A stretch of DNA of 64,000 nt from Clostridium sp. M62/1 (GTDB lineage Bacteria > Bacillota > Clostridia > Lachnospirales > Lachnospiraceae): contig NZ_CP085988.1 in assembly GCF_020736365.1 (NCBI RefSeq), positions 3,657,501-3,721,500 of the forward strand, given 5' to 3'. Position 1 is the stretch's first letter, and each line of letters starts with the position of its first letter. Of this stretch, positions 1 through 64,000 are shown piece after piece. The notes below the pieces were generated by a model, which worked only from the letters and a program-made list of their open reading frames with translations, was not told the DNA's origin and did no database searches. Made by a program: the position numbers and the translations under genes.

Positions 1-105
1 TGTTCCCATCCGCTTCCCGCTTCCGGCCGCAAGCACAATGGCCGAGATCAGGCCTCTTCTGCCTTCCCGCTCCTTCTTCCCTGAGCTTATCTCCTTTTCC
101 TTCAT
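1..105 (-). CDS. ispD: IspD, 2-C-methyl-D-erythritol 4-phosphate cytidylyltransferase (N-terminal fragment)
   Basis: The first 35 codons of a protein that runs off the left edge. After a charged leader of about 19 residues the frame reads SAIVLAAGSGKRMGT, the glycine-rich nucleotide-binding signature at the start of IspD, which makes CDP-methylerythritol in the MEP isoprenoid pathway. The ATG at 105 has AGAGGAAGG a few bases upstream. It lies 55 bases downstream of tsaD on the same strand, so the two may be co-transcribed. The same signature occurs in MobA/MocA and GlmU-type nucleotidyltransferases. IspD is the best fit for the exact wording of the motif, but the rest of the protein is not visible. 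Confidence 0.65.
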   Translation of the reverse strand, partial: MKEKEISSGKKEREGRRGLISAIVLAAGSGKRMGT

Positions 106-160
106 AGCCTTCCTCTGCTCTCCTCCCTTCCGTTCTCTCCCCCTGTTAGAAAACCGTCTT

Positions 161-1198
161 TTACCGTTCTCCCAGCTTTAAATTCGGCACCGCATTCAGA
201 TCCCAGCCTGAGCGGGCGCCGCCTATATACTCATAGTAGGCCGCCACTCCAATCATTGCCGCATTGTCTGTGCAGAAAATCGGCGATGGGTGATAGAAGC
301 GAATTCCTTCTTTTTCACAGGCCGCCCGCATCCCCTCTCTCAGCGCAGAGTTGGAGGCCACTCCGCCCGCGATCGCCAGCTTCTCATATCCATACTCTTT
401 TGCAGCCATGACAGCCCTAGAAACCAGCACCTCCACCACTGCATTCTGGAAGGATGCCGCCAGGTCGGGAACGCAGATCGTCTCCCCCTTCATCTGAGCG
501 TGATTAATATAATTTAATACAGCCGATTTCAGGCCGCTGAAGCTGAAGTCGTAAGGATTGTCCCCGACCTTCGCCCGCGGAAACTCGATAGCATGGGGAT
601 TTCCCTCCCTGGCTGCCTTGTCCACCTTAGGTCCTCCCGGATAGCCCAGTCCCACAGCTCTCGCCACCTTGTCAAAGGCCTCTCCCGCTGCATCATCCCT
701 GGTATGACCGATAATTTCAAATTTTCCGTAATCCTTTACCACTACCAGATGGGTATGGCCCCCTGACACGATCAGGCAGATAAACGGAGGCTCCAGATCG
801 GGATTCTCAATAAAATTGGCCGATACATGGCCCTCGATGTGATGTACGCCCACCAATGGCTTTTTGGCAGCGTAGGCTAATGCCTTTGCCTCCGCCACGC
901 CCACCAGAAGGGCGCCCACCAGTCCCGGACCATAGGTGACGGCCACAGCCGTAATATCCTCCAGCGTCACCTTCGCCTCTGTAAGCGCGCTCTCAATTAC
1001 CTGGTTAATTTTCTCAATATGCTTTCTCGACGCGATCTCAGGCACAACGCCTCCATACAGCGTGTGAAGGTCAATCTGAGAAGAAATCACATTGGAAAGC
1101 ACCTCTCTTCCATTCCTGACAACCGAGGCCGCCGTCTCATCACAGGAGCTCTCGATTGCGAGGATCAGAACATCCTCGTCTGTCGTATGCTTTTTCAT
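161..1198 (-). CDS. tsaD: TsaD, tRNA N6-adenosine threonylcarbamoyltransferase
   Basis: Transfers threonylcarbamoyl from TC-AMP to A37 of ANN-decoding tRNAs, working with TsaB and TsaE, both of which are encoded at 4.0-5.3 kb. The 345-residue length is typical. Visible family signatures are [15 protein letters not shown] near residue 13, the metal-binding VHHIEGH, the [10 protein letters not shown] segment, and the C-terminal [12 protein letters not shown] and CTDNAAMIG motifs of the ASKHA fold. The start is an ATG at 1198. The gene sits 73 bases downstream of rnz and just upstream of ispD, all on the minus strand. Its identity is secure because the Kae1/TsaD motifs are intact. Confidence 0.96.
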
Positions 1199-1271
1199 TC
1201 TTATCTATTCTCCTTTTCCCTTTAAGCCCTTAAGGAGCTTCCTTCCTCTCTGTTTTCCGTCCTGCCGGCGT

Positions 1272-2186
1272 CTACTCCTCATCGTCAAAGCCAAGCTCCA
1301 CGCTCCATCCATCCCTGGCAGTCTTTGCCCGCGGGAATATAGCCCTGGCCTTGTCCGCATAGTCGTCAGGGCGCGTCAGAGACGGGCTGTAATGTGTCAG
1401 CCACATTTCCCTGGGCTGGGCCTCCCTGGCCAGTCCTGCCGCCTCCTGGAAGGTCATGTGCTTATACTCCCTGGCCTTGGCCTCCTTGCCGTCCTCCCCG
1501 TACATTCCCTCACAGATAAACAGATCGGCATCCTTCGCATACTCGGCAATCACCGGCACGGGCCTTGTATCTGTGCAGTAGGTCACCTTGATCCCCCGTC
1601 TCTTCGGCCCCAGAACCATCTCAGGCGTGAGAATCCGCCCTTCGTCCTCTATGGTCTCCCCCTTCTGAAGACGGCTCCAGAATTTCTGCGGAATCTCCTG
1701 GGCTCTGGCCCGCTCCACGTCAAATTTTCCCTTTCTCGGTATGGAAACCGCATAGCCATAGCAGATGACATTGTGCTGGACGCGGTAGGCGTCGATCACG
1801 TAGGGCCCGATAGAAAACTGCTCTCTCGGCTCTGACAGCTCGATAAAGCGAAGCTCAAACGGCAGCTCCGGCGCAATCATGCGGAGAGCTCCCACCACCC
1901 GCTCCAGGCCCTTTGGGCCGATTACAGTCACCGGCTCCGTCCTCTCGGCATTTCCCATGGTGAGCAAAAGCCCCGGCAGACCGCTGATGTGATCTGCATG
2001 GTAATGGGTAAAACAGATGATATCAATGGGTTTGGGACTCCATCCCTTCTCCTTAAGCGCCACCTGCGTCCCTTCCCCGCAGTCGATCAGCAGATTGCTG
2101 CCGTCACACCGCGTCATCATGGAGGTGAGCCACCGGTATGGAAGCGGCATCATCCCCCCTGTTCCCAACAGACAAACATCTAACAT
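1272..2186 (-). CDS. rnz: Ribonuclease Z (tRNase Z / ElaC)
   Basis: A metallo-beta-lactamase-fold endonuclease that removes 3' trailers from tRNA precursors. The 304-residue protein begins MLDVCLLGTGG and carries the zinc-binding FTHYHADHISG motif (His61, His63, Asp65, His66). Further metal ligands are in YCTDTRP, the ICEGMYG segment and LTHYSPS near the C terminus. The length fits the short RNase Z class. It lies upstream of tsaD on the same strand with a 73-base gap. A 15-bp perfect inverted repeat immediately upstream separates it from the next gene and may terminate that transcript. Confidence 0.94.
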   Translation of the reverse strand: MLDVCLLGTGGMMPLPYRWLTSMMTRCDGSNLLIDCGEGTQVALKEKGWSPKPIDIICFTHYHADHISGLPGLLLTMGNAERTEPVTVIGPKGLERVVGALRMIAPELPFELRFIELSEPREQFSIGPYVIDAYRVQHNVICYGYAVSIPRKGKFDVERARAQEIPQKFWSRLQKGETIEDEGRILTPEMVLGPKRRGIKVTYCTDTRPVPVIAEYAKDADLFICEGMYGEDGKEAKAREYKHMTFQEAAGLAREAQPREMWLTHYSPSLTRPDDYADKARAIFPRAKTARDGWSVELGFDDEE

Positions 2187-2220
2187 ATTCTATATTTCCT
2201 CTCTGCAAACTTTTTGTTCA

Positions 2221-2264
2221 GTATGATTTTACAGGCCCCTGTGCCGGAACCTGTAAAATCATAC
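2221..2264. terminator. 15-bp perfect inverted repeat, probable terminator
   Basis: The arms GTATGATTTTACAGG (2221-2235) and CCTGTAAAATCATAC (2250-2264) are perfectly complementary around a 14-base loop. The hairpin lies between the stop of the small Cys-rich gene and the rnz start. No strong T-run follows on either strand, so termination is inferred from position and stem strength only. Confidence 0.55.
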
Positions 2265-2310
2265 CACAAATGCTTTCCCTTTCGCAAGTTTATCCGGAAG
2301 GCCCTGCAGT

Positions 2311-2643
2311 TTACTGAAATTCCTTCCTCAGAATCTCCTTCGGCATCTCTATCTCGCCTGCAATCGTATGCTCTGTGAGCTCAGAGAGGAGCTTAATCTT
2401 TTTATTTAACAGAGGTCTCATACAGTTTGGCACATGCTCCTGGTGGGCCCTGTGTATGGCAACACATTCCTTGCAGTTTCCATGATAGCGGCAGGCCTTT
2501 TTGCAGGGGCAGTGATCCTTGTCCTTATACTCCTCCCTGAAGGCTGACGCAAACTCCTCCTGCAGCCTTAACCCCTCGGCCCGGTTTCCCTTGTGAAACT
2601 CCTCCATCGCAGCAATTTCTTTTGGATTGTTCTCAATCGTCAC
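2311..2643 (-). CDS. Small cysteine-rich protein of unknown function
   Basis: A 110-residue protein that I do not recognise as a named family. Its centre holds a tight cysteine cluster, CPCKKACRYHGNCKECVAIH (about residues 46-65), followed by HRAHQEH and a further cysteine in PNCMRP. This suggests a metal site (zinc or iron-sulfur). The flanks are charged and helical with no signal peptide or membrane segment, so it should be cytosolic. The start ATG at 2643 follows a GGAGGGACAGCC ribosome site. It is upstream of rnz on the same strand but separated by a strong hairpin, so it may be its own transcription unit. Confidence 0.7.
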   Translation of the reverse strand: MTIENNPKEIAAMEEFHKGNRAEGLRLQEEFASAFREEYKDKDHCPCKKACRYHGNCKECVAIHRAHQEHVPNCMRPLLNKKIKLLSELTEHTIAGEIEMPKEILRKEFQ

Positions 2644-2980
2644 TGGCTGTCCCTCCTGTTTTTTCCGTGTATACGTCTCACAGGCCTGCCTTCCTGCGCC
2701 CCGCCGAACACCTGGCGGGCGCCCGGTCTGTTCGCCTGTCCAGCGCTCAAGACTGGCTCTGCCTATCTATCATAACACGCCTGCGGCCGTTTTTCCATTT
2801 CCATTTCTTTTACCCATACAGAAAACGCAGAAAGGCTGCGTCAAACCTTCGCCTCCTGAGCCTTCGCTCTTCTGACAGCCGGATACGGCAGTCTGCCGGA
2901 GGTTCTGTTGCCACAGCCTTTTTAGATTATTTTCGATTTTCAAATTTTGGAGGCTCCATTTGCGCCAAACGCCTGAAATT
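2644..2980. other. Gene-free stretch of 337 bases
   Basis: No convincing coding frame is visible. A short hairpin ACGCAG-aaagg-CTGCGT at 2825-2841 is followed on the minus strand by a TTTTCTG run and could be a weak terminator for the zinc-ribbon gene that ends at 2981. Nothing else could be assigned. Confidence 0.4.
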
Positions 2981-3223
2981 CTACAGCAGTTCTGTCTGTT
3001 CCTCCACCTCAACGGGGATCCTGAACTGGTTCACCAACTCGTCGTAGCACTCTTCACACAGATCAAAGCTGTGCCGCTCACCGTCCTTTTCCGAAAAATA
3101 GTCCCACGCGATTTCAAACCGCGCTCCGCCCTCCCGCATGATTCCATCCTTCACCATTAATCGTTTTCCGCACCAGTTGCAGTGCACCGATTCCAGCTCC
3201 CTGTCCTTTTTGTACTTTCTCAT
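2981..3223 (-). CDS. Small zinc-ribbon-like protein, unknown function
   Basis: An 80-residue acidic protein beginning MRKYKKDREL. It carries two cysteine pairs, CNWCGK near the N terminus and LCEECYDE near the C terminus, spaced as in a treble-clef or zinc-ribbon fold. The frame is open further upstream to a TTG, but the ATG at 3223 has GAGAGG about 5 bases upstream and is the better start. No signal peptide or membrane helix is present. The function is unknown. It lies directly downstream of a palindromic repeat and in the same direction as the neighbouring housekeeping genes. Confidence 0.65.
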   Translation of the reverse strand: MRKYKKDRELESVHCNWCGKRLMVKDGIMREGGARFEIAWDYFSEKDGERHSFDLCEECYDELVNQFRIPVEVEEQTELL

Positions 3224-3272
3224 TTTCCCTCTCACCTTTCTTCTGTGCAAATATCAGCCCCTTCCCCTGAGA

Positions 3273-3456
3273 TAAAAAAGAATCCTGCGGGGCAGGATTC
3301 TCCGCCTGCGGCGGTTCGCAAAAGCGACATTTTCCTTTCCGCCGCCGCGCGGCTGCCCTAAGCAGCCTTTTTTCTCTGCGCGGCGTGTGTATCCCGCCCG
3401 GCAGAGCTTTTTCTATCGCAGGGAGTTCAGAGGAATTTCCTGTGATGCAAACTAAA
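3273..3456. repeat. Palindromic intergenic repeat (modules A and diverged B), intact IS110 target
   Basis: Module A (3277-3336) contains a GAATCCTGC/GCAGGATTC hairpin, CCGCCTGCGGCGG and GCAAAAGCGACATTTTCC. It matches 32571-32635 closely and 62201-62460 more loosely. A diverged module B follows at about 3381-3450 (gtgtatcccgcc, then a cgcaggga...ttcctgtg hairpin). On the minus strand the first hairpin is followed by TTTTTT and could act as a terminator. Bases 3328-3341 are the uninterrupted version of the site occupied by the IS110 element at 32.6 kb. Confidence 0.75.
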
Positions 3457-3482
3457 GGGGCATCCGCACCGGATACCCCTAC
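3455..3482 (-). terminator. Probable terminator of the tsaE-tsaB-rimI operon
   Basis: On the minus strand AGGGGtATCCG-gtgc-GGATgCCCCT is followed by TTAGTTT, 42 bases after the rimI stop. The stem has one mismatch and the T-tract is weak. Confidence 0.5.
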
Positions 3483-3523
3483 ATTATAGTCTTTTCTATT
3501 CGCGTTTTTAAGTGGTAATTATT

Positions 3524-4018
3524 TCAAGAGAGGCGAAGTCCCATGATGACGGCGTCCTCAACCGGTTCTGTGTAATAGCTTTTTCTGACAGCCTCCTCCA
3601 CAAAACCGTAGGATTTATAAAGGTTTCTGGCCGCCTGATTGGAATTTCTTACCTCCAGCGTAATCACAGAGGCTCCCTGCTCTCTGGCAGAACGAACCAG
3701 CGTATCCATCAGGATCCTTGCGTATCCCCTTCCCCGAAGGTCAGGATGTACAGCGATGCGCATCAATTCTGCCTCTCCTGCAATGATCCTGAGGTTGCAG
3801 TATCCGGCAATTTTCTTCCTTCCTTCACCCTTCTGCAGCTCACTTCCTCGTTCCTCTTCCAGCACCCAGACCAGATCCAGACGGCTGTCCAGACACTCTG
3901 ACAGCAGTGTTTCTGACCAGGGCACAGAAAAACTAAGCCGTTCCAGGCTGGCAGTTTCCGGAAGGTCCCGCTCTGTCATAGGCCTGACTAAAAGCTTTGT
4001 CTGTCCTCCAGCCTCCAT
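3524..4018 (-). CDS. rimI: RimI, ribosomal protein S18 alanine N-acetyltransferase
   Basis: A GNAT-fold enzyme of 164 residues that acetylates the N-terminal alanine of S18. Signatures seen are the LVRPMTERDLP start, the SVPWSE segment typical of RimI, the acetyl-CoA-binding loop AVHPDLRGRGYARILM, and EVRNSNQAARNLYKSYGF. Its start overlaps the tsaB stop by one base, giving the tsaE-tsaB-rimI order common in Firmicutes. It is the last gene before a hairpin terminator and a palindromic repeat. Other GNAT substrates cannot be excluded, but the context is diagnostic. Confidence 0.92.
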   Translation of the reverse strand: MEAGGQTKLLVRPMTERDLPETASLERLSFSVPWSETLLSECLDSRLDLVWVLEEERGSELQKGEGRKKIAGYCNLRIIAGEAELMRIAVHPDLRGRGYARILMDTLVRSAREQGASVITLEVRNSNQAARNLYKSYGFVEEAVRKSYYTEPVEDAVIMGLRLS

Positions 4019-4887
4019 CAGCGCAGCGCTCCTTCCCCTGTCTCTGCTTCCCTATCCGCGCCCTTCTTCTCTGCAGTTTTCTTCTCTGAATCTTTCTTCT
4101 CTGCAGCTTTTTCTCCCTGTTCCGGCACATTCCGGGGATCCGGGCGCTCTACTACCTGGATTCCGGCAGCCAGCTTCTCCATCTCACCCTGACGCTCAGC
4201 CACCTCCCGCTCCCGCTCAGCCTGGGATTTTCTCAGATAATCCGGTCTGTGCTCCATAGCGGTCTCCGTTTTTCCCTCTGCAAAATAGACGGCACCCAGG
4301 GCAGCTACAGATGCAGCTCTCTGCCTGTTTACGTGAGCCGGAGCAAAGGCGCAGGGGACCTTGATGCTCTCTTCAATCAAGGCTCTGTAGGGCGGCACTC
4401 CGTCCCCGAGGAAGATTACCTTCTCCCCTCTCTCATTCAATTCATCCACCAGCTCTCTCACATCGGAAGGCCACTGGTTTTTTACCACCTCAAAGCGGTC
4501 CCTGAAATGGTAGAGTCCTGTATATACCTGATTTCTGCGGGCATCCATGACAGGGCAGATAAGGGCATCTGTCCCATAGAGGCCATAGGCCATGGCATCC
4601 ACGGTCGGTACGTGAATCAACGGCTTTTTCATGGCAAGTCCCAGTCCTTTGGCTGTAGCGGAACCGATCCGAAGCCCTGTAAAGGAGCCGGGGCCCCCTG
4701 AAACGGCGATGGCGTCTATGGAGTCCAGTTCAATCTCCAGCATCCGGATCACCTCGTCAATCATGGGAAGAAGTGTCTGGGAATGCGTTTTCTTTAAGTT
4801 TACCGTATACTCTGCCGTCAGTATGTCATCTGTCACAATGGCTACGGACGCCACCAGGGATGAGCTCTCAATTCCTAATATTCTCAT
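4018..4887 (-). CDS. tsaB: TsaB, tRNA threonylcarbamoyladenosine biosynthesis partner
   Basis: An ASKHA-fold partner of TsaD in t6A synthesis, with no activity of its own known. It begins MRILGIESSSLVASVAIV and has the VSGGPGSFTGLRIG segment near residue 63 and PVMDARRNQVYTG near 112, all characteristic of TsaB. The 289-residue length exceeds the usual 220-240. From about residue 215 the protein carries a low-complexity tail rich in Glu, Lys and Ala (EKKDSEKKTAEKKGA) that is probably disordered and not needed for the fold. It overlaps tsaE by 4 bases and rimI by 1, showing translational coupling. Confidence 0.95.
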   Translation of the reverse strand: MRILGIESSSLVASVAIVTDDILTAEYTVNLKKTHSQTLLPMIDEVIRMLEIELDSIDAIAVSGGPGSFTGLRIGSATAKGLGLAMKKPLIHVPTVDAMAYGLYGTDALICPVMDARRNQVYTGLYHFRDRFEVVKNQWPSDVRELVDELNERGEKVIFLGDGVPPYRALIEESIKVPCAFAPAHVNRQRAASVAALGAVYFAEGKTETAMEHRPDYLRKSQAEREREVAERQGEMEKLAAGIQVVERPDPRNVPEQGEKAAEKKDSEKKTAEKKGADREAETGEGALR

Positions 4888-5315
4888 TTTCTCTCCTCCA
4901 CGCTGATTCTGCGGTAGTCAAACCCCTGATTCAGGTCTTTCTCTATCCTGATTTCCGTGGCATGCTCCGGAAGAATCTCCTCGATCAGTGTCGACCATTC
5001 AATCAGGCAGACTCCCTCTCCATAGAAGCAGTCCTCATAGCCAATCTCGTCCATCTCACTGATATCTCCAATCCGGTAGACATCAAAATGGTAGAGGGGA
5101 AGCCTTCCCTCATCGTACTGCTGCACAATGGTAAAGGTTGGGCTGTTTACGGTTCCCTGTATTCCCAGTCCCCTGGCAAAGCCCTGGGTAAATACGGTTT
5201 TCCCCACTCCCAGGTCACCGTTCAGACAGTACACTTCCCCTGCCTTTGCCTTTTCCCCCATGCGCCTTCCAGCCTCAAAGGTCTCCTCCGGGCTGTATGT
5301 TTCAATGATTTTCAT
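4884..5315 (-). CDS. tsaE: TsaE, tRNA threonylcarbamoyladenosine biosynthesis ATPase
   Basis: A P-loop ATPase of 143 residues that resets the TsaBD complex during t6A synthesis. The Walker A sequence GDLGVGKTVFTQGFARGLG (about residues 34-52) and the NSPTFTIVQQY segment are classic TsaE. LYHFDVYRI contributes the Asp/His residues and LIEWS is near the end. The stop codon overlaps the tsaB start by 4 bases. It is the second gene of an operon whose promoter lies near 5855-5884, after a YcxB-like membrane protein that ends 2 bases upstream. Confidence 0.95.
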   Translation of the reverse strand: MKIIETYSPEETFEAGRRMGEKAKAGEVYCLNGDLGVGKTVFTQGFARGLGIQGTVNSPTFTIVQQYDEGRLPLYHFDVYRIGDISEMDEIGYEDCFYGEGVCLIEWSTLIEEILPEHATEIRIEKDLNQGFDYRRISVEERK

Positions 5316-5317
5316 AA

Positions 5318-5809
5318 TCAGATTCCTTTCAATTTTTCAGCCGAAACATAGGTCTTTAAGAGTTTTTCAAACTGCTCCTTCTTCGTCCCGGTGAGAACCC
5401 GGTCAGGAATCAGGTAAGCTTTATTTCCGCGAAGGCCGACAACATAGAGCCCCGTAAGCCTTGTGACCTTCTCCACCTGGCGCCAGCCTATATTCGCTTT
5501 GTCCCTGCCCTGCTGAGCTTTTATTCCATTGTAGTCAAGGTGCAGGAACATTTCTTTCGACTGCTCCGGATCCTTTACCTGAGCAGCCGCCCGGCGGTGA
5601 AGGGCAAAGGGCTGCATTAAAATCAGCAGAACCACTCCCACAGAGAGAATTACTCTGCCTGCAGGCGGCTGCTGATTCCAGGATACGGCTACAACCAGAA
5701 TCATCAGAAGCACGCAGATAAGGCTCGCCGCCCCTCTGGCCCCTCTGTAAAATGTGTGCTTTAAAAAGGTGTAAATTTCCTGTTCTGTCAGTTTTATCCT
5801 GAGTTCCAC
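5318..5809 (-). CDS. YcxB-like membrane protein
   Basis: A 163-residue protein with two adjacent hydrophobic helices (about residues 27-44 and 51-68), followed by a soluble beta-rich domain with GIKAQQGRDKANIGWRQVEKV and GLYVVGLRGNKAYLIPDRVL. This architecture, with the W-x-x-V-x-K-V-like core, matches the YcxB-like domain family, whose function is unknown. It is the first gene of the tsaE-tsaB-rimI operon with only 2 bases to tsaE. The assignment rests on overall layout rather than a catalytic motif. Confidence 0.7.
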   Translation of the reverse strand: MELRIKLTEQEIYTFLKHTFYRGARGAASLICVLLMILVVAVSWNQQPPAGRVILSVGVVLLILMQPFALHRRAAAQVKDPEQSKEMFLHLDYNGIKAQQGRDKANIGWRQVEKVTRLTGLYVVGLRGNKAYLIPDRVLTGTKKEQFEKLLKTYVSAEKLKGI

Positions 5810-5854
5810 TTCTGCTTCCTCCTCATCTCGTCTGTTCGACAGATTCTGTACCTA

Positions 5855-5884
5855 ATCTTACTATCTCAAATGCCAGTATGTCAA
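5855..5884 (-). promoter_or_regulatory. Sigma70-type promoter of the ycxB-tsaE-tsaB-rimI operon
   Basis: On the minus strand TTGACA (5884-5879) is followed after 18 bases by TAAGAT (5860-5855), about 45 bases upstream of the first start codon. Confidence 0.6.
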
Positions 5885-6346
5885 CCGGAAGGAACCGGTT
5901 TGTCCGCAGGCATCCCCTCTGCTTTAAGCAGGAAGGAACCGTCACAGCGCAGGTTTCGACTCCTGATTCTATCATCCGTCTGAGTGAATTTCAATGTGCC
6001 TCTCTCCAAAGGACGCCGCAATTATCGCCTCCATTCACGCCATTTCAGCACAAATCCCAAAAAAACACAAAAAATCGACAGAAAGATTCACAGCCTCAGC
6101 CTTCCGGACTGCAAAAATAATCTGCAATACTCTGCCCTTCCACTGATATGCTGCATCTCCTCTTTTGATGACTTTTTGTGTATATAATGTAAGGAATCTG
6201 AGAGCTGACTGGCTGAATCACAGAGAAGAGGGTGTCCCAAAAGTCACGAAGTGACTGAAAGGACACCCTCTTCTCTGTGGTTTCAACTTCGGCGGCACAC
6301 CGTAATTTATCCACCTGTTTTCCTGTATCAGAATATTACCTGAAAA
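5885..6346. other. Gene-free stretch between the tsaE operon promoter and prfA
   Basis: About 460 bases with no supported gene. The only clear structure is the nested palindrome at 6219-6279, 67 bases downstream of the prfA stop. Overlapping short open frames on both strands lack ribosome sites and recognisable content. Confidence 0.5.
6219..6279. terminator. Nested long palindrome downstream of prfA
   Basis: The outer arms are CACAGAGAAGAGGGTGTCC (6219-6237) and GGACACCCTCTTCTCTGTG (6261-6279), a perfect 19-bp stem. The loop contains a second hairpin AGTCAC-gaa-GTGACT (6242-6256). No T-run follows. It probably ends the prfA operon transcript or is a mobile palindromic repeat. Confidence 0.55.
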
Positions 6347-7423
6347 TTATACCTCCTCATTGAGCTTTGCCAGCTTTGCCGCCTGGTCTGCCGCAATCAG
6401 GCTGTCGATCAGCTCATCCAGCTCTCCGTCCATGACAGAGTCAATCTTATAGAGCGTCAGCTTGATCCTGTGCTCTGTCACACGGCCCTGGGGGAAATTG
6501 TAGGTGCGGATCTTTTCAGAGCGGTCGCCTGTTCCAATCTGGCTTCTTCTCGCCTCTGATTCCTCACTCTGCCGTCTTTCCAGCTCCAGATCATACAGCT
6601 TGGAGCGCAGAAGGCGGAAAGCCTTTTCCTTATTCTGAAGCTGTGACTTCTCTGTCTGGCTGTAAATCACAATTCCCGTGGGCATATGAGTCAGACGCAC
6701 GGCAGAGTCTGTGGTGTTGACACACTGTCCTCCGTTTCCTGACGCACGCATAACATCGATGCGGCAGTCGTTCATATCAATCTCAATGTCAAACTCCTCA
6801 GCCTCCGGCATAACAGCCACTGTCGCCGTGGATGTATGGATTCTTCCTCCGGACTCGGTTTCCGGCACACGCTGAACGCGGTGAACACCGCTCTCATATT
6901 TGAGCTTGGAGTATGCGCCCTGGCCTGTCACCATAAACACAACCTCCTTAAAGCCTCCGATTCCATTCTCATTTAAGCTGACAATCTCTGTCTTCCAGCG
7001 CTTGCGCTCTGCATAGCGCACATACATGCGGTACAGCTCGGATGCAAAGAGCGCTGCCTCGTCTCCGCCGGCTCCGGCGCGGATCTCCACCATAACATTC
7101 TTCTCATCATTGGGATCCTTCGGAAGCAGAAGGATCTTCAGCTCCTGTTCCAGCTCCTCGATGCGTTTCTTTGCGTCTGCCAGCTCCTCCTTGGCCAGCT
7201 CACGCATCTCCTCGTCAGACTCCTCCTCCAGAAGAGCCACGCTGTCCTCCACATCCTGGTGAGCCTGCTTATAATTTTTATACGCCTCCACGATAGGAGC
7301 CAGATCCGCCTGCTCCTTCATGAGCTTTCTGAATTTCTTCTGATCCTCTACCACATATGGATTATTGAGCTCTTCCATCAGCTCCTCATATCGGATCAGC
7401 AAATCGTCCAAACGATCAAACAT
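6347..7423 (-). CDS. prfA: Peptide chain release factor 1
   Basis: Recognises UAA and UAG stop codons and triggers peptide release on the ribosome. The 358-residue length is standard. The catalytic GGQ is at residues 231-233 in the context [17 protein letters not shown]. The codon-recognition tripeptide PET (187-189, in [13 protein letters not shown]) takes the P-x-T form of RF1 rather than the SPF of RF2. The ATG at 7423 follows an AGGAGG-like site. The next genes upstream are prmC, which methylates this GGQ glutamine, and yqhQ, an order conserved in Clostridia. Confidence 0.97.
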
Positions 7424-7580
7424 GACAACCTCCTTCCTGCCGTCCCGGCCCCTGATGCCTGTCCGGCAGGCTGTATATTCCCTCTTTATGCATTATTTCT
7501 TACTTTATCGCATCTGCAGTTTTATCACAGTTTTATCCTGCTTACGCTCCCTTATTCCGGCTCTGCTTCCCGCAGCCGTC

Positions 7581-8597
7581 TCAGTGCTGCGTCCAGACAG
7601 CCTTCACCACCCGGTCAAGGCCCGGAGCGTCCTTTACCACCTGGATTTTTGTGTAGCCCTGCTGCGCCAGAAGCTCCGTCACGGCAGAGGCCTGCTCACA
7701 GCCTATCTCAAAATAGACCCGTCCGCCCTCCTTCAGATGCTTCCTGCACTCTTCGGCCAGGATCCGGTAAAAATGAAGCCCGTCGGCACTTCCGTCAAGG
7801 GCCAGCCTCGGCTCATGTTCCCTGACCTCCGGCTCTAACTTTTCCACCTCGCCGGATGGAATGTAGGGCGGGTTCGAGACTATGACGTCATAGCGCTCTG
7901 CGGCAAATTCAGAAAACAGATCGCTGCGCACAAGGCGAAACTGCCTTGTCTCTGCATTTTCCCTGTTTTTTCCGGCCCAGACGGTCAGCTCTGTACGCAA
8001 GGGCAGACCGGGGAAATTTTTCGACTCTGCCCTGACCACATCCTTCTGGATCAGAAACAGCCGCTTCGCATTTCCGGCCGCTACCCGAAGCGCATCCTCC
8101 GACACATCTGCCGCAGTGACGCTTCTGTACCTTCCCAGCACCGCAAGGCTCAGACCGATGCATCCGGATCCCGTGCACATGTCAAGAATATCGGCATTCC
8201 TGTCAGGACAGTCCCTGAGCACCTCCTCCACCAGCGTCTCCGTATCCTGCCTTGGTATGAGCACATGCTCATTCACCCGAAAGGAAAGTCCCATAAACTC
8301 CTGGCTTCCCAAAATGTGCTGAAGGGGAATTCTGCTGGCCCGCTTTTCAATCCGCTCTGCAAACAGAGGCCATCCCTTCTCAAATATTTCTCTGTGCATG
8401 GGCCTGTTCCTGTCCATGAGAAAATGGACCCTGTCAATGGGAAAGCTCTCTGAGAACAGATACCAGGCGTCCAGCTGCGCCTCCGCTATCCCCGCCTGCG
8501 AGAGCACTCTCACACCTTCGTCGAGCACCTCCTGCCAGGTGGGATTCTGCAGGCTGTCCTGCCCCTTCACCGGCTCTTTCTTCTCTTCCTTACTCAT
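7581..8597 (-). CDS. prmC: PrmC, release factor glutamine methyltransferase
   Basis: A SAM-dependent methyltransferase that N5-methylates the GGQ glutamine of release factors. The SAM site ILDMCTGSGCIGLSLA and the substrate-binding VSNPPYIPSGEV are intact, as are the LEPEVREHEPRLALDG and YFEIG motifs. At 338 residues it is about 50 longer than the usual 280-290. The extra residues lie between the adenine-binding strand and NPPY (around RTELTVWAGKNRENAETRQF), with no recognised domain. Its start overlaps the yqhQ stop by 4 bases, and prfA lies 157 bases downstream. Confidence 0.95.
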   Translation of the reverse strand: MSKEEKKEPVKGQDSLQNPTWQEVLDEGVRVLSQAGIAEAQLDAWYLFSESFPIDRVHFLMDRNRPMHREIFEKGWPLFAERIEKRASRIPLQHILGSQEFMGLSFRVNEHVLIPRQDTETLVEEVLRDCPDRNADILDMCTGSGCIGLSLAVLGRYRSVTAADVSEDALRVAAGNAKRLFLIQKDVVRAESKNFPGLPLRTELTVWAGKNRENAETRQFRLVRSDLFSEFAAERYDVIVSNPPYIPSGEVEKLEPEVREHEPRLALDGSADGLHFYRILAEECRKHLKEGGRVYFEIGCEQASAVTELLAQQGYTKIQVVKDAPGLDRVVKAVWTQH

Positions 8598-9649
8598 GCG
8601 TCCCTCCTGAGAAGCCCGTTTCCAGCCTCCCCTTCCTTCGGGTCACCGAAAGAGACAGTCTCTGTCTGAAGAACCAAATCCTGATCCTCCTCAGCGGTTT
8701 CAAAGGCGCTTAAATCTGTGTCAGGAAAGTTCTCACGCAGATAAGCCTTCCAGTCGAAAACAGCCTCCGTGGCGGCGATAGCCACCTGGATCATGGAGTC
8801 GTCCGGCTCCTTTGTGGTAAGACCCTGCATCCACATGCCCGGCCTGCTCACCAGATCCATGATCTTTGAATTGCTGCGCCCTGCAAGCTGAAGGATTTCA
8901 TAGGAAACACCTGCAATGACCGGAACCAGGATAATTCTGCTCAAAAATCTCAGCCAGATCGCATCCACCCGAATGACCATGAAAAACAGAATGCTGATGA
9001 CCATGACAATCAGAATAAAGCTGGTTCCGCACCGCTTATGCTCTTTGGAGCTTTTTCGCACATTTTCCACCGTCAGCGGAAGACCGTGCTCCACACAGTT
9101 GATACATTTGTGCTCGGCGCCGTGGTACATAAAGGTGCGCCTGATGTCCTCCATGCGCGATACAAGCTTGATATAGGCGATAAAGATACCGATCCTGATT
9201 ATGCCCTCCAGAATTGCCATCACATTCTCCGATGTGATAAAGCGGGAAAACAGTCCCGCGAGAAACAGGGGGAGAAGCATGAAAATTCCAATTGCAAGGA
9301 CAAAGGACAGCACCATGACAAAAGCCATAAGCGCACTCTCTAACTTCTCTCCCAGCACCCGGTCGAGAAATTTTTCGATCCTTCCAGGTTCTGATTCCTC
9401 ATCGTCCTCAAAAAAACTGGCCGAATACGTCAGCGTCTTCATGCCGACAATCATAGAATCCGCAAAGCGGAACACTCCCCTGACAAACGGAATGGAAAAG
9501 AGCTTCACCTTCTGGGTAATGCTGACGTAACGGTCTTTCTTTACCTCTATCTCCTGATCGGGCTTCCTGACCGCCACCGCGTAATCATTGCGGTTCATCA
9601 TCATGATTCCCTCGATCACGGCCTGGCCTCCGATTCCTGAATATTTCAT
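8594..9649 (-). CDS. DUF1385 family membrane protein (YqhQ-like)
   Basis: A 351-residue protein of the DUF1385/YqhQ family, whose biochemical role is not established. It starts with the family hallmark KYSGIGGQAVIEGIMMMN. It has four to five hydrophobic helices between about residues 110 and 240 and a conserved MYHGAEHKCINCVEHGLPLT segment whose His/Cys residues could bind metal. A soluble acidic tail follows. The gene is translationally coupled to prmC by a 4-base overlap, the arrangement found in many Clostridia. It is preceded by the rpmE terminator. Confidence 0.9.
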   Translation of the reverse strand: MKYSGIGGQAVIEGIMMMNRNDYAVAVRKPDQEIEVKKDRYVSITQKVKLFSIPFVRGVFRFADSMIVGMKTLTYSASFFEDDEESEPGRIEKFLDRVLGEKLESALMAFVMVLSFVLAIGIFMLLPLFLAGLFSRFITSENVMAILEGIIRIGIFIAYIKLVSRMEDIRRTFMYHGAEHKCINCVEHGLPLTVENVRKSSKEHKRCGTSFILIVMVISILFFMVIRVDAIWLRFLSRIILVPVIAGVSYEILQLAGRSNSKIMDLVSRPGMWMQGLTTKEPDDSMIQVAIAATEAVFDWKAYLRENFPDTDLSAFETAEEDQDLVLQTETVSFGDPKEGEAGNGLLRRDA

Positions 9650-9730
9650 TTACACTCTCCTATATATTCACACTTAATTCCTGCGTCAATCTCTTTGTCT
9701 ATAAGTCCGCTCACCCAAAATTTTATATAC

Positions 9731-9772
9731 CAAAAAGGTTGGGTTTCATGTTGCCATTAAAACCCAACCCTT
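9731..9772 (-). terminator. Rho-independent terminator of rpmE
   Basis: On the minus strand GGTTGGGTTT (9769-9760) pairs with AAACCCAACC (9746-9737) and is followed directly by TTTTTGG, 16 bases after the rpmE stop. Confidence 0.85.
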
Positions 9773-9787
9773 ACTTAGCCAAACTGA

Positions 9788-9994
9788 TTAGTTTGCATTG
9801 ATACCGTACTTGCGGTTGAACTTATCGATACGTCCGCGAGCGGATGCAGCCTTCTGCTGTCCTGTGTAGAAAGAATGGCACTTGGAGCAAACCTCCACGT
9901 GGATGTCCTTCTTAGTAGAACCTGTTACGAACTCGTTGCCGCAGTTGCAAACAACCTTTGCCTGATAATAAGCTGGATGGATTCCTTCCTTCAT
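9788..9994 (-). CDS. rpmE: 50S ribosomal protein L31, zinc-binding type
   Basis: A 68-residue protein of the large ribosomal subunit. [10 protein letters not shown] at the start and [10 protein letters not shown] are L31 hallmarks. The paired cysteines CNC (about residues 16-18) and CSKCH mark the zinc-containing C+ form. The frame is open three codons further upstream to a GTG, but the ATG at 9994 is better spaced from GAGAGG (8 bases) and gives the usual length. It is a single-gene unit with its own promoter (10122-10150) and terminator (9731-9772). Confidence 0.96.
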
Positions 9995-10121
9995 GATTTT
10001 CACCTCTCAATTTTTCTTCTGCGGTTTCCGACCGCACGTACAAATGTGTACCAAATTTCAATCGCCTGTTTTGCGAATCTCTGTCTTGCTGCGCAGTAAA
10101 TCTACTATACACAGCTTAGGT

Positions 10122-10150
10122 AGTATAGCACAAAATATGGGGGAATGCAA
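10122..10150 (-). promoter_or_regulatory. Sigma70-type promoter of rpmE
   Basis: On the minus strand TTGCAT (10150-10145), a 17-base spacer and TATACT (10127-10122). This predicts a leader of roughly 120 bases before the rpmE start. Confidence 0.6.
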
Positions 10151-10274
10151 GGGGTTTTTACTGACGTTAAGGAATGCACCAGCAGAAATGAACTGCAGAA
10201 AGCGGCTGGAGAATATTAAAGGTTTCCGAGTATGGCCTATGAAGCCAAAGTGGCTTTTTGTCTGTCTGACTGAA

Positions 10275-10327
10275 AGCGACCTTCTGTATGGGGCAGACCG
10301 CCCTGCCCATACAGAAGATCGCTTTTG
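10275..10327. terminator. Long imperfect hairpin, probable terminator of the LacI-controlled operon
   Basis: AAAGCGA-CTTCTGTATGGGGCAG pairs with CTGCCC-ATACAGAAG-ATCGCTTT with one bulge, 58 bases after the hydroxyacid dehydrogenase stop. No strong T-run follows on the minus strand. The remainder of the 390-base gap up to rpmE holds only the rpmE promoter and leader. Confidence 0.55.
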
Positions 10328-10385
10328 CTGACTTCCGTTTTAATTATTATCACACCTGCACAGCCAGAGGCTTCCCTCTGAGCTT

Positions 10386-11345
10386 TTATTTTTTTCGCCC
10401 AGCCTGGTTTACCGGATACCTCACAGCCTCCCCCTTAACAAAGCGGACGGCCTCCTCGGCAACCTTTCTCTTCAACTCCTTTGCAGCCTCCTCCGAATAC
10501 CAAGCCATATGGGGAGTGACAATCAGGTTCTCATGGCGAAGCAGAGGGTTTCCCGCCTCCATCGGTTCTTTTTCCAGACAGTCCAGCCCTGCTCCCGCTA
10601 TCCTTTCCTCGCTCAGCGCCTGATCCAAAGCCCTCTCGTTGATAATCCCGCCCCGTGACACATTGATAATCACCGCCTCTTTTTTCATCCGGCGAAACTG
10701 CGCTTCTGCAAACAGATTCCTGTTCCCATCTGCCGGGCAGTGGACAGAGATGGCATCCGACTCTTCGAGCAGAGTTCCGAAATCGGTCATCTGGATATAA
10801 TCCATTCCCGGGATCTCCTTATAAACGGGATCGTAACCCAATATGCGAAATCCAAATGCGTGGACACGGGAGGCAAAGCACCTGCCGATTCTGCCAAGAC
10901 CCACAATTCCAACTGTCTGCTCGCTGAAGCGGTGAATGGGGATCGCTTTCGTGTAATCCCATTTTTCTTCCCTGGTGTACCGGTTCATCACCGTCAGTTT
11001 TCGCTTCAGGGCCAAAAGCATGGCGGCAGCCTGATCTGCCACTTCATTCATCCCGTAATCGGGAACATTGCACACCTGTATCCCATGTCTTGCGGCCGCC
11101 TCCAGGTCAACTGTATCCACCCCTACGCCATAGCGCACGATTAGTTTCAGGGATGGAATATTTTCCATTACCTTCTCTGTAATGTGGGCGTATTGTACCA
11201 GAAAAATCTCTCCGTCCGGGCAGCTTCTGATAACCTCATCCTCCGTCACTGCCTTACAGTGTTCAAAAGACAGCCCCGCCTCCTCAAAAATTTTCTTTTC
11301 GATATTCATGTCTGCATGATCACAGTCTGTCACATAAATTTTCAA
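10386..11345 (-). CDS. D-2-hydroxyacid dehydrogenase, NAD-dependent
   Basis: A 319-residue member of the D-isomer 2-hydroxyacid dehydrogenase family, which interconverts 2-oxo and D-2-hydroxy acids. The Rossmann signature VGIVGLGRIGRCFA (near residue 145) is present, as are VNVSRGGIINERAL with the catalytic Arg. Gly-Leu-Asp-Cys-Leu-Glu supplies the Glu and TPHMAWYSEEA the His. The C-terminal-binding-protein-like sequence YGVGVDTVDL is also seen. It is the last gene of the LacI-controlled operon, 70 bases after the frameshifted SDR. The substrate is unknown; a reductive role on a 2-keto sugar acid or hydroxypyruvate would fit the context. Confidence 0.85.
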   Translation of the reverse strand: MKIYVTDCDHADMNIEKKIFEEAGLSFEHCKAVTEDEVIRSCPDGEIFLVQYAHITEKVMENIPSLKLIVRYGVGVDTVDLEAAARHGIQVCNVPDYGMNEVADQAAAMLLALKRKLTVMNRYTREEKWDYTKAIPIHRFSEQTVGIVGLGRIGRCFASRVHAFGFRILGYDPVYKEIPGMDYIQMTDFGTLLEESDAISVHCPADGNRNLFAEAQFRRMKKEAVIINVSRGGIINERALDQALSEERIAGAGLDCLEKEPMEAGNPLLRHENLIVTPHMAWYSEEAAKELKRKVAEEAVRFVKGEAVRYPVNQAGRKK

Positions 11346-11415
11346 GCTCTGTTCCTCCCATCTTTTTTCTCAGGCACAATACTGCTTTCCTTCAAGGTGA
11401 CATCCCTCCTGGCCG

Positions 11416-12179
11416 TCAGCGTACCAGATACCCCCCGTCCACAGGAATCACAGCTCCGTTCAGATAGTCAGAAGCCCTGGACGCCAGGAAAATCACCGAC
11501 CCTTCATATCCTCTCCTGTTCCCCACCGGCCTGCAGGAATCCTCCCGGTAATCTCTGCATTTCTCGGATTTTCCGGGTCTAACAGCGCCTCATTCATGTC
11601 GGTTGCCATATATCCGGGAGCCAGAGAGTTTACGGTGATTCCTTTGCCTGCCCACTCATTGCAGAGTGCCTTGGTCAGCTGTGCAACCCCTCCCTTTGAC
11701 GCTGCATAGGCAGGAACGGTAAAGCCTCCGAAAAAAGAAAGCATAGAGGACACGGTAATAATTTTCCCTCCTTCCCCCTGCTCCATGAACTGTCTGGCCG
11801 CCATCTGGCCCAGCATGAAGACGGCGGTCAGGTTTACGTCCAGCACACGGCTCCAGTCTTCCAGAGGAAATTCTTCTGATCTGTGGCGGCTCTGTATGCC
11901 ATGGGCTGTCACAAGAATATCCAGCCGTCCTCCCAGCAATTCTACCGCCTTTTTAAAACAGGGTTCCATCTCCTCCCGGTCTCCCAGATCTGCCCTCACT
12001 GCCTGACAGGAAAGTCCCCTCTCCCGAAACTCCTGTGCTGTGCGGAAAACACGATCTGAGACTCCAATGATTACCGTTTCGCAGCCTGCCTCCATCAGCC
12101 CCTCTGCCATCCCGTATCCAAGGCCTCTGCTGCCCCCTGTCACAATCGCTTTTTTCCCCTTTATATCAAATAAGTTCAT
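11416..12179 (-). pseudogene. SDR-family oxidoreductase, frameshifted near the C terminus
   Basis: A short-chain dehydrogenase of the gluconate 5-dehydrogenase / KduD kind. The NAD site GGSRGLGYG, the SSM and YAASKGG catalytic segment and NSLAPGYMATDMN are intact. The original frame ends early at 11493 after GEDMKGR. Dropping back one base at the CCC run 11500-11502 (GGG on the coding strand) restores SVIFLASRASDYLNGAVIP and VDGGYLVR, ending at 11416. That is the normal SDR C terminus, and one missing G explains it. The truncated 228-residue product lacks the last strand and substrate loop. A sequencing error or a recent mutation are equally possible. It lies 3 bases from the upstream alcohol dehydrogenase. 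Confidence 0.8.
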
Positions 12180-12182
12180 GCC

Positions 12183-13199
12183 TTACCGCCTCCTGCAGTC
12201 TACCGCGACCTTGACTGTCCCGCAGTCCGGATCGCCGATCATATCAAACACCTTGTCACTTTCTTCCAGGGGGACAATATGAGTTACCACCCGCTGAAGC
12301 TGTGGTTCCAGCTCCTTGGTCAGCTCTGCCGCCTGGCGAAATTCTTCTCTGGTGTATACTCTGGTTCCCGCCAGTGTCTGTTCCTTAAAATTTATGCTCT
12401 GCAGGTTGACCTCGTGGGGCTTTTTATGAATGGATACCACACAGATTTTCCCTCTCACCCGGGTAATCTCTGACATCTCCATGGCAGCGGAGGCAGCACC
12501 GCTGCACTCGAAGAGTACATCGCAGCCTTCCCCTCCTGTGGCCTCCTTCACCAGCTTCTCCAGATTTTCTTTTTCCGGGTTGACGGGTATCATTCCCAGC
12601 TCCTCTGCCAGGTGAAGGCGTTTTTCAGCCAGATCAGAGATGAAAATTTTTGATGCGCCTGCCCATTTTAAGACAATTCCGCAGAGGATTCCTATGGGCC
12701 CTGCTCCGATCACCACTGCCGTGTCCATCATCTGGAAGCCTGACATGTGAATCCCGTGAACCAGCACAGCCAGGGGTTCGATCAGCACAGCCGCCCGGTC
12801 GCTGACGCCCTTTGGAACTTTAACCAGAACTGACTCATCTACATAAGCAGTATTGCACATTCCGCCGTCCGTATCAATCCCAATTAAGCCAAGTGTATTG
12901 CACACATGCTCATTTCCGCTCCTGCATGCCAGACAGCGGCCGCAGGACAGCAGAGGATAGGGCACAACCCGGTCCCCCTTCTTTATATGTTTTCCGTCCT
13001 CCGCAGCGATACCCAGGAACTCATGCCCGAAAATCAGAGGGGCCTTGGCCCTGGGATGTGTTCCCAGCCAGATTCCCACATCTGATCCGCAGACGCCGCA
13101 GTACTGTATCTCAAGCCGTATAGTTCCTTCCTTTTTCTGAGGCTCCGGCACCTCCCGAACCTCTGCTTTTTTTGCACCCGCATAGACTAATGCCTTCAT
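12183..13199 (-). CDS. Zinc-dependent alcohol/polyol dehydrogenase (MDR family)
   Basis: A 338-residue medium-chain dehydrogenase resembling L-idonate 5-dehydrogenase, sorbitol dehydrogenase and threonine dehydrogenase. The catalytic zinc motif is CGVCGSD and GHEFLG. The structural zinc cysteines are in CGRCLACRSGNEHVC (about residues 90-104). The coenzyme loop is VIGAGPIGILCG. The AADVxxLI-type acidic residue that would fix substrate identity cannot be read with certainty. Its place between a KDG-type kinase and an SDR suggests oxidation or reduction at C5 of a hexonate-like acid. It overlaps no neighbour but is spaced by only 3 bases from the SDR. Confidence 0.87.
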   Translation of the reverse strand: MKALVYAGAKKAEVREVPEPQKKEGTIRLEIQYCGVCGSDVGIWLGTHPRAKAPLIFGHEFLGIAAEDGKHIKKGDRVVPYPLLSCGRCLACRSGNEHVCNTLGLIGIDTDGGMCNTAYVDESVLVKVPKGVSDRAAVLIEPLAVLVHGIHMSGFQMMDTAVVIGAGPIGILCGIVLKWAGASKIFISDLAEKRLHLAEELGMIPVNPEKENLEKLVKEATGGEGCDVLFECSGAASAAMEMSEITRVRGKICVVSIHKKPHEVNLQSINFKEQTLAGTRVYTREEFRQAAELTKELEPQLQRVVTHIVPLEESDKVFDMIGDPDCGTVKVAVDCRRR

Positions 13200-13263
13200 C
13201 CCGTGATCCCCTTTCTGTCACTTGTTATTTTTCTCAGACATCGTTTTTAAGCATCTGTTTTTG

Positions 13264-14226
13264 TCAAAACCGCTTCTGTGTAGATGTTCTTCCGCCCTGA
13301 AACAGTTCCAGCCTCGTTCTGTCAGGGAGTCCCTCGTTGTCCCCGATATTCATCACCTGAAGGGCGCCTATGGCATTTCCTCTCCGCACCATCTCCAGCA
13401 TGGAAAGCCCTTCCAGCCTTCCGCTGATCACGCCCGCCGCAAACCCGTCTCCGGCTCCTACCGTATCGATCACCTTTTCCACCCTGTAGCCAGGTATCTG
13501 GAAGGATTCGTTTCCGTCTCTCACATATGCTCCTCTGCTTCCGTTTTTTATGATAACCGTTTTTACACCTGTATTCTGATAAAAATCGGCAGCCTCATCC
13601 ATATCGTCAGTCCGGCAAAGGATCCGGCATTCTGCCCGCCCCGGCAGAACCATGTCCGCCAGAGAGGACAGCTCGTTGATCACCTGACGCATTTCCTCTT
13701 CACTGGTCCAGAGGCATGGCCTGAGGTTCGGGTCAAAGCTGGTGTAAATCCCCCGGGCCCTGGCCCTGGCCATCAGGCAGAAGGATGCTTCTCTGGCAGA
13801 TTCCGATAAAGCCGGAGGAATTCCAGTCACATGTACATGGTCTATCCCGGACAGATCAATCCGCTCCACCTGTGCAGCCGTAATGTGGGAGGCAGCGGAG
13901 CCCTTCCTGTAGTAAAAGGTATCCGGATCCTGCCCGTTTTCCGCTCTCCCCTTCAGCTGGATCCCCGTCCGGTACTCGCTGTCAAAGGTAAGCCATTCTG
14001 TTCCAATTCCGTTTTCTCTGAGCCGTTTTTCTATATAGTGCCCAAACGGGTCATCCCCCAGCCTTGTCAGGTAGGTGACCTCATGTCCCAGGCGCACCAG
14101 CCCGATGGAGACATTGACCTCCGCTCCGGACATTGCCCTGGAAAAATGTCCCGCCTCTGCCAGGGGGCCCGCAGTGTCAGAAATCAGCAGAGCCATTGGC
14201 TCGCCGAACAATAATACTTTTCCCAT
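13264..14226 (-). CDS. kdgK: PfkB-family sugar kinase, probable 2-keto-3-deoxygluconate kinase
   Basis: A ribokinase-fold kinase of 320 residues. The N-terminal GEPMALLIS and SGAEVNVSIGLVRLG motifs and the C-terminal catalytic DTVGAGDGFAAGV signature are intact. YFDPNLRP-type wording (TSFDPNLRP) and EYRTGIQLKGR resemble 2-keto-3-deoxygluconate kinases. It is encoded 13 bases downstream of a KDPG aldolase. Kinase and aldolase together would take KDG to pyruvate plus glyceraldehyde 3-phosphate. The exact sugar acid is inferred from this pairing; fructokinase is the main alternative. It belongs to the LacI-controlled operon. Confidence 0.82.
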   Translation of the reverse strand: MGKVLLFGEPMALLISDTAGPLAEAGHFSRAMSGAEVNVSIGLVRLGHEVTYLTRLGDDPFGHYIEKRLRENGIGTEWLTFDSEYRTGIQLKGRAENGQDPDTFYYRKGSAASHITAAQVERIDLSGIDHVHVTGIPPALSESAREASFCLMARARARGIYTSFDPNLRPCLWTSEEEMRQVINELSSLADMVLPGRAECRILCRTDDMDEAADFYQNTGVKTVIIKNGSRGAYVRDGNESFQIPGYRVEKVIDTVGAGDGFAAGVISGRLEGLSMLEMVRRGNAIGALQVMNIGDNEGLPDRTRLELFQGGRTSTQKRF

Positions 14227-14239
14227 ACCATTCTCCCTG

Positions 14240-15205
14240 CTATGCCTTTCTCACAAGATGAACCGCAAATCCGCCGATCTCTCTCTCGAAATAGATAGCC
14301 TGAAGTTCTCCTCCTTCCCTGTATACGGCGCTCTCCTCCCGGAATCGCACGCCTTTTCTCTCCAGATAACTTTTTGCCCTTTCCGGAAAGCACGCCGCAA
14401 TCGCAATATGCCCTTTCGCGCCGAGATAGGGCTCCTTCATAATTTCTACACTGGTTCCCGCGAATATGGAGGAGGAATTTTCTGCCGGCTCAAAGCCAAA
14501 CCACTCCTGCAGCACCTGGGCGATCCCGGCCGCCTCTTCTCTTCCCTCACAGTTAATTCCTACATGGGCAATGTGAAAACCAAACAGCTTTTCTGCTGCA
14601 TTCCGGCACCGCTCCCCGATGGCAGCGAAATTCTCCTCCTTTATCAGTTTTTCCGGAGCCATAAAGCTGCCGCCGCACGCCAGCACAGACGGGAGCTTCA
14701 GATAACCGGAAAAAGTCTCTGCCGTAATTCCTCCCGTTGGGATAAACTTCATGCCTGAAAACACAGATGATAAAGTTTTCAGATAGGAAATTCCTCCGCA
14801 GCATTCTGCCGGAAAAATTTTCACGGTCGAATACCCCATCTCCCTGGCCTCCTGCACTTCTCCCGGAGTCTGGCAGCCGGGTATGTAGGGGAGATCTCTG
14901 AAGGCCCTGGCAAGAGTCCGGTTCCATCCCGGGCTTATCAGAAATTCCGCCCCTGCCTCCATGGCTTCCCGGGCCTGTTTTTCTGTCTCTACCGTCCCGG
15001 CCCCCACCAATACCCCGGGAACCTTTTTTTTAATCTCTCTTATTGCCTCCGTACATGCGCCGGTGCGGAAGGTAATTTCCACAGCGGGAAAGCCTGCCCT
15101 CACAAGGCATTCTGCCAGAGGCGCCGCCTGCTCCCGCGCCTCAATTTTTACAACGGGAAGGATGCCAATCTGTCCAATCTGTTCCAGTACCTTTTCAAAC
15201 TCCAT
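14240..15205 (-). CDS. KDPG/KHG aldolase fused to a VOC (glyoxalase-like) domain
   Basis: Residues 1-205 are a complete class I KDPG aldolase. The Schiff-base lysine is Lys129 in TVKIFPAE, the catalytic Glu43 is in AVEITFRT, and GCQTPGE and PTGGI line the phosphate site. Residues from about 209 (GFHIAHVGINCEGREEA) to 321 form a vicinal-oxygen-chelate domain ending GGFAVHLV. Free-standing KDPG aldolases are about 210 residues long, so this is a true fusion. The VOC domain may bind metal or epimerise the substrate, but this is unknown. It is the third gene of the operon, 13 bases before the kinase. Confidence 0.87.
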   Translation of the reverse strand: MEFEKVLEQIGQIGILPVVKIEAREQAAPLAECLVRAGFPAVEITFRTGACTEAIREIKKKVPGVLVGAGTVETEKQAREAMEAGAEFLISPGWNRTLARAFRDLPYIPGCQTPGEVQEAREMGYSTVKIFPAECCGGISYLKTLSSVFSGMKFIPTGGITAETFSGYLKLPSVLACGGSFMAPEKLIKEENFAAIGERCRNAAEKLFGFHIAHVGINCEGREEAAGIAQVLQEWFGFEPAENSSSIFAGTSVEIMKEPYLGAKGHIAIAACFPERAKSYLERKGVRFREESAVYREGGELQAIYFEREIGGFAVHLVRKA

Positions 15206-15226
15206 AACCGTTTCCTCTGTCTTCCT

Positions 15227-16579
15227 CTATTCTACAACTGAGATGTCTTCAATCTTGTCTTTTCTGAAATGATATACAATCAGACCCAGCAGTGTCAGTC
15301 CAAGGCCGACGACAGCCAGCATGGTCTGGGTTACCAGCGTCATCAGCACCACGAATGCGCCTCCTGCAAAAGCCAGCACCGGGATGACCGGATAACCGGG
15401 CACCCTGTACGTTCTCACAATGTCGGGCCGATCCTTTCTGTACTTGATCACTCCCAAAAAGGTCAGAGAGTAGAAAATCCAGATCGTAAACATGCACATA
15501 TCGGTCAGTGTATTATAGGAACCAGACAGAGCCATAACCACGCTGATCACCGCAATTAAGATGCCGCTGTAAACAGGTGTTCTGAAGGTGGGATGGAGCT
15601 TCTTCAGATAACTGCTGCCCGGCAGCTTATTCTGAAGTCCCATGGTATAAGGGATCCTGATAGCCATCATAATGTTGCTGTTCAGGGTTCCAAACACAGA
15701 GATCAGGATGCCGATGGTAATCAACTTTGTTCCGATGGAATTTCCGAGAATCACACCGGCTACATCTGCTGCCGGTGTCGCTGTCAGAGCCAGCTCAGGC
15801 GCCGGGATGATAAATACATATGCGGTGTTGATCACCGCATAGATCACAACGACGGCAGACAGCCCAAACACGATGGCCTTCGGAAGATCCTTTGCAGGAT
15901 TTTTCATCTCTCCGGCCACATTTCCCACATGCATCCATCCATCATAGGAGTACATACAGGACAGAACAGCTGCTCCGAAAATGGATACCGCATTTCCCTC
16001 TGAGGGCAGAAGCGGCACTACATTCTGAGGATTTGCCCCTTCATAAGTGAATGCCAGAATTATTATGAAAATCAGCGGTATCATTTTTGCCACAGTAAAT
16101 ATCGTCCCAATCCAGCCGCCGACCTTGGCTCCCAGACAGTTCATGACCACCAGAAACAGGATTGCTGCAGCCGACACGATTCCCAGATGACTTTCCGGAA
16201 GCCCCATTAAGTTGACTAGCTGCACTGCAAACACAGCTCCCAGAGCTCCGATATTCGCCGGCCAGAAGACGATGGCCTCCACCCATCCAACCAGGTATCC
16301 CAGCTGCTTACCAAAAATCTCTTCGATCCACGAGACCATTCCCCCCGTTTTTGGAATGGCCCCCGCCAGCTCTGCCACCGTAAGCCCGCCCAGAAGGCTG
16401 ATAATACCGGCAGCCACCCAGGCTGCCAGTCCGATTCCAGGAGTTCCTTTTGTGATGGTGAAAACTCCCTGTGCCTTAAAAAATACGCCGGATCCAATTA
16501 CCATATTGATAATAATCAGAACGACCATGGGAAAGCTCAGTACCTTCTTCAGACCGCTTTTTCCACTTGTTTTTTCCAT
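15227..16579 (-). CDS. APC-family amino acid permease
   Basis: A 450-residue integral membrane protein with about 12 hydrophobic segments. The first helix contains the unwound motif IGSGVFFKAQGVF, and the next has GLTVAELAGAIPKTGG, both standard in amino acid-polyamine-organocation transporters. SYDGWMHVGNVAGEMKNP is the conserved helix 6 / loop signature of the LAT-like branch. It lies between the aminotransferase (28 bases upstream) and the KDPG aldolase (21 bases downstream). It is therefore the only transporter of this operon, implying that the imported compound carries an amino group. The exact substrate is unknown. Confidence 0.9.
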   Translation of the reverse strand: MEKTSGKSGLKKVLSFPMVVLIIINMVIGSGVFFKAQGVFTITKGTPGIGLAAWVAAGIISLLGGLTVAELAGAIPKTGGMVSWIEEIFGKQLGYLVGWVEAIVFWPANIGALGAVFAVQLVNLMGLPESHLGIVSAAAILFLVVMNCLGAKVGGWIGTIFTVAKMIPLIFIIILAFTYEGANPQNVVPLLPSEGNAVSIFGAAVLSCMYSYDGWMHVGNVAGEMKNPAKDLPKAIVFGLSAVVVIYAVINTAYVFIIPAPELALTATPAADVAGVILGNSIGTKLITIGILISVFGTLNSNIMMAIRIPYTMGLQNKLPGSSYLKKLHPTFRTPVYSGILIAVISVVMALSGSYNTLTDMCMFTIWIFYSLTFLGVIKYRKDRPDIVRTYRVPGYPVIPVLAFAGGAFVVLMTLVTQTMLAVVGLGLTLLGLIVYHFRKDKIEDISVVE

Positions 16580-16607
16580 TGCTTAACCCCTTTTCTGATT
16601 TGACAGC

Positions 16608-17774
16608 CTATAAGGCTGCAACAAATGCGCGAATCCTCTTTAACCCCTCTTTGATAGTATCCATGCTGGTCGCATAGGAGATACGGATGTATCCCTCTCC
16701 CATGGCCCCAAAGGCAGAACCCGGTGAGGTGAGAACATTCTGTTCCTCCAAAAGTCTGATGCAGAATTCCTCTGATGTAAGCCCCGTCTCCTTAATATTG
16801 ACAAACAGGTAGAATGCACCCTTTGGCTTTACCACAGAAATTTTGTCAATACTGTTCAGTCCGTCTACAAACACATCCCGGCGTCTTCTGTATTCATCAC
16901 GCATGGCCTTTACGCATTCATCGCTTCTTTTCTTATCCCTCAGTGCTTCCGCCGCCGCGTCCTGTATGAAGGCAGAAATACAGGAAACCACATTTTCCTG
17001 GAGCTTGGGCATCTGGGAAATGACTTCTTTTGGGCCGCATATATAGCCGATCCTCCAGCCGGTCATGGCATGGGATTTAGAAAATGAATCGATGTAGAGC
17101 GTTCTCTCCCTCATGCCCTCCAGAGAAGCAATATTTTCATAAGAATCGTCATCATAGATGAGCTGCTTGTAAACGGCATCCAGAATTACATACAGATCAT
17201 ATTTAACCGCTATATCTGCGACTGCCTGAAGATCCTCTCCCTTGGTCACCCCGCCTGTAGGGTTGGTGGGAGAGTTCAGCAGAATCGCCTTTGTCTTCGG
17301 CGTCACCGCCTTCTCCAGTTCCTTTCTGCGGAACACAAAGCCGTCCTCCTCGTAGACCGGAACCGGCACCGGAACGGCACCCGTCATGGCAATCTGCCCC
17401 AGGTAGTTGGGATAACAGGGATCTGCCACGATCACCTCATCACCCTGGTTAAACAGGGTAACCATCGTCAGGTAGAGTCCCTCCATAGCTCCCGTGCACA
17501 TACAGATCTCAGAAACCGGATCATAGGTTATCCCATCAAATTCCTGAAGATAAGCTGCAATCACCTTTCTCGTTTCCAGCAGCCCCGCATTATCTGTGTA
17601 GTGTGTATTTCCTGCCAACAGTGAATTCTTTCCAGCCTCTACAATATAGTCCGGCGTTGCAAAATCCGGTTCTCCCAGACAGAAGCTCACCACTCCCTGT
17701 TTGTCCTTTGCCAAATCAAACATCCTTCTGATTCCCGACTGGGGCAGTTTTGTCAGTCCTGATAATTTCTTCAT
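16608..17774 (-). CDS. PLP-dependent aminotransferase, class I/II
   Basis: A 388-residue fold-type I aminotransferase related to AspC/PatA-like enzymes. The PLP lysine is Lys233 in DSFSKSHAMTGWRIGY. NSPTNPTG (Asn171), Asp199 and Tyr202 line the cofactor, and YIRISYA near the C terminus supplies the carboxylate-binding arginine. The start ATG at 17774 follows a GGAGAA ribosome site. It is the first gene of a seven-gene operon and lies about 60 bases downstream of a palindromic operator. Context points to transamination of the compound brought in by the adjacent APC permease. The amino acceptor and donor are not determined. Confidence 0.88.
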   Translation of the reverse strand: MKKLSGLTKLPQSGIRRMFDLAKDKQGVVSFCLGEPDFATPDYIVEAGKNSLLAGNTHYTDNAGLLETRKVIAAYLQEFDGITYDPVSEICMCTGAMEGLYLTMVTLFNQGDEVIVADPCYPNYLGQIAMTGAVPVPVPVYEEDGFVFRRKELEKAVTPKTKAILLNSPTNPTGGVTKGEDLQAVADIAVKYDLYVILDAVYKQLIYDDDSYENIASLEGMRERTLYIDSFSKSHAMTGWRIGYICGPKEVISQMPKLQENVVSCISAFIQDAAAEALRDKKRSDECVKAMRDEYRRRRDVFVDGLNSIDKISVVKPKGAFYLFVNIKETGLTSEEFCIRLLEEQNVLTSPGSAFGAMGEGYIRISYATSMDTIKEGLKRIRAFVAAL

Positions 17775-17836
17775 GCATTCTCCCTCCGTACATTCCTATT
17801 TTTTACTGTTCCCCTTACCGTAATGTATTACTCTCA

Positions 17837-17878
17837 GTAATCGGTTTAGGTAATTGATTTCGTTAACCGATTACCTAA
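17837..17878. promoter_or_regulatory. Double inverted repeat, probable operator of the LacI regulator
   Basis: GTAATCGGTT (17837-17846) is mirrored by AACCGATTAC (17865-17874). TTAGGTAAT (17846-17854) is mirrored by ATTACCTAA (17870-17878). Two interleaved palindromes thus share the same arms. They lie between the aminotransferase start and the divergent lacI-type gene, which suits looping or a paired-site LacI operator. The rest of the 17775-18223 interval is AT-rich with no gene. Confidence 0.65.
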
Positions 17879-18223
17879 ATTCAGAATACCACCCAATTAA
17901 GGATAAGTCAAATGTTTTATTTCTTTTCTATATAGTGCACAATTCTATTTTCACATTTTTGTGAGCTTTTAACCCCAGCCCATATCTGTGATAAACTTTA
18001 GAAAAAACAGAGCGCATACAGAGAGGCAGCCGCGCAGGGCAGAGATGAAAGATTCCTGCAGCTGTGCAGGCTGTAACTCCTTCAGATACCAGAGGCCGGC
18101 GTGATATTTTCACCTTTTCCGTTCTCAAATCATCTGAAATATGATATTATTAAAAAATCAAATAGAGGATATTTAACTGGAATATTCGAAATAAAGAAAA
18201 AACTGCTCGGAGGAAGTTTCTCA

Positions 18224-19246
18224 ATGAAGCAATTAACAATAAAAGATATTGCCGCCCAGGCGAACGTGAGCACGACCACCATCTCACGCTTTCTGAACGG
18301 CAAGTACGATTCCATGTCCCTGGAGACAAAGACCCGGATCGAACAGATTATAAAGGAGAGCGGCTATAGGCCGAATAATATTGCCAGAAGCCTGAAATCG
18401 AAGTATTCCCGGCTGATCGGTGTGATAATTTCTGACATATCAAACCCCTTTTTTTCTACGCTTTTAGACACAATCAACCAGAGGGCTCTGAAAGCAGGCT
18501 ATTCGCTTCTGATATCTATTTCTAATAACTCTGCCTCGTCGGAACTGAAGCTTTTAAGAAAGCATCTCGACAACAGTGTGGACGGTCTTCTCATCAACAC
18601 TGTAGGAGGCAATAACGAAGTCATCAGCCAGATCAGCCAGTCCCTGCCTGTTGTTCTGCTGGATCGAGATATAGAAGGCCTGGGGCTTCCTGTTGTCACT
18701 TCCAATAACCGGCAGCTGATGGAAGATATTCTTCTGCACCTTAAGGAAGAACAGTTTGACCAGGTTGTATTGCTGACCGAAGCTCTGGATACCAGCTCTA
18801 TCCGGAAACTCCGCGCTGATGCTTTTCAGGAAATATGTGCCCGTCTTGACTTTGAAGGGAAGGTTTTTGAGATAGAGCCGAAGAATAGAAAGCAGATCGA
18901 AAAGCTGACCGCTGCCCTTGTCTCTAAGGACAGGATCACTGCCTTTATTGCAGCCAATACCCTTGTCCTGCAGGCGCTTCTGGAGCAGATTTCAAAAAAA
19001 GGCTGGCAAATTGGAAGCGATCTCGGCATCGTGAGCTTTGACGATTTTCCCTGGAGCTCCTTCATAGGAATCTCCTCCGTCCAGCAGGATTCTGTCAAAA
19101 TCGGAAGTGAGGCCTTCAAAATCCTGCTAAATGCCATCAACACAGACAACGCCTCTGGAAAAAAGGGCAGTGAATGCGAAAAAATTGTTCCGGGCCGTTT
19201 TCACATCAGGCAGTCCAGCATTAACAAAAAAAGGCTGGAGCCGTGA
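18224..19246 (+). CDS. LacI-family transcriptional regulator
   Basis: A 340-residue repressor with the helix-turn-helix TIKDIAAQANVSTTTISRFL at residues 5-24. The hinge is IARSLKSKYSRLIGVI, and a periplasmic-binding-protein-type effector domain (DISNPFF, VDGLLIN, SFDDFPW) follows. The ATG at 18224 has CGGAGGAAG 6 bases upstream and gives the normal family length; the frame open further upstream is untranslated leader. It is divergent from the aminotransferase-to-hydroxyacid-dehydrogenase operon and probably controls it through the operator at 17837-17878. The wording resembles KdgR/GntR-type regulators of sugar acids, but the effector is not known. Confidence 0.92.
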   Translation: MKQLTIKDIAAQANVSTTTISRFLNGKYDSMSLETKTRIEQIIKESGYRPNNIARSLKSKYSRLIGVIISDISNPFFSTLLDTINQRALKAGYSLLISISNNSASSELKLLRKHLDNSVDGLLINTVGGNNEVISQISQSLPVVLLDRDIEGLGLPVVTSNNRQLMEDILLHLKEEQFDQVVLLTEALDTSSIRKLRADAFQEICARLDFEGKVFEIEPKNRKQIEKLTAALVSKDRITAFIAANTLVLQALLEQISKKGWQIGSDLGIVSFDDFPWSSFIGISSVQQDSVKIGSEAFKILLNAINTDNASGKKGSECEKIVPGRFHIRQSSINKKRLEP

Positions 19247-19286
19247 AAGTCTGTTTTGCCAGAAACTGTCTGATAGAGAAACCTCT

Positions 19287-19322
19287 GCGTGGGATGCCAG
19301 GCCAATGCCTGGCATCCCACGC
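19287..19322. terminator. 16-bp perfect hairpin between convergent lacI and rho
   Basis: GCGTGGGATGCCAGGC (19287-19302), loop caat, GCCTGGCATCCCACGC (19307-19322). It lies 41 bases after the lacI stop and 32 bases beyond the rho stop, so it can serve both strands. No clear T-tract follows. Confidence 0.7.
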
Positions 19323-19353
19323 TCTGATTATCTTTCTTTCCCGCCGCCTGCCT

Positions 19354-21240
19354 TTATAGCCTTACCTTTTTCACCATATCCACAAATTCTCTGTTATTTT
19401 TCGTTCTGGCAAACAGATCGAGAATCCGCTCCACCGATTCCTCCGGCTTCAGGGTATTCGTCGCCTTGTGAATAATATCCACAGCCTCTGATTCCAATGG
19501 ATTCAAGAGCAGATCATCTCTTCTCGTGCCCGACTTGAGAATATCGATAGCCGGGAAGATTCTCTTTTCAGAGAGCTTTCTGTCGAGCACAAGCTCCATG
19601 TTTCCGGTTCCCTTGAACTCCTCATAGATTACATCATCCATCCTGCTTCCCGTATCGATCAGGGCTGTGGCCAGAATGGTGAGGCTTCCGCCTTCTCTCA
19701 TGTTTCTGGCTGCTCCGAAGAAACGCTTGGGCATGTGAAGCGCCGCCGGATCAAGACCTCCGGAAAGAGTGCGGCCGCTGGCCGGAACCACCAGGTTGTA
19801 GGCCCGGGCCAGACGGGTCATGCTGTCTAAGAGAATCATCACGTCGCGGCCGTGCTCCACCAGGCGCTTCGCCCGCTCGATTACCATCTCAGACACTCTC
19901 TTGTGGCGCTCGGGCAGCTCGTCGAAGGTGGAGTAGATCACTTCCACATTTGGCCCTGTGATGGCCTCCCTGATATCCGTCACCTCCTCCGGACGCTCAT
20001 CGATTAAGAGGATAATCAGGTGCATATCCGGATGGTTCGTGGTAACTGCCTTGGCCACCTGCTTTAAGAGCGTCGTCTTTCCGGCCTTGGGCGGAGATAC
20101 AATCATGCCTCGCTGTCCCTTTCCAATGGGGGAGAGCAGATCCAGCACCCGCATGGCGGTGGAATTTCTTGTTCCAGGCATCTCCATGTGAAGTCTCTCA
20201 TCGGGGAAAATCGGCGTCAGATTCTCGAAGTTGGGTCTTCGCTCTATCACGCTGAGGGGATAGCCATTGACTGACTTAATATACAAGAGAGCTGCAAATT
20301 TCTCAGTAGCTGTCTTGATTCTTCTGCTTCCCAGGACAATATCACCTGTCTTTAAATTAAACCGGCGTATCTGGGAGGGAGCCACGTATACGTCATTTTC
20401 TCCCGGAAGGAAATTTTCACAGCGGATAAAGCCAAATCCGTCCTGCATTACCTCCAGGATTCCGTTTGCCTCAATGCCGCTGTCCAGATCCTGAAGCTCT
20501 GTCTTGACCTCCTCTACCCCCGGATCTCTGTAATCCTGGCTTCTCTGCTCCTGTCCTCTTGCATCATATCTCATATCGGTCTGCTGCTCGTACCTGCCGG
20601 ATGCCTGAGCACCGGAAGTCCCTGTCATGTCCTGCTCTGTCATGGAATTCTGAAACTGTGAAGGGTTCTGAGGCGCTCTGGAATCCATGCTGCCGGACCA
20701 GGCTGAGCCGGCGTTATTTGCAGCACCCATTCCGTTTGAAAAGCGCATCTCTGCTCTGTCATGGTTTCTGTCCTGATATTTCTCCTGGTTTCTATCTTGA
20801 TTTCTTTCTTGATTTCTATCCTGATTTCTTTCCTGATTTCTGGCCTGGTAGCTGCGCCCGTAGGAGGCATTCTGATTTCTGTAGCCGGAGTTTCCATTTC
20901 CTCTGTATCCCTGACCGCCCCTGGAATCGGAGCGATAGTCATTTCTCACATAGGTTCTCTGAGGATGCCTTTCCTCCTGGCGGGAAGAGGATTCACTCTC
21001 TTTTACGCTCCTCTCTCCCTTTTCAGACTGGCTGTCATAGGCGGGTGATTTCTCCTGTGCCGGCTCCGGTTCACGGGGCTCAGAGGGCTCTGCAGTCTTT
21101 TCGGGCGATTTTTCGCCTGCCGCTTCACACAGACGCTCAATCAGCTCCGCTTTTTTCAGAGCCGTCACACCCTTGATTCCCTGAGCTTTCGCCAGTTCTC
21201 TGAGCTGGACTAAAGGCAAGGTCTGAAGTTTTTCTCTCAT
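19354..21240 (-). CDS. rho: Transcription termination factor Rho with a long disordered insert
   Basis: A hexameric RNA helicase that ends transcription. The Rho N-terminal helix bundle ([20 protein letters not shown]) is at residues 8-30. The primary RNA-binding domain, with [14 protein letters not shown], starts near 260. Walker A is PPKAGKTT (383-390), followed by [14 protein letters not shown] and the R-loop [16 protein letters not shown]. Between them, about residues 45-245, is a low-complexity segment rich in Asn, Gln, Arg, Asp, Ser and Gly, including seven near-tandem RNQE/RNQD units. The ATG at 21240 is 8 bases after AAGGAG; a TTG two codons earlier is too close to that site. Rho is about 628 residues here versus 420 in E. 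coli. Confidence 0.96.
20758..20841 (-). repeat. 12-base tandem repeat inside rho encoding RNQE/RNQD units
   Basis: Seven near-tandem 12-base units encode [28 protein letters not shown], residues 134-161 of Rho. Such a tract can gain or lose units by slippage without breaking the frame. Confidence 0.8.
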
Positions 21241-21530
21241 ATTCAATTCTCCTTACTGTGATACTCTATGATCCTTTAAATGCTCGTAAGTCCGGGCGGC
21301 GGCAGTGTCGTTTCACACCTGCACAGCAGGGATGGTTCAGGAGGGAACGGTTGCTTTGTCTGCCTTTGTGCCGTCAGGTTTTCACTGCTCTGGCCGCCGC
21401 TGTCCTGTGATTTTCTTTTTATTTCTTCATATCTGGGGATTGTAAAGAATTCAGATGCGTTCCCAACCTTGTATCTGGACTCATTATATACTATTCCTTC
21501 CGGAATTGCAAAGATTTTATATTTTTTTCA

Positions 21531-21558
21531 TTGGCACTTTACCGGATTGTGGTATGAT
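21531..21558 (+). promoter_or_regulatory. Sigma70-type promoter of mgsA
   Basis: TTGGCA (21531-21536), a 16-base spacer and TATGAT (21553-21558), about 60 bases upstream of the mgsA start. The interval 21247-21530 between rho and this promoter shows nothing else that I can assign beyond the rho upstream region. Confidence 0.65.
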
Positions 21559-21618
21559 AGAGCTGTAGGGGGAAGACAGATGAAAATAAGCCAAATCAGA
21601 AAGGACTGGTGACACAGA

Positions 21619-22083
21619 ATGGAATATCTGACAATGACCATTGGAAAACAGAAAAATATTGCCCTTATCGCCCATGATCAGAAGAAGCATGAGCTGATTG
21701 ACTGGTGTGAGGCCCATAAGGAAATTTTAAAGCATCACTTCCTGTGCGGAACGGGAACCACAGCCCGCATGATCACAGAAGCTACAGGACTCCCTGTAAA
21801 GGGCTACAACAGCGGCCCTCTGGGGGGAGATCAGCAGATTGGCGCCAAGGTAGTGGAGGGACGGGTTGACTTCATCATCTTTTTCTCCGATCCTCTGACC
21901 GCCCAGCCCCACGACCCGGATGTGAAGGCGCTGCTCCGCATTGCCCAGGTGTACGACATCCCCATCGCTAACAACAAGGCCACAGCCGATTTCCTGATCA
22001 CCTCCAGCTATATGGATTCTGAGTATGAGCACCGGGTGGTAAACTTCCAGGAAAATATTGCAAACAGGGCCAGGACACTGTAA
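21619..22083 (+). CDS. mgsA: Methylglyoxal synthase
   Basis: Converts dihydroxyacetone phosphate to methylglyoxal plus phosphate, a bypass of lower glycolysis. The 154-residue protein has IALIAHDQKKHELIDW at the N terminus. GTGTTARMITEATGLPV and SGPLGGDQQIGAKVVEG form the phosphate site with the catalytic Asp, and FFSDPLTAQPHDPDVKALLR follows. The first frame Met (MEYLTMTIG) begins at 21619, and the inner ATG at 21634 is a possible alternative. It is a single-gene unit on the plus strand with its own promoter and a strong terminator. Confidence 0.95.
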   Translation: MEYLTMTIGKQKNIALIAHDQKKHELIDWCEAHKEILKHHFLCGTGTTARMITEATGLPVKGYNSGPLGGDQQIGAKVVEGRVDFIIFFSDPLTAQPHDPDVKALLRIAQVYDIPIANNKATADFLITSSYMDSEYEHRVVNFQENIANRARTL

Positions 22084-22091
22084 GGCACGCC

Positions 22092-22142
22092 AAAAAGGGA
22101 AGCCCTTCTCTTCCGTTTCGGAAGATAGGCTTCCCTTTTTTC
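22092..22142 (+). terminator. Rho-independent terminator of mgsA
   Basis: AAAGGGAAGCC pairs with GGCTTCCCTTT, followed by a TTTTTT run, 9 bases after the mgsA stop. Confidence 0.85.
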
Positions 22143-22232
22143 TGCACCGCTCTCTGTCTATATTCCCTGCTGCTGCCTGTAAAGACAGCCTTCATCTCAG
22201 GACCGTCCGCCTTGGCCTCTCAGCCCGCTTCC

Positions 22233-23420
22233 TCAGCCCAGCCTGCCCTTAAAATCCTCGTAGCCGAATTTTTTTATCAGGGTCTCTCTCTTGTCCAGCC
22301 CGCGCCAGACAATAGAGGGCAGGGCCATACCGTTGAAGGTATTGGTCTTTACCATGGTATAGAGGGCCATGTCCTCAAATACCACCTGGCTTCCGGCCTC
22401 AAGGGGGGTGTCAAAGGAGTAATCCCCTATCACGTCCCCTGCCAGGCAGGTGGGGCCTGCCAGGCGGAAGGTGAATGCCTTCTCCCCCGGAAGTCCGGAG
22501 TCTGAAACCGGCGGGCGGTAGGGCATTTCCAGCACGTCCGGCATGTGGCAGGCGGCTGAGGTGTCGAGAATCGCTATGTCGATGCCGTTCTTCACCGTCT
22601 CCAGAACTGTGGACACGAGAAAGCCGGCATTCAGCACAACCGCTTCTCCCGGTTCCAGATAAACCGTGAGACCATAGGTATCCCTGAAATGGGAGATAAT
22701 CCTCTCCAGGCGCTCCACGTCATAGTCATCTCTTGTAATGTGATGTCCGCCTCCCAGGTTCAGCCACTTCATGTTCCCCAGGTATTTTCCGAATTTCTCC
22801 TCAAAGGCCGCCGCCGTCTGCTCGAGGGCGTCGGAGTTCTGCTCGCAGAGTGTGTGGAAATGGAGGCCGTCCAACAGGGGGAGCAGGCTCTCATCGAAGT
22901 TCTCCGCTGTGGTCCCGAGCCTGGAGCCGGGCGCGCAGGGGTCATAGATAGCGTGTCCCTCCTGGGTGGAACACTCAGGATTTACCCGAAGGCCCACGGA
23001 TTTTCCCGCAGCCCTCGCCCGCTCCCCATACTTTCTCAGCTGGGAGGGGGAGTTAAAGACCAGGTGATCTGCATAGCTTAACAGCTCCTCAAACTCGTCC
23101 TCCCGGTAGGCCGGTGAAAATACATGGGTTTCCCCTCCGAACTCCTCCCTGCCCAGTCTCGCCTCATAGAGACCGCTGGCGGTACTGCCCGCCAGGTATT
23201 CCCTTATGAGGGGATAGGCAAAAAAGGTGGAGAACGCCTTCTGGGCCAGAAGAATACGGCAGCCCGTATCCTCCTGCACCTTTTTCAAAATCTCCAGGTT
23301 TTTTCTGAGCCTTTCCTCGTCTATGAGAAAATACGGGGTGGAAACGGGAGCCTTCCCGCTTTTTCCCGGGAAGGCTTCTCCCCTCTCTGCACCTGCTTTT
23401 GTTTCCAGCTCTGTGTTCAT
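22233..23420 (-). CDS. nspC: Carboxynorspermidine/carboxyspermidine decarboxylase
   Basis: A PLP enzyme of the alanine-racemase fold that decarboxylates carboxy(nor)spermidine, the last step of the aspartate-semialdehyde route to spermidine. The 395-residue protein has the PLP lysine in LLAQKAFSTF. Further motifs are GLRVNPECS, GLHFHTLCEQN, NLGGGHHITRDDYD and LEPGEAVV, and the second-subunit active site is GPTCLAGDVIGDY. The ATG at 23420 is used here. A TTG one codon earlier is better spaced from AGGAGG and may also start. It follows CASDH by 15 bases and ends the six-gene polyamine operon. Confidence 0.92.
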   Translation of the reverse strand: MNTELETKAGAERGEAFPGKSGKAPVSTPYFLIDEERLRKNLEILKKVQEDTGCRILLAQKAFSTFFAYPLIREYLAGSTASGLYEARLGREEFGGETHVFSPAYREDEFEELLSYADHLVFNSPSQLRKYGERARAAGKSVGLRVNPECSTQEGHAIYDPCAPGSRLGTTAENFDESLLPLLDGLHFHTLCEQNSDALEQTAAAFEEKFGKYLGNMKWLNLGGGHHITRDDYDVERLERIISHFRDTYGLTVYLEPGEAVVLNAGFLVSTVLETVKNGIDIAILDTSAACHMPDVLEMPYRPPVSDSGLPGEKAFTFRLAGPTCLAGDVIGDYSFDTPLEAGSQVVFEDMALYTMVKTNTFNGMALPSIVWRGLDKRETLIKKFGYEDFKGRLG

Positions 23421-23435
23421 CAAGGGCCTGACCTC

Positions 23436-24638
23436 CTAGTCTACGAGAACCGGATCGTGGGATTCCTTCCAGGGAAGTCCCCACTTGTTCAGGGCTTCCA
23501 TGAATGGATCCGGATCAAACTGCTCCATGTTCCATACGCCTGGCTTCTGCCACTTTCCTGTCATCACCATCATGGCGCCGATCATCGCCGGAACTCCTGT
23601 GGTGTAGGCAACCGCCTGGGAGCCTACCTCCTTATAGCACTCCTGGTGATCGCAGATATTGTAGAGATAATAATTTTTCTCTTTGCCGTCCTTCTTTCCG
23701 CGGAAAATGCAGCCGATATTTGTCTTTCCCTTGGTTCTCGGGCCCAGAGAGGACGGGTCAGGAAGGACTGCCTTTAAGAACTGAAGAGGAATAATCTCCT
23801 TCCCCTCATACATAATCGGCTCGATGGAGGTCATTCCCACATTCTCCAGACATTTCAAGTGTGTCAGGTAGCTCTGTCCGAAGGTCATGAAAAAGCGGAT
23901 GCGCTTGATTCCCGGAATGTTCAGGGCAAGGCTCTCGATCTCCTCATGGTGAAGCAGGTACATATCCTTCTCTCCCACACCGTCGAAATTGTAGACGCGC
24001 TTGATCTCCATGGGCTCTGTCTCTACCCAGTGGCCGTCCTCCCAGTAGGAGCCTTTGGCGGAAACCTCGCGGATATTGATCTCCGGGTTAAAATTCGTTG
24101 CAAACGGATAGCCATGGTCGCCGCCGTTGCAGTCCAGTATGTCAATGTAGTTGATCTCGTCAAACTCATGCTTTAACGCGTAGGCGGAAAATACGCTGGT
24201 CACGCCCGGATCAAAGCCGCTTCCCAGAAGGGCTGTAATGCCGGCCTTCTCGAAGCGCTCCCTGTAGGCCCACTGCCAGCTGTACTCGAACTTGGCCGTA
24301 TCTTCCGGCTCATAGTTGGCTGTGTCCACATAGTGGGTCCTGGTGGCAAGGCAGGCCTCCATGATAGTCAGATCCTGGTACGGAAGAGCCAGGTTTAACA
24401 CCACATCCGGCTTCACCTCATTGATCAGCGCAACCAGAGCGTCCACATCGTTTGCGTCCACCTGAGCTGTGGTGATCTTTGTGGAGGTAGTGCCCTCCAG
24501 CTTCTCCTTCAGCGCATCGCACTTCGACTTTGTCCTGCTGGCAATGCAGATCTCCTCAAAAACTTCGCTGTTCTGACAGCACTTGTGAATGGCAACGGAT
24601 GCTACTCCTCCGCAGCCGATGATTAATGCTTTTCCCAT
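23436..24638 (-). CDS. Carboxynorspermidine/carboxyspermidine synthase (saccharopine dehydrogenase-like)
   Basis: Reductively condenses aspartate semialdehyde with putrescine or diaminopropane to a carboxy-polyamine. It is a 400-residue Rossmann protein of the saccharopine dehydrogenase superfamily. The nucleotide site is ALIIGCGGVASVAIHKC, then VLNLALPYQD, HYVDTANYEP and GSGFDPGVTSVF, with DCNGGDHGYPFATNFNPE in the family-specific part. The ATG at 24638 sits 8 bases after a perfect AAGGAGG; the frame extends 22 codons further upstream without a site. It is paired with nspC, as in Vibrio and many gut bacteria. Confidence 0.92.
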   Translation of the reverse strand: MGKALIIGCGGVASVAIHKCCQNSEVFEEICIASRTKSKCDALKEKLEGTTSTKITTAQVDANDVDALVALINEVKPDVVLNLALPYQDLTIMEACLATRTHYVDTANYEPEDTAKFEYSWQWAYRERFEKAGITALLGSGFDPGVTSVFSAYALKHEFDEINYIDILDCNGGDHGYPFATNFNPEINIREVSAKGSYWEDGHWVETEPMEIKRVYNFDGVGEKDMYLLHHEEIESLALNIPGIKRIRFFMTFGQSYLTHLKCLENVGMTSIEPIMYEGKEIIPLQFLKAVLPDPSSLGPRTKGKTNIGCIFRGKKDGKEKNYYLYNICDHQECYKEVGSQAVAYTTGVPAMIGAMMVMTGKWQKPGVWNMEQFDPDPFMEALNKWGLPWKESHDPVLVD

Positions 24639-24663
24639 GACTTTATCCTCCTTAAAATTAAAT

Positions 24664-25569
24664 TTACTTGTCTTTCTGCATAGCCAGCACCATTTCTCTG
24701 ACAATCTTGCAGGCGGCAGCCGTGGAGCTTCCGCTCTGGTCGTAGTGAGGGCTCAGCTCGTTGACATCGCAGCCGACGATGTTGGCCCTGCTGCACACCA
24801 ATGTCACAGCCCTTCTCAGCTCGTCAAAGCTCACTCCGCCCGGCTCCGGCGTACCTGTCCCCGGAAATACGGACGGGTCCATCACATCCAGATCAACGGT
24901 AAAGTAGACCGGCTTTCCTTCCAGACGGCTGAGTGTCTCTGAGAGCCCGTCAAAGTTAAAGGGGTTCAGGGATGTGTGCTCCTTCGCCCACTCAAACTCC
25001 CTGCGCTCTCCGGATCGGATTCCAAACTGGAAGATTTTTCCGTCTCCTGTAAGCTCCCAGCACCGCCTGATGACGCAGGCGTGGGACAGGGGCTCTCCCA
25101 GATAATCCTCCCTGAGATCGGTGTGGGCGTCAAAGTGAATGATATGTACATCCGGATATTTTCTGTGTACAGCTCTGAAGCTGCCGAGGGTGACGAGATG
25201 CTCTCCTCCCAGCATGAAGGGCCGTTTTCCTGCATTGAGAATCGTGGACGCGCACTCCTCTATATCTGCAAGAGCCCGTCTGGGATCTCCAAAGCCCAGT
25301 TCCAGATCTCCCGCGTCCATCACACGGCTGTCCTCCAGATCCCGATCCTGATAGGGGCTGTAGGTTTCAAGCCCATAGGACTCCCGGCGGATGGCGTCAC
25401 TGCCAAACCTGGTTCCGGGGCGAAAGGAGGTAGTGGAGTCAAAGGGTGCTCCGAATACCACCGTGTCCGCCTGGTCAAATTCCCAGTCGAATCCCATATA
25501 GACCGATACGTTGGCAGACAGCTCCAAAGGCTTCTTTTCCGACGCCTGTCCAGATACGCTTTCTGACAT
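24664..25569 (-). CDS. speB: Agmatinase (ureohydrolase)
   Basis: A binuclear manganese enzyme that hydrolyses agmatine to putrescine and urea. In the 301-residue protein the metal ligands are visible in GGEHLVTLG, HFDAHTDLRED and TVDLDVMDPS, and GCDVNELSPHYD closes the site. It sits between speE and CASDH in the polyamine operon. It could equally act on N1-aminopropylagmatine if the spermidine synthase uses agmatine. The start ATG at 25569 has GAGAGGAAA upstream. Confidence 0.92.
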   Translation of the reverse strand: MSESVSGQASEKKPLELSANVSVYMGFDWEFDQADTVVFGAPFDSTTSFRPGTRFGSDAIRRESYGLETYSPYQDRDLEDSRVMDAGDLELGFGDPRRALADIEECASTILNAGKRPFMLGGEHLVTLGSFRAVHRKYPDVHIIHFDAHTDLREDYLGEPLSHACVIRRCWELTGDGKIFQFGIRSGERREFEWAKEHTSLNPFNFDGLSETLSRLEGKPVYFTVDLDVMDPSVFPGTGTPEPGGVSFDELRRAVTLVCSRANIVGCDVNELSPHYDQSGSSTAAACKIVREMVLAMQKDK

Positions 25570-25625
25570 TTTCGTTTCCTCTCTTTACTGTATATTTTCC
25601 TGTATATCTGCCTGTTTTGAAAAGA

Positions 25626-26477
25626 CTATTCCACCTCTTCCAGCAGACGCTCTACATAGGCCGGAAGGTAGAAGGCTCCTCTGTGCAGGGTCGTCGTATA
25701 GTAGCGGCAGGACAGGCCTCTTAAATTCCAGGCAGCCTCCTTTAAATCCTTTAAGGGATGGTACTTTCTGGAAGCAAAGCCGAACAGCCAGTGGCCGGAG
25801 GGGTAAGTGGGAATGTGCGCCTGGTACACGCGGCTGATGGGGAATGACTCCACAATCCGCTTGTGGGCGCGCTGGCAGGCAACGGCGTCCTCCGGGTAGA
25901 AGGGGCTCTCGTGCTGGTTGACCATAATCCCGTCCTCGTGAAGGGCCTTAAAGCAGCTCCCGTAAAACTCCCTCGTAAACAGTCCCTCTCCCGGGCCAAA
26001 GGGATCCGTGGAGTCCACAATAATCAGATCGTATTTGTCCTCGCAGGAGCGCACAAACCTTACTCCGTCCTCATAGTGGATGCTCACCCTCGGATCGTCC
26101 AGGCGGCAGGCTGTCTTGGGAAGATATTTTCTGCACACCTCCACCACCAGCTCGTCGATCTCCACCAGATCGATGTGCTCAATCTCCGGGTATCTGGTCA
26201 GCTCCCTGATCACGCCGCCGTCCCCGGCTCCGATGACAAGGACCTGCTTTACGGCAGGATGAACGGCCATGGGCACATGGGTGATCATCTCGTGGTAGAT
26301 AAATTCATCCTTTTCCGTCAGCATCATATATCCGTCCAGCGTCAGAAACCGGCCAAACTCCGGTGAATCAAACACATCAATCCGCTGAAACTCGCTTTTT
26401 CCGCTGTAAAGCTGGCGGTCAACCCTGATTGACAGCTTTACGTTTGAGGTCTGCTCCTCAGAAAACCAGTATTCCAT
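25626..26477 (-). CDS. speE: Spermidine synthase (aminopropyltransferase)
   Basis: Transfers the aminopropyl group from decarboxylated SAM to putrescine or a related amine. The 283-residue protein carries FLTLDGYMMLTEKDEFIYHEM, the nucleotide motif VLVIGAGDGGVIREL, DLVEIDE and the catalytic IIVDSTDPFGPGEGLF segment. It lies between speA (27 bases upstream) and speB (56 bases downstream). A complete SpeD/SpeE pair and a CASDH/NspC pair in the same operon is unusual. The amine acceptor cannot be fixed from sequence alone. Confidence 0.93.
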   Translation of the reverse strand: MEYWFSEEQTSNVKLSIRVDRQLYSGKSEFQRIDVFDSPEFGRFLTLDGYMMLTEKDEFIYHEMITHVPMAVHPAVKQVLVIGAGDGGVIRELTRYPEIEHIDLVEIDELVVEVCRKYLPKTACRLDDPRVSIHYEDGVRFVRSCEDKYDLIIVDSTDPFGPGEGLFTREFYGSCFKALHEDGIMVNQHESPFYPEDAVACQRAHKRIVESFPISRVYQAHIPTYPSGHWLFGFASRKYHPLKDLKEAAWNLRGLSCRYYTTTLHRGAFYLPAYVERLLEEVE

Positions 26478-26504
26478 CTTTTCTCCTTTCCCTGAAGCCT
26501 GTCA

Positions 26505-27965
26505 TCAGCTCCTGCTCCCTTTTATTACGTTAAGCCTCAGGATATCTGCGTCCTCCGGCCCTGTCATGGTACAGCCCTTTTCTTTTGCAAAGGCAATGTA
26601 GGCGAGAATCTCGTCTGTGATCCTTTCACCAGGCGCCAGAATCGGGATGCCCGGCGGATAGCACATGACAAACTCGCTGCAGATGTACCCGGCCGTCTCC
26701 TCGATGGGGAGGGACTCCTTGTCTGCATAAAAGGCCTCCTGAGGCGACACTGCCACCTGGGGATCGATGTATTCCGGAACCGTCATCCCCGTCCCTTCCT
26801 TTCCGAAGCGCCTTCGTATCTCTGAAAGGGCGCTCACCAGGCGCTCCAGATCTCTTTGTCTGTCACCGATGGACAGGTAGGCCAGGAAATTGCCCAGATC
26901 GCCGAACTCAATCTGAATATCATACTCATCCCGAAGCAGGTCGTAGACCTCGATTCCTGCAAGCCCCACATCCAAAGTGTGAACCGAGAGCTTTGTCACA
27001 TCAAAGTCATAGATACTGTCTCCGTTTATCAGTTCCTTTGAAAAGGCGTAGTAGCCTCCGATGGCGTTGATCTCGCCTCTGGCGTAATCTGCCATGCGCA
27101 CCACCTCTGCGAAGGCCTCCTTTCCCCTGAGAGCCAGATTCCGTCTGGAAATGTCCAGACTTGACAGGAGCAGGTAGGATCCGCTGGTGGTCTGGGTCAG
27201 GTTGATGATCTGGCGCACATGTCCCACATTCATGGCCGGGCCGGTGAGAAGCAGAGAGCTCTGGGTCAGGCTCCCTCCCGACTTGTGCATGGAAACAGCC
27301 GCCATATCCGCTCCTGCTGCCATGGCTGAGACAGGCAGGTTTTCTCCAAAGTAAAAATGTGTGCCGTGGGCCTCATCCGCCAGACAGAGCATTCCATTTT
27401 CGTGGGCCAGCCTCACAATCTCCCGGAGATTAGAGCAGATCCCGTAGTAGGTGGGATTGTTCACCAGCACAGCTTTTGCCTCCGGATTCTCCCTGATAGC
27501 CCGTTCTACCTGTTCCACCTTCATTCCCAGGGGAATCCCCAGGCGCATATCGCACTCCGGGTTTACATAAACCGGAACCGCCCCGCAGAGAATCAGCGCC
27601 CCCACCACGCTCCGGTGAACATTTCTGGGCAGGATAATCTTATCGCCCCTCTTTACCACAGAGAGGATCATGCTCTGCACGGCTGATGTGGTTCCCCCCA
27701 CCATCAGAAAGGCGTGGGCGGCGCCGAAGGCTTCGGCTGCCAGGCGCTCTGCCTCGGCGATCACGGAAACCGGGTGGCAGAGATTATCCAGGGGCTTCAT
27801 GGAGTTCACATCAATTCCCACACATTTTTCTCCCAGAAGCCCTGCCAGCTCCGGGTTTCCTCTTCCCCTCTTATGTCCCGGCACGTCAAACGGGACCACT
27901 CTCATACTCTTAAAACGCTCGAGTGCCTCGAAAATCGGGGCATTTTCCTGAGTGAATGTCTCCAC
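26505..27965 (-). CDS. speA: Arginine decarboxylase, aspartate-aminotransferase fold (SpeA type)
   Basis: A 486-residue PLP enzyme of the Orn/Lys/Arg decarboxylase group that starts polyamine synthesis, probably making agmatine because speB is in the operon. Motifs seen are PFDVPGHKRG, GGTTSAVQSMI, LADEAHGTHFYF and the PLP lysine in VSMHKSGGSLTQ. The C-terminal lobe has CYPPGIPILAPGERI. The frame opens at an ATG overlapping the speD stop, but GTG at 27965 has GGAGAGGAGG 8 bases upstream and is the likelier start. Lysine as substrate is the main alternative. Confidence 0.9.
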   Translation of the reverse strand: METFTQENAPIFEALERFKSMRVVPFDVPGHKRGRGNPELAGLLGEKCVGIDVNSMKPLDNLCHPVSVIAEAERLAAEAFGAAHAFLMVGGTTSAVQSMILSVVKRGDKIILPRNVHRSVVGALILCGAVPVYVNPECDMRLGIPLGMKVEQVERAIRENPEAKAVLVNNPTYYGICSNLREIVRLAHENGMLCLADEAHGTHFYFGENLPVSAMAAGADMAAVSMHKSGGSLTQSSLLLTGPAMNVGHVRQIINLTQTTSGSYLLLSSLDISRRNLALRGKEAFAEVVRMADYARGEINAIGGYYAFSKELINGDSIYDFDVTKLSVHTLDVGLAGIEVYDLLRDEYDIQIEFGDLGNFLAYLSIGDRQRDLERLVSALSEIRRRFGKEGTGMTVPEYIDPQVAVSPQEAFYADKESLPIEETAGYICSEFVMCYPPGIPILAPGERITDEILAYIAFAKEKGCTMTGPEDADILRLNVIKGSRS

Positions 27966-28000
27966 GGGCGTTTCCTCCTCTCCTGCGGCGCGGCCCCGCA

Positions 28001-28759
28001 TCAGTAAATATTTCTGCCGCTGAATATCTCTATCATCTCCCGCCGGAGGCTGTTCATAATTTCCAGCCTGACTTTCGGCGGCAGCTCGTAAATATCGGTC
28101 TTAAACAGATAATTCTGAAGATCTACCTCTTTTACCATCATCTTTGTGTGGAACAAGTTAGCCTCATATACATTGATATCCACCGCGTCATAGCGCAGCA
28201 GGATTTCCGGGTCAATGTAGTCCTGAATGGACGTAACCCTGTGATCCATAAACAGCTTTCTGCCGTCCATATCTCTTGTAAACCCTCTGACACGGTAATC
28301 CATGGTGATAATATCTGAGTCAAAGGAACGGATCAGATAGTCCAGAGTGGAAAGAGGGGTAATTTCCCCGCAGGTGGCCACATCGATATCCACCCGGAAG
28401 GTGGCAAGGCAGGTTTCCGGATGGTACTCCGGATAGGTATGTACCGTCACATGGCTTTTGTCCAGATGGGCCAGCTGAGTCTCCCCTGCCGGAATCATGC
28501 TGCCCTCGGCAATCAGAATCGTCACAGACGCCCCCTGGGGATCGTAGTCCTGCTTGGCAATATTTAAAACCCTCGCCCCGATCATATCCGTCAGGCTTGT
28601 GAGGATTCCCGTCAGACGCTCAGAATTGTACTGCTCGTCAATATAGGCAATATAATCTCTCTGCTCCCTGGCTGTCTTTGCGTAGCAGACATCATAAATA
28701 TTAAAGCTCAGGGACTTGGTCAGGTTGTTAAACCCGTACAGCTTCAGTTTCTCCCCCAT
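28001..28759 (-). CDS. speD: S-adenosylmethionine decarboxylase proenzyme, E. coli type
   Basis: Supplies decarboxylated SAM for spermidine synthase. It is a 252-residue pyruvoyl proenzyme. [15 protein letters not shown] contains the Lys-Ser self-cleavage site that generates the pyruvoyl group, and [18 protein letters not shown] provides the catalytic Cys. The length and wording are those of the large E. coli-type SpeD rather than the short Bacillus form. The ATG at 28759 follows AGAGGAG; an upstream extension of the frame has no site. It is the first gene of the polyamine operon, with a terminator hairpin 120 bases upstream. Confidence 0.94.
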
Positions 28760-28877
28760 ATCTTTACTCCTCTTTCTGTAATCGCCTGGCCCTTGGCCGT
28801 TTTCTTTCACCGGACTGATTCTCATTTTGCAGGGCACTTTGCTCTGCAGACCGTCTGCTTTCTTTTATAATTTATAA

Positions 28878-28926
28878 TAAAAAAACCGCAGGGACTGTAC
28901 GCCTGTTCGCACACAATCCTTGCGGT
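28878..28926 (-). terminator. Rho-independent terminator
   Basis: On the minus strand ACCGCAAGGA (28926-28917) pairs with TCCCTGCGGT (28894-28885), with one mismatch near the loop, followed by TTTTTTTATT. It lies just after the 28940-29215 frame and upstream of speD. It either ends that small gene or attenuates the speD operon. Confidence 0.75.
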
Positions 28927-28939
28927 ATGTTCCATGTTT

Positions 28940-29215
28940 TTATATGCTGCCCTCTCCCTCTTCTGCTCTCAGTGATGTTCTCTCCAGATACACACAGCTT
29001 TCAGCAGGAATGCCCCAGTATCTTCCCAGAGCGCTTTCCGAAATAATGCACTTTCCGAAACCGGGAAGCTCACGCACCTTCAGCCTCAAAATCCGGCCTG
29101 GCCCTTCCGCTGAAGGAACCCGCAGAGCAGAAATCGCGCCTTCCTCCCGCGCCTTTCTCTGACAGGCACAGCGCTTCTGCCGGCATCTTCGGCTTTCTGT
29201 ATGTATGTTACTCAA
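28940..29215 (-). CDS. Possible small basic protein, unknown
   Basis: A 91-codon frame with Lachnospiraceae-like codon use, ending 14 bases before a strong terminator on the same strand, which favours a real transcript. The N-terminal third is Arg/Cys-rich (RRCRQKRCACQRK). The remainder, ILRLKVRELPGFGKCIISES, looks like a small folded domain. No ATG start or ribosome site is visible; the only upstream start is a TTG at 29215. I do not recognise it. It may be a fragment of a longer lost gene. Confidence 0.3.
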   Translation of the reverse strand: MSNIHTESRRCRQKRCACQRKAREEGAISALRVPSAEGPGRILRLKVRELPGFGKCIISESALGRYWGIPAESCVYLERTSLRAEEGEGSI

Positions 29216-29583
29216 TCCTGACAGCGCCTCAAAGGGCTGGAGCGTGTATCACGGAAGTCTCTTCCGGGGCCACGCATATTCTCATGGAATGACAAATTTC
29301 AGAGTCTATATAGCAAATATCTCACTTTTACTACTCTTATTGACCGTTTCACAAGTGGTTGCACGCAGACTGCGTATCGGTTGTAAAGTAACCAACTTAT
29401 AAAATTTGAGCTTTGGCTCAATCAATAAGGCAACAAAATGTTACCAGTTCGGCACTTGCCCCGGCTGTCCGTATGGCCTTAACCCTTTCAGGTGGGCAAA
29501 AATATTTGCATGGAAACTCTGCTTTCACTTTGATCCCATGACGGGTTTACTATATCTGATTTTTTCTTTTTTGTCAATGGATT
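29216..29583. other. Gene-free stretch of about 370 bases
   Basis: No supported coding frame, and short frames on both strands are broken by stops. Composition shifts to AT-rich around 29290-29420. It may be decayed DNA from a former insertion, but no terminal repeats or homologous motif could be identified. Confidence 0.35.
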
Positions 29584-30876
29584 TTATTGTTTTTCCGTCT
29601 GGTTCTGCCCTCCGTCCGGCTGCTCCTTTCTGGCATCACAGGCCGCCTTCAAAAGGAGTTCCTTTTCATTGAGAGCAGGCTCTGAGAGGACAAGCTCAAA
29701 CAGGTATCTGAGCCTCTCCCCCATCTCCTTACCGGGCTTCATCCCTGCGGCGATCAGATCATTTCCCGTCACCGCCAGATCCTTTAACCGGATGCAGTCC
29801 CCCCGCTCCCTCACCCTGCGGCATCGGGACTCGGTTTTCAGGACGTCCTCCATCTGCTCTGGAAAAACGGTTTTTCTCATGAGAAGCAGGCTGTCGAACA
29901 GGCTGTCCTCCATCTGGCTCATCATTCTTCTGAGGGCCGGCCCGTCTTCCGGAAGCGTTTCCTCCATAAAGCGTACCAGGGTTTTAACCCTTCGGATGGT
30001 GTCATTGTCCAGTTTCAGCTCCCTGAGAATGGTGCAGGCGCCCTTTTCTCCCAAATGCCCTAAAAAGACTGCATACCTGAGAGATTTTTCCTGGGGCAGA
30101 AGGGCGCTTCTCTTCAGGCGCTCCTCCAGATTGATGCCTGACTCCCTGGCTTTTGAAAAGATCCCAGGAAACCCTGCCGTCATGTAGGGACACATCCCCG
30201 TGTCCTCCATGACCAGCACCCCCTGGGGGCGCCCGGAGAGGAGGGTTTTGGTGAGCTCCACCTGTATCCGCTCCTTGCTCACATGAGCCAGATTGGGGGC
30301 GATCCCCGAGAGAGCCCTGTAGGTTTCCTCCTCAATACTAAAGTCCAGCTGGGAGGCAAAGCGGACTGCCCTCATAATCCGAAGAGCATCCTCACCAAAC
30401 CGCTCCACCGCATTTCCCACGCACCGGATCGTGCGGTTTTTCAGATCCTCCATGCCTCCGAAGATGTCCACCAGGCCCGTTTCAGGGCTGTAGGCCATGG
30501 CGTTTATGGTAAAGTCCCGGCGGCGCAGGTCCTCCCTCAGATCAGAGGTAAACTCCACCTCCCTGGGGTGGCGTCCATCCTCATACTCGCCGTCGATCCG
30601 GTAGGTGGTGATCTCATAGCCCACGTGATCCCGGATCACCGTGACAGTCCCGTGCTGAAGCCCTGTGTCCACTGTTTTTCCGAATACCGCCTTAACCTCC
30701 ACAGGTTTTGCCGAGGTGGTAATATCCCAGTCTCCCGGAATACGGTTCAGGATAGTATCCCGCACACAGCCGCCCACCGCAAATGCCTCGTATCCGCTGT
30801 CTCTCAGCTTTTTCAGGAGCCACTCTACCTGAGGGGGAATTTTTATTGTAAACTCTGCCTTTTTCGTAATATCCAT
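29584..30876 (-). CDS. cca: CCA tRNA nucleotidyltransferase / poly(A) polymerase family
   Basis: Adds or repairs the 3'-terminal CCA of tRNAs. It is a 430-residue class II nucleotidyltransferase. The FAVGGCVRD motif (residues 33-40) and the metal-binding Asp49-x-Asp51 in GDWDITT are intact, followed by LRRRDFTINAMAY and the EDALRIMRAVRFA neck motif. The C-terminal half is helical with no HD domain obvious. It lies about 90 bases downstream of proS on the same strand. Distinguishing a CCA-adding from an A-adding enzyme needs the full motif alignment. Confidence 0.92.
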   Translation of the reverse strand: MDITKKAEFTIKIPPQVEWLLKKLRDSGYEAFAVGGCVRDTILNRIPGDWDITTSAKPVEVKAVFGKTVDTGLQHGTVTVIRDHVGYEITTYRIDGEYEDGRHPREVEFTSDLREDLRRRDFTINAMAYSPETGLVDIFGGMEDLKNRTIRCVGNAVERFGEDALRIMRAVRFASQLDFSIEEETYRALSGIAPNLAHVSKERIQVELTKTLLSGRPQGVLVMEDTGMCPYMTAGFPGIFSKARESGINLEERLKRSALLPQEKSLRYAVFLGHLGEKGACTILRELKLDNDTIRRVKTLVRFMEETLPEDGPALRRMMSQMEDSLFDSLLLMRKTVFPEQMEDVLKTESRCRRVRERGDCIRLKDLAVTGNDLIAAGMKPGKEMGERLRYLFELVLSEPALNEKELLLKAACDARKEQPDGGQNQTEKQ

Positions 30877-30966
30877 CTGTTTTGCTCTGCTCCTTTGCCC
30901 TTATCCGTTCCCTCACTGCTGCTCTGTGGCAGGGCTGTCACATGGCAAGGCGCAGTGCAGGGGCCT

Positions 30967-32400
30967 TTAGTATGCCTTGCCCCAGTAAACCATCTTCACT
31001 GCCGGCTTTCCGCAGCAGACGCAGGTGTCAGCCACCTTCTCCTGCTTAAACGGCATACATCTGGACGTAACGCCCACGGTTTCCTTCAGCTTGTCCTCGC
31101 ACTCCTGGCAGCCGCACCACATGGCCTTGATAAATCCCGGCTTATTGTCTGCCAGCTCCTTCATCTCCTCCATATTGGTGGCTGTGTAGGTGTGGGCGTC
31201 CCGGTGGGCTCTTGCCCGCTCAAACATATCGTGCTGGATGGTATCAAGCAGCTCTGTCACCTTCTCCTTGATCTCATCTAAGGAGACTGTGATCTTTTCA
31301 TGGGTGTCACGGCGCACCAGCACAGCCTGATTCTGTTCCAGATCCTTCGGTCCGATCTCCACACGCACCGGAATGCCGCGCATCTCAGATTCGCTGAACT
31401 TCCAGCCCGGACTCTTGTCAGAGTCATCTACCTTCACGCTGAAGCCGGAGAGAATATCCTTTAACTCGTATGCCTTGTCGAGAACTCCCTCTGCCTGCTG
31501 GCGGATCGGCACAATCACTACCTGTGTGGGAGCGATCCTCGGAGGAAGTACAAGGCCGCTGTCGTCTCCATGCACCATGATGATGGCTCCGATCAGACGG
31601 GTTGTCATTCCCCAGGAGGTCTGGTGAACGTATTTTAACTTATTGTCCTTATCGGAGAACTGGATACCGAAAGCCTTTGCAAATCCATCGCCGAAGTTGT
31701 GGCTGGTGCCGGACTGAAGGGCTTTTCCGTCATGCATCAGGGCCTCGATCGTATAGGTAGCCTCTGCTCCCGCAAATTTCTCTTTATCCGTTTTTCTTCC
31801 GCGGATGACAGGCATCGCCAGAACCTCCTCGCAGAAATCAGCGTAAAGGTTTAACATCAGCTCTGTCCTCTCCTCTGCCTCCTCTGCTGTGGCGTGGGCT
31901 GTATGTCCCTCCTGCCATAAGAACTCTCTGGAGCGCAGGAACGGTCTTGTGGTTTTCTCCCAGCGCACAACCGAGCACCACTGGTTGTAAAGCTTTGGCA
32001 GATCCCTGTAGGACTGAATATCTCTTGCGTAGAAATCGCAGAACAGGGTCTCGGAGGTCGGGCGCACGCACATTCTCTCCTGGAGGGGCTCAAGTCCGCC
32101 GTGCGTTACCCAGGCAACCTCCGGCGCAAATCCCTCTACATGATCCTTCTCCTTCTGAAGCAGGCTTTCCGGAATAAACATGGGCATGTATACATTCTGT
32201 ACCCCTGTCTCCTTAAAGCGTCTGTCCAACTCCTTCTGAATATTCTCCCAAATGGCGTATCCGTCCGGCTTAATGACCATACATCCCTTCACGCTGGAAT
32301 AATCCACCAGCTCTGCCTTTTTTACCACATCTGTGTACCACTGGGCAAAGTCCACATCCATGGAAGTGATGGCTTCCACCAATTTCTTTTCTTTAGCCAT
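30967..32400 (-). CDS. proS: Prolyl-tRNA synthetase (archaeal/eukaryotic-like type)
   Basis: A class II synthetase of 477 residues without the bacterial editing insert, which makes it the shorter ProS type 3. Motif 2, with [19 protein letters not shown], and [18 protein letters not shown] are present, and motif 3 is in the anticodon-proximal half. A C-terminal zinc-like domain with CGCQECED and [10 protein letters not shown] is visible, and it ends with the conserved WGKAY. The ATG at 32400 follows AGAGGAG. A proline-specific T-box leader at 34266-34582 points toward this gene, but an IS110 element now lies between them. The basal promoter in the new arrangement is not evident. Confidence 0.95.
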
Positions 32401-32568
32401 GGTTATCTCCTCTCTCATACTCTGTTTTCTTTTTCTTTTCTGCCGCATCTCGATTCCGGCGATTCTCTGTTCCGGCGCTCAGCGGGTCTTTCCCGCCGCA
32501 GCCCCTATCTCTGCAGGCAGATTGCTTTTGGGCGAAGTACCTTTCTTTCACAGGCTCGGAAGAATTTC

Positions 32569-32635
32569 CTATAAAACAGAATCCTGCTTCGCAGGATTCT
32601 CCGCCAGCGGCGGGCCGCAAAAGCGACATTTTCCT
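32569..32635. repeat. Module A of the palindromic intergenic repeat, left flank of IS110
   Basis: Carries the AGAATCCTGC-ttc-GCAGGATTCT hairpin, CCGCCAGCGGCGGG and GCAAAAGCGACATTTTCCT, ending exactly at the CT where the IS110 element begins. It is nearly identical to 3277-3336. Upstream, between here and proS (32401-32568), lie the remnant of a preceding module tail (TTTCCTATAAAACA) and untranslated leader only. Confidence 0.8.
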
Positions 32636-32649
32636 CGTATTATATAGTA

Positions 32650-32865
32650 GTAGTGTTTATAGACCCTCTCCAAGGTCTGTATGCTATACTGTTTGGAGAT
32701 ACTGTGGATTGGTTTCATTTTCCTACCACTTGATGGTTACGGAAAGGCTCCAACCACAGTCTCTTTGTATCGTTGTTAATCAGTTAGATACCGCATGACG
32801 GTTGATTTAGAACGAGGTTACAAGCGCAGAGAGCTCTGTGGTCCTAAACAGTATCTAAATCTATT
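32650..32865 (+). ncRNA. Putative IS110 bridge RNA
   Basis: A non-coding stretch between the left border and the transposase. A 5' stem-loop AGACC-ctctccaa-GGTCT (32661-32678) is followed by two large hairpins. Hairpin 1 (32701-32760) closes with ACTGTGG-a-TTGG / CCAACCACAGT and has an internal loop. Hairpin 2 (32784-32858) closes with TTAGATAC / GTATCTAA and an inner TTTAG / CTAAA stem. This 5'-stem-loop plus target-binding plus donor-binding layout is that described for IS110 bridge RNAs such as IS621. The ends are estimates. Transcription would be driven by the promoter formed when element ends join. Confidence 0.75.
32716..32747 (+). promoter_or_regulatory. Target-binding loop guides of the bridge RNA
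   Basis: CATTTTCCT at 32716-32724 is identical to the left genomic flank 32627-32635, including the CT core (left target guide). CGGAAAGG at 32740-32747 is the reverse complement of CCTTTCCG. It pairs with the actual right flank CCTTTCTG with one G-T wobble, and perfectly with the intact repeat copy at 3334-3341 (right target guide). Both guides face each other across the internal loop of hairpin 1. Confidence 0.75.
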
Positions 32866-32881
32866 ACTAAGGAGTGTTCTT

Positions 32882-34057
32882 ATGATCTACGTTGGAATTG
32901 ATGTCGCTAAGGATAAGCATGACTGCTTTATCACCAATTCAGATGGCAAAGTCCTTTTTCCGGTTTTTACCATTCAGAATAACCGGGATGGATTTGATGT
33001 TCTTTTTTCCAGGATTCAATCCTCTTCTTCAGATGTGTCCAATATAAAAGTAGGACTGGAGGCCACTGGACACTACTCTTACAACCTGCTCGGTTATCTT
33101 ATTGACAAAGGTCTCCACACCTTCGTTATCAATCCGCTCCACACAAATCTTTACAGAAAAAGTCTCAGCCTTAGAAAGACGAAAACAGATAAGGTTGATG
33201 CCCGAACCATTGCTTTGATGCTCATGTCTGACGTGAACCTGAAGTCCTACTCAGATACATCATACCATAACGAGGAGTTAAAGTCACTCACCCGTTATCG
33301 TTTTCGTAAGGTTCAGGAACGCGCTCAGCTTAGACAGTCTGTTTCCAGGCTTGTTACCATTCTCTTTCCAGAATTGGAAAAACTTGTTCCTTCGCTTCAT
33401 ATCGCTTCTATCTACGCCCTTCTTTCCGAGTTTCCTTCTGCCGGAACGATTGCCTCCTGCCATTTGACACACCTGACGAAGCGGTTGGAAAACGCTTCAA
33501 AAGGCCGTTACAGCCGGGAGAAAGCGATTGAAATACGGAATGCTGCCAGAGCCTCCATCGGTTCCAACATGCCTGCCAAATCTCTGGAATTAAAGCACAC
33601 ACTCCGGCTAATTGGTGAACTGGATTCCGAAATCTCAGAAATTGAATCCGAAATCAAACGGATCATGGATGAAATCCATTCTCCCATCCTGACCATTCCA
33701 GGAATAGGCTACCGCATGGGCGCCATGATCCTGGCAGAGATTGGAGATTTCTCCCGCTTTGATTCGCCGGATAAGATCCTGGCATATGCCGGAGCTTCTC
33801 CATCTACCTATCAATCCGGGCAGATGGAATCCTCTTATTCCCACATGGAGAAACGGGGATCGCGCTATTTACGTTTTGCTCTGATCAATGCCACCAAATA
33901 CGTCTGCCAATGGGATGAAACTTTCGGTGCATACCTTCAGAAGAAGATTTCTGAAGGGAAACACTACAACGTCGCCATCACCCACGCCGCAAAGAAACTT
34001 GTACGGTTAATTTACGCAATGGAAAAATCCGGCAAACCTTACATAAAAACGGCATAA
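32882..34057 (+). CDS. IS110-family transposase (DEDD recombinase)
   Basis: A 391-residue RNA-guided recombinase. The RuvC-like DEDD residues are Asp7 (GIDVAKD), Glu60 (GLEATGHYS), Asp103 and Asp106 (KTDKVDARTIA). The C-terminal Tnp domain has IPGIGYRMGAMILAEIGD and the catalytic serine region AYAGASPSTYQSG (probably Ser312), then KRGSRYLRFAL. The ATG at 32882 follows AAGGAG by 8 bases. The frame is open 29 codons further upstream, but that part overlaps the second bridge-RNA hairpin. No frameshift or missing residue is seen, so it should be active. Confidence 0.95.
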   Translation: MIYVGIDVAKDKHDCFITNSDGKVLFPVFTIQNNRDGFDVLFSRIQSSSSDVSNIKVGLEATGHYSYNLLGYLIDKGLHTFVINPLHTNLYRKSLSLRKTKTDKVDARTIALMLMSDVNLKSYSDTSYHNEELKSLTRYRFRKVQERAQLRQSVSRLVTILFPELEKLVPSLHIASIYALLSEFPSAGTIASCHLTHLTKRLENASKGRYSREKAIEIRNAARASIGSNMPAKSLELKHTLRLIGELDSEISEIESEIKRIMDEIHSPILTIPGIGYRMGAMILAEIGDFSRFDSPDKILAYAGASPSTYQSGQMESSYSHMEKRGSRYLRFALINATKYVCQWDETFGAYLQKKISEGKHYNVAITHAAKKLVRLIYAMEKSGKPYIKTA

Positions 34058-34184
34058 CTTTTTCTGCCCTATAACACTCTTTTAGAGCACCGATATCCGA
34101 TGCTCTGTTTGTCGTGCGATTTTCAAGGTACAACGATCTATGAAATGCGTTCCCGCAATTCATTCAAAAGTCTTCATTTTAGAC

Positions 34185-34205
34185 TTGACTTTTAATAGTT
34201 AGTCT
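34185..34205 (+). promoter_or_regulatory. Outward -35 element in the IS110 right end (junction promoter half)
   Basis: TTGACT at 34185-34190 points out of the right end. When right and left ends join through one CT, it stands 17 bases from TATTAT (32638-32643) in the left end, forming a sigma70 promoter. Transcription would start about 7 bases later, just ahead of the bridge RNA 5' stem-loop. In the inserted state there is no TATA box at that distance. Confidence 0.7.
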
Positions 34206-34272
34206 TTCTGCCGCAGTGCGATCCCCGCGGAGCGTTTTTATATAACAGGGAACGAAGTTTCCTGTTATATAA
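34206..34272. repeat. Module B of the palindromic intergenic repeat, right flank of IS110
   Basis: GTGCGATCCCCGCGGAGCG is followed by the hairpin TTTTTATATAACAGG...CCTGTTATATAAAAA (34237-34273). The same module occurs at about 62273-62330 and 62403-62460. It ends where the T-box terminator T-run begins, so the A-tract serves both structures. Confidence 0.8.
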
Positions 34273-34582
34273 AAAAAGCCGCCGATCCCTCTTAGCAAGG
34301 GACCGATCAGCTCTGCTGTCGGCGGTACCACCCTGATTAACCTTGTTTCCTCTGCTCTGATTCTCAGTCAGAAGATTTCAGCTCTCTCAATGCTCCGTTA
34401 ACGCCGGATTACGTTGCACTTTCGCAGGATTTTCTCAATTTCTGTTCTTATCTCTGCCTCATGCACAGCTCCGAGGAAGGTTCAACTCTGAGTGACACGG
34501 GAATGTCCCACCTGTCATCCCCTCTCTGGAAGTGTATCAGAATCTACTGGGCCTCTTCTCAGCCATGTTTCCATTTGTCCAC
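34266..34582 (-). ncRNA. Proline-specific T-box leader
   Basis: On the minus strand the T-box sequence AGGGTGGTACCGCC lies at 34334-34321. It is followed by a terminator, GATCGGTCCCT-tgct-AAGAGGGATC-GGCGGC and TTTTTTT, at 34312-34267. Stem I carries CCAGAGAGGGGATGACAGGTGGGA and a specifier loop GAACCT in which the codon after GAA is CCT (34480-34478), a proline codon. Uncharged tRNA-Pro would favour read-through. The first gene in this direction is proS, 1.9 kb away beyond the IS110 element. Without the IS the gap would be about 300 bases. Confidence 0.88.
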
Positions 34583-34588
34583 AGGCTG

Positions 34589-34617
34589 ATTTTACGCTGT
34601 GAAAATCGGTTTGTCAA
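34589..34617 (-). promoter_or_regulatory. Sigma70-type promoter of the T-box leader
   Basis: On the minus strand TTGACA (34617-34612), a 17-base spacer and TAAAAT (34594-34589), giving a start near 34582. Confidence 0.75.
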
Positions 34618-34837
34618 GCTGTTTGTGCCTCATTCCCATCCCACTTCTGTCCGGTTCTTTCGGGGAATGCAGACTCAGGTGCTTGTCTTTCCTGCTGGAA
34701 TCCGCTAGACTTGAATATTATATACTTATAACTATTTACATGCCTGTTTATACGCCGTCTGTTCATCTGCCGGCAGCCTGCCGCTGCTTTCCGGCTCTGA
34801 AACCAGGGAGGGAGTGCCTCGGCAGAAAGGAGAAGCT

Positions 34838-35665
34838 TTGTCTGACTTACTAAACCGTCCGGACAGGGAGAAGAGCCGCCCTGTCATCGCTGTCATCGGC
34901 TCCGGCGGAAAAACCACCGCCCTGAAACGCCTGGCCAGAGAAGGCTCTGATCGGGGGCTTTCCGTATTTTACACAACCACCACCCATATTTATCCATTAA
35001 ATCCCCCGGAGAGCAGGGAGCTTCTGGCAAATCCGGACTGGGCGTCCCTGAAACAGTCTCTAAAAAAGCCGGGGATTGTGTGCGCGGGGAAAAGTGCCGG
35101 GGCCGGGAAACTGACATCCCTAGATGAAAAGCTCCTGCAGGCGGCCTGCCGGACAGCAGATCTTACGGTCTGCGAGGCGGACGGCTCCAGACATCTTCCC
35201 CTAAAGCTCCACCGGGAAGGCGAGCCTGTCCTTCCGCCGGAAACCAGCCTGTGCCTTACCGTGGCAGGTCTCTCTGCCCTGGGAAGACCTGTGTGTGACT
35301 GCGTCCACCGCTATGAACTGCATCCGGGCTGGAAGGAAAACCCCCGTCAGATCGCAGGAGCCTCTGAGCTTGTCTTCTGCATCGAAGATGCGATCCGGGC
35401 TGCAGGGCGCGCCCTTCCTGTCCTTCAGGAGAAGAGTCCGGAAAGCTCCCCGTCCTCCCAGATCTTTCCAGTCAAGATCCTCTTAAACCAGGCTGATCTG
35501 CTCTGCTCCCGGAAGGGCTCTGGCGGGCCAGATGCCTCCTCCCTTCTCCGTGAGGCCAGAAAAGCCGCCCGGCTGCTGTCAGACCAGGGGCTGGACTGCC
35601 GCATGGGAAGTCTGAACTCCCACTCCTTTCCTCTGTGGGAGTGGATATTTGACGAAATTTCCTGA
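34838..35665 (+). CDS. yqeC: YqeC, selenium-dependent molybdenum hydroxylase accessory ATPase
   Basis: A P-loop protein of the YqeC family, found with selenium-dependent molybdenum hydroxylases and thought to help mature their labile selenium. The exact reaction is not established. The Walker A motif is VIAVIGSGGKTTALKRLA near the N terminus, followed by YTTTTHIYP, CEADGSRHLPLK and AGLSALGRP. The start is uncertain. TTG at 34838 has AAAGGAG 5 bases upstream, while GTG at 34814 has GGGAGG very close. It opens the molybdenum-cofactor block and reads away from the T-box. A convergent ModE-YqeB gene lies downstream. Confidence 0.85.
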   Translation: MSDLLNRPDREKSRPVIAVIGSGGKTTALKRLAREGSDRGLSVFYTTTTHIYPLNPPESRELLANPDWASLKQSLKKPGIVCAGKSAGAGKLTSLDEKLLQAACRTADLTVCEADGSRHLPLKLHREGEPVLPPETSLCLTVAGLSALGRPVCDCVHRYELHPGWKENPRQIAGASELVFCIEDAIRAAGRALPVLQEKSPESSPSSQIFPVKILLNQADLLCSRKGSGGPDASSLLREARKAARLLSDQGLDCRMGSLNSHSFPLWEWIFDEIS

Positions 35666-35750
35666 CAGGGGAAGAGACACCTGTTTTCGGCTGTTTTTCA
35701 GTTGTTTTTTGCTGCTTTCGGCTGTTTTTCAACTGCTGAACTGGACAGCA

Positions 35751-37058
35751 CTACAGAAGCCTGATTCCTTTTCTGGCCGAAGCCTCCAGAAGGGCTTCCA
35801 CTGTCCCTCCCGCCACAGCCCTGGCTTTGTCTGAAACTGTATCACAGAAGGCGGCCTGCTCCGGTCTCGGATCAATGTCTGCAATTTTTAGTCCCTTTTT
35901 CACCTCATAGCCTTCCCGGATTAAACCCCGGAGGACTCCGTCCAGGGAGGCATAAACCGGCGTATCACCTGCCCAGGCGATGATCTGCCCTTTCTTCACC
36001 GCCGCTCCGATATCCACGGCCGTTTTTCCGTTTTCCTTCACAAACCGCATGGGGCCGGAGGCGGGGGAATGGATCACCCGCTCCGAGGAAAATCCCCCTA
36101 TCTCTCCCGGGATTCCCGTATTGGGAATGGCGGCTCCCTGCCAGATCACACGTCCCAGGAAGTGTCCCCTCATGGTTTCCACCACCGCGTCCACATCCTC
36201 CCCGGCAGTAAAGCCCGGCCCCACCCCCACGGTGATGGGGGCCATCTCCCTGGCGGTTCCCAGATTCCGCTTGGCCAGAATGGCGTCTATGACGGCCGCC
36301 GGGTGCAGCAGACGGATGCAGGCTGCCTCCTCGTCTACAAACAGGGGGATCACGCCCTCCTCTTCGGCAAGCTCTGCCTGCCGGAGGGTTTCAACCCTGC
36401 GGCAGCGGGCTCCCTCCACACAGGATGTCCCCTCCCAGACGGCCTCACAGAGGGCAGCGCGGCGGCGGATGGCCGAGGGCTTCCTGCACTCTGTCACCGC
36501 CACCCGAAACCCGCAGCTCCAGAGCCTGAGGATAATGCCTGTCGCCAGATCCCCGGCTCCCCGCACCAGGATCCACGGACGCTTAAAGCCGCCAGACGCC
36601 GTGCCCTGAAGACTTTCCTGGCTTTCGCCGTTTCCAGGCTCTCTCGGTCCTCTGCAGTTTCTGCCGCCGCTCTCTCCTCTGGGCTCCTCTGGAAAATCTT
36701 CGGAAAAATACCCGGGGAAATATTTCTTTGCCAGATCTCCAAGCTCTCTTCCTGCCTCCTTCTCGAAGGCCCGGTAATTTTCCAGAAGTCTTTTTCCCTC
36801 TTCCGTCAGCTCTGCTCCGCCGCCGCATCTTCCTCCGATACGGCTGTTTAAAAGCGCAAATCCCAGCTGCGCCTCACATCCGTGCAGTACCGTCCATGCC
36901 TTGCTGTAGCTCATATTCATCAGGGCTGCGCTTTTCCTCAGAGAGCCATGAGTCTCAACTCCCTCGAGGAGAGCCGCGATTCCAGGCCCGAAGGCCTTTT
37001 CCTTTTTTTCGCAGTTTACGATGCGCAGATTCGACTGTATTTTAAAACGCCTCTCCAT
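35751..37058 (-). CDS. ModE-type regulator fused to YqeB
   Basis: A 435-residue fusion. Residues 1-110 are a winged helix of the ModE/LysR-like kind (FGPGIAALLEGVETHGSLRKSAALMNMSYSKAW with LNSRIGGRCGGGAELTEEGKRLL). After a linker, residues from about 165 are a YqeB (EF2563-type) protein: VRGAGDLATGIILRLWSCGF and PITVGVGPGFTAGEDVDAVVE. Its close, GVLRGLIREGYEVKKGLKIADIDPR, is a lipoyl-like fold. YqeB accompanies selenium-dependent molybdenum hydroxylases. No molybdate-binding TOBE pair is present after the HTH, so the sensing part is missing or replaced. The ATG at 37058 follows AGGAG. It is divergent from the MoeA-like gene. Confidence 0.85.
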   Translation of the reverse strand: MERRFKIQSNLRIVNCEKKEKAFGPGIAALLEGVETHGSLRKSAALMNMSYSKAWTVLHGCEAQLGFALLNSRIGGRCGGGAELTEEGKRLLENYRAFEKEAGRELGDLAKKYFPGYFSEDFPEEPRGESGGRNCRGPREPGNGESQESLQGTASGGFKRPWILVRGAGDLATGIILRLWSCGFRVAVTECRKPSAIRRRAALCEAVWEGTSCVEGARCRRVETLRQAELAEEEGVIPLFVDEEAACIRLLHPAAVIDAILAKRNLGTAREMAPITVGVGPGFTAGEDVDAVVETMRGHFLGRVIWQGAAIPNTGIPGEIGGFSSERVIHSPASGPMRFVKENGKTAVDIGAAVKKGQIIAWAGDTPVYASLDGVLRGLIREGYEVKKGLKIADIDPRPEQAAFCDTVSDKARAVAGGTVEALLEASARKGIRLL

Positions 37059-37232
37059 TTTCTGTTTCTCCTGTTCCCCGTTTCTCCTGCTTCCTGCTCT
37101 GCCCTGTTTTTTGCCAGGGCACATCCGGATCTTTCCGGCGCCGAAGTTATGCTTCCACCATTCTATCATCCCCTTCCTGAAATGGGGAGTCTCTTTTTCC
37201 AGTTTCTTTATTTTACAGGCATTTTCGTTAAT

Positions 37233-37249
37233 CGTTCACAAAAATAACG
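37233..37249. promoter_or_regulatory. Possible ModE-type site 1
   Basis: CGTT-cacaaaaat-AACG inverted repeat, which has the outer CG-TT/AA-CG form of ModE boxes, between the fused regulator and the MoeA-like gene. Confidence 0.35.
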
Positions 37250-37294
37250 GACGGTTGACCCCTGTTTTTTTACGTCTCCCTGTCTGCCTTTTTC

Positions 37295-37324
37295 TTGCAG
37301 CCAAAACAGGCGGTATGGTATACT
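37295..37324 (+). promoter_or_regulatory. Sigma70-type promoter of the molybdenum-cofactor operon
   Basis: TTGCAG (37295-37300), 18 bases, then TATACT (37319-37324), about 245 bases upstream of the MoeA-like start. The rest of 37059-37568 is leader and regulatory DNA with no gene. Confidence 0.6.
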
Positions 37325-37331
37325 TGAGCTA

Positions 37332-37353
37332 TCGTTATTCGCAAACAAAACGA
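37332..37353. promoter_or_regulatory. Possible ModE-type site 2 over the transcription start
   Basis: TCGTT...AACGA inverted repeat (37332-37336 / 37349-37353) placed at about +1 of the promoter at 37295-37324, a position suited to repression. Confidence 0.4.
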
Positions 37354-37568
37354 ACGTATAAACAGGAACATAAGGAACATAATTTAAGCGCAGCTGCCTG
37401 CGCTCTGCTGACTGCTGTCTGCTGCCTGCCGGCGCACATCACGGCGGCAGGAGGGGCAGCCCTGTCAGACCGGCGGTTTTGGCAGATCCTGTCAGGACTT
37501 TCTGGTTTTGACAGCTTTTTTATGTCTTTTCAAAGGGCAGGACAGGTTATTTTTCAGGAGGTTATCGT

Positions 37569-38594
37569 ATGAAGCTGATGCGCACAGAGGATGCAGTGGG
37601 ACAGGTGCTCTGCCACGATATTACGCAGATCATAAAGGGTGTTACCAAGGATGCCGTCTTCAGGAAAGGCCATATTATCAGGCCTGAGGATATCCCGGTA
37701 CTTTTAAGCGTGGGGAAGGAGCATGTCTACATCTGGGAAAACGACGACACCATGCTCCACGAAAATGACGCAGCGGAAATTCTGCGCCAGCTCTGCCAGG
37801 GCCCCGGCATGCACGCCACCGCCCCAAAGGAAGGGAAAATTGAGCTGATCGCCGACAGGGACGGACTGTTCATGGCAGACACTGAGCGGCTTCGGAGCAT
37901 TAATCAACTGGGGGACATGATGATAGCCACCATAGCAGGCGGTTTTCCCGTCAGGGCAGGCGACCGGCTGTGCGGCACCAGAGTCATCCCTCTGGTCATC
38001 AAAAAGGACAGGATGGAGGAGGCCAGGGCTGCAGCCGGCACAGAGCCTCTCCTCTCTGTCCTGCCCTTCCGGGCTAAGAGCTTCGGCGTCGTCACCACCG
38101 GAAGCGAGGTCTACCGGGGTCTGATAGAGGATACCTTTACCCCTGTGATCGAGGAAAAGCTGGCCGAATACGGCTGCGTCATGGCTGCCCACGAAATCTG
38201 CGACGACAGGGACGAGGAGATTACAAAAGCGATCCGCCGCATGGCCGATGAAGGGATCGAGATGATTTTCTGCACCGGGGGAATGAGCGTGGATCCCGAC
38301 GACCGCACTCCCCTGGCTATCCGCAACTCCGGAGCCAGAATTGTCAGCTACGGAGCTCCGGTTCTTCCGGGAGCCATGTTCTTAATGTCCTACCTGCCTG
38401 ACGGAAGGCCGGTATGCGGACTGCCCGGCTGCGTCATGTACGCAGGGCGGACGATTTTTGACCTGGTGCTCCCGAGGCTTCTGGCAGATGTACCTGTGAC
38501 CTCTGACTGGCTCTCCGGTCTGGGGCATGGGGGACTGTGTCTGAACTGCCCGGAATGCCATTTTCCAAACTGCGGGTTCGGAAAGGGAATATAG
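37569..38594 (+). CDS. MoeA/MogA-like molybdopterin-binding protein
   Basis: A 341-residue protein with a MoCF-biosynthesis (molybdopterin-binding) domain in its second half. VVTTGSEVYRGLIEDTF is followed by MIFCTGGMSVDPDDRTPLAI with the catalytic Gly-Gly-x-Ser motif, then PVLPGAMFLM and GLPGCVMY. The first 150 residues are specific to the molybdopterin-binding proteins found beside YqeB/YqeC and lack the full MoeA domain set. The tail has a Cys cluster, CLNCPECHFPNCGFG, that may bind metal. The ATG at 37569 follows CAGGAGG. It is the first gene of the moaC-moaA-modABC operon. Confidence 0.85.
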   Translation: MKLMRTEDAVGQVLCHDITQIIKGVTKDAVFRKGHIIRPEDIPVLLSVGKEHVYIWENDDTMLHENDAAEILRQLCQGPGMHATAPKEGKIELIADRDGLFMADTERLRSINQLGDMMIATIAGGFPVRAGDRLCGTRVIPLVIKKDRMEEARAAAGTEPLLSVLPFRAKSFGVVTTGSEVYRGLIEDTFTPVIEEKLAEYGCVMAAHEICDDRDEEITKAIRRMADEGIEMIFCTGGMSVDPDDRTPLAIRNSGARIVSYGAPVLPGAMFLMSYLPDGRPVCGLPGCVMYAGRTIFDLVLPRLLADVPVTSDWLSGLGHGGLCLNCPECHFPNCGFGKGI

Positions 38595-38615
38595 GATGTT
38601 ATAGGAGGTTTTTAA

Positions 38616-39113
38616 ATGGATTTTACCCATATTGACAGAAACGGCAATGCCGTGATGGTGGATGTAAGCGAAAAGGCAGCCACCGAGAGGACGGCTGTGG
38701 CCAGGGGCCGGATACGCATGAGCCGCCAGTGCTTCGAAGCCGTAAAGAACAGGACGGCAAAAAAGGGGGACGTGCTGGGAGTGGCGCAGATTGCCGGGAT
38801 CATGGCCTCCAAGCATACGGCCGATCTGATCCCTCTGTGCCACCGGCTGAACCTTACCAAAAGCACCGTAGATTTTTCCCTGTCCGAAGATTCAGAAGAG
38901 AAATGTTACGTGGAAGCCGTGTGCACCGTCCGCTGCACCGACCGGACCGGGGTGGAGATGGAGGCCCTGACCGGGGTTTGTGCAGCCCTCCTGACTGTCT
39001 ATGATATGTGCAAGGCCATTGACCGGGGAATGGTGATCGAGCAGGTGCACCTTGTTGAGAAACACGGCGGAAAAAGCGGAGATTTCTCTTTTCAGGAGGG
39101 CGGCCATGACTGA
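38616..39113 (+). CDS. moaC: MoaC, cyclic pyranopterin monophosphate synthase
   Basis: Converts the MoaA product 3',8-cyclo-GTP to cyclic pyranopterin monophosphate. The 165-residue length is normal. [38 protein letters not shown] (with the catalytic Lys and His) and [20 protein letters not shown] are hallmark MoaC motifs. The start lies 21 bases after the MoeA-like gene with AGGAGG upstream. The stop overlaps the moaA start by 8 bases, so the two are translationally coupled. Confidence 0.97.
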
Positions 39114-40104
39114 TCCCTTCGGCAGAACCATCGATTATCTGCGCATCTCTGTCACGGACCGGTGCAGCCTTCGCTGCCGCTACTGTATGCCGAAGGAGGG
39201 TGTCCCTCTGACGGCTCACGAGAATATCCTTACCTATGAGGAACTGCTTCTCGTCGCCGAGGCTTCTGTGGGGCTTGGCATCGACCGGTTTAAAATCACC
39301 GGCGGCGAGCCGCTGCTCAGAAAAGACTGTCCGGATTTTATCAGGCGTCTGAAAGCACTTCCCGGCGTCCGGCAGGTGACACTCACCACAAACGGCCTGC
39401 TGCTCCCTGAACATCTGGAAGAGCTTCTTTCGGCCGGGCTGGACGGAGTGAACGTAAGCCTTGACACCCTCGATGAAAGGCAGTTTCAGGAGATCACAAG
39501 GAGTTCCCGAAGCCCTGTGCAGGTACTGGACGCTGTGAAGCTCTGCTCCGGAAAGCTCAGGACGAAGATCAATGCGGTAATGCTTCCGGAAACCGAGTCT
39601 CAGCTTCTTCCCCTGGCAGCTCTCGCCCGGGAGCTTCCCGTAGACGTGCGCTTTATCGAACAGATGCCCATTGGCCCCGGTGCCCGGACAGAGGCGGGAG
39701 GGCCCCCCTCTCCCTCCTCTGCCCTTATGCGTCTGAAGGAACAGTGGCCTCTGCTCTCGCCCCTCCCCGAGGGAGAAAGGAGAGGAAACGGTCCTGCCAG
39801 ATATTACACAGCCCCGGGCTTTCAGGGCGCGGTGGGCTTTATCGAGGCAGTCAGCCACTCCTTCTGTTCTTCCTGCAACAGGATTCGCCTCACCAGCACG
39901 GGGACATTAAAGCCCTGTCTCTGCTACGAGGACGGCATCCGTCTGGCCCCTGTTCTCAGAGGCCAGCACAGAGACAGAGACGAGCTGCTGTGTGAGCTTC
40001 GCAGTGCCATTGAGGCTGCTGTCCGCTCAAAGCCCTCCGCCCACTGCTTTGACCGGGCAGAGTCCGTCAGCGAACGAAAATCCATGAGCCAGATCGGAGG
40101 CTAG
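39106..40104 (+). CDS. moaA: MoaA, GTP 3',8-cyclase (radical SAM)
   Basis: Radical-SAM enzyme for the first step of molybdopterin synthesis. The 332-residue protein has the SAM cluster cysteines Cys20, Cys24 and Cys27 in [25 protein letters not shown] and TTNGLLL. The C-terminal substrate cluster is in [20 protein letters not shown]. The ATG at 39106 follows CAGGAGG and overlaps moaC by 8 bases. The usual double-glycine C terminus is present (QIGG). Confidence 0.97.
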
Positions 40105-40124
40105 AAAAGATAGGAGGAAAGGAA

Positions 40125-41177
40125 ATGGGAAAGGTAATTGCTGTCTGCACCAGCCAGATCCGCGGCGTGCAGAAGGAAAACCGCACCGAAGGGTGGTTTG
40201 AGAAGGACTGGGGGATCCGGGATGACGCCCACGCAGGGCACTGGCACAGGCAGGTGAGCCTGCTGAGCGCCGACAAGATCGCGGATTTCAACGCCAGGGG
40301 AGCCGGGGTGGCGCCTGGCGCCTTCGGAGAAAATCTGGTGGTGGAGGGAATTGATTTCAGGAGCCTTCCTGTGGGAACCTGGCTTCGCTGCCGGGATGTC
40401 CTGCTGGAAATCACCCAGATAGGGAAGGAATGTCACAGCCACTGTGCCATTTACCACAGGGTGGGCGACTGCATTATGCCCAGGGAGGGCGTGTTCGCCA
40501 GAGTGCTGCACTCCGGAACCATCGCTGTGGGGGACGTGATGGAAATCGCAGAGAGGGATGTGCCTCTTCCCTTTCAGGCTGCCGTTATCACCCTCTCTGA
40601 CCGCTCATCCAGGGGAGAGAGGCCGGATCTGAGCGGTCCTGCCATTAAAGACCGCCTCATTGCAGCCGGCTTTGAGGTGGTGGAAACCCTGCTTCTTCCT
40701 GACGACAGGGAGAAGCTCAGACAGGAGCTCATACGGCTCTGCGATCAGCGGCGCCCGGATCTGATCCTCACTACAGGGGGAACCGGCTTCGCCCCGCGGG
40801 ACATTACCCCGGAGGCCACCCTGGATGTGGCCGAAAAAACAGTGCCAGGAATTGCGGAAGCCATACGGGCCGCCAGCATGGCCGTGACAAGGCGGGCCAT
40901 GCTCAGCCGGGCAGTTTCCGTTATCCGCAAAAAAACCCTGATTGTCAACCTGCCCGGCAGCCCTAAGGCCTGTATGGAGAGCATGGATGCCTTTATGGAT
41001 CAGCTCCCCCACGGCCTCTCCCTTCTGCGGGGAACGCCCATGGACTGCGCCGCAGAGCATCAGAAGGGAGAAAATGAGCAAAACAGGCCGGAAACGCAGG
41101 CAGGAGAAGTCCGGCACACAGAAGCTGCAGATACAGAAACTTCAGAATCAGGAACTGCAGATGCAAAGGAGGAATAA
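40125..41177 (+). CDS. MOSC domain fused to MogA/MoaB-type molybdopterin adenylyltransferase
   Basis: A 350-residue two-domain protein. Residues 1-145 are a MOSC domain (GIRDDAHAGHWHRQVSLLS, GAFGENLVVEGID, and the sulfur-carrying cysteine in IGKECHSHCAIY). Residues from about 150 are a MogA/MoaB domain: AVITLSDRSSRGERPDLSG, LILTTGGTGFAPRDITPEAT and NLPGSPKACMESM. The tail is a disordered, Glu/Thr-rich stretch. MogA adenylates molybdopterin, and MOSC domains bind or move sulfur for the cofactor. The fusion suits sulfuration of a hydroxylase-type cofactor. It starts 20 bases after moaA, and modA follows by 4 bases. Confidence 0.92.
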   Translation: MGKVIAVCTSQIRGVQKENRTEGWFEKDWGIRDDAHAGHWHRQVSLLSADKIADFNARGAGVAPGAFGENLVVEGIDFRSLPVGTWLRCRDVLLEITQIGKECHSHCAIYHRVGDCIMPREGVFARVLHSGTIAVGDVMEIAERDVPLPFQAAVITLSDRSSRGERPDLSGPAIKDRLIAAGFEVVETLLLPDDREKLRQELIRLCDQRRPDLILTTGGTGFAPRDITPEATLDVAEKTVPGIAEAIRAASMAVTRRAMLSRAVSVIRKKTLIVNLPGSPKACMESMDAFMDQLPHGLSLLRGTPMDCAAEHQKGENEQNRPETQAGEVRHTEAADTETSESGTADAKEE

Positions 41178-41181
41178 AAAG

Positions 41182-42156
41182 ATGTATTTAAAATCAAAAA
41201 CAAGTGAGAATCTTCGTTCTGGCAGGACGAAGCGGGGAGCAGCCCTCCTCCTTGCAGGCATGTTCGCCCTGTCTGCTGCCGGGTGCAGCAGCTCACAAAG
41301 CTCTTCACAAAAAAGCTCTCAGGAAAGCTCTCAAAAAAGCCCTGAGACAAAAACAGACACGCAAGACAGCGAAGCCCCCCAGACAGCCTCCTCTGAAGCT
41401 GCAAAGGAAACGGACAGGCAGACCGAGCTCATTGTCTTTGCCGCTGCAAGCCTGACTGAAACCCTGGAAGAGATCGCCGGGAATTACCGGGAAATTGCGC
41501 CGGACGTCTCCCTGACCTTCAACTTTGACTCTTCCGGCACGCTGAAAACACAGATCGAGGAGGGGGCTGACTGTGATCTCTTCCTCTCCGCCGGACAAAA
41601 GCAGATGGATCAGCTGGATCTTATGGCTGACAGCGGAGAAAATCCGGACGGTCTCGACTTTATCCTCCACGAAAGCCGCATTGACCTGCTGGAAAACAAG
41701 GTGGTTCTCGTTGTCCCTGAGGGAAGCGAAACCGATATTGACAGCTTTGACACTCTGGCCAGTCGCCTGAGGGACGGCGATATTCTCCTGGCTATGGGAA
41801 ACAGCGACGTTCCCGTAGGGCAGTACACCCAAAATATCCTTCAGTGGTACGGCCTTGACGAGGAAGCATTAGCCCAGAAAGGCTGCATCACCTATGGCAG
41901 CAATGTCAAGGAGGTTGTCACGCAGGTCAGCGAGGGCAGCGTGGACGCCGGCGTGATCTACTGCACCGACGCCTTCAGCGCGGGACTTTCTCCTGTGGAT
42001 GAAGCTACTGCCGACATGTGCGGCCAGGTCATCTATCCGGCGGCTGTCACAAAATCCTCCCTCCACCAGGAGGAGGCCATGGAATTCTTAAACTACCTTA
42101 CCGGCGAGGAGGCCATGGCTGTGTTTGAACGTGTAGGCTTCTCCCCCGCAGAATAG
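41182..42156 (+). CDS. modA: ModA, molybdate ABC transporter substrate-binding lipoprotein
   Basis: A 324-residue surface lipoprotein that captures molybdate or tungstate. The signal peptide runs to the lipobox LSAAGC, with the lipidated Cys35. A Ser/Gln/Lys-rich linker (about 36-70) precedes the mature domain. LIVFAAASLTETLEEIAGNY, NFDSSGTLKTQIEEGADCDLF and SEGSVDAGVIYCTDAF are ModA signatures. The ATG at 41182 follows AAAGGAGG; an upstream in-frame extension runs inside the preceding gene. It is the first of the modABC set. Confidence 0.95.
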   Translation: MYLKSKTSENLRSGRTKRGAALLLAGMFALSAAGCSSSQSSSQKSSQESSQKSPETKTDTQDSEAPQTASSEAAKETDRQTELIVFAAASLTETLEEIAGNYREIAPDVSLTFNFDSSGTLKTQIEEGADCDLFLSAGQKQMDQLDLMADSGENPDGLDFILHESRIDLLENKVVLVVPEGSETDIDSFDTLASRLRDGDILLAMGNSDVPVGQYTQNILQWYGLDEEALAQKGCITYGSNVKEVVTQVSEGSVDAGVIYCTDAFSAGLSPVDEATADMCGQVIYPAAVTKSSLHQEEAMEFLNYLTGEEAMAVFERVGFSPAE

Positions 42157-42166
42157 GAGAACTTCC

Positions 42167-42841
42167 ATGGACTGGTATCCGCTTTGGAACTCACTGCGCA
42201 TTGCAGCCGTCAGCAGTGTGTTCGTCTTTTTTCTGGGAATCGCGGCTGCTTACTGGGCTGCCCGCCTTCCCCGGGTTTTAAAGGGCGTCCTGGACGTGGT
42301 CCTCACCCTTCCCCTGGTGCTTCCTCCCACGGTGGTGGGGTACTTTCTGCTCCTCCTGTTTGGAAACAGGCGTCCTTTGGGAATGGCACTGGAGTCTATC
42401 GGCGTCCGATTTGTCATGAACTGGTACGGAGGAATACTGGCCGCCTTCGTGGTGGCCTTCCCCCTCATGTACCGCACGGCCCGGGGAGCTTTTGAATCCT
42501 TTGACGAAACCCTCGCCCAGGCCGGCCAGACCCTGGGACTGTCCAATTTCTATATCTTCTGGCGCATCCGGATGCCTGCCTGCAGGCAGGGAATTCTGGC
42601 AGGCATTGTGCTGGCCTTTGCGAGAGCCCTGGGAGAATACGGGGCCACCAGCATGCTCATCGGCTACACTCCCGGCAGGACGGCCACCATTTCCACCACC
42701 GTCTATCAGCTCTGGCGCACAGGGAAGGACGGGGAGGCCTTTTTGTGGGTGGCCGTCAATCTGGCCATCTCGGCGGCTGTGCTGCTGGCCGTCAGCCTGA
42801 TTGAGCGCAGGCAGAAGGAAGGAGGGGTAAAGAGGAAATGA
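42167..42841 (+). CDS. modB: ModB, molybdate ABC transporter permease
   Basis: A 224-residue inner-membrane permease with about five to six hydrophobic helices. TLPLVLPPTVVGYFLLLLFG and GAFESFDETLAQAGQTLGLS are classic ModB. The coupling (EAA) loop AGIVLAFARALGEYGATSMLIG faces ModC. It starts 10 bases after modA and overlaps modC by 4 bases, so expression of the transporter is coupled. The length is normal for the family. Confidence 0.95.
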   Translation: MDWYPLWNSLRIAAVSSVFVFFLGIAAAYWAARLPRVLKGVLDVVLTLPLVLPPTVVGYFLLLLFGNRRPLGMALESIGVRFVMNWYGGILAAFVVAFPLMYRTARGAFESFDETLAQAGQTLGLSNFYIFWRIRMPACRQGILAGIVLAFARALGEYGATSMLIGYTPGRTATISTTVYQLWRTGKDGEAFLWVAVNLAISAAVLLAVSLIERRQKEGGVKRK

Positions 42842-43974
42842 GCCTGATTGTGGACATTAAAAAAAGACTGGGAGACTTTCTTTTAGAGGTCTCCTTCGAG
42901 ACGGAGGATAGGGTCACAGGGCTTCTGGGCCCGTCCGGCTGCGGCAAAAGCATGACCTTGAAGTGCATTGCCGGAGTGGAAAAGCCAGACAGCGGACGGA
43001 TTATCCTGGACGGAGAAACCCTGTTTGATTCCAGTCGGGGCATCTGTCTCTCGCCCCAGAAGAGGAGAGTAGGATACCTCTTTCAGAACTACGCCCTCTT
43101 TCCCAACATGACGGCAGCCCAGAATATTCTCTGCGGCATGAGGGCAGGCGCTTCAGAAGCAGAACATTCCGGCGCAGACGCGGAAAGCGGGAAGAGGCAA
43201 ACCTCTTTTTCTCCCGGCAGGCTGCTGAACAGCCATATTCAGAGAAAAAAAGAAGAGCAGGAGCGGCTTCATAAGCTGTCGCAGCTGTTTCATCTCGAGC
43301 CGTGTCTCCACCTGCATCCCCGGTCTCTGTCAGGGGGGCAGGCCCAGAGAACGGCTCTCGCCAGAATCCTGGCCGGCAGGCCAAGGCTTCTTCTGCTGGA
43401 CGAGCCTTTTTCCGCTCTGGACAGCTATCTGAAGGATCAGCTTCAGCCGGAATTCAAACACCTCCTCAGTTCCCTGGACTGCCGGACTGTCATGGTCACA
43501 CACAGCCGGGATGAGGCCTACCATCTCTGTTCCCGGCTCTGTGTCATGGACAGCGGCCGGATTTTGAGAAACGGTTCCGTGAAGGAGGTATTTGCAGAAC
43601 CGGAGTATGAGGCGGCGGCGCGCCTGACCGGGTGCAAAAATATCGTTCCCGCCGTGAAGGAGGGCCCCTTTCTGGTCCGCATTCCATCCTGGAATATCAC
43701 GCTCCAGACGGAGCGCCCTGTTCCGGACAATCTCTCTTTCGTCGGCCTGAGAGCCCACTCCTTCAGCCCTGACATCTCAAAAAACCAGTTTCCCATCTGC
43801 CTCTGCGATGTGGTGGAGGAGCCCTTTGAGTGGATGGTTCTGTTTTTCTATGAAACACAAAAGAGAGACAGCGCCCCCGTCTGGTGGCGTGTGCCAAAAG
43901 AAAAAATATCCGGCGACTTTCCATCCAGGCTTGGAATTTCCCCGGCCCAGGTCCTGCTTTTAAAGAGCAGCTGA
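42838..43974 (+). CDS. modC: ModC, molybdate ABC transporter ATPase
   Basis: A 378-residue ATPase. Walker A is GPSGCGKSMTLKCIAG (near residue 31), the Q-loop is YLFQNYALFPNMT, the signature is LSGGQAQRTALARIL, and Walker B is LLLLDEPFSALD. A C-terminal TOBE-like domain follows. About 35 extra, charged residues lie between the Q-loop and the signature (AEHSGADAESGKRQTSFSPG), which is longer than in most ModC. It overlaps modB by 4 bases. Tandem 14-bp repeats begin at its stop codon. Confidence 0.94.
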   Translation: MSLIVDIKKRLGDFLLEVSFETEDRVTGLLGPSGCGKSMTLKCIAGVEKPDSGRIILDGETLFDSSRGICLSPQKRRVGYLFQNYALFPNMTAAQNILCGMRAGASEAEHSGADAESGKRQTSFSPGRLLNSHIQRKKEEQERLHKLSQLFHLEPCLHLHPRSLSGGQAQRTALARILAGRPRLLLLDEPFSALDSYLKDQLQPEFKHLLSSLDCRTVMVTHSRDEAYHLCSRLCVMDSGRILRNGSVKEVFAEPEYEAAARLTGCKNIVPAVKEGPFLVRIPSWNITLQTERPVPDNLSFVGLRAHSFSPDISKNQFPICLCDVVEEPFEWMVLFFYETQKRDSAPVWWRVPKEKISGDFPSRLGISPAQVLLLKSS

Positions 43975-44040
43975 CAAAAAGCGGCTGGCAAAAAAACAGC
44001 TGACAAGAGGCAGCTGACAAAAGACAGCCGGCAGAAATCA
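43968..44040 (+). repeat. Five imperfect 14-bp tandem repeats after modC
   Basis: CAGCTGACAAAAAG-like units repeat five times (CAGCTGACAAAAAG, CGGCTGGCAAAAAAA, CAGCTGACAAGAGG, CAGCTGACAAAAGA, CAGCCGGCAGAAAT). The first carries the modC stop codon, and the last ends before the xdhC ribosome site. Confidence 0.8.
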
Positions 44041-44058
44041 GCAAGGAGGTTTACAGAG

Positions 44059-45078
44059 ATGACTAGAGAATTGATTCAGGCTGCGGGGAAAGAAATCGAA
44101 GCCGGCAGATCGGCCTTCCTCGTTTCCATCGCCTCAGCCACAGGCTCCACACCCAGGGCGGCAGGGGCCATGATGCTGGTGGGAAGGGGCGGGCTCATAG
44201 GAGGCACCATCGGCGGAGGTCTGCTGGAGCACCGATGTATAGAGGAGGCACAGGCCGCTCTCTCCGGAAACGGCTGCCCTGCAGGAAAAGCCCCGGGGAG
44301 TTCCATGACAGGATTTCTTCGCTCCTTTATCCTGGACAACCGCACAGCCGGAGGGCTGGGGATGGTCTGCGGGGGAAACACGGAGGTTCTCTTCACCCCT
44401 CTCCTGACATCCGCCAGGGAAGCCCTAGAGCGGGCGTCATCGCTTCTGGAGCGCGGAGAACCCTGCGCCCTGCTGCTTCCCCTAGACGGCTCTCCCCTTC
44501 TTTCTCTCAGGGAAGGCAGACAGCCTGCAGCCTCCTTACGGAAACCGCAGATATGCTCTGAAAATGGCCGTTCCTTCCTGTCTGTTCCTCTGGCATCTGA
44601 AAACCGGGTCTTTCTTCTCGGCGGCGGCCACGTGGCCGCTGAACTTGCGCTTCTTTTAGAACAGCTGGAGTTTCCCTTCCTGACAGCTGATGACCGCCCT
44701 GAATTTTCAGGCAGCGGACGCTTTCCGGCGGCAGCGGCAGCTCTTACGGTTCCCTTTTCCCCTGAGGCTTTAAAAAAAGCCTTCTGCGGTCCTCTGGCTC
44801 CCAGAAGGGAGGACGCCTTCTGTATTATGACGAGGGGACACGAGGGGGATGCACAGGCCCTTCGCTTTGCTCTCGGCTCCCCCGCCTCCTATATCGGAGT
44901 CATGGGAAGCAGGAAAAAGCGGGAAACTGTATTTTCCCGCCTGGAGGCAGAAGGTTTTTCAGAAGTCAGAAAGAGAGTGACCACCCCTATCGGCCTTGAC
45001 ATAGGCGCCCAGACACCTGCAGAGATCGCAGTTTCTGTGGCCGCCCAGCTAATCGCCTGGAGGGCAGGCAGGCTGTAG
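44059..45078 (+). CDS. XdhC-family molybdenum hydroxylase maturation protein
   Basis: A 339-residue XdhC/CoxI-family protein that delivers or inserts the sulfurated molybdenum cofactor into xanthine-dehydrogenase-type enzymes. The N-terminal part has SIASATGSTPRAAGAMML and GGTIGGGLLEHRCI. The C-terminal Rossmann-like half has VFLLGGGHVAAELALLL, IMTRGHEGDAQALRFAL, SYIGVMGSRKKRE and IGLDIGAQTPAEIAVSVAAQLIAW. It is preceded by GGAGG and closes the plus-strand molybdenum block. Its last 30 bases overlap the end of the convergent AraC fragment. No hydroxylase gene is in the window. Confidence 0.93.
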   Translation: MTRELIQAAGKEIEAGRSAFLVSIASATGSTPRAAGAMMLVGRGGLIGGTIGGGLLEHRCIEEAQAALSGNGCPAGKAPGSSMTGFLRSFILDNRTAGGLGMVCGGNTEVLFTPLLTSAREALERASSLLERGEPCALLLPLDGSPLLSLREGRQPAASLRKPQICSENGRSFLSVPLASENRVFLLGGGHVAAELALLLEQLEFPFLTADDRPEFSGSGRFPAAAAALTVPFSPEALKKAFCGPLAPRREDAFCIMTRGHEGDAQALRFALGSPASYIGVMGSRKKRETVFSRLEAEGFSEVRKRVTTPIGLDIGAQTPAEIAVSVAAQLIAWRAGRL

Positions 45079-45726
45079 CTTTTCCGCCCCGACCCTCCTG
45101 CCTCCTTTCAGGCCCCTCCTGTACTCCCTGGGGGCCTGTCCGTAAAAGCGCCTGAACATCATGGAAAAATTGCTGGGACTGTCAAATCCGCAGTCAGCGG
45201 CCACCTGCGCAATGCTTTTCTCCGGCTCTGCCAGAAGCATGGCCGCCCCCTGCATAATCCGGTACTTTAACAGATACTGCATCGGCGGCGTCCTGATGCT
45301 TCTCTGGAAACAGCGGAGGCATTCCCTCTCTCCTATTCCTGCCGAAGCTGCTATCTCTGACAGCGTCAGCCCGGAGGCATAATGGCTGTGAATAAATCCC
45401 AGCATTTTCCTGATTCTGACGCTGTCGTGGCCCGGCTCATACTCGTGCTGTTCCCATCCTATGCCCAGCTCCTGGTACAGAAGGAGACATATCCGTGAAA
45501 GCTCCTCTCTGACTGTAAACTCAAATCCTGTTTCTGCTTTTTCCAGCCCCTGAAACGCCCGCCAGAAATGCTCTGCCAGCTCCCTGTTTTTCCCGCTTTC
45601 CTGACGCCCCTCTCCCCCGGCTTCTCCCATGCAGGCCAGAAATCTCTCCTCCTCTGTCAGAGGAGTAATATATTTTTTGGCGAAAACAGACTCCCAGGTT
45701 CCCGCTGCCAAAAGAGGGTGAAACAC
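45049..45726 (-). pseudogene. AraC-family regulator, truncated and frameshifted at the N terminus
   Basis: The C-terminal half is a normal AraC/XylS DNA-binding domain: YASGLTLSEIAASAGIGERECLRCF and SIAQVAADCGFDSPSNFSMMFRRFYGQAPREYRR. The open frame starts at a GTG (45726) with no ribosome site. In-frame codons upstream still read LRSIVFHPLL, wording typical of AraC cupin domains, until a stop at 45762. The +1 frame just upstream reads AVKSSEAGPGK, the expected preceding residues, so a one-base frameshift lies near 45745. The rest of the cupin domain is absent. Only about 225 of roughly 280 residues remain. It is convergent with xdhC and divergent from the MFS gene. Confidence 0.6.
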
Positions 45727-45976
45727 AATGGAGCGCAGCTTCCCTTCCCGGGACCTGCCTCAGAGCTCTTTACTGCGCCGCAGCTTTTTCTTATCCTGCC
45801 CGTCATTTTCCTCACCCCGTAAAATCAGTCGTTTTTCTTATAAATTATGTCTGAATTAAAATTGATTTATCTCCTGTATGGCGTTATTCTTTTAAAGTGG
45901 CGTCAGGGACAGAGCAGGCTTTCACAGGCCATTTTCCTCACCTGCGTCTATTCTTCGAACATACAGGAGGTTTTCT

Positions 45977-47167
45977 ATGTTTCATCTTCTTTTGGCTGTT
46001 ATCTATCTTTCTTTTATCAGCCTCGGCCTGCCGGATTCCCTTCTTGGCTCCGCCTGGCCGTCCATGTATCCGGAATTTGGCGTTCCGGTATCCAGCGCCA
46101 GCATTATTTTTATGATTATCTCTGCCGGAACCATCGTTTCCAGCCTTTTAAGCGATCGCCTGACCCGCTGTCTGGGCACCGGGAAAGTCACATCATTCAG
46201 CGTCGGGCTGACCGCTCTGTCCCTGTTTGGCTTTTCCCTGAGCCACTCCTTCTGGCTGCTCTGCCTGTTCGCTGTGCCCTACGGCCTGGGAGCAGGAAGC
46301 GTGGACGCGGCTTTAAACAATTACGTAGCTCTTCACTACAAAAGCCGGCATATGAGCTGGCTTCACTGCATGTGGGGAGTGGGCGCGTCTCTTGGCCCCT
46401 GTATTATGGGCCTGGCTCTCTCGGACGGCCATCCCTGGAATACGGGATATCTCTGTATCTCCCTGCTCCAGGCTGCCCTCACGGCTGTCCTTCTCGTCAG
46501 CCTTCCTCTGTGGGGCAAAAAGCAGACTGCAGCGGATAACGATGCCTCTCAGGGGCAGCCGCTCTCTTTCCGGGAGGTGATCCGCATTCCGGGAGCCAGG
46601 GAAATTATGGTTACCTTTTTCTGTTACTGTGCCCTGGAGCAGACTGCAGGGCTGTGGGGAAGCAGCTTTCTCGTCCTTCACCGTGGCGTGTCCCCGGAGG
46701 ATGCCGCCCGCTTTGCCAGCCTCTTTTTCCTGGGCATCACTGCCGGCAGAGCTGCCGGCGGTTTTCTCACCATGCTTCTCAGTGACACGAACCTGGTGCG
46801 CCTGGGACAGGGCATCATTCTGGTGGGAATTCTGGCCCTTTTCCTTCCCGCAGGCGGCTTCTTCTCCATGGCAGGCCTTCTGCTTATCGGCCTTGGCTGC
46901 GCCCCTGTCTATCCGAGTATCATTCACTCAACGCCGGAACGGTTCGGGGCAGAAAACTCCCAGGCAGTCATCGGCATACAGATGGCCAGCGCCTATGTAG
47001 GAAACTGCCTGATGCCGCCGCTGTTCGGCCTCATTGCGGAGCACCTGGATATCGGGCTGTTTATCCCCTATCTTCTCCTCATCCTGGCCGCCATGTTCCT
47101 CATGCATGAAAAAACAGTCCGCAAATGCCGTATGGCCTGCATGGAGCGCATCTGTGTCAGCCAGTAA
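45977..47167 (+). CDS. MFS-family transporter
   Basis: A 396-residue major facilitator with 12 predicted helices. The N-terminal half has ISLGLPDSLLGSAWPSMYPEFG, SLLSDRLTRCLGTGKV (the loop 2-3 signature) and VPYGLGAGSVDAALNNYVALHY, similar to the FucP/sugar-type branch. The second half has SWLHCMWGVGASLGPCIMG and VYPSIIHSTPERFGAENSQ. The ATG at 45977 follows CAGGAGG. The substrate is unknown. Its stop overlaps the convergent acylphosphatase by 11 bases. Confidence 0.88.
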   Translation: MFHLLLAVIYLSFISLGLPDSLLGSAWPSMYPEFGVPVSSASIIFMIISAGTIVSSLLSDRLTRCLGTGKVTSFSVGLTALSLFGFSLSHSFWLLCLFAVPYGLGAGSVDAALNNYVALHYKSRHMSWLHCMWGVGASLGPCIMGLALSDGHPWNTGYLCISLLQAALTAVLLVSLPLWGKKQTAADNDASQGQPLSFREVIRIPGAREIMVTFFCYCALEQTAGLWGSSFLVLHRGVSPEDAARFASLFFLGITAGRAAGGFLTMLLSDTNLVRLGQGIILVGILALFLPAGGFFSMAGLLLIGLGCAPVYPSIIHSTPERFGAENSQAVIGIQMASAYVGNCLMPPLFGLIAEHLDIGLFIPYLLLILAAMFLMHEKTVRKCRMACMERICVSQ

Positions 47168-47429
47168 TCCGAAACTCCCTCTCATCCTCCTGAAGCGGCA
47201 CCTCCGCCTGGGTCATACTGTCGATGGCCACAAAGGTACCGGCACGCAGCCTGGAGATCATCGTCTTTATGTTCTCCTCCTCTCCCTGTACCTCCATCTC
47301 CACGCGGCCGTCCCAGAGATTCTGCACCCAGCCCGTAAGTCCCAGGCCCCTGGCTGCATACAGGGCACGGTAGCGAAACCCTACCCCCTGGACGCAGCCT
47401 GCAAAAAAGATATGTTTTCTCACCTTCAT
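47157..47429 (-). CDS. acyP: Acylphosphatase (copy 1)
   Basis: A 90-residue enzyme that hydrolyses acyl phosphates such as 1,3-bisphosphoglycerate. The hallmark GCVQGVGFRYRA contains catalytic Arg19, and LTGWVQNLWDGRVEMEVQG contains catalytic Asn37. The start overlaps the Nudix stop by 4 bases (ATGA), so it is translated with that operon. A second copy lies at 50417-50740 with the same two blocks nearly identical, suggesting a local duplication. Confidence 0.93.
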   Translation of the reverse strand: MKVRKHIFFAGCVQGVGFRYRALYAARGLGLTGWVQNLWDGRVEMEVQGEEENIKTMISRLRAGTFVAIDSMTQAEVPLQEDEREFRITG

Positions 47430-48112
47430 CCGTCTTTCCTTCCTTTCTCCAGAACCGGCTCAAAGCCCGCATCCTTAAGCGTGTCCACACAGGACTTCAG
47501 GATGCGGGCAGTCATTCCCCAGATTACAAAGTCCCCGTACTGGTAAAACATGACCTCATAGCTTCCCTCTCTCCACCTGTAATGTTCTCCGTCCGGGATC
47601 AGCTCAAAGGGAAAATCCTTCCCAGGGACTGTGACAATACGGGCCGTATGGCAGTCCGGCTCATGCTCAAAAAACCACCGGAGGGGAATGAGCCTCACCG
47701 ACTCCACCTCCTCCTCTGAGAAGGTTCCCCGGTAGCCGTGGAGCTCTGCAAGATAGGGGTAGATCGTCATCCCTGCCGGATTGACCAGATAGTCGCAGTC
47801 CATCCAGATCTCTGCCTGCCCCTCCTCTATGAGCAGCTCCTCGGAGATTTCCCGGAGGGCGGCCCGGCGGGGATTCTCCCCCGCCTCCATTCTGCCTCCG
47901 GGAAAGCATACTTCCCCGGGCTGTGTTTTCAGACTTCTGGCCCTCACCTCGAACAGAACCTGAAGCTCGCTGTCTGCCCGCACAAGAGGAATGATGACTG
48001 CCGAGATCTTCTGCTTCTCATATCCGATTGGACGGGCGATCCGCTCTCTCAGACGGTCAGAAGGGAGGTTCCCCCACTGCCGTGAGCCGGCCCTGTCTGC
48101 CCTATCTTCCAT
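47426..48112 (-). CDS. Nudix hydrolase, CoA pyrophosphatase (YeaB/NudL) type
   Basis: A 228-residue Nudix protein. The Nudix box GGRMEAGENPRRAALREISEEL is complete and follows QPGEVCFPGG. The UPF0035 / YeaB signature region that precedes it (SAVIIPLVR..LQVLFEVRARSLKTQPGEV) points to CoA or acyl-CoA pyrophosphatase activity. It overlaps the alpha/beta hydrolase start region by 11 bases and the acylphosphatase by 4 bases, forming a three-gene operon. The exact substrate is an inference from the family. Confidence 0.88.
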   Translation of the reverse strand: MEDRADRAGSRQWGNLPSDRLRERIARPIGYEKQKISAVIIPLVRADSELQVLFEVRARSLKTQPGEVCFPGGRMEAGENPRRAALREISEELLIEEGQAEIWMDCDYLVNPAGMTIYPYLAELHGYRGTFSEEEVESVRLIPLRWFFEHEPDCHTARIVTVPGKDFPFELIPDGEHYRWREGSYEVMFYQYGDFVIWGMTARILKSCVDTLKDAGFEPVLEKGRKDG

Positions 48113-48851
48113 CTTCTTTCCTCCCGGTCTGGTTCAGGAAGCGCTCGACTGCCTGATTAAATTCCAGGCTGTTTTCTGAGGCGATAAAGTGGGTGCCCTC
48201 TACCAGACACAGACGGCTGGCCGGTATCAGGCTGTGAATCTTCTTTGTGTGTCCTGTCTTAATCATATCGCGGGTTCCCGCAATCACAAGAGTCGGCACA
48301 TTCAGCTGCTTCAGATAAGCCCCTGAAATATGGGGCTCCTTTATCATCAGCTCCAGAAGCTCCTTCTTCCTCCTTGCCCTCTCTAACAGGTATTTCTGAT
48401 CCGCGGTAAGCTTCCCCCGCTTTTCCCTGCATGTTCCCCTCTTTACCCTCCACATGGTCTTCAGATAAGAGACGGCGATAGATTTTCTGATTCCCATCTT
48501 CATGCCCGACGGATTTAAGTTGGCACCGTTCAGTATCAGCTTTTTCACGTATCCAGGGTACAGGATCGTAAAAATCAGGGCGATATTTCCTCCGTCACTG
48601 AATCCCAGCAGAATAATATCCCTTAACTGCATCCTGTCCAGAAATTTCTTCAGATCCCAGGCAAACTGCTTCAGCGTAAACGGCGCCGTTCCCCTCTCAG
48701 ATTTGCCGTGCCCTCTGGTGTCAACAGCAATCACCCGGTAGTTTTTGGAAAAGTATTCTACCTGATTTTTGAAATAGGAGCTGTCCTCCCCGTTTCCATG
48801 CAGGAGAACCATGGGCTCTCCGTTTCCTGTCTCCTCATAGTAAAGCTTCAT
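48102..48851 (-). CDS. Alpha/beta hydrolase
   Basis: A 249-residue alpha/beta-hydrolase-fold enzyme. The oxyanion motif is VLLHGNGEDSS (residues 15-25), the nucleophile is Ser85 in LLGFSDGGN, the acid is in VIAGTRDMI and the catalytic His is in VEGTHFIASEN. The DTRGHGKS strand and a lid domain rich in Arg/Lys (GTCREKRGKLTADQK) are typical of esterase or carboxyl-ester hydrolases. The substrate is unknown. It is the first gene of the Nudix-acylphosphatase operon. Confidence 0.9.
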   Translation of the reverse strand: MKLYYEETGNGEPMVLLHGNGEDSSYFKNQVEYFSKNYRVIAVDTRGHGKSERGTAPFTLKQFAWDLKKFLDRMQLRDIILLGFSDGGNIALIFTILYPGYVKKLILNGANLNPSGMKMGIRKSIAVSYLKTMWRVKRGTCREKRGKLTADQKYLLERARRKKELLELMIKEPHISGAYLKQLNVPTLVIAGTRDMIKTGHTKKIHSLIPASRLCLVEGTHFIASENSLEFNQAVERFLNQTGRKEDGR

Positions 48852-48907
48852 TTTTCATCATCCTTCTTTCTTTTCCTTTAGATCTGTTTTGCATACATAT
48901 ATTCCAG

Positions 48908-49978
48908 TCATTTTTCTGTCCCCGCATATTCCTCCACCAGATCCTCAATGATCAGAAGTCCGATGGGGCCCAGCAGGACTCCCAGAATTCCAAAAAGTTT
49001 CAGTCCCACATAGATGGCAGCCAGCGTTTCCAGGGGGGAAAGCCCCATGCCGTCTCCCATCAGCCGCGCTTCCAGAAACTCCCTCACAAGGCAGCAGACG
49101 AGGAACAGTCCTGCCAGAACAATCCCTTCATACCACTGCTTCTGAACAAGCAGAATCAGGCTCCACGGAACCAGCACCGCCCCGGTCCCGAACAGAGGGA
49201 GGGCATCCAGGATGCCGATTCCAAGCCCCAGCAGAATACAGTAGGGATTTCTGATCATCACAAGCCCCAGAATACAGAGGCAGGAGGTGATGAACATAAT
49301 AATAAGCTGCGTCCTCAGCCATGTATTTCCCGTCATCACCAGCCGCCGGCTGAACAGGGCAAACTCCCTGCTGAACATGGACTGGCGGCGCCTTCTCCTC
49401 AGCTCATCCATTTCCTGAAGGGAGAGGACAGAAGCAATGAAAAACACAGCCACCGCAACCATCACCTCCACACAGAAGGTAAAGGCTGCCACAGAATTCA
49501 CCACCAGAGTGGACATCGTCATCTTTTTTAAGGCCGAAGCCGCCTGGAGGAGCATTTCCCTGGCCGCCTGCACAAGCACTCCGTCCCTCAGACGGCAGAA
49601 TGCCTCCACCTGGCGGCACATCGAGGTCAGCCAGTGATCAAAGCTGTCAATCCATGCAGGAATCTGATTGGCGATCTGGTTGGCCTCCTCAAACAGGCGG
49701 CGGCCTCCGTAAAAGAGGGCGGCACCCAGGAGCGCCGTAAGGATCACAAGCTCGATACCTCCGATCATCCCGATGGGAACGCTAAACCTTCTCCCGAAGA
49801 GGCGAAACTGCAGACGTCTCTCGAGCCAGGCGGCCGTAGGGCGCAGAATCAATGCGGTCAGATAGGCAGCCGCAAAGGGCAGAAACAGCGGAAGAAAATA
49901 TTTAAAGCTCACATACACGCCGGCTGTCACAGCAATGACCACGAGAGCCTTTCTCTGTTTTCTCGATAATTCGGGCAT
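48908..49978 (-). CDS. AI-2E family / YtvI-like membrane protein
   Basis: A 356-residue multi-pass protein with about seven to eight hydrophobic helices. The N-terminal helices LPLFLPFAAAYLTALILRPTAAWLE, a central soluble stretch (EANQIANQIPAWIDSFDHW) and the C-terminal LGLGIGILDALPLFGTGAVLVPWSL with LLGPIGLLIIEDL define the AI-2E family. That family also includes sporulation protein YtvI. Its real substrate is uncertain despite the name. It is upstream of the alpha/beta hydrolase operon and on the same strand, with a 57-base gap. Confidence 0.9.
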   Translation of the reverse strand: MPELSRKQRKALVVIAVTAGVYVSFKYFLPLFLPFAAAYLTALILRPTAAWLERRLQFRLFGRRFSVPIGMIGGIELVILTALLGAALFYGGRRLFEEANQIANQIPAWIDSFDHWLTSMCRQVEAFCRLRDGVLVQAAREMLLQAASALKKMTMSTLVVNSVAAFTFCVEVMVAVAVFFIASVLSLQEMDELRRRRRQSMFSREFALFSRRLVMTGNTWLRTQLIIMFITSCLCILGLVMIRNPYCILLGLGIGILDALPLFGTGAVLVPWSLILLVQKQWYEGIVLAGLFLVCCLVREFLEARLMGDGMGLSPLETLAAIYVGLKLFGILGVLLGPIGLLIIEDLVEEYAGTEK

Positions 49979-50416
49979 CAGCTCACCTGCTTTCAGATTC
50001 TGTATCTGCAGATCAGCATCAGCCCGTTTTCTATAAAAATACGTGTCCTGTTAAAGACGTGCCCTCTTAAAATAAGTGCCTTCTTATCAGTCCTGTCCTG
50101 AAACTGAAACGAGCCGACGCCAATCTTCTCTTTGATGTTATTATGGCTGATAACCGTGTGATTATATTGTGGTATTCTTCCTGCTGTTCCACCTTTTTCC
50201 GCTCTGGCTCACTGCCTTTTTTTGTAAAAACGCCCCCCAGTACATATTCTCGTCGGGACTGTCTATAATAGTTCCTGTACAAAAGAAGTACAAATCATAA
50301 ACGGACGATCCATGGTAAGTTCTCCTGAAGTACTAAAGAATACCTTACAAAAGATGCGGGTCTGCTTCCTTTGCCCTGCAAAGGAGCAGGCCTGTTTCTG
50401 TTTCATCGAACTTCAT
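49979..50416. other. Gene-free stretch of about 440 bases
   Basis: No supported gene. The plus-strand and minus-strand short frames have no ribosome site or recognisable content. Two T-rich tracts are seen near 50210-50225, and nothing else could be assigned. Confidence 0.45.
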
Positions 50417-50740
50417 CTACCATCCCTTTTCACGAAATCCCGTCTCATCTGCCTTCACAGGATGCTCACAGATATCCATATGATCAATGCGGATCATGGA
50501 TGCACTCATAAGGCTCTGGATCAGCCTCTCAATATCAGACTCCCTTCCCTGTACCTCCATCTCCACACGGCCGTCGGAAAGATTCTGCACCCATCCCGTC
50601 AGATGATAGTCTATGGCCGCCTGGACAGCCCGGTATCGGAAGCCGACTCCCTGGACGCGGCCCGAAAAATAAATATGCCTTCTGACCTTCTCATGCCCCT
50701 CTCTGTTTTCTGTCTTCTTTCTTCCAAACAATGAACACAT
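50417..50740 (-). CDS. Acylphosphatase (copy 2), with an N-terminal extension
   Basis: A 107-residue acylphosphatase. RHIYFSGRVQGVGFRYRA contains catalytic Arg35, and LTGWVQNLSDGRVEMEVQG contains Asn53. The first 17 residues (MCSLFGRKKTENREGHE) are an extra charged leader. The ATG at 50740 follows GGGGAG by 5 bases. A second copy at 47157-47429 shares the GVGFRYRA and LTGWVQNL..DGRVEMEVQG blocks, so the two are recent paralogues. It lies 51 bases downstream of the pseudouridine synthase. Confidence 0.92.
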   Translation of the reverse strand: MCSLFGRKKTENREGHEKVRRHIYFSGRVQGVGFRYRAVQAAIDYHLTGWVQNLSDGRVEMEVQGRESDIERLIQSLMSASMIRIDHMDICEHPVKADETGFREKGW

Positions 50741-50791
50741 AGCCGCTCCCCTTTCTGACCTGTCTGCACGCTCCCTCCCAAACACAGAGCC

Positions 50792-51604
50792 TTATCCTCT
50801 CTCCTTCACAAAATTCCGAAACGCCCCCGACGCCGGCTTTATGGAAAATGTCATCTTCTTCCCGGAAGACGGATGGGTGAAAGAGAGGCTCACCGCTGCG
50901 AGGGCAAGAGGCCCCCTGGAAGCGGGCGTCCGGAAGCTCTCACTTCCTTTCTCTTCTCTCTCCTCCACAGGGAGGGTGCCTCCAAACTGGGGATTGTACC
51001 TGGCATCTCCCCATATGGGCAGGCCGTGACCTGCAAGCTGGACACGGATCTGATGATGGCGCCCTGTTTTCAGCTGTATTTCCAGAAGCGTCAGGTTTTT
51101 CTCCTCTGCCCTGCTAAGGACCCTATACGACAATTCCGCCCTCTTTCCCTCTTTTTTCGACTTATCCACGAGCACAGAATAATTCTCTTCCCGGTTCATA
51201 TACAGGTTGTCCACAAAGTTACCCACATTATCCACAGGTTTTCCACAAACTACTGCATGATAAATTTTTGTCACTCTGTGGGCCTGAAGCTCCCTGCTCA
51301 GAAAGGCTGCGGCGGATCTGGTCTTTGCGTAGACCATCACCCCGGACACAGGCTTGTCCAGTCTGTGGATAACTCCCACATAGGGCGCCGCTGCCGGTGT
51401 GGACAGAGATGTGGACGGTTTTGTGGATAACTCCCTTCTCTGCTCCCTCTCCCTCTTTTTCTGACTTCTTACCAGATAATTCCGAATCTCACTGACCATA
51501 TCCGGTTCAAATTTCCGGCTGGCCTGGGATTCCAGCCCTGCTGGCTTTTCTGCCACAAGAATTTCACTGTCCTCATAAATGATTTTTACCATATGTTCTG
51601 TCAC
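50792..51604 (-). CDS. RluA-family pseudouridine synthase
   Basis: A roughly 270-residue pseudouridine synthase of the RluA branch. The catalytic aspartate is in GVIHRLDKPVSGVMVYAK. KIYHAVVCGKP, LKTGRHHQIRVQLA and GLPIWGDARYN are conserved. A basic and Ser/Thr-rich stretch (RREREQRRELSTKPSTSLST) precedes the catalytic motif. The start is uncertain: GTG at 51604 has AAAGG 5 bases upstream, and ATG at 51592 is an alternative. The target uridine is not known. The gene body holds a striking cluster of DnaA-box-like 9-mers (51207-51430). Confidence 0.88.
   Translation of the reverse strand: MTEHMVKIIYEDSEILVAEKPAGLESQASRKFEPDMVSEIRNYLVRSQKKREREQRRELSTKPSTSLSTPAAAPYVGVIHRLDKPVSGVMVYAKTRSAAAFLSRELQAHRVTKIYHAVVCGKPVDNVGNFVDNLYMNREENYSVLVDKSKKEGKRAELSYRVLSRAEEKNLTLLEIQLKTGRHHQIRVQLAGHGLPIWGDARYNPQFGGTLPVEEREEKGSESFRTPASRGPLALAAVSLSFTHPSSGKKMTFSIKPASGAFRNFVKERG
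51207..51430. repeat. Cluster of DnaA-box-like 9-mers inside the pseudouridine synthase gene
   Basis: Three exact TTATCCACA sequences (51228-51236 plus; 51364-51372 and 51422-51430 minus). Near matches are TTGTCCACA (51207-51215), TTACCCACA (51219-51227), TTTTCCACA (51239-51247), CTGTCCACA (51398-51406 minus) and CCGTCCACA (51410-51418 minus). Eight in 224 bases, on both strands, is far above chance. Whether DnaA binds is not known. Confidence 0.7.
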
Positions 51605-51640
51605 TCTCACCTTTTGCTCTTTTGTCTTTCTCTCTTACCC

Positions 51641-52405
51641 TTAATAAGGTCTGCCCTTCAGCCAGGCATCCATCATGGCGCGGACGGAGCGCCCCATCTC
51701 CTCCCTGAAGTCTCCCTGCCATTTCAGCTCTGTAAACTTCTTGGCCCATGTGTCAAAATCTTTCCCGCTTTTCTTCTGCCTTTCCTCCAGCATGGTCCTG
51801 AATTCCTCAGGACTCTTTTCCCGGTAGCGGTTCTCACACACCATGTCCTCCCACTGGAAATGGGAAAACTTCTCCCTTGCAAGCTGCTTTTCGGTGGGAT
51901 AGCCAAACACCAGAAGCCCGGTGGGGACTACGTAATCCGGCAGCCCGAAAAGCTCCCTGGTCTCCTCATAATGCTCTATCACGTGTCCGATATAGCAGGA
52001 TCCGATCCTCAGCGCCCACGCCGCTGTCACTGCATTCTGCATGGCAATGTAGGAATCTTCCCAGGCTAACATCATGTCTCCCAGCCCCGGTGTGCGGGAA
52101 TCAGGCGCATAGATATGAAAAAAATCATTCCACTTCTTAAAATCAGCGGCAAACAGAAGCACCATGGGCGCCTCCCCGATAAAGGCCTGGCCGTGGCACA
52201 GGCTGGCCGTGCGGTTTTTAAGCTCCTGATCCGTAATCTCTATGATCGTGTAAAGGGACATGTTGGCGGGGGACGGCGCTTCCAGGGCCGCCCGCAGGAT
52301 GGCGGCCCGATCCGGTTCGGAAACAGGCCGTTTTTCAAACAGGCGGACGGATTTTCTGGAATAAATGTTTTCAAGGGCTGTATTGTCTTTGGATCTCTGA
52401 TCCAT
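51641..52405 (-). CDS. Nitroreductase-family flavoprotein
   Basis: A 254-residue FMN-dependent oxidoreductase of the nitroreductase fold. YSRKSVRLFEKRPVSE (residues 15-30) contains the phosphate-binding Arg pair. AALEAPSPANMSLYTIIEI and GDMMLAWEDSYIAMQNAVTAAWALRIGSCYIGHVIE form the flavin site, and LPDYVVPTGLLVFGYP is the typical strand. The C-terminal part is longer than in NfsB and helical. The physiological substrate is unknown. The ATG at 52405 follows GGAGAG. Confidence 0.88.
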   Translation of the reverse strand: MDQRSKDNTALENIYSRKSVRLFEKRPVSEPDRAAILRAALEAPSPANMSLYTIIEITDQELKNRTASLCHGQAFIGEAPMVLLFAADFKKWNDFFHIYAPDSRTPGLGDMMLAWEDSYIAMQNAVTAAWALRIGSCYIGHVIEHYEETRELFGLPDYVVPTGLLVFGYPTEKQLAREKFSHFQWEDMVCENRYREKSPEEFRTMLEERQKKSGKDFDTWAKKFTELKWQGDFREEMGRSVRAMMDAWLKGRPY

Positions 52406-52549
52406 ATGCTCTCTCCTTTCCTGTCTCTGGCAGTCTGTACCTTAAACACCGCGAACGATTGTGCAGACAGCCAGACATTCCCGTCTGCAGCGGCATCTCA
52501 AAACAGTTATCCTTATTTTACTATATCTGAAATTTTTTTGAAAGTAGGC

Positions 52550-52578
52550 TTGCATATTAACAGAAAAAAGCGTATAGT
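52550..52578 (+). promoter_or_regulatory. Sigma70-type promoter of the hemolysin-III-like gene
   Basis: TTGCAT, a 17-base spacer and TATAGT (52573-52578), about 100 bases upstream of the start codon. Confidence 0.6.
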
Positions 52579-52676
52579 ATATGAAAACAATATATATAGT
52601 TTTAAAAACTACTTATTGAATTTTGTATTACTTTGTCGGACTGTGTCCGGCAAATTTCAAGTCAGGAGGTATGCTT

Positions 52677-53333
52677 ATGAATATACATGTAAAAGATCCG
52701 GGAAGCGCTCTCACCCATTTTATCGCCATGCTGGGCGCCGCAGCTGCGGCGGCTCCCCTTCTCATGAAGGCCGCAGCCGAACCTGGCCAAAACGGCCTTC
52801 AGGTGGCGGCTCTGGCGGTTTTTATTGTGAGCATGATCCTGCTCTACGGGGCCAGCACCATTTACCACACTCTCGATATCTCCGAGAAGGTCAACCGCCG
52901 GCTCAGAAAGCTGGATCATATCATGATCTTTATCCTGATTGCCGGAACCTATACACCGGTCTGCCTGATTGTGCTGGGCAACCGGGCAGGATTCCTTCTG
53001 CTGGCCCTGGTCTGGGGAATCGCGGCAGTGGGAATTCTCATTAACGCCCTCTGGATCAGCTGCCCGAAATGGTTTTCCTCTCTGATCTATATTTCCATGG
53101 GCTGGGTCTGCATTACCGCAATCCGTGAGATTTTAAATGCCCTGCCTCCCGCCGCCTTCGGCTGGCTTCTGGCAGGCGGCATTATCTATACCATCGGCGG
53201 AATCATCTACGCGCTGAAACTGCCGATTTTTAACTCCCGCCACAAAAATTTCGGCTCTCACGAAATTTTCCATCTCTTTGTCATGGGCGGGAGCCTCTGC
53301 CATTATGTGATGATGTACGCGTTCGTCGCTTAA
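52677..53333 (+). CDS. Hemolysin III / PAQR-family membrane protein (YqfA, TrhA-like)
   Basis: A 218-residue protein with seven hydrophobic helices. SALTHFIAMLGAA, YGASTIYHTLDISEKVNRRLRKLDHIMIFILIAGTYTP and HEIFHLFVMGGSLCHY carry the conserved His/Asp residues that bind metal in PAQR proteins. The name hemolysin III is historical, and a role in membrane-lipid homeostasis is the more supported view. The ATG at 52677 stands 7 bases from AGGAGG; an ATG two codons upstream overlaps the site. A 20-bp hairpin follows. Confidence 0.92.
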   Translation: MNIHVKDPGSALTHFIAMLGAAAAAAPLLMKAAAEPGQNGLQVAALAVFIVSMILLYGASTIYHTLDISEKVNRRLRKLDHIMIFILIAGTYTPVCLIVLGNRAGFLLLALVWGIAAVGILINALWISCPKWFSSLIYISMGWVCITAIREILNALPPAAFGWLLAGGIIYTIGGIIYALKLPIFNSRHKNFGSHEIFHLFVMGGSLCHYVMMYAFVA

Positions 53334-53396
53334 CACAAACAGACGACCGGGATTTTGGTGAAATCTGTGACTGTTTAAATTCTGTGACAGGAAAGA

Positions 53397-53441
53397 CAGG
53401 GAAGGCGGAAAGGCCATTTTGTGGCTTTTCCGCCTTCCCTG
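53397..53441. terminator. 20-bp near-perfect hairpin after the hemolysin-III-like gene
   Basis: CAGGGAAGGCGGAAAGGCCA pairs with TGGCTTTTCCGCCTTCCCTG with one G-T wobble. No T-run follows. It lies between this gene and convergent larE and may serve both. Confidence 0.65.
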
Positions 53442-53517
53442 CAATAAGGTGATGGGATAAGGTGAAAGAAAATTACAGAATCCTTCTGAGCCTTAGAAAG
53501 TCTCAGGCACCTTCCTG

Positions 53518-54360
53518 TCAGTTATCTGCTCCCGTTTTCAGATGCACATCCATGCTGCCGGAGCGGAATCCTTCCAGGTCGAGCGTTACATAGGTAAATC
53601 CCAGTTCTTTAAGCCTTTTTACAATCTGCTCCCGCTTCCTGACCGTTTCCAAAAGCTGTTCTTCGTCCACCTCTATTCTGGCTGTATCTGCGTGAATTCT
53701 CAGGCGGATATTTCCTTTTTTTCCTCCCTGATCCAGGAGAGATCTCAGATATTCCTCTCCCTCCTCAATCCGCTTTAAAAGCTCATAGCTCACCTCTGCG
53801 CCGTAGGGAAGCCTGGTGGCCATACAGGGGGTGGAAGGGCGGGAGGCTGCGGAGATCCCAAGCCGGGCCGCAAGCTCCTTCACCTCCTGCTTGGTCATCC
53901 CGCACAGAGCAAGGGGACTTACAATTCCAAGCTCCCTAAGAGCCCGGATGCCGGGCCGGTACACGTGAAGATCGTCCTCATTAGTTCCGTCCAGAATCGT
54001 GCTGCAGCCCTTTTCTTCGGCAAATTTTTTTAAGTCAGAAAACAGGCGGCGCTTGCACAGATAGCAGCGATCCACCGGATTGCGGCGAAGCTCCTCCTGC
54101 TCCAGCTCGTCCACTGTCAGCACCACATGGGACGCGTTCAGCTCTCTGGCCACTCTCCTGGCATTTTCCATATCGCAGGCAGGGTGAAGCATGGTGTCGA
54201 AGGTAACTGCCCAGACTGTAGTGTGATATTTTGCCGCACTGTCGCAGGCCAGCTTCAGCAGAAGGCTGCTGTCCACCCCGCCGGAAAAAGCGAGGCAGAC
54301 ATCCTCTCTTCCATATCGATCCATGAGCTCTGAAAGCTCCCTCTCTTTCTTCTGATCCAA
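53518..54360 (-). CDS. larE: LarE, nickel-pincer cofactor sulfur transferase
   Basis: A PP-loop ATPase of 280 residues that thiolates the pyridinium bis-carboxylate precursor of the nickel-pincer nucleotide. The PP-loop SGGVDSSLL is at residues 26-34. Cys179 in RPSTPCMATRLPYG is the sulfur-site position. The Cys99/Cys102 pair (DRCYLCKRRL) together with Cys179 is the three-cysteine set of LarE forms that hold an iron-sulfur cluster rather than sacrificing a cysteine; this assignment is inference. It ends the nickel operon, 131 bases after larC. Confidence 0.92.
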   Translation of the reverse strand: MDQKKERELSELMDRYGREDVCLAFSGGVDSSLLLKLACDSAAKYHTTVWAVTFDTMLHPACDMENARRVARELNASHVVLTVDELEQEELRRNPVDRCYLCKRRLFSDLKKFAEEKGCSTILDGTNEDDLHVYRPGIRALRELGIVSPLALCGMTKQEVKELAARLGISAASRPSTPCMATRLPYGAEVSYELLKRIEEGEEYLRSLLDQGGKKGNIRLRIHADTARIEVDEEQLLETVRKREQIVKRLKELGFTYVTLDLEGFRSGSMDVHLKTGADN

Positions 54361-54491
54361 CTGTTTTTCCTCCTTCCTCGTAACCCCTTTCCGGCAAAAG
54401 TCTGTCTGCAGCCCATGTGCCTGACTCCTTCGTCCGTCTTTACAGATTTTGAGCCTTTGGCTGCATCAGTTTCTGCTTCATTTCACTCTGA

Positions 54492-55826
54492 TTAATTCAG
54501 GAGACAGGACCGTTCAGCCTCACACTTGATGAGGTGATATACCTCGGAAAATCCTCTTCCCGTCTCACGGCAGATGGCGCGGACACTCTCATATTCCGGG
54601 TAAAAGCGCTCGCCGCCTCCATATTCGCACACCTTTACCTTCGCCTCACCGAACGGAAGGGAAACCGTCATCTCCCTGCGTTTCAGTACCGTCCTCTCCA
54701 CCGGATAGCGGCGGATCCCTATGGTGGTGGTATGGGCAAAGATCAGAGCCTCCATCTCCGACAGAAGATTTTCTCTGCACAGCACATGAAGGGTGCAGGC
54801 CGGACGGCATTTTTTCATATAGGCGGGAGTGAACCACGCGTCAGAAGCCCCCTCCTCCATCAGGCACTCCATCAGAAAGCCCAGAGCTTCTCCGCTGCAG
54901 TCGTCCACATTTGTTTCCAGTACCCAGAATCTCTCCTCCCCGGTCTCGCCGCCGGCGGTTACTCTGACATCCCTGCCCTCGCTCTCTTCCTCCCCGGCCG
55001 GAATGAGAATCATTGCCCTCAGAATATTGGCATTTTTGAAATCCTTCGTCCCTGCGCCTACTCCGATTTTTTCGATGGTGTAATGCTCTGGAAGCTCTCT
55101 CTCCGTCCTCAGGGCGCCTGCGATGGCCGCTCCCGTAGGCGTTACCATCTCGCCCTCGTTGTCAGTCAGCCGAAGCTCCAGCCCGCAGGCAGCGGCAATC
55201 CCCGCTGTAGCCGGTACTGGTACCGGCATGACTCCATGCTGGCATCTGACATAGCCCCGTCCTTCTGACAGCGCCGATACAGCCACCCTTCGGATCCCCA
55301 GATCATGGATACAGAAGGCGGTGCTGACAATATCCACAATAGAGTCTACTGCCCCCACCTCGTGGAAGTGAACCTGATCAATGGGAAGGCCGTGAGCCTT
55401 CGACTCTGCCTCAGCCACCAGGCGGAACATCTCTCTCGCCATGCGGCCCACATCCTCGTCCTCCAGCCTGTCAAGGATACGGTTGATATCGTGAATATTG
55501 CGGTGGACATGGGAGTGATCATGTGCGTGGCTGTGATCATGATCGTGGCCGTGGTCATGATCGTGGCTATGATCATGATCGTGGCTGTGGTCGTGTTCGT
55601 GTTCGTGACCTTCCCCGTCACTGTCCAGATGGACGTCGAAATCGTAGGCATCGATACCACATTTCTGCGTCCTTCCGAAATGCAGATGATAGCCCTCTAC
55701 TCCCAGCTTTTCAAGGGTCTGCTCCAGCTTCTCCCTGGAGGCCCCCAAATCTAACAGCGCGCCGACGGTCATATCTCCGCTGATTCCTGAATAACACTCC
55801 AGATATAAAATCTTCTCTCTCTCCAT
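54492..55826 (-). CDS. larC: LarC, nickel-pincer cofactor cyclometallase
   Basis: A 444-residue enzyme that inserts nickel into the pincer cofactor using CTP. The N terminus reads LYLECYSGISGDMTVGALLDLG. A His-rich stretch (residues about 74-108, alternating His-Asp-His-Ser) is a likely nickel store. FHEVGAVDSIVDIVSTAFC and ETNVDDCSGEALGFLMECL are conserved. Here larC is one frame, unlike the frameshifted larC1/larC2 of Lactobacillus plantarum. It lies between larB (86 bases upstream) and larE in an operon with a nickel importer. Confidence 0.94.
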   Translation of the reverse strand: MEREKILYLECYSGISGDMTVGALLDLGASREKLEQTLEKLGVEGYHLHFGRTQKCGIDAYDFDVHLDSDGEGHEHEHDHSHDHDHSHDHDHGHDHDHSHAHDHSHVHRNIHDINRILDRLEDEDVGRMAREMFRLVAEAESKAHGLPIDQVHFHEVGAVDSIVDIVSTAFCIHDLGIRRVAVSALSEGRGYVRCQHGVMPVPVPATAGIAAACGLELRLTDNEGEMVTPTGAAIAGALRTERELPEHYTIEKIGVGAGTKDFKNANILRAMILIPAGEEESEGRDVRVTAGGETGEERFWVLETNVDDCSGEALGFLMECLMEEGASDAWFTPAYMKKCRPACTLHVLCRENLLSEMEALIFAHTTTIGIRRYPVERTVLKRREMTVSLPFGEAKVKVCEYGGGERFYPEYESVRAICRETGRGFSEVYHLIKCEAERSCLLN

Positions 55827-55912
55827 CTTACTGCCCCTGCCTTTCTGTATTTCTGATCCATATTTTTTCAGTCCCGCATTGCTGCTGACTGACCGTTTTC
55901 TCCATTTAGCAT

Positions 55913-56683
55913 TTATTTTATCTGACTGTCTCCTTTTCCTGCGGCCAGACGGTTGATCTGGGCTGCCAGGTATCCGGCCCCGTAACCGTTGTCTATGTTT
56001 ACCACGGAAATCCCATTGGCGCAGGAATTCAGCATGGTGAGAAGGGCTGAAAGGCCGTGGAAGCTGGCTCCGTAGCCCACAGAGGTAGGAACTGCCACCA
56101 CCGGGTTTTCTACCAGACCTGCGATCACAGTGCCCAGGGCTCCCTCCATCCCTGCAACTGCCACAATACAGTTGGCCTTCTCAATTCTCTCCCTCTGTGC
56201 CAGAAGACGGTGGATTCCGGCCACCCCTACATCGTAGATCCGCTCCACATGACAGCCGAAAAATTCAGCTGTTCTGGCCGCCTCCTCCGCCACGGGAATA
56301 TCGGCCGTTCCTCCTGTGCAGACAGCGACACACCCCTCCTGACGCGCCGGACAGTCCGGCCTCCTGGCTGTTAAGATCCGGGATATGGGATCATAGACAA
56401 TGTCGGGAACCGCCTCCTTTACCAGAAGGTACTGGGCCTGCGTGGCCCTGGTTCCCAGGACCTCTCCATTTTCCCTGTATAGTACCTGAAAGATATTGGC
56501 CAGATATTCATCCGGCTTGCCCTGGCAGAACACAGTTTCCGGGAAACCGGAGCGCAGCTTTCTGTGAAGATCCAGCTTTGCATATCCCAAATCCTCGTAG
56601 GGCAGATTTTTAAGCATTTCCTCCGCCGACTCCACAGACATCCTGCCGCTCTGAACCTGTCTGAGCATTTCTTTTACATCCAT
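55913..56683 (-). CDS. larB: LarB, pyridinium bis-carboxylate synthase
   Basis: Carboxylates and hydrolyses nicotinic acid adenine dinucleotide to start nickel-pincer cofactor synthesis. The AIR-carboxylase-like core reads VCTGGTADIPVAEEAARTAEFFG, YDVGVAGIHRLL, IVAVAGMEGALGTVIAGLV and PVVAVPTSVGYGASFHG. The protein is 256 residues from the ATG at 56683, which follows GGAGG. The frame is open upstream into the ATPase gene and is not used. It overlaps the upstream ATPase stop by 10 bases, which ties cofactor synthesis to nickel uptake. Confidence 0.94.
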   Translation of the reverse strand: MDVKEMLRQVQSGRMSVESAEEMLKNLPYEDLGYAKLDLHRKLRSGFPETVFCQGKPDEYLANIFQVLYRENGEVLGTRATQAQYLLVKEAVPDIVYDPISRILTARRPDCPARQEGCVAVCTGGTADIPVAEEAARTAEFFGCHVERIYDVGVAGIHRLLAQRERIEKANCIVAVAGMEGALGTVIAGLVENPVVAVPTSVGYGASFHGLSALLTMLNSCANGISVVNIDNGYGAGYLAAQINRLAAGKGDSQIK

Positions 56684-57330
56684 ATTGATCCCTCCATTCT
56701 GTTGTCTGTCAAAGGCACGGCCCGCCCTCGTTCCAGGCGCATAATCCTCGTGCATACCTCCCTCAGAAGTCCCTCTGAATGGCTGACCGCAATCAGTCCA
56801 ATCCCTCTCCGGCGCGTTTCCTCCAATAAAGACAGCCATATCTCTTTCTGGGTGGCCAGATCTAACATGGTGCTTATCTCATCGGCCAGGATGAACCTGG
56901 TTCCCTCCCCCAGGGCCCTGGCGATACAGAACCGCTGCAGCTCTCCGCCTGACAGCTCCCTGGGATAGCGGGACAGCCATTCCCTGCGGATTCCCAGGCG
57001 CTCAGTCATCTCCCCTAACTGGACTCCTCCTTCTTTTAAGACATGCCCCATCCTCCGCACGGGGTCTACCGACTGCTCTGGATGCTGGAAAATCATCTGC
57101 ACGGGACATTTTCCCCGCAGAGAGAGAAGGGGCTTTTCGTCCAGATAAACGGCTCCTGACTGGGGCCTCTCATAGCCCGCCAGAATTCTGCAGAGTGTTG
57201 TCTTTCCAAAACCGCTCCCTGCCATCAGTCCCACCCGCTCGGTACTTCCTGCCCGAAAGGAAATATTCTGAAAGATCTGCCTTCCTCCGTCTCCATAAGA
57301 GAAAGAAAGTTCTTTGGCTGTCAGCTCCAT
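56674..57330 (-). CDS. Nickel/peptide-type ABC transporter ATPase (NikE-like)
   Basis: A 218-residue ATPase of the Opp/Nik class. Walker A is MAGSGFGKTTLCRILAG, the Q-loop MIFQHPEQSVDP is typical of Nik/Opp/Dpp ATPases, the signature is LSGGELQRFCIARAL and Walker B is FILADEIS. It is shorter than most NikE (about 260), lacking a long C-terminal part. It pairs with the 57361-58239 ATPase as the second half of the heterodimer and overlaps larB by 10 bases. Confidence 0.88.
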   Translation of the reverse strand: MELTAKELSFSYGDGGRQIFQNISFRAGSTERVGLMAGSGFGKTTLCRILAGYERPQSGAVYLDEKPLLSLRGKCPVQMIFQHPEQSVDPVRRMGHVLKEGGVQLGEMTERLGIRREWLSRYPRELSGGELQRFCIARALGEGTRFILADEISTMLDLATQKEIWLSLLEETRRRGIGLIAVSHSEGLLREVCTRIMRLERGRAVPLTDNRMEGSIWM

Positions 57331-57360
57331 GTTTCTCCCCTCTTTCCTTCTGTTTTTATT

Positions 57361-58239
57361 TCAAAGACGTTCTCCTGCAAGGATGCTCCACGGAGTTCCG
57401 ACTCCCGGTACAGAGGAGAGGAGTCTTTTTGTATACGCATTCTGGGGCACTCCTTTCAGTTTTCTCGTCCCGCTTTCCGGCTCTGCCTCCATCTGCAGCT
57501 CCTCTATCACGCTCCCCTCGCTGAAAATCAGAACGCGGTCAGCCGTTTCCATGGCAAGCTCCAGATCGTGGGTGATTAAAAGCACCCCCGTACCCTGATC
57601 TGCCATCTCACGGAAATGTCCCATTACCCGCCTGGCAGTCTGAAGATCCAGGCCCGGCGTCGGCTCATCTGCAATGACAAGCTCAGGCTCTTCCATCATG
57701 GCTGCCGCAATCAGCACACGCCTTGCCATTCCTCCGGAGAGTTCAAATGGATACAGCTCCTCTGTCTCCGGGGGAAGTCCATACCGCTCAAGCAGCCATC
57801 GGCACCGGTCCGCAGACGGTCTGTCCTTTCTTCCTCCCCGAATCTGAGCCCCCACCTTCATTAGCGGATCAAGGCCGCTCACGCCCTGGGGGATCAGGGC
57901 AATTTTCTTTCCTCTCAGATTCTTAAGTTTCTTCTCTGTCAGCAGTTCCCCCTGATATTCCATACTCCCGCTGCACACAGCATTGTAGGGAAGAATCCCC
58001 AGCACTGCGTGGGCTAAGAGACTCTTTCCCGAGCCGCTTGCGCCTGCAAGGGCTGTAACCTCCCCCCTTCGCACCTGCAGGCTGAGATCCGTTATGGGGT
58101 GCAGCAGCTTTCTTCTGAGCCCTCTGTCATACTGGGTGAAGGTGACAGAGAGTCCTTTGACCAGGAGGAGGGGGATGTCATCCCTCCCCCTGCACGGATG
58201 CTCCGCCGTTTCAGCCCTTCTGCTCTCATCCATTCTCAT
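57361..58239 (-). CDS. Nickel/peptide-type ABC transporter ATPase (NikD-like)
   Basis: A 292-residue ATPase. Walker A is ALAGASGSGKSLLAHAVLG, the Q-loop ALIPQGVSGLDPLMKV is of the Nik/Opp type, the signature is LSGGMARRVLIAAAMM and Walker B is LVIADEPTPGLD. The C-terminal region has the GVPQNAYTKRLLSSVPG segment found in Opp-type ATPases. The ATG at 58239 follows GAAAGAGGCGG. It lies 97 bases downstream of the fused permease and 30 bases upstream of its partner ATPase. Confidence 0.9.
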   Translation of the reverse strand: MRMDESRRAETAEHPCRGRDDIPLLLVKGLSVTFTQYDRGLRRKLLHPITDLSLQVRRGEVTALAGASGSGKSLLAHAVLGILPYNAVCSGSMEYQGELLTEKKLKNLRGKKIALIPQGVSGLDPLMKVGAQIRGGRKDRPSADRCRWLLERYGLPPETEELYPFELSGGMARRVLIAAAMMEEPELVIADEPTPGLDLQTARRVMGHFREMADQGTGVLLITHDLELAMETADRVLIFSEGSVIEELQMEAEPESGTRKLKGVPQNAYTKRLLSSVPGVGTPWSILAGERL

Positions 58240-58335
58240 TCCCGCCTCTTTCCTTTCCTGTATAAGCCTTTCACAGCCGTGTTTTTAGCTTCCTCTCCTA
58301 AAAAGGAGGCCTGGGACTTTGCCTGTGCCTTTTCT

Positions 58336-60480
58336 CTACTCATGGGCCCCTCCCGGCGAGAGCAGGCGGCTGACTGAGTGGCCGAGAGCCTCAAAGAGCA
58401 GCACCGTCGCCGTCAGAAGCAGGCCGGGAAATACCGCCAGCCACCACTTTCCCGTTATCAGGTATTTCATGCTTTCCGAGAGAATGATTCCCACTGCCGG
58501 CTCCTCCGGCGGAAGGCCGAACCCCAGAAAGGTGATGCTGGCCTCGTGAAGAATGGCGTGGGGAAACATGAGAATCAGGCCCGTCAGAAACTGCGGGAGC
58601 AGGTGGGGCAGCATGTGGGTGCAGGCGATTTTGAACCGGCTCATTCCCAGCTTTGAGGAGATTTTTACATACTGGCTCTCCTTCAGCTGAAGTACCTCCC
58701 CGCGGATCAGCCTGGCAAGGGAGGGCCAGTGAGTGAGGGAGATACCCACTGCCACTCCCGCAAACCCTTTCTGGCAGGCGCAGGATATGAGAATTAAAAG
58801 CAGCATATGAGGAATCCCCATCACCAGATCGATGAGTCCCGACACCACCAGATCTGCTGTCCTTCCCATGGCAGCCAAAAGTCCCAGTGCCAGGGCGATC
58901 CCTGCACTGACTGTGGCAGTTAAGAGCCCCAGCCGTATGCTCATGGAGAGTCCGGCCAGCGTGCGCAGGAACATATCTCTTCCCAGCCAGTCTGTCCCAA
59001 ACAGATATTCTGCATTTGGAGCCAGATTTTTTCTGGAAAAGTCCGACACTGACGCCCCTTCGGAGCACAGAAGCCCTGCCGCGGCTATCCCCGCCAGAAG
59101 AACTGCCGAGCAGATAAGAAGAGCTATGGTAAGGGCCCTTCTGTCTGCTAAAAAACGGCATTTTTTGCGCTCCGGCCATGGGAGAGCCTGTCCATGGGTG
59201 TTTTTCTGTGACGGCAGGAACGTCTGTCCCTGGCTGTCTTTTCCTCCCTCCACAGCAGTCTGCGCTCCTGAGGGACGGCCCTCAGCAGAACCTGCCTCAG
59301 CCCTGCAGAACATGCTCTCATCCTGCCTGTGGTTATGTCTCATCTGCAGAGCCCGCGTCTCCTGCCCAGAGCTTATTTCCCGCCCGCCGTCCCCTCTCCC
59401 AGGGGTGCCTGCCTCCTCTGAGCCGACAGATAACGCCGCCTTTGCCATACCCTCTTCCGCTTTTTTCTTTGCTCTCCTTCTCTCCCTCTTTCTCTGCCGT
59501 GCCTCTCCCCTCATCCTGGGATCTACCACATGGTACAGAAGATCGGCAGCCAGATTGCCTCCAAAGACAAGCAGGGAGCTTATAAGGGTAATTCCCAGAA
59601 GAAGGGGGACATCACTGCCCAGCCCGGCAGCGATGGCTGCCTGCCCCAGTCCCGGGTAGGAAAATACCTGCTCCACCAGGACAGAGCCTCCGAAAATTTC
59701 ACTGATTGATGCGAACTGAAGGGTGACAGCAGGCAGAAGGATATTGCGAAGCCCATGGCACCTTACGATATGAAACAGGCTCTCTCCCCTGGCCTTGGCA
59801 TAGAGCACATACGGACTGTCCATAACCTCCTCCATCTTCGCCTTCGTGTGAAGAGCGATGGATGAAATTCCCGTAAGCCCCAGAGTCAGGGCAGGCAGAA
59901 AAGCATGGGAGAGCCGGTCGGCAAATGTCACCTGTGCGGACTCCATTCCGATAGGGACTCCCAGGCCGATGGGAAAAATCCGAAGCTGGACGGCAAACAC
60001 CAGCAGAAGCAAAAGCCCGATCCAGAAGGCAGGCGTGCTGGCCGTCAGCATACAGTAGCCTGTGATCAGGCGGTCCGGCCATCTCCCGCGGAAGGTTCCC
60101 GCCAGGATGCCGAGAAGAAGGCCAAGTACACCTGCAAATACCCAGGCGGACGCCATCAGCCAGAGAGAGCTGAGAAACCGCTCTCCCACAATCTCAATCA
60201 CAGGGCGGCGGTACAGAAGGGAGATTCCCATATCCCCTTTCAGAAGTCCTGAAAACCAGGAGGCAAAGCGCTTTGTCATCGGCACTCCCACCCCCCAGTA
60301 TTCTCTGAGCTCCTCTACCTGCTCCGGGCTCATGGAGCCGAGAGCCGCCTGCCCCACATTGCTCTGAAGCGGGTCGATGGGGGACAGGGACAGCAGGAAA
60401 AAGGAAGCTGCGCTGACCAGAGCCAAAAGCACGGCTGCCCTTATCAGATTTTTTCCTGCCCATCCTGCCAGTCTGCCCAT
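58336..60480 (-). CDS. Fused ABC permease (NikB-NikC type)
   Basis: A 714-residue protein joining two Opp/Nik-class permease domains that are normally separate. Residues 1-340 are NikB-like: a short N-terminal helix, FLLSLSPIDPLQSNVGQAAL, then YYAKARG-type coupling helix (VLYAKARGESLFHI) and FSYPGLGQA. Residues from about 465 to 714 are NikC-like: NAEYLFGTDWLGRDMFLRTL, the coupling loop YVKISSKLGMSRFKI and HASITFLGFGLPPEEPAVG. Between them is a 120-residue hydrophilic, disordered linker (Gly/Ser/Glu/Arg-rich). Fusion would force one-to-one assembly. It lies between the binding protein and the ATPases. Confidence 0.9.
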   Translation of the reverse strand: MGRLAGWAGKNLIRAAVLLALVSAASFFLLSLSPIDPLQSNVGQAALGSMSPEQVEELREYWGVGVPMTKRFASWFSGLLKGDMGISLLYRRPVIEIVGERFLSSLWLMASAWVFAGVLGLLLGILAGTFRGRWPDRLITGYCMLTASTPAFWIGLLLLLVFAVQLRIFPIGLGVPIGMESAQVTFADRLSHAFLPALTLGLTGISSIALHTKAKMEEVMDSPYVLYAKARGESLFHIVRCHGLRNILLPAVTLQFASISEIFGGSVLVEQVFSYPGLGQAAIAAGLGSDVPLLLGITLISSLLVFGGNLAADLLYHVVDPRMRGEARQRKRERRRAKKKAEEGMAKAALSVGSEEAGTPGRGDGGREISSGQETRALQMRHNHRQDESMFCRAEAGSAEGRPSGAQTAVEGGKDSQGQTFLPSQKNTHGQALPWPERKKCRFLADRRALTIALLICSAVLLAGIAAAGLLCSEGASVSDFSRKNLAPNAEYLFGTDWLGRDMFLRTLAGLSMSIRLGLLTATVSAGIALALGLLAAMGRTADLVVSGLIDLVMGIPHMLLLILISCACQKGFAGVAVGISLTHWPSLARLIRGEVLQLKESQYVKISSKLGMSRFKIACTHMLPHLLPQFLTGLILMFPHAILHEASITFLGFGLPPEEPAVGIILSESMKYLITGKWWLAVFPGLLLTATVLLFEALGHSVSRLLSPGGAHE

Positions 60481-60533
60481 GGTTTCTGTCTCCTTTCCTG
60501 CATCTGATTTCGTTTAAAAATTCTTCCTGTTTC

Positions 60534-62150
60534 TCACTGCTGTCCCTCAAAGCTCCACTGGTCCACATTGTTGACAATTGACCAGCCATGGCCGTGGGGA
60601 TGAATCTTCTGCTCGGCTACTGTCAGTCCGTCCCGCACCCAGTACAGATGATCTACGTTCACCAGCCACACCCACGGGACATCGCCCTGCTCTGTCACTC
60701 CTGTCTGTCCATCCCACTGAGCCTTTTTCCAGAGCTCATAGGACTCCTCCAGATCAGAACATGCCAGGGCCTCGTCCATATACCGGTCAACGGTTTCATT
60801 GGAATACGGGGAATACTGGGCAGTGCCTGTATCCGGGCTTGTGTGGTAAATATTGTAGAGCTCCATAGGCGTATGCGCTCCCCATCCCCAGAGCAGGGGC
60901 TGTGAATAGGCCTCTGTGTATGCAGTATCCCAGCCTACCCCTCTGGCAGAGGCGTCGATCCCCAGGGCCTTCAGCTGGTTTGCCGTGTCTGCGGCGAGAG
61001 CCTGTCTCACAGAATCGTCGGCCGGATAGATAAATTCCAGCTCTGCGCGGACCCCGTCCCTGGTGCGGATGCCGTCCGCCCCCGGGGTCCATCCTGCCTC
61101 GTCCAGCAGCGCCTTTGCCTGCTCGGGATCGTATGCCGTCTCTGCCTCTTCGTTATACCAGGGGAGCTTGTCGCAGACGCTGTAGGCAGGACTTCCATAG
61201 CCGTTCAGAACGTGATCGATCATCGCCTGCCTGTCAAGCCCCATGCTGATGGCCCGGCGGACTCTCACGTCGGCTGTGAAATCATTGCCCCTCTCGATAC
61301 CATTCTCGTCTGTGTAACGGGGAACCGCCGGAAGATTAAAGCCTCTGTTGTCCACACTCTCGCAGGCCAGCAGATGGTAGCCGGTCACCTCCTGATCCGT
61401 GTAGGATGCAGCTGTGTAGACTACATCTGCCTGACCTGCCAGAGCGGCCGCAAAGGCGGCATCCTCCTCCATGAAGAGGACTGTGACCTTTTTCATCCTG
61501 GGCTCCTCCCCGTAATAATCGGGATTTGCCTCGAAAATCACCTGCTGCCCCCTGTCCCACTGCTTCATAATATACCGCCCGGAGCCAATGGGATTCACTC
61601 CGTAGTCCGGCCCGTATGCGTGCTCCGGCACAATTCCCGTCACGGCCATTGTGTAGGGCCAGATAGAATACGGGCGGCTCATGTGAAAGACAACTGTGTC
61701 CTCATCCTGGGCCTCAGCCCGCTCCAGCATGGTAAAGTCATTGACAGAGCTGGTGTTCTTTAAGGTATTGTAGGTAAAGGCCACATCCTCTGCTGTCAAT
61801 GGCTCTCCGTCTGTAAAAAACGCATCACTTCTTATATCAACCGTCCAGGTAAGCCCGTCCTCGGAAGCCTCCATGCCGGTGGCCAGATCATACCCGATGG
61901 TCAGATCCGGGTTCGTTACAGTGAGAGTGCTCTGAATCAGAGGCTCGTGAACGTGCTCTCCGGCTCCCCAGCCGTAAGCCGGATCAAAGCCTTCTTCCGG
62001 CTCCGACTCCGCTGTCATAACAACCACGACGGAATCCTTCTCATCGGTTTCAGAAGCTTGGTTCTCTGCCTGCTGTCCGCATCCGGACAGTGCTGCCGCC
62101 AGCGATAATGCTCCTATAGCTGCTGCAATCTTTGTTTTCCTGTGTTCCAT
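60534..62150 (-). CDS. Nickel/peptide-type ABC transporter binding lipoprotein
   Basis: A 538-residue solute-binding protein of the Opp/Nik family (SBP_bac_5). The signal peptide ends at lipobox LSGC, Cys24. GEPLTAEDVAFTYNTLKN and SGRYIMKQWDRGQQVIFEANPDYYGEEP are family signatures. The C-terminal region has a His cluster, KIHPHGHGWS, that may contact metal. The ATG at 62150 is 12 bases after AAAGGAGG. The frame runs further upstream through the tandem palindromic repeats, which is not coding. It opens the nickel and Lar operon. A peptide or nickel-chelator substrate cannot be ruled out. Confidence 0.88.
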   Translation of the reverse strand: MEHRKTKIAAAIGALSLAAALSGCGQQAENQASETDEKDSVVVVMTAESEPEEGFDPAYGWGAGEHVHEPLIQSTLTVTNPDLTIGYDLATGMEASEDGLTWTVDIRSDAFFTDGEPLTAEDVAFTYNTLKNTSSVNDFTMLERAEAQDEDTVVFHMSRPYSIWPYTMAVTGIVPEHAYGPDYGVNPIGSGRYIMKQWDRGQQVIFEANPDYYGEEPRMKKVTVLFMEEDAAFAAALAGQADVVYTAASYTDQEVTGYHLLACESVDNRGFNLPAVPRYTDENGIERGNDFTADVRVRRAISMGLDRQAMIDHVLNGYGSPAYSVCDKLPWYNEEAETAYDPEQAKALLDEAGWTPGADGIRTRDGVRAELEFIYPADDSVRQALAADTANQLKALGIDASARGVGWDTAYTEAYSQPLLWGWGAHTPMELYNIYHTSPDTGTAQYSPYSNETVDRYMDEALACSDLEESYELWKKAQWDGQTGVTEQGDVPWVWLVNVDHLYWVRDGLTVAEQKIHPHGHGWSIVNNVDQWSFEGQQ

Positions 62151-62200
62151 AGGCTTTTGCTGCCTCCTTTTATGCTGCCTGTATTCTGTAAATAAAAGAA

Positions 62201-62460
62201 CAAAGAAACCTGCCTCGCAGGATTCTCCGCCTGCGGCGGGGCTGCAAAAGCAGCCGTATTCCTCTCCAACCCAGTGCGATCCCCGCGGAGCGTTTTTATA
62301 TAGCAGGGAACAAAGTTTCCTGCTATAGAACAAAGAATCCTGCCTTGCAGGATTCTCCGCCTGCGGCGGGGCTGCAAAAGCAGCCGTATTCCTCTCCAAC
62401 CCAGTGCGATCCCCGCGGAGCGTTTTTATATAGCAGGGAACAAAGTTTCCTGCTATATAA
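62201..62460. repeat. Two tandem 130-bp palindromic repeats (modules A and B)
   Basis: Copy 1 is 62201-62330 and copy 2 is 62331-62460, nearly identical. Each has a CCTGC..TTGC-AGGATTC hairpin, CCGCCTGCGGCGG, GCTGCAAAAGCAGC, GTGCGATCCCCGCGGAGCG and a TATAGCAGGG...TTTCCTGCTATA hairpin. Unlike 3.3 and 32.6 kb, the A-B joint reads ccgtattcctctccaac, not the IS110 target. They lie in the 5' leader of the binding-protein gene. Confidence 0.85.
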
Positions 62461-62513
62461 AAAAACCAGGAAGCTATTTTCCCTGATTCTCAGAGTAAAA
62501 ATACCTTCCTGGT
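62459..62513 (-). terminator. Intrinsic terminator at the end of the nickel-operon leader
   Basis: On the minus strand ACCAGGAAG (62513-62505) pairs with CTTCCTGGT (62473-62465), followed by TTTTTTT. It lies between the leader at 62514-62718 and the first gene, so it would stop the transcript unless the leader overrides it. Confidence 0.75.
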
Positions 62514-62718
62514 ACTGCTTTGTCCTTTTGATATGAAATGACCGCCGTCAGCCGTAAGGCGATCTGTTGTCCCATACGGGATTTATCCAGCTGAGCTGGC
62601 CTGATTTTTCGTTCTGCCGGTCTGTTAAGCGGTTTGTCCGCTGTCCTTCTGCTTGTGCAGAAAATGATTGCAGGATAGAGCCAGACTGGCAGGATGCCAT
62701 GTTGATTTCTTTTTTTCC
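62514..62718 (-). ncRNA. Structured 5' leader of the nickel operon, candidate metal-responsive riboswitch
   Basis: A roughly 200-base leader between a promoter and an intrinsic terminator, with no convincing gene. On the minus strand CTGCC-a-GTCT and AGAC-c-GGCAG can form an outer stem. It encloses a TTCTGC-acaa-GCAGAA hairpin and a GCGG-acaaa-CCGC hairpin, a junction layout. GGACAG and GGGACA occur in the unpaired parts. The class could not be identified. NiCo or another cobalt/nickel sensor is a guess based on the downstream genes only. Confidence 0.45.
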
Positions 62719-62724
62719 TAAAAT

Positions 62725-62753
62725 AGTATATAGGAAAGCCGGCGTTTCGTCAA
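62725..62753 (-). promoter_or_regulatory. Sigma70-type promoter of the nickel operon
   Basis: On the minus strand TTGACG (62753-62748), a 17-base spacer and TATACT (62730-62725), about 570 bases upstream of the binding-protein start. Confidence 0.7.
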
Positions 62754-62843
62754 CAAATGAATTTGTATTTTCTGAGAGAACGCCTTCTGGAGAAAACGGT
62801 ACAGCACAGCTGACAGCAGGATGGTCAGATATCCCCTCTTCTC

Positions 62844-62872
62844 TTGCATCCGCTCTTTTCCTGCTATATAAT
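62844..62872 (+). promoter_or_regulatory. Sigma70-type promoter of the GNAT gene
   Basis: TTGCAT (62844-62849), 17 bases, TATAAT (62867-62872). A GACCAGCC...GGCTGGTC hairpin (62875-62904) follows in the leader, about 80 bases before the start codon. Confidence 0.65.
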
Positions 62873-62985
62873 AAGACCAGCCTGACCATCTTTGACGGCT
62901 GGTCTTCGGAAAGACGTCTGGGATGTTATTTTCCGGATAAAATCCGTCATTTCGGCAGAGCTCTGCCAAATTACAGGAGGTATTC

Positions 62986-63555
62986 ATGTCAGAAACTCAT
63001 TTCAGTTCAGTGAAAAGAAAGATTCTTCGTGATGTGAGGCAGAACCCTCTCACGTTTCCCCCTTCCTTTCCGTTTACAGTATCTGTCCTCACCCTCAGCG
63101 ATCTGCCCTCTGTGTATTCTCTCTGCCTTGGCAATCCGCTGTATTATAAGCACCTGAACTGCCCCCTCACGCCAGACCTGGTGCAGTCTGATTTCACCGC
63201 CCTTCCTCCGGGTAAAAACTGTGAGGACAAATATTTTCTGGGTTTTTGCAAAAATGGCTCTTTAGCCGCTGTCATGGATCTGGTCTTCGGCTATCCAGAT
63301 GAAAAAACTGTTTACATCGGTTTTTTTATGGTAGACCGACAGCTTCAGGGAAAAGGTACCGGCAGCCTGATCATCAGCCATACAGCAGATATTCTGCAGC
63401 GTCAGAGCTATCGCTTCATGAAGCTTGCCTGGGTGGAGGGAAACCGGCAAAGTGAGCACTTCTGGCGCAAAAACGGATTTGAACCAAACGGCAGAAGCAG
63501 CCACCTTGAGGCCTGCACGGTGGCGGAGGCCGTGCGTCCGCTCCAGACGGAATAA
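62986..63555 (+). CDS. GNAT-family N-acetyltransferase
   Basis: A 189-residue GNAT protein. The acetyl-CoA loop is VDRQLQGKGTGSLIISHTADIL, preceded by VYIGFFMVDR. KLAWVEGNRQSEHFWRKNGF is the typical C-terminal strand-helix. The first 60 residues (SVKRKILRDVRQNPL) are family-variable. The ATG at 62986 follows AGGAGG. The substrate is unknown. It is a single-gene unit divergent from the nickel operon. A T-rich stretch (63580-63640) with no hairpin follows. Confidence 0.88.
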   Translation: MSETHFSSVKRKILRDVRQNPLTFPPSFPFTVSVLTLSDLPSVYSLCLGNPLYYKHLNCPLTPDLVQSDFTALPPGKNCEDKYFLGFCKNGSLAAVMDLVFGYPDEKTVYIGFFMVDRQLQGKGTGSLIISHTADILQRQSYRFMKLAWVEGNRQSEHFWRKNGFEPNGRSSHLEACTVAEAVRPLQTE

Positions 63556-63669
63556 AGCCGTCCTATTTTTGTTTTATTTATCTGTTTTTTTTATTTTTTA
63601 TGCAACTTTTTTATTTTTTCTATCAACTTGAAATTTTGTTTCATTTCTGTTAAAATTTGTCTTCATTTC

Positions 63670-63699
63670 TTGCCTTTTCCATAGCAGACCGTGTATAGT
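63670..63699 (+). promoter_or_regulatory. Sigma70-type promoter of gltS
   Basis: TTGCCT (63670-63675), 18 bases, TATAGT (63694-63699). A leader hairpin GGCCTG (63712-63717) / CAGGCC (63762-63767), with an inner ATGCCG-aaa-CGGCAT, precedes the start. Confidence 0.6.
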
Positions 63700-63795
63700 G
63701 TATATACGTATGGCCTGTCCTTTCTGACCAGCATGCCGAAACGGCATCTGTGCAGCAAGAGCAGGCCAAAAAAAGAAAGGGAAAGGATGTATACA

Positions 63796-64000
63796 ATGAA
63801 TTTTGATCCAGCTACCTCAACCCTTACTCTGGATCTTCTGGCCACAACCGGTTTTGGCTGTGTTATGGTTTATCTGGGTAAGGGCATTGTACGCCGTGTA
63901 AAGGTATTCCAGGACTGGAGCCTTCCGGCTCCGGTTATCGGCGGCCTGATTGTGGCCGTCATCCTCAGCATTTTAAAGAGCAACGGCATTTTCTCCGTGC
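63796..64000 (+). CDS. gltS: GltS-type sodium/glutamate symporter (N-terminal fragment)
   Basis: 68 codons of a membrane protein that continues past the right edge. MNFDPATSTLTLDLLATTGF is followed by YLGKGIVRRVKVFQDWSLPAPVIGG and a hydrophobic LIVAVILSILKSNGI. The wording IPAPV-x-GG after the first helix is the GltS N-terminal pattern. The ATG at 63796 has AAAGGA about 8 bases upstream; an in-frame ATG three codons earlier (63787) is the alternative. Most of the transport domain is outside the window. Confidence 0.78.
   Translation, partial: MNFDPATSTLTLDLLATTGFGCVMVYLGKGIVRRVKVFQDWSLPAPVIGGLIVAVILSILKSNGIFSV

Follow-up and report, generated by a model that had tools for sequence, protein, structure and literature searches.

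A Clostridium IS110-group element with a predicted bridge RNA whose guides match its insertion sites and, among its relatives, covary with the flanks

The segment 32636-34203 of the window (the whole stretch of 64,000 nucleotides analysed here, C1:3657501-3721500 of the source genome) is almost certainly an IS110-group transposon that carries its own bridge RNA, as judged from the match between guides and flanks, the covariation of guides with flanks and with donor ends, the hairpins, a junction motif, the catalytic residues and eight insertions in the source genome. A sequence-only reading of this DNA had proposed a native IS110 element whose bridge RNA carries two target guides that fit the place of insertion, and the present analysis supports that reading. 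The type of system is already known: the IS110 bridge-RNA mechanism, covariation in thousands of IS110s and targeting of repeats (REP) are described in papers published in 2024 (PMC11208160, PMC11208158, PMC11187229), natural guide-target covariation in the first of them. The element offers a test case from nature for the bridge-RNA model, in an apparent Clostridia lineage, with pairings of the left and right target guides (LTG, RTG), the left and right donor guides (LDG, RDG) and the handshake bases all visible as covariation inside one close family. Coordinates are collected in Table 1.

Table 1. Positions of the element, its RNA and its sites in the window (LE, left end; RE, right end; TBL and DBL, target- and donor-binding loops).
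Feature	Position	Strand	Basis
IS110-group element (LE, recombinase, RE)	32636..34203	+	8 copies, different flanks; unoccupied repeat copies
Left target and core, CATTTTC CT	32627..32635	+	sequence letters; 8 copies
Right donor CGTAT, faces RDG together with core	32636..32640	+	RDG/LE covariation in relatives
-10 box TATTAT of putative circle-junction promoter	32638..32643	+	TTGACT-17-TATTAT at joined RE-LE
5' stem-loop of bridge RNA, approximate	32655..32685	+	single-sequence fold only; outside tested alignment
Bridge RNA body, predicted ends	32698..32855	+	helix 1 of 35-pair structure
Possible closing stem GATA/TATC	32698-32701 with 32852-32855	+	helix 1, paired in 99.2% of cells
Target-binding loop hairpin	32702..32759	+	helices 2 and 3; RNAalifold
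LTG, CATTTTC and core CT	32716..32724	+	guide-flank covariation
RTG, CGGAA and core complement AG	32740..32746	+	guide-flank covariation
TBL handshake bases G, C, facing donor positions 7 and 6	32747..32748	+	pairing counts, 78 rows
Donor-binding loop hairpin	32761..32833	+	helices 4-6; RNAalifold
LDG AGTTAG, equal to left donor 34197-34202	32782..32787	+	GTTAA variants in LDG and RE co-change, 6 rows; 1 exception
RDG ACGAG, complementary to CTCGT	32812..32816	+	RDG/LE covariation
DBL handshake bases G, T, of which the first is opposite target position 7	32817..32818	+	pairing counts, 69 rows
IS110 recombinase, 391 aa	32882..34057	+	PF01548 E 2.5e-40, PF02371 E 5.8e-22
-35 box TTGACT in RE	34185..34190	+	motif at joined RE-LE
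Left donor AGTTAGT	34197..34203	+	LDG/RE comparison, 78 rows
Core and right target, CT TTCTG	34204..34210	+	sequence letters; 8 copies

The limits of the 1.57 kb element, flanked by CT cores at 32634-32635 and 34204-34205, were set by eight copies in the same genome, whose interiors are letter-identical (32640-34200 compared) and whose flanks differ. Five of them lie inside a dispersed repeat of ~130 bp and three at unrelated sites (L006, L007, L008). Unoccupied repeat copies of the same genome read CATTTTC-CT-TTC uninterrupted across the site, and by comparison with them the insertion is scarless at the CT core, with no target duplication past it. Between core and start codon the LE measures 246 nt, and the RE has 151 nt between the last sense codon and the end of the core. 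As indicated by the fold conserved in the LE of relatives, the bridge RNA is coded in the left end, 5' of the recombinase gene; assignment to the IS1111 group, with the RNA in a long right end, was rejected on this position and on the lengths of the two ends. Elsewhere in the source genome (C1:2779576-2779765) there is a left-end fragment, 86% alike to the element, which ends abruptly in the donor loop, and ~1.8 kb beyond it a 62-aa recombinase fragment of 50% identity; both are probably remains of a related element.

The recombinase has both a DEDD RuvC-like domain (PF01548) and a C-terminal Tnp domain with the serine (PF02371). Its best relatives among solved structures are IS621 (E 1.5e-22), to which it aligns in two stretches only, and ISCro4 (9t56, E 9.1e-21), likened here by protein alone, as a recombinase homologue. 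In our own reading of the IS621 alignment, D, E, D, D and the catalytic serine (YQSG versus YESG) are identical, the assignment following the numbering of IS621 catalytic residues given in PMC11208158.

The two target guides together spell CATTTTC-CT-TTCCG, the centre of the repeat that holds five of the eight copies. The letters and coordinates reported earlier are correct (CATTTTCCT at 32627-32635 and 32716-32724, CGGAAAGG at 32740-32747), and the left guide equals the left flank through the CT core in 9 of 9 letters. Concerning the right guide, taken earlier as eight bases complementary to the flank, CGGAAAG does pair with CTTTCTG with one G-T wobble, because the right core CT precedes the flank TTCTG, but the eighth base, G32747, falls outside the guide, and the C placed before CTTTCTG is present only in the rejoined site, the right end of the element having a T. 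G32747 is opposite the base that precedes the core and covaries with donor position 7 in relatives, and is better read as a putative handshake base facing donor DNA; in IS621 the matching base is the handshake guide for donor position 7, and handshake pairing itself is already published (PMC11208158). A more accurate count gives the left guide 7+2 nt and the right guide 2+5 nt, with the handshake base in addition.

All eight copies have guide-like flanks, including those at the three unrelated sites, which bears out the expectation that other copies would show a relation to the two loop segments. The LTG matches 9, 9, 9, 9, 9, 7, 8 and 7 of 9 letters and the RTG 6, 7, 6, 6, 7, 6, 7 and 6 of 7; counted as non-core guide letters (of 12), the repeat-borne sites reach 11, 12, 11, 11 and 12 and the others 9, 11 and 9. 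As a background, among the 9,008 CT sites of the window 14 reach 9/12 such letters, 2 reach 10/12 and a single one reaches at least 11, this being an unoccupied repeat copy, while the combination of at least 5/7 letters on the left and at least 4/5 on the right occurs at 7 of the 9,008 sites versus 8 of 8 insertion sites. One could suppose that these matches reflect chance or residence in a repeat, with the target read by the protein alone, and five of the eight copies do sit in one repeat family, so these five are not independent target choices. Such an explanation has to face the three copies at unrelated sites, still guide-like, and the 54 distinct guide pairs in relatives and window that track their own flanks far above shuffled expectation (see below), and we consider it very improbable.

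It should be noted that the RNA lies directly 5' of the recombinase start codon and that a stem between LTG and RTG is possible in the window element, as would suit a mere leader or attenuator of the recombinase gene, the likeness of loop and flank then coming from letters copied on insertion. Against this, the same loop is found in all eight copies while their flanks differ, which means that insertion does not rewrite the loop each time (none of the eight copies in the source genome has a loop that follows its flank), and the covariation of the donor loop with both element ends is left unaccounted for. We give this explanation hardly any credence and retain the bridge-RNA reading.

The relatives analysed are the best 80 of 523 confirmed loci, with 73-92% identity over the best segment in one scan. 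They are mostly labelled as Clostridia, with two MAGs labelled Bacteroides and Bacteroidaceae (L076, L094). Guides were extracted by pattern from 77 of the 80 relatives and from the window (n=78; L021, L041 and L063 are absent), with usable left flanks in 72 rows and right flanks in 70. When elements are aligned together with their flanks, the guides track each locus's own flanks across the 78 rows, which extends the relation first read in the window to other members of the family. Left positions -7 to -1 match in 378 of 504 cases, against a mean of 253.0 and a maximum of 288 in 10,000 flank shuffles, and right positions +1 to +5 in 286 of 350, against a mean of 167.3 and a maximum of 201 (10,000 shuffles), the relatedness among loci surviving this shuffling. 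When every guide pair for which both flanks are available is counted once (n=54), the figures are 280/378 versus 181.2 shuffled on the left and 220/270 versus 127.4 on the right. Sliding the guide by 1-3 positions along the flank lowers the identity from 0.63 to 0.30-0.36 on the left (-8 to -3) and from 0.81 to 0.27-0.45 on the right, and beyond the footprint values are near background (0.35 versus 0.30 at -8, 0.26 versus 0.22 at +6). The signal covers -7 to +5. Weak fits are seen, among others, in L062 (right), L070 and L085 (left) and L089 (both). Read by eye and kept outside the counts, L063 matches 10/10 on the left and 7/8 on the right, and no readable target loop was found in L021 and L041. 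The target loop of L041, by eye, is without the apical stem and the RTG.

Donor guides and handshake bases also covary with the element ends and the target, according to the aligned sequences. For RDG and LE, the 78 rows show GAACGAG with CTCGT in 52, GAACAAG with CTTGT in 18, GAAGTAG with CTACT in 2 and GAAGCAG with CTGCT in 1, the remainder being one wobble exception (GAACGAG with CTTGT) and 4 unread. For LDG and RE (78 rows), six rows combine GTTAAAT with GTTAATCT, against one exception; GTTAGAT is found beside GTTAGTCT in 59 rows and beside GTTAGACT in 5, GTTAGTT beside GTTAGTCT in 4, and 3 rows are unread; since GTTAGAT mostly accompanies GTTAGTCT, LDG position 7 is mismatched in most rows. 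In all 78 rows the first TBL handshake base and donor position 7 are able to pair (68 G-T, 5 T-A, 5 A-T), as are the second base and donor position 6 in 70 of 78. In the DBL, the first handshake base forms a Watson-Crick pair with target position 7 in 66 of 69 rows, while pairing of the second is limited to 10 of 69. Joined RE-LE ends yield the sequence motif TTGACT-17-TATTAT in 63 of the 72 rows with both ends, the window included, and the promoter score of the junction exceeds that of the integrated context in 67 of 72 rows and equals it in 3.

The two large hairpins proposed from the sequence recur in our analysis, with z = -4.09 for the single-sequence fold and with a 35-pair structure kept across 65 aligned sequences. 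This structure is paired in 98.1% of cells versus 96.2 in shuffles, with two-sided change at 8 pairs versus 4.2 and in 55 cells versus 15.2; further pair types (25 versus 22.4) are barely above shuffles, 21 of 500 reaching 25, and the structure, hand-drawn with the window sequence in view, is thereby favoured over slid controls. Its weakest part is helix 7 (90%). RNAalifold alone, on the same 65 sequences, recovers both hairpins with the guides unpaired in the internal loop, as proposed, but the minimum free energy (MFE) fold of the window by itself pairs LTG with RTG over 6 bp (UUUUCC/GGAAAG). Such pairing, with at least 5/7 LTG letters paired, appears in 12 of 78 target loops folded alone, and the complementarity arises because the target is half-repetitive (TTTTCCT/CTTTCC).

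Neither the GATA/TATC stem that may close the RNA nor the 3' hairpin was recovered by RNAalifold from the 65 sequences; both come from the 35-pair test, where the closing stem shows two-sided changes in 23 sequences and 1 sequence at two pairs. In the RNAalifold consensus one base of this stem has another partner, a pairing possible in 61 of 65 sequences. A rival closing stem through other upstream bases, drawn from the window MFE, was discarded as not general, with runs of at least 7 pairs in only 23 of 65 relatives and a mean longest run of 6.12 versus 5.63 with shuffled partners. The GATA/TATC stem is likely, with other pairings of the same bases competing. A search of the RNA against Rfam returned no family at gathering score, nor up to E 1.

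Taken as a whole, we infer the following cycle. By homology to IS621, the recombinase would excise the element as a circle, and the RE-LE junction of this circle would build the promoter TTGACT-17-TATTAT driving the LE-encoded RNA. The first internal loop of the RNA would bind the target, with the LTG on the bottom strand to the left of the core and the RTG on the top strand to its right, and the second would bind the element's own joined ends through LDG and RDG, whereupon a recombinase tetramer would swap strands beside the shared CT. RNA expression, recombinase binding and RNA-directed recombination are thus predicted functions.

As described for IS621 (PMC11208160, PMC11208158), the element has an LE RNA that comprises a 5' stem-loop and both a target and a donor loop, a CT core, a junction promoter (putative here), handshake bases and both Pfam domains, guides over 14 target positions with the same footprint (PMC11208158), and a dispersed palindromic repeat as target (REP for IS621). 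Differences are found in the guides: the RTG signal extends here 5 positions past the core (7 nt), whereas the RTG of IS621 is described as 4-nt, a longer one having been engineered, and LDG identity is clear here over 6 nt, whereas IS621 pairs 8. In addition, a stem may close both loops, which we did not meet in the IS621 descriptions of PMC11208160 and PMC11208158. Since a 7-nt right target guide is described to improve IS621 when engineered and this lineage appears to have a natural one, it is a candidate for programmable DNA insertion. By description, there is also likeness to ISEc21 and other seekRNA elements (PMC11187229), i.e. a noncoding region, which in the IS110 type precedes the transposase gene, a guide-containing RNA and targets that differ among related IS.

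As a lead, the guides appear to diverge much more than the RNA scaffold. At a protein identity of 92% and a fourfold-site divergence of 31.5%, the window and its relative L023 differ in 0.7% of scaffold columns but in half of the guide letters (6 of 12). Over 76 intact reading frames, with pairs limited to those in the alignment, mean guide divergence is 0.083 for fourfold divergence of 0.02-0.10 (2 pairs), 0.375 for 0.1-0.2 (2 pairs), 0.451 for 0.2-0.3 (12 pairs) and 0.43-0.50 in higher classes; it exceeds that of fourfold sites between 0.1 and 0.4 and does not in the two closest pairs together, one of which has identical guides. The trend is only a lead, since some members belong to several pairs and the classes of low divergence contain few pairs. 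Guide turnover on a near-constant scaffold would make target change approachable via close relatives.

Two relatives from different genomes (L088 and L098, both labelled as MAG contigs) show the arrangement LF-[LE..LTG-CT]-[full element]-RF, with a left-end duplication of 87 and 89 bp, respectively, whose junction falls exactly on the core of the LTG of the element itself. Of the flanks, the outer left one is a loose fit to the LTG and the right one fits the RTG. This seems to be what is expected of a recombinase-made joint between left target and right donor, reached either through a circle that inserts into the LTG of the resident copy and a later homologous deletion, or through unequal recombination at the two cores. 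Alternatives are slippage between left flank and LTG, which could draw on the 3 (L088) and 4 (L098) letters shared at the junction, as counted by eye, and an assembly error. The junction pattern occurs once in each of its two original genomes and no more there, and was absent from 392 genomes of the order and 393 of the class, overlapping samples in which element carriers are uncounted and which give no rate, as well as, in its GG form only, from viral contigs (0). A bridge-RNA gene would necessarily contain the left half of its own target and be spared self-targeting mainly because the bases right of the guide misfit the RTG; that L088 and L098 mark failures of this protection, and that, given also guides that diverge by as much as half on a near-constant scaffold, self-targeting and rapid retargeting shape bridge-RNA evolution, is a tentative proposal that we hold to be rather unlikely. 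Self-targeting or retargeting of bridge RNAs was not found in the literature, as far as titles and the openings of abstracts tell.

Returning to the repeat, a query with it gives 51 matches in the source genome, which include half copies beside insertions, partial copies without the site (such as the partial copies L169-L172) and weak opposite-strand matches of the palindromic end. Occupancy was counted over the five occupied copies and 33 fetched stretches with 36 unoccupied site copies (two copies with the same 14-mer in each of L143 and L161). Four unoccupied sites carry 14/14 guide letters and three more 13/14 with CT intact, and when the flanks of the five occupied copies are rejoined, these carry 13 or 14 of 14. 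With a cut-off chosen post hoc, occupancy is 5/12 for sites with at least 13/14 guide letters and intact CT versus 0/29 for the rest (Fisher p 0.0011). Further repeat copies lie in the window at 3277-3351 and 62202-62463, the former with a guide site that is perfect and unoccupied (its core CT at 3335), the latter a tandem pair near the window end.

As to the surroundings, the element sits between proS (ORF 30967-32448, minus strand) and a T-box leader (34295-34569, minus strand; E 2.5e-17, 80.9 bits, under the Rfam gathering score of 93), in opposite orientation to both. In seven of seven congeneric genomes, none of which gave a recombinase match at E 1e-40, a T-box lies within the fetched 0.7-0.8 kb upstream of proS; here the distance from T-box to proS ORF is about 1.85 kb. 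A relative's stretch (L174; G004, 1-350) has pieces of the same repeat between T-box and proS, with a run of N inside, so the repeat may well predate the insertion. Finally, 29449-29498 on the minus strand matches the Rfam family SpF59_sRNA (ldcC RNA) with E 4.9e-9.
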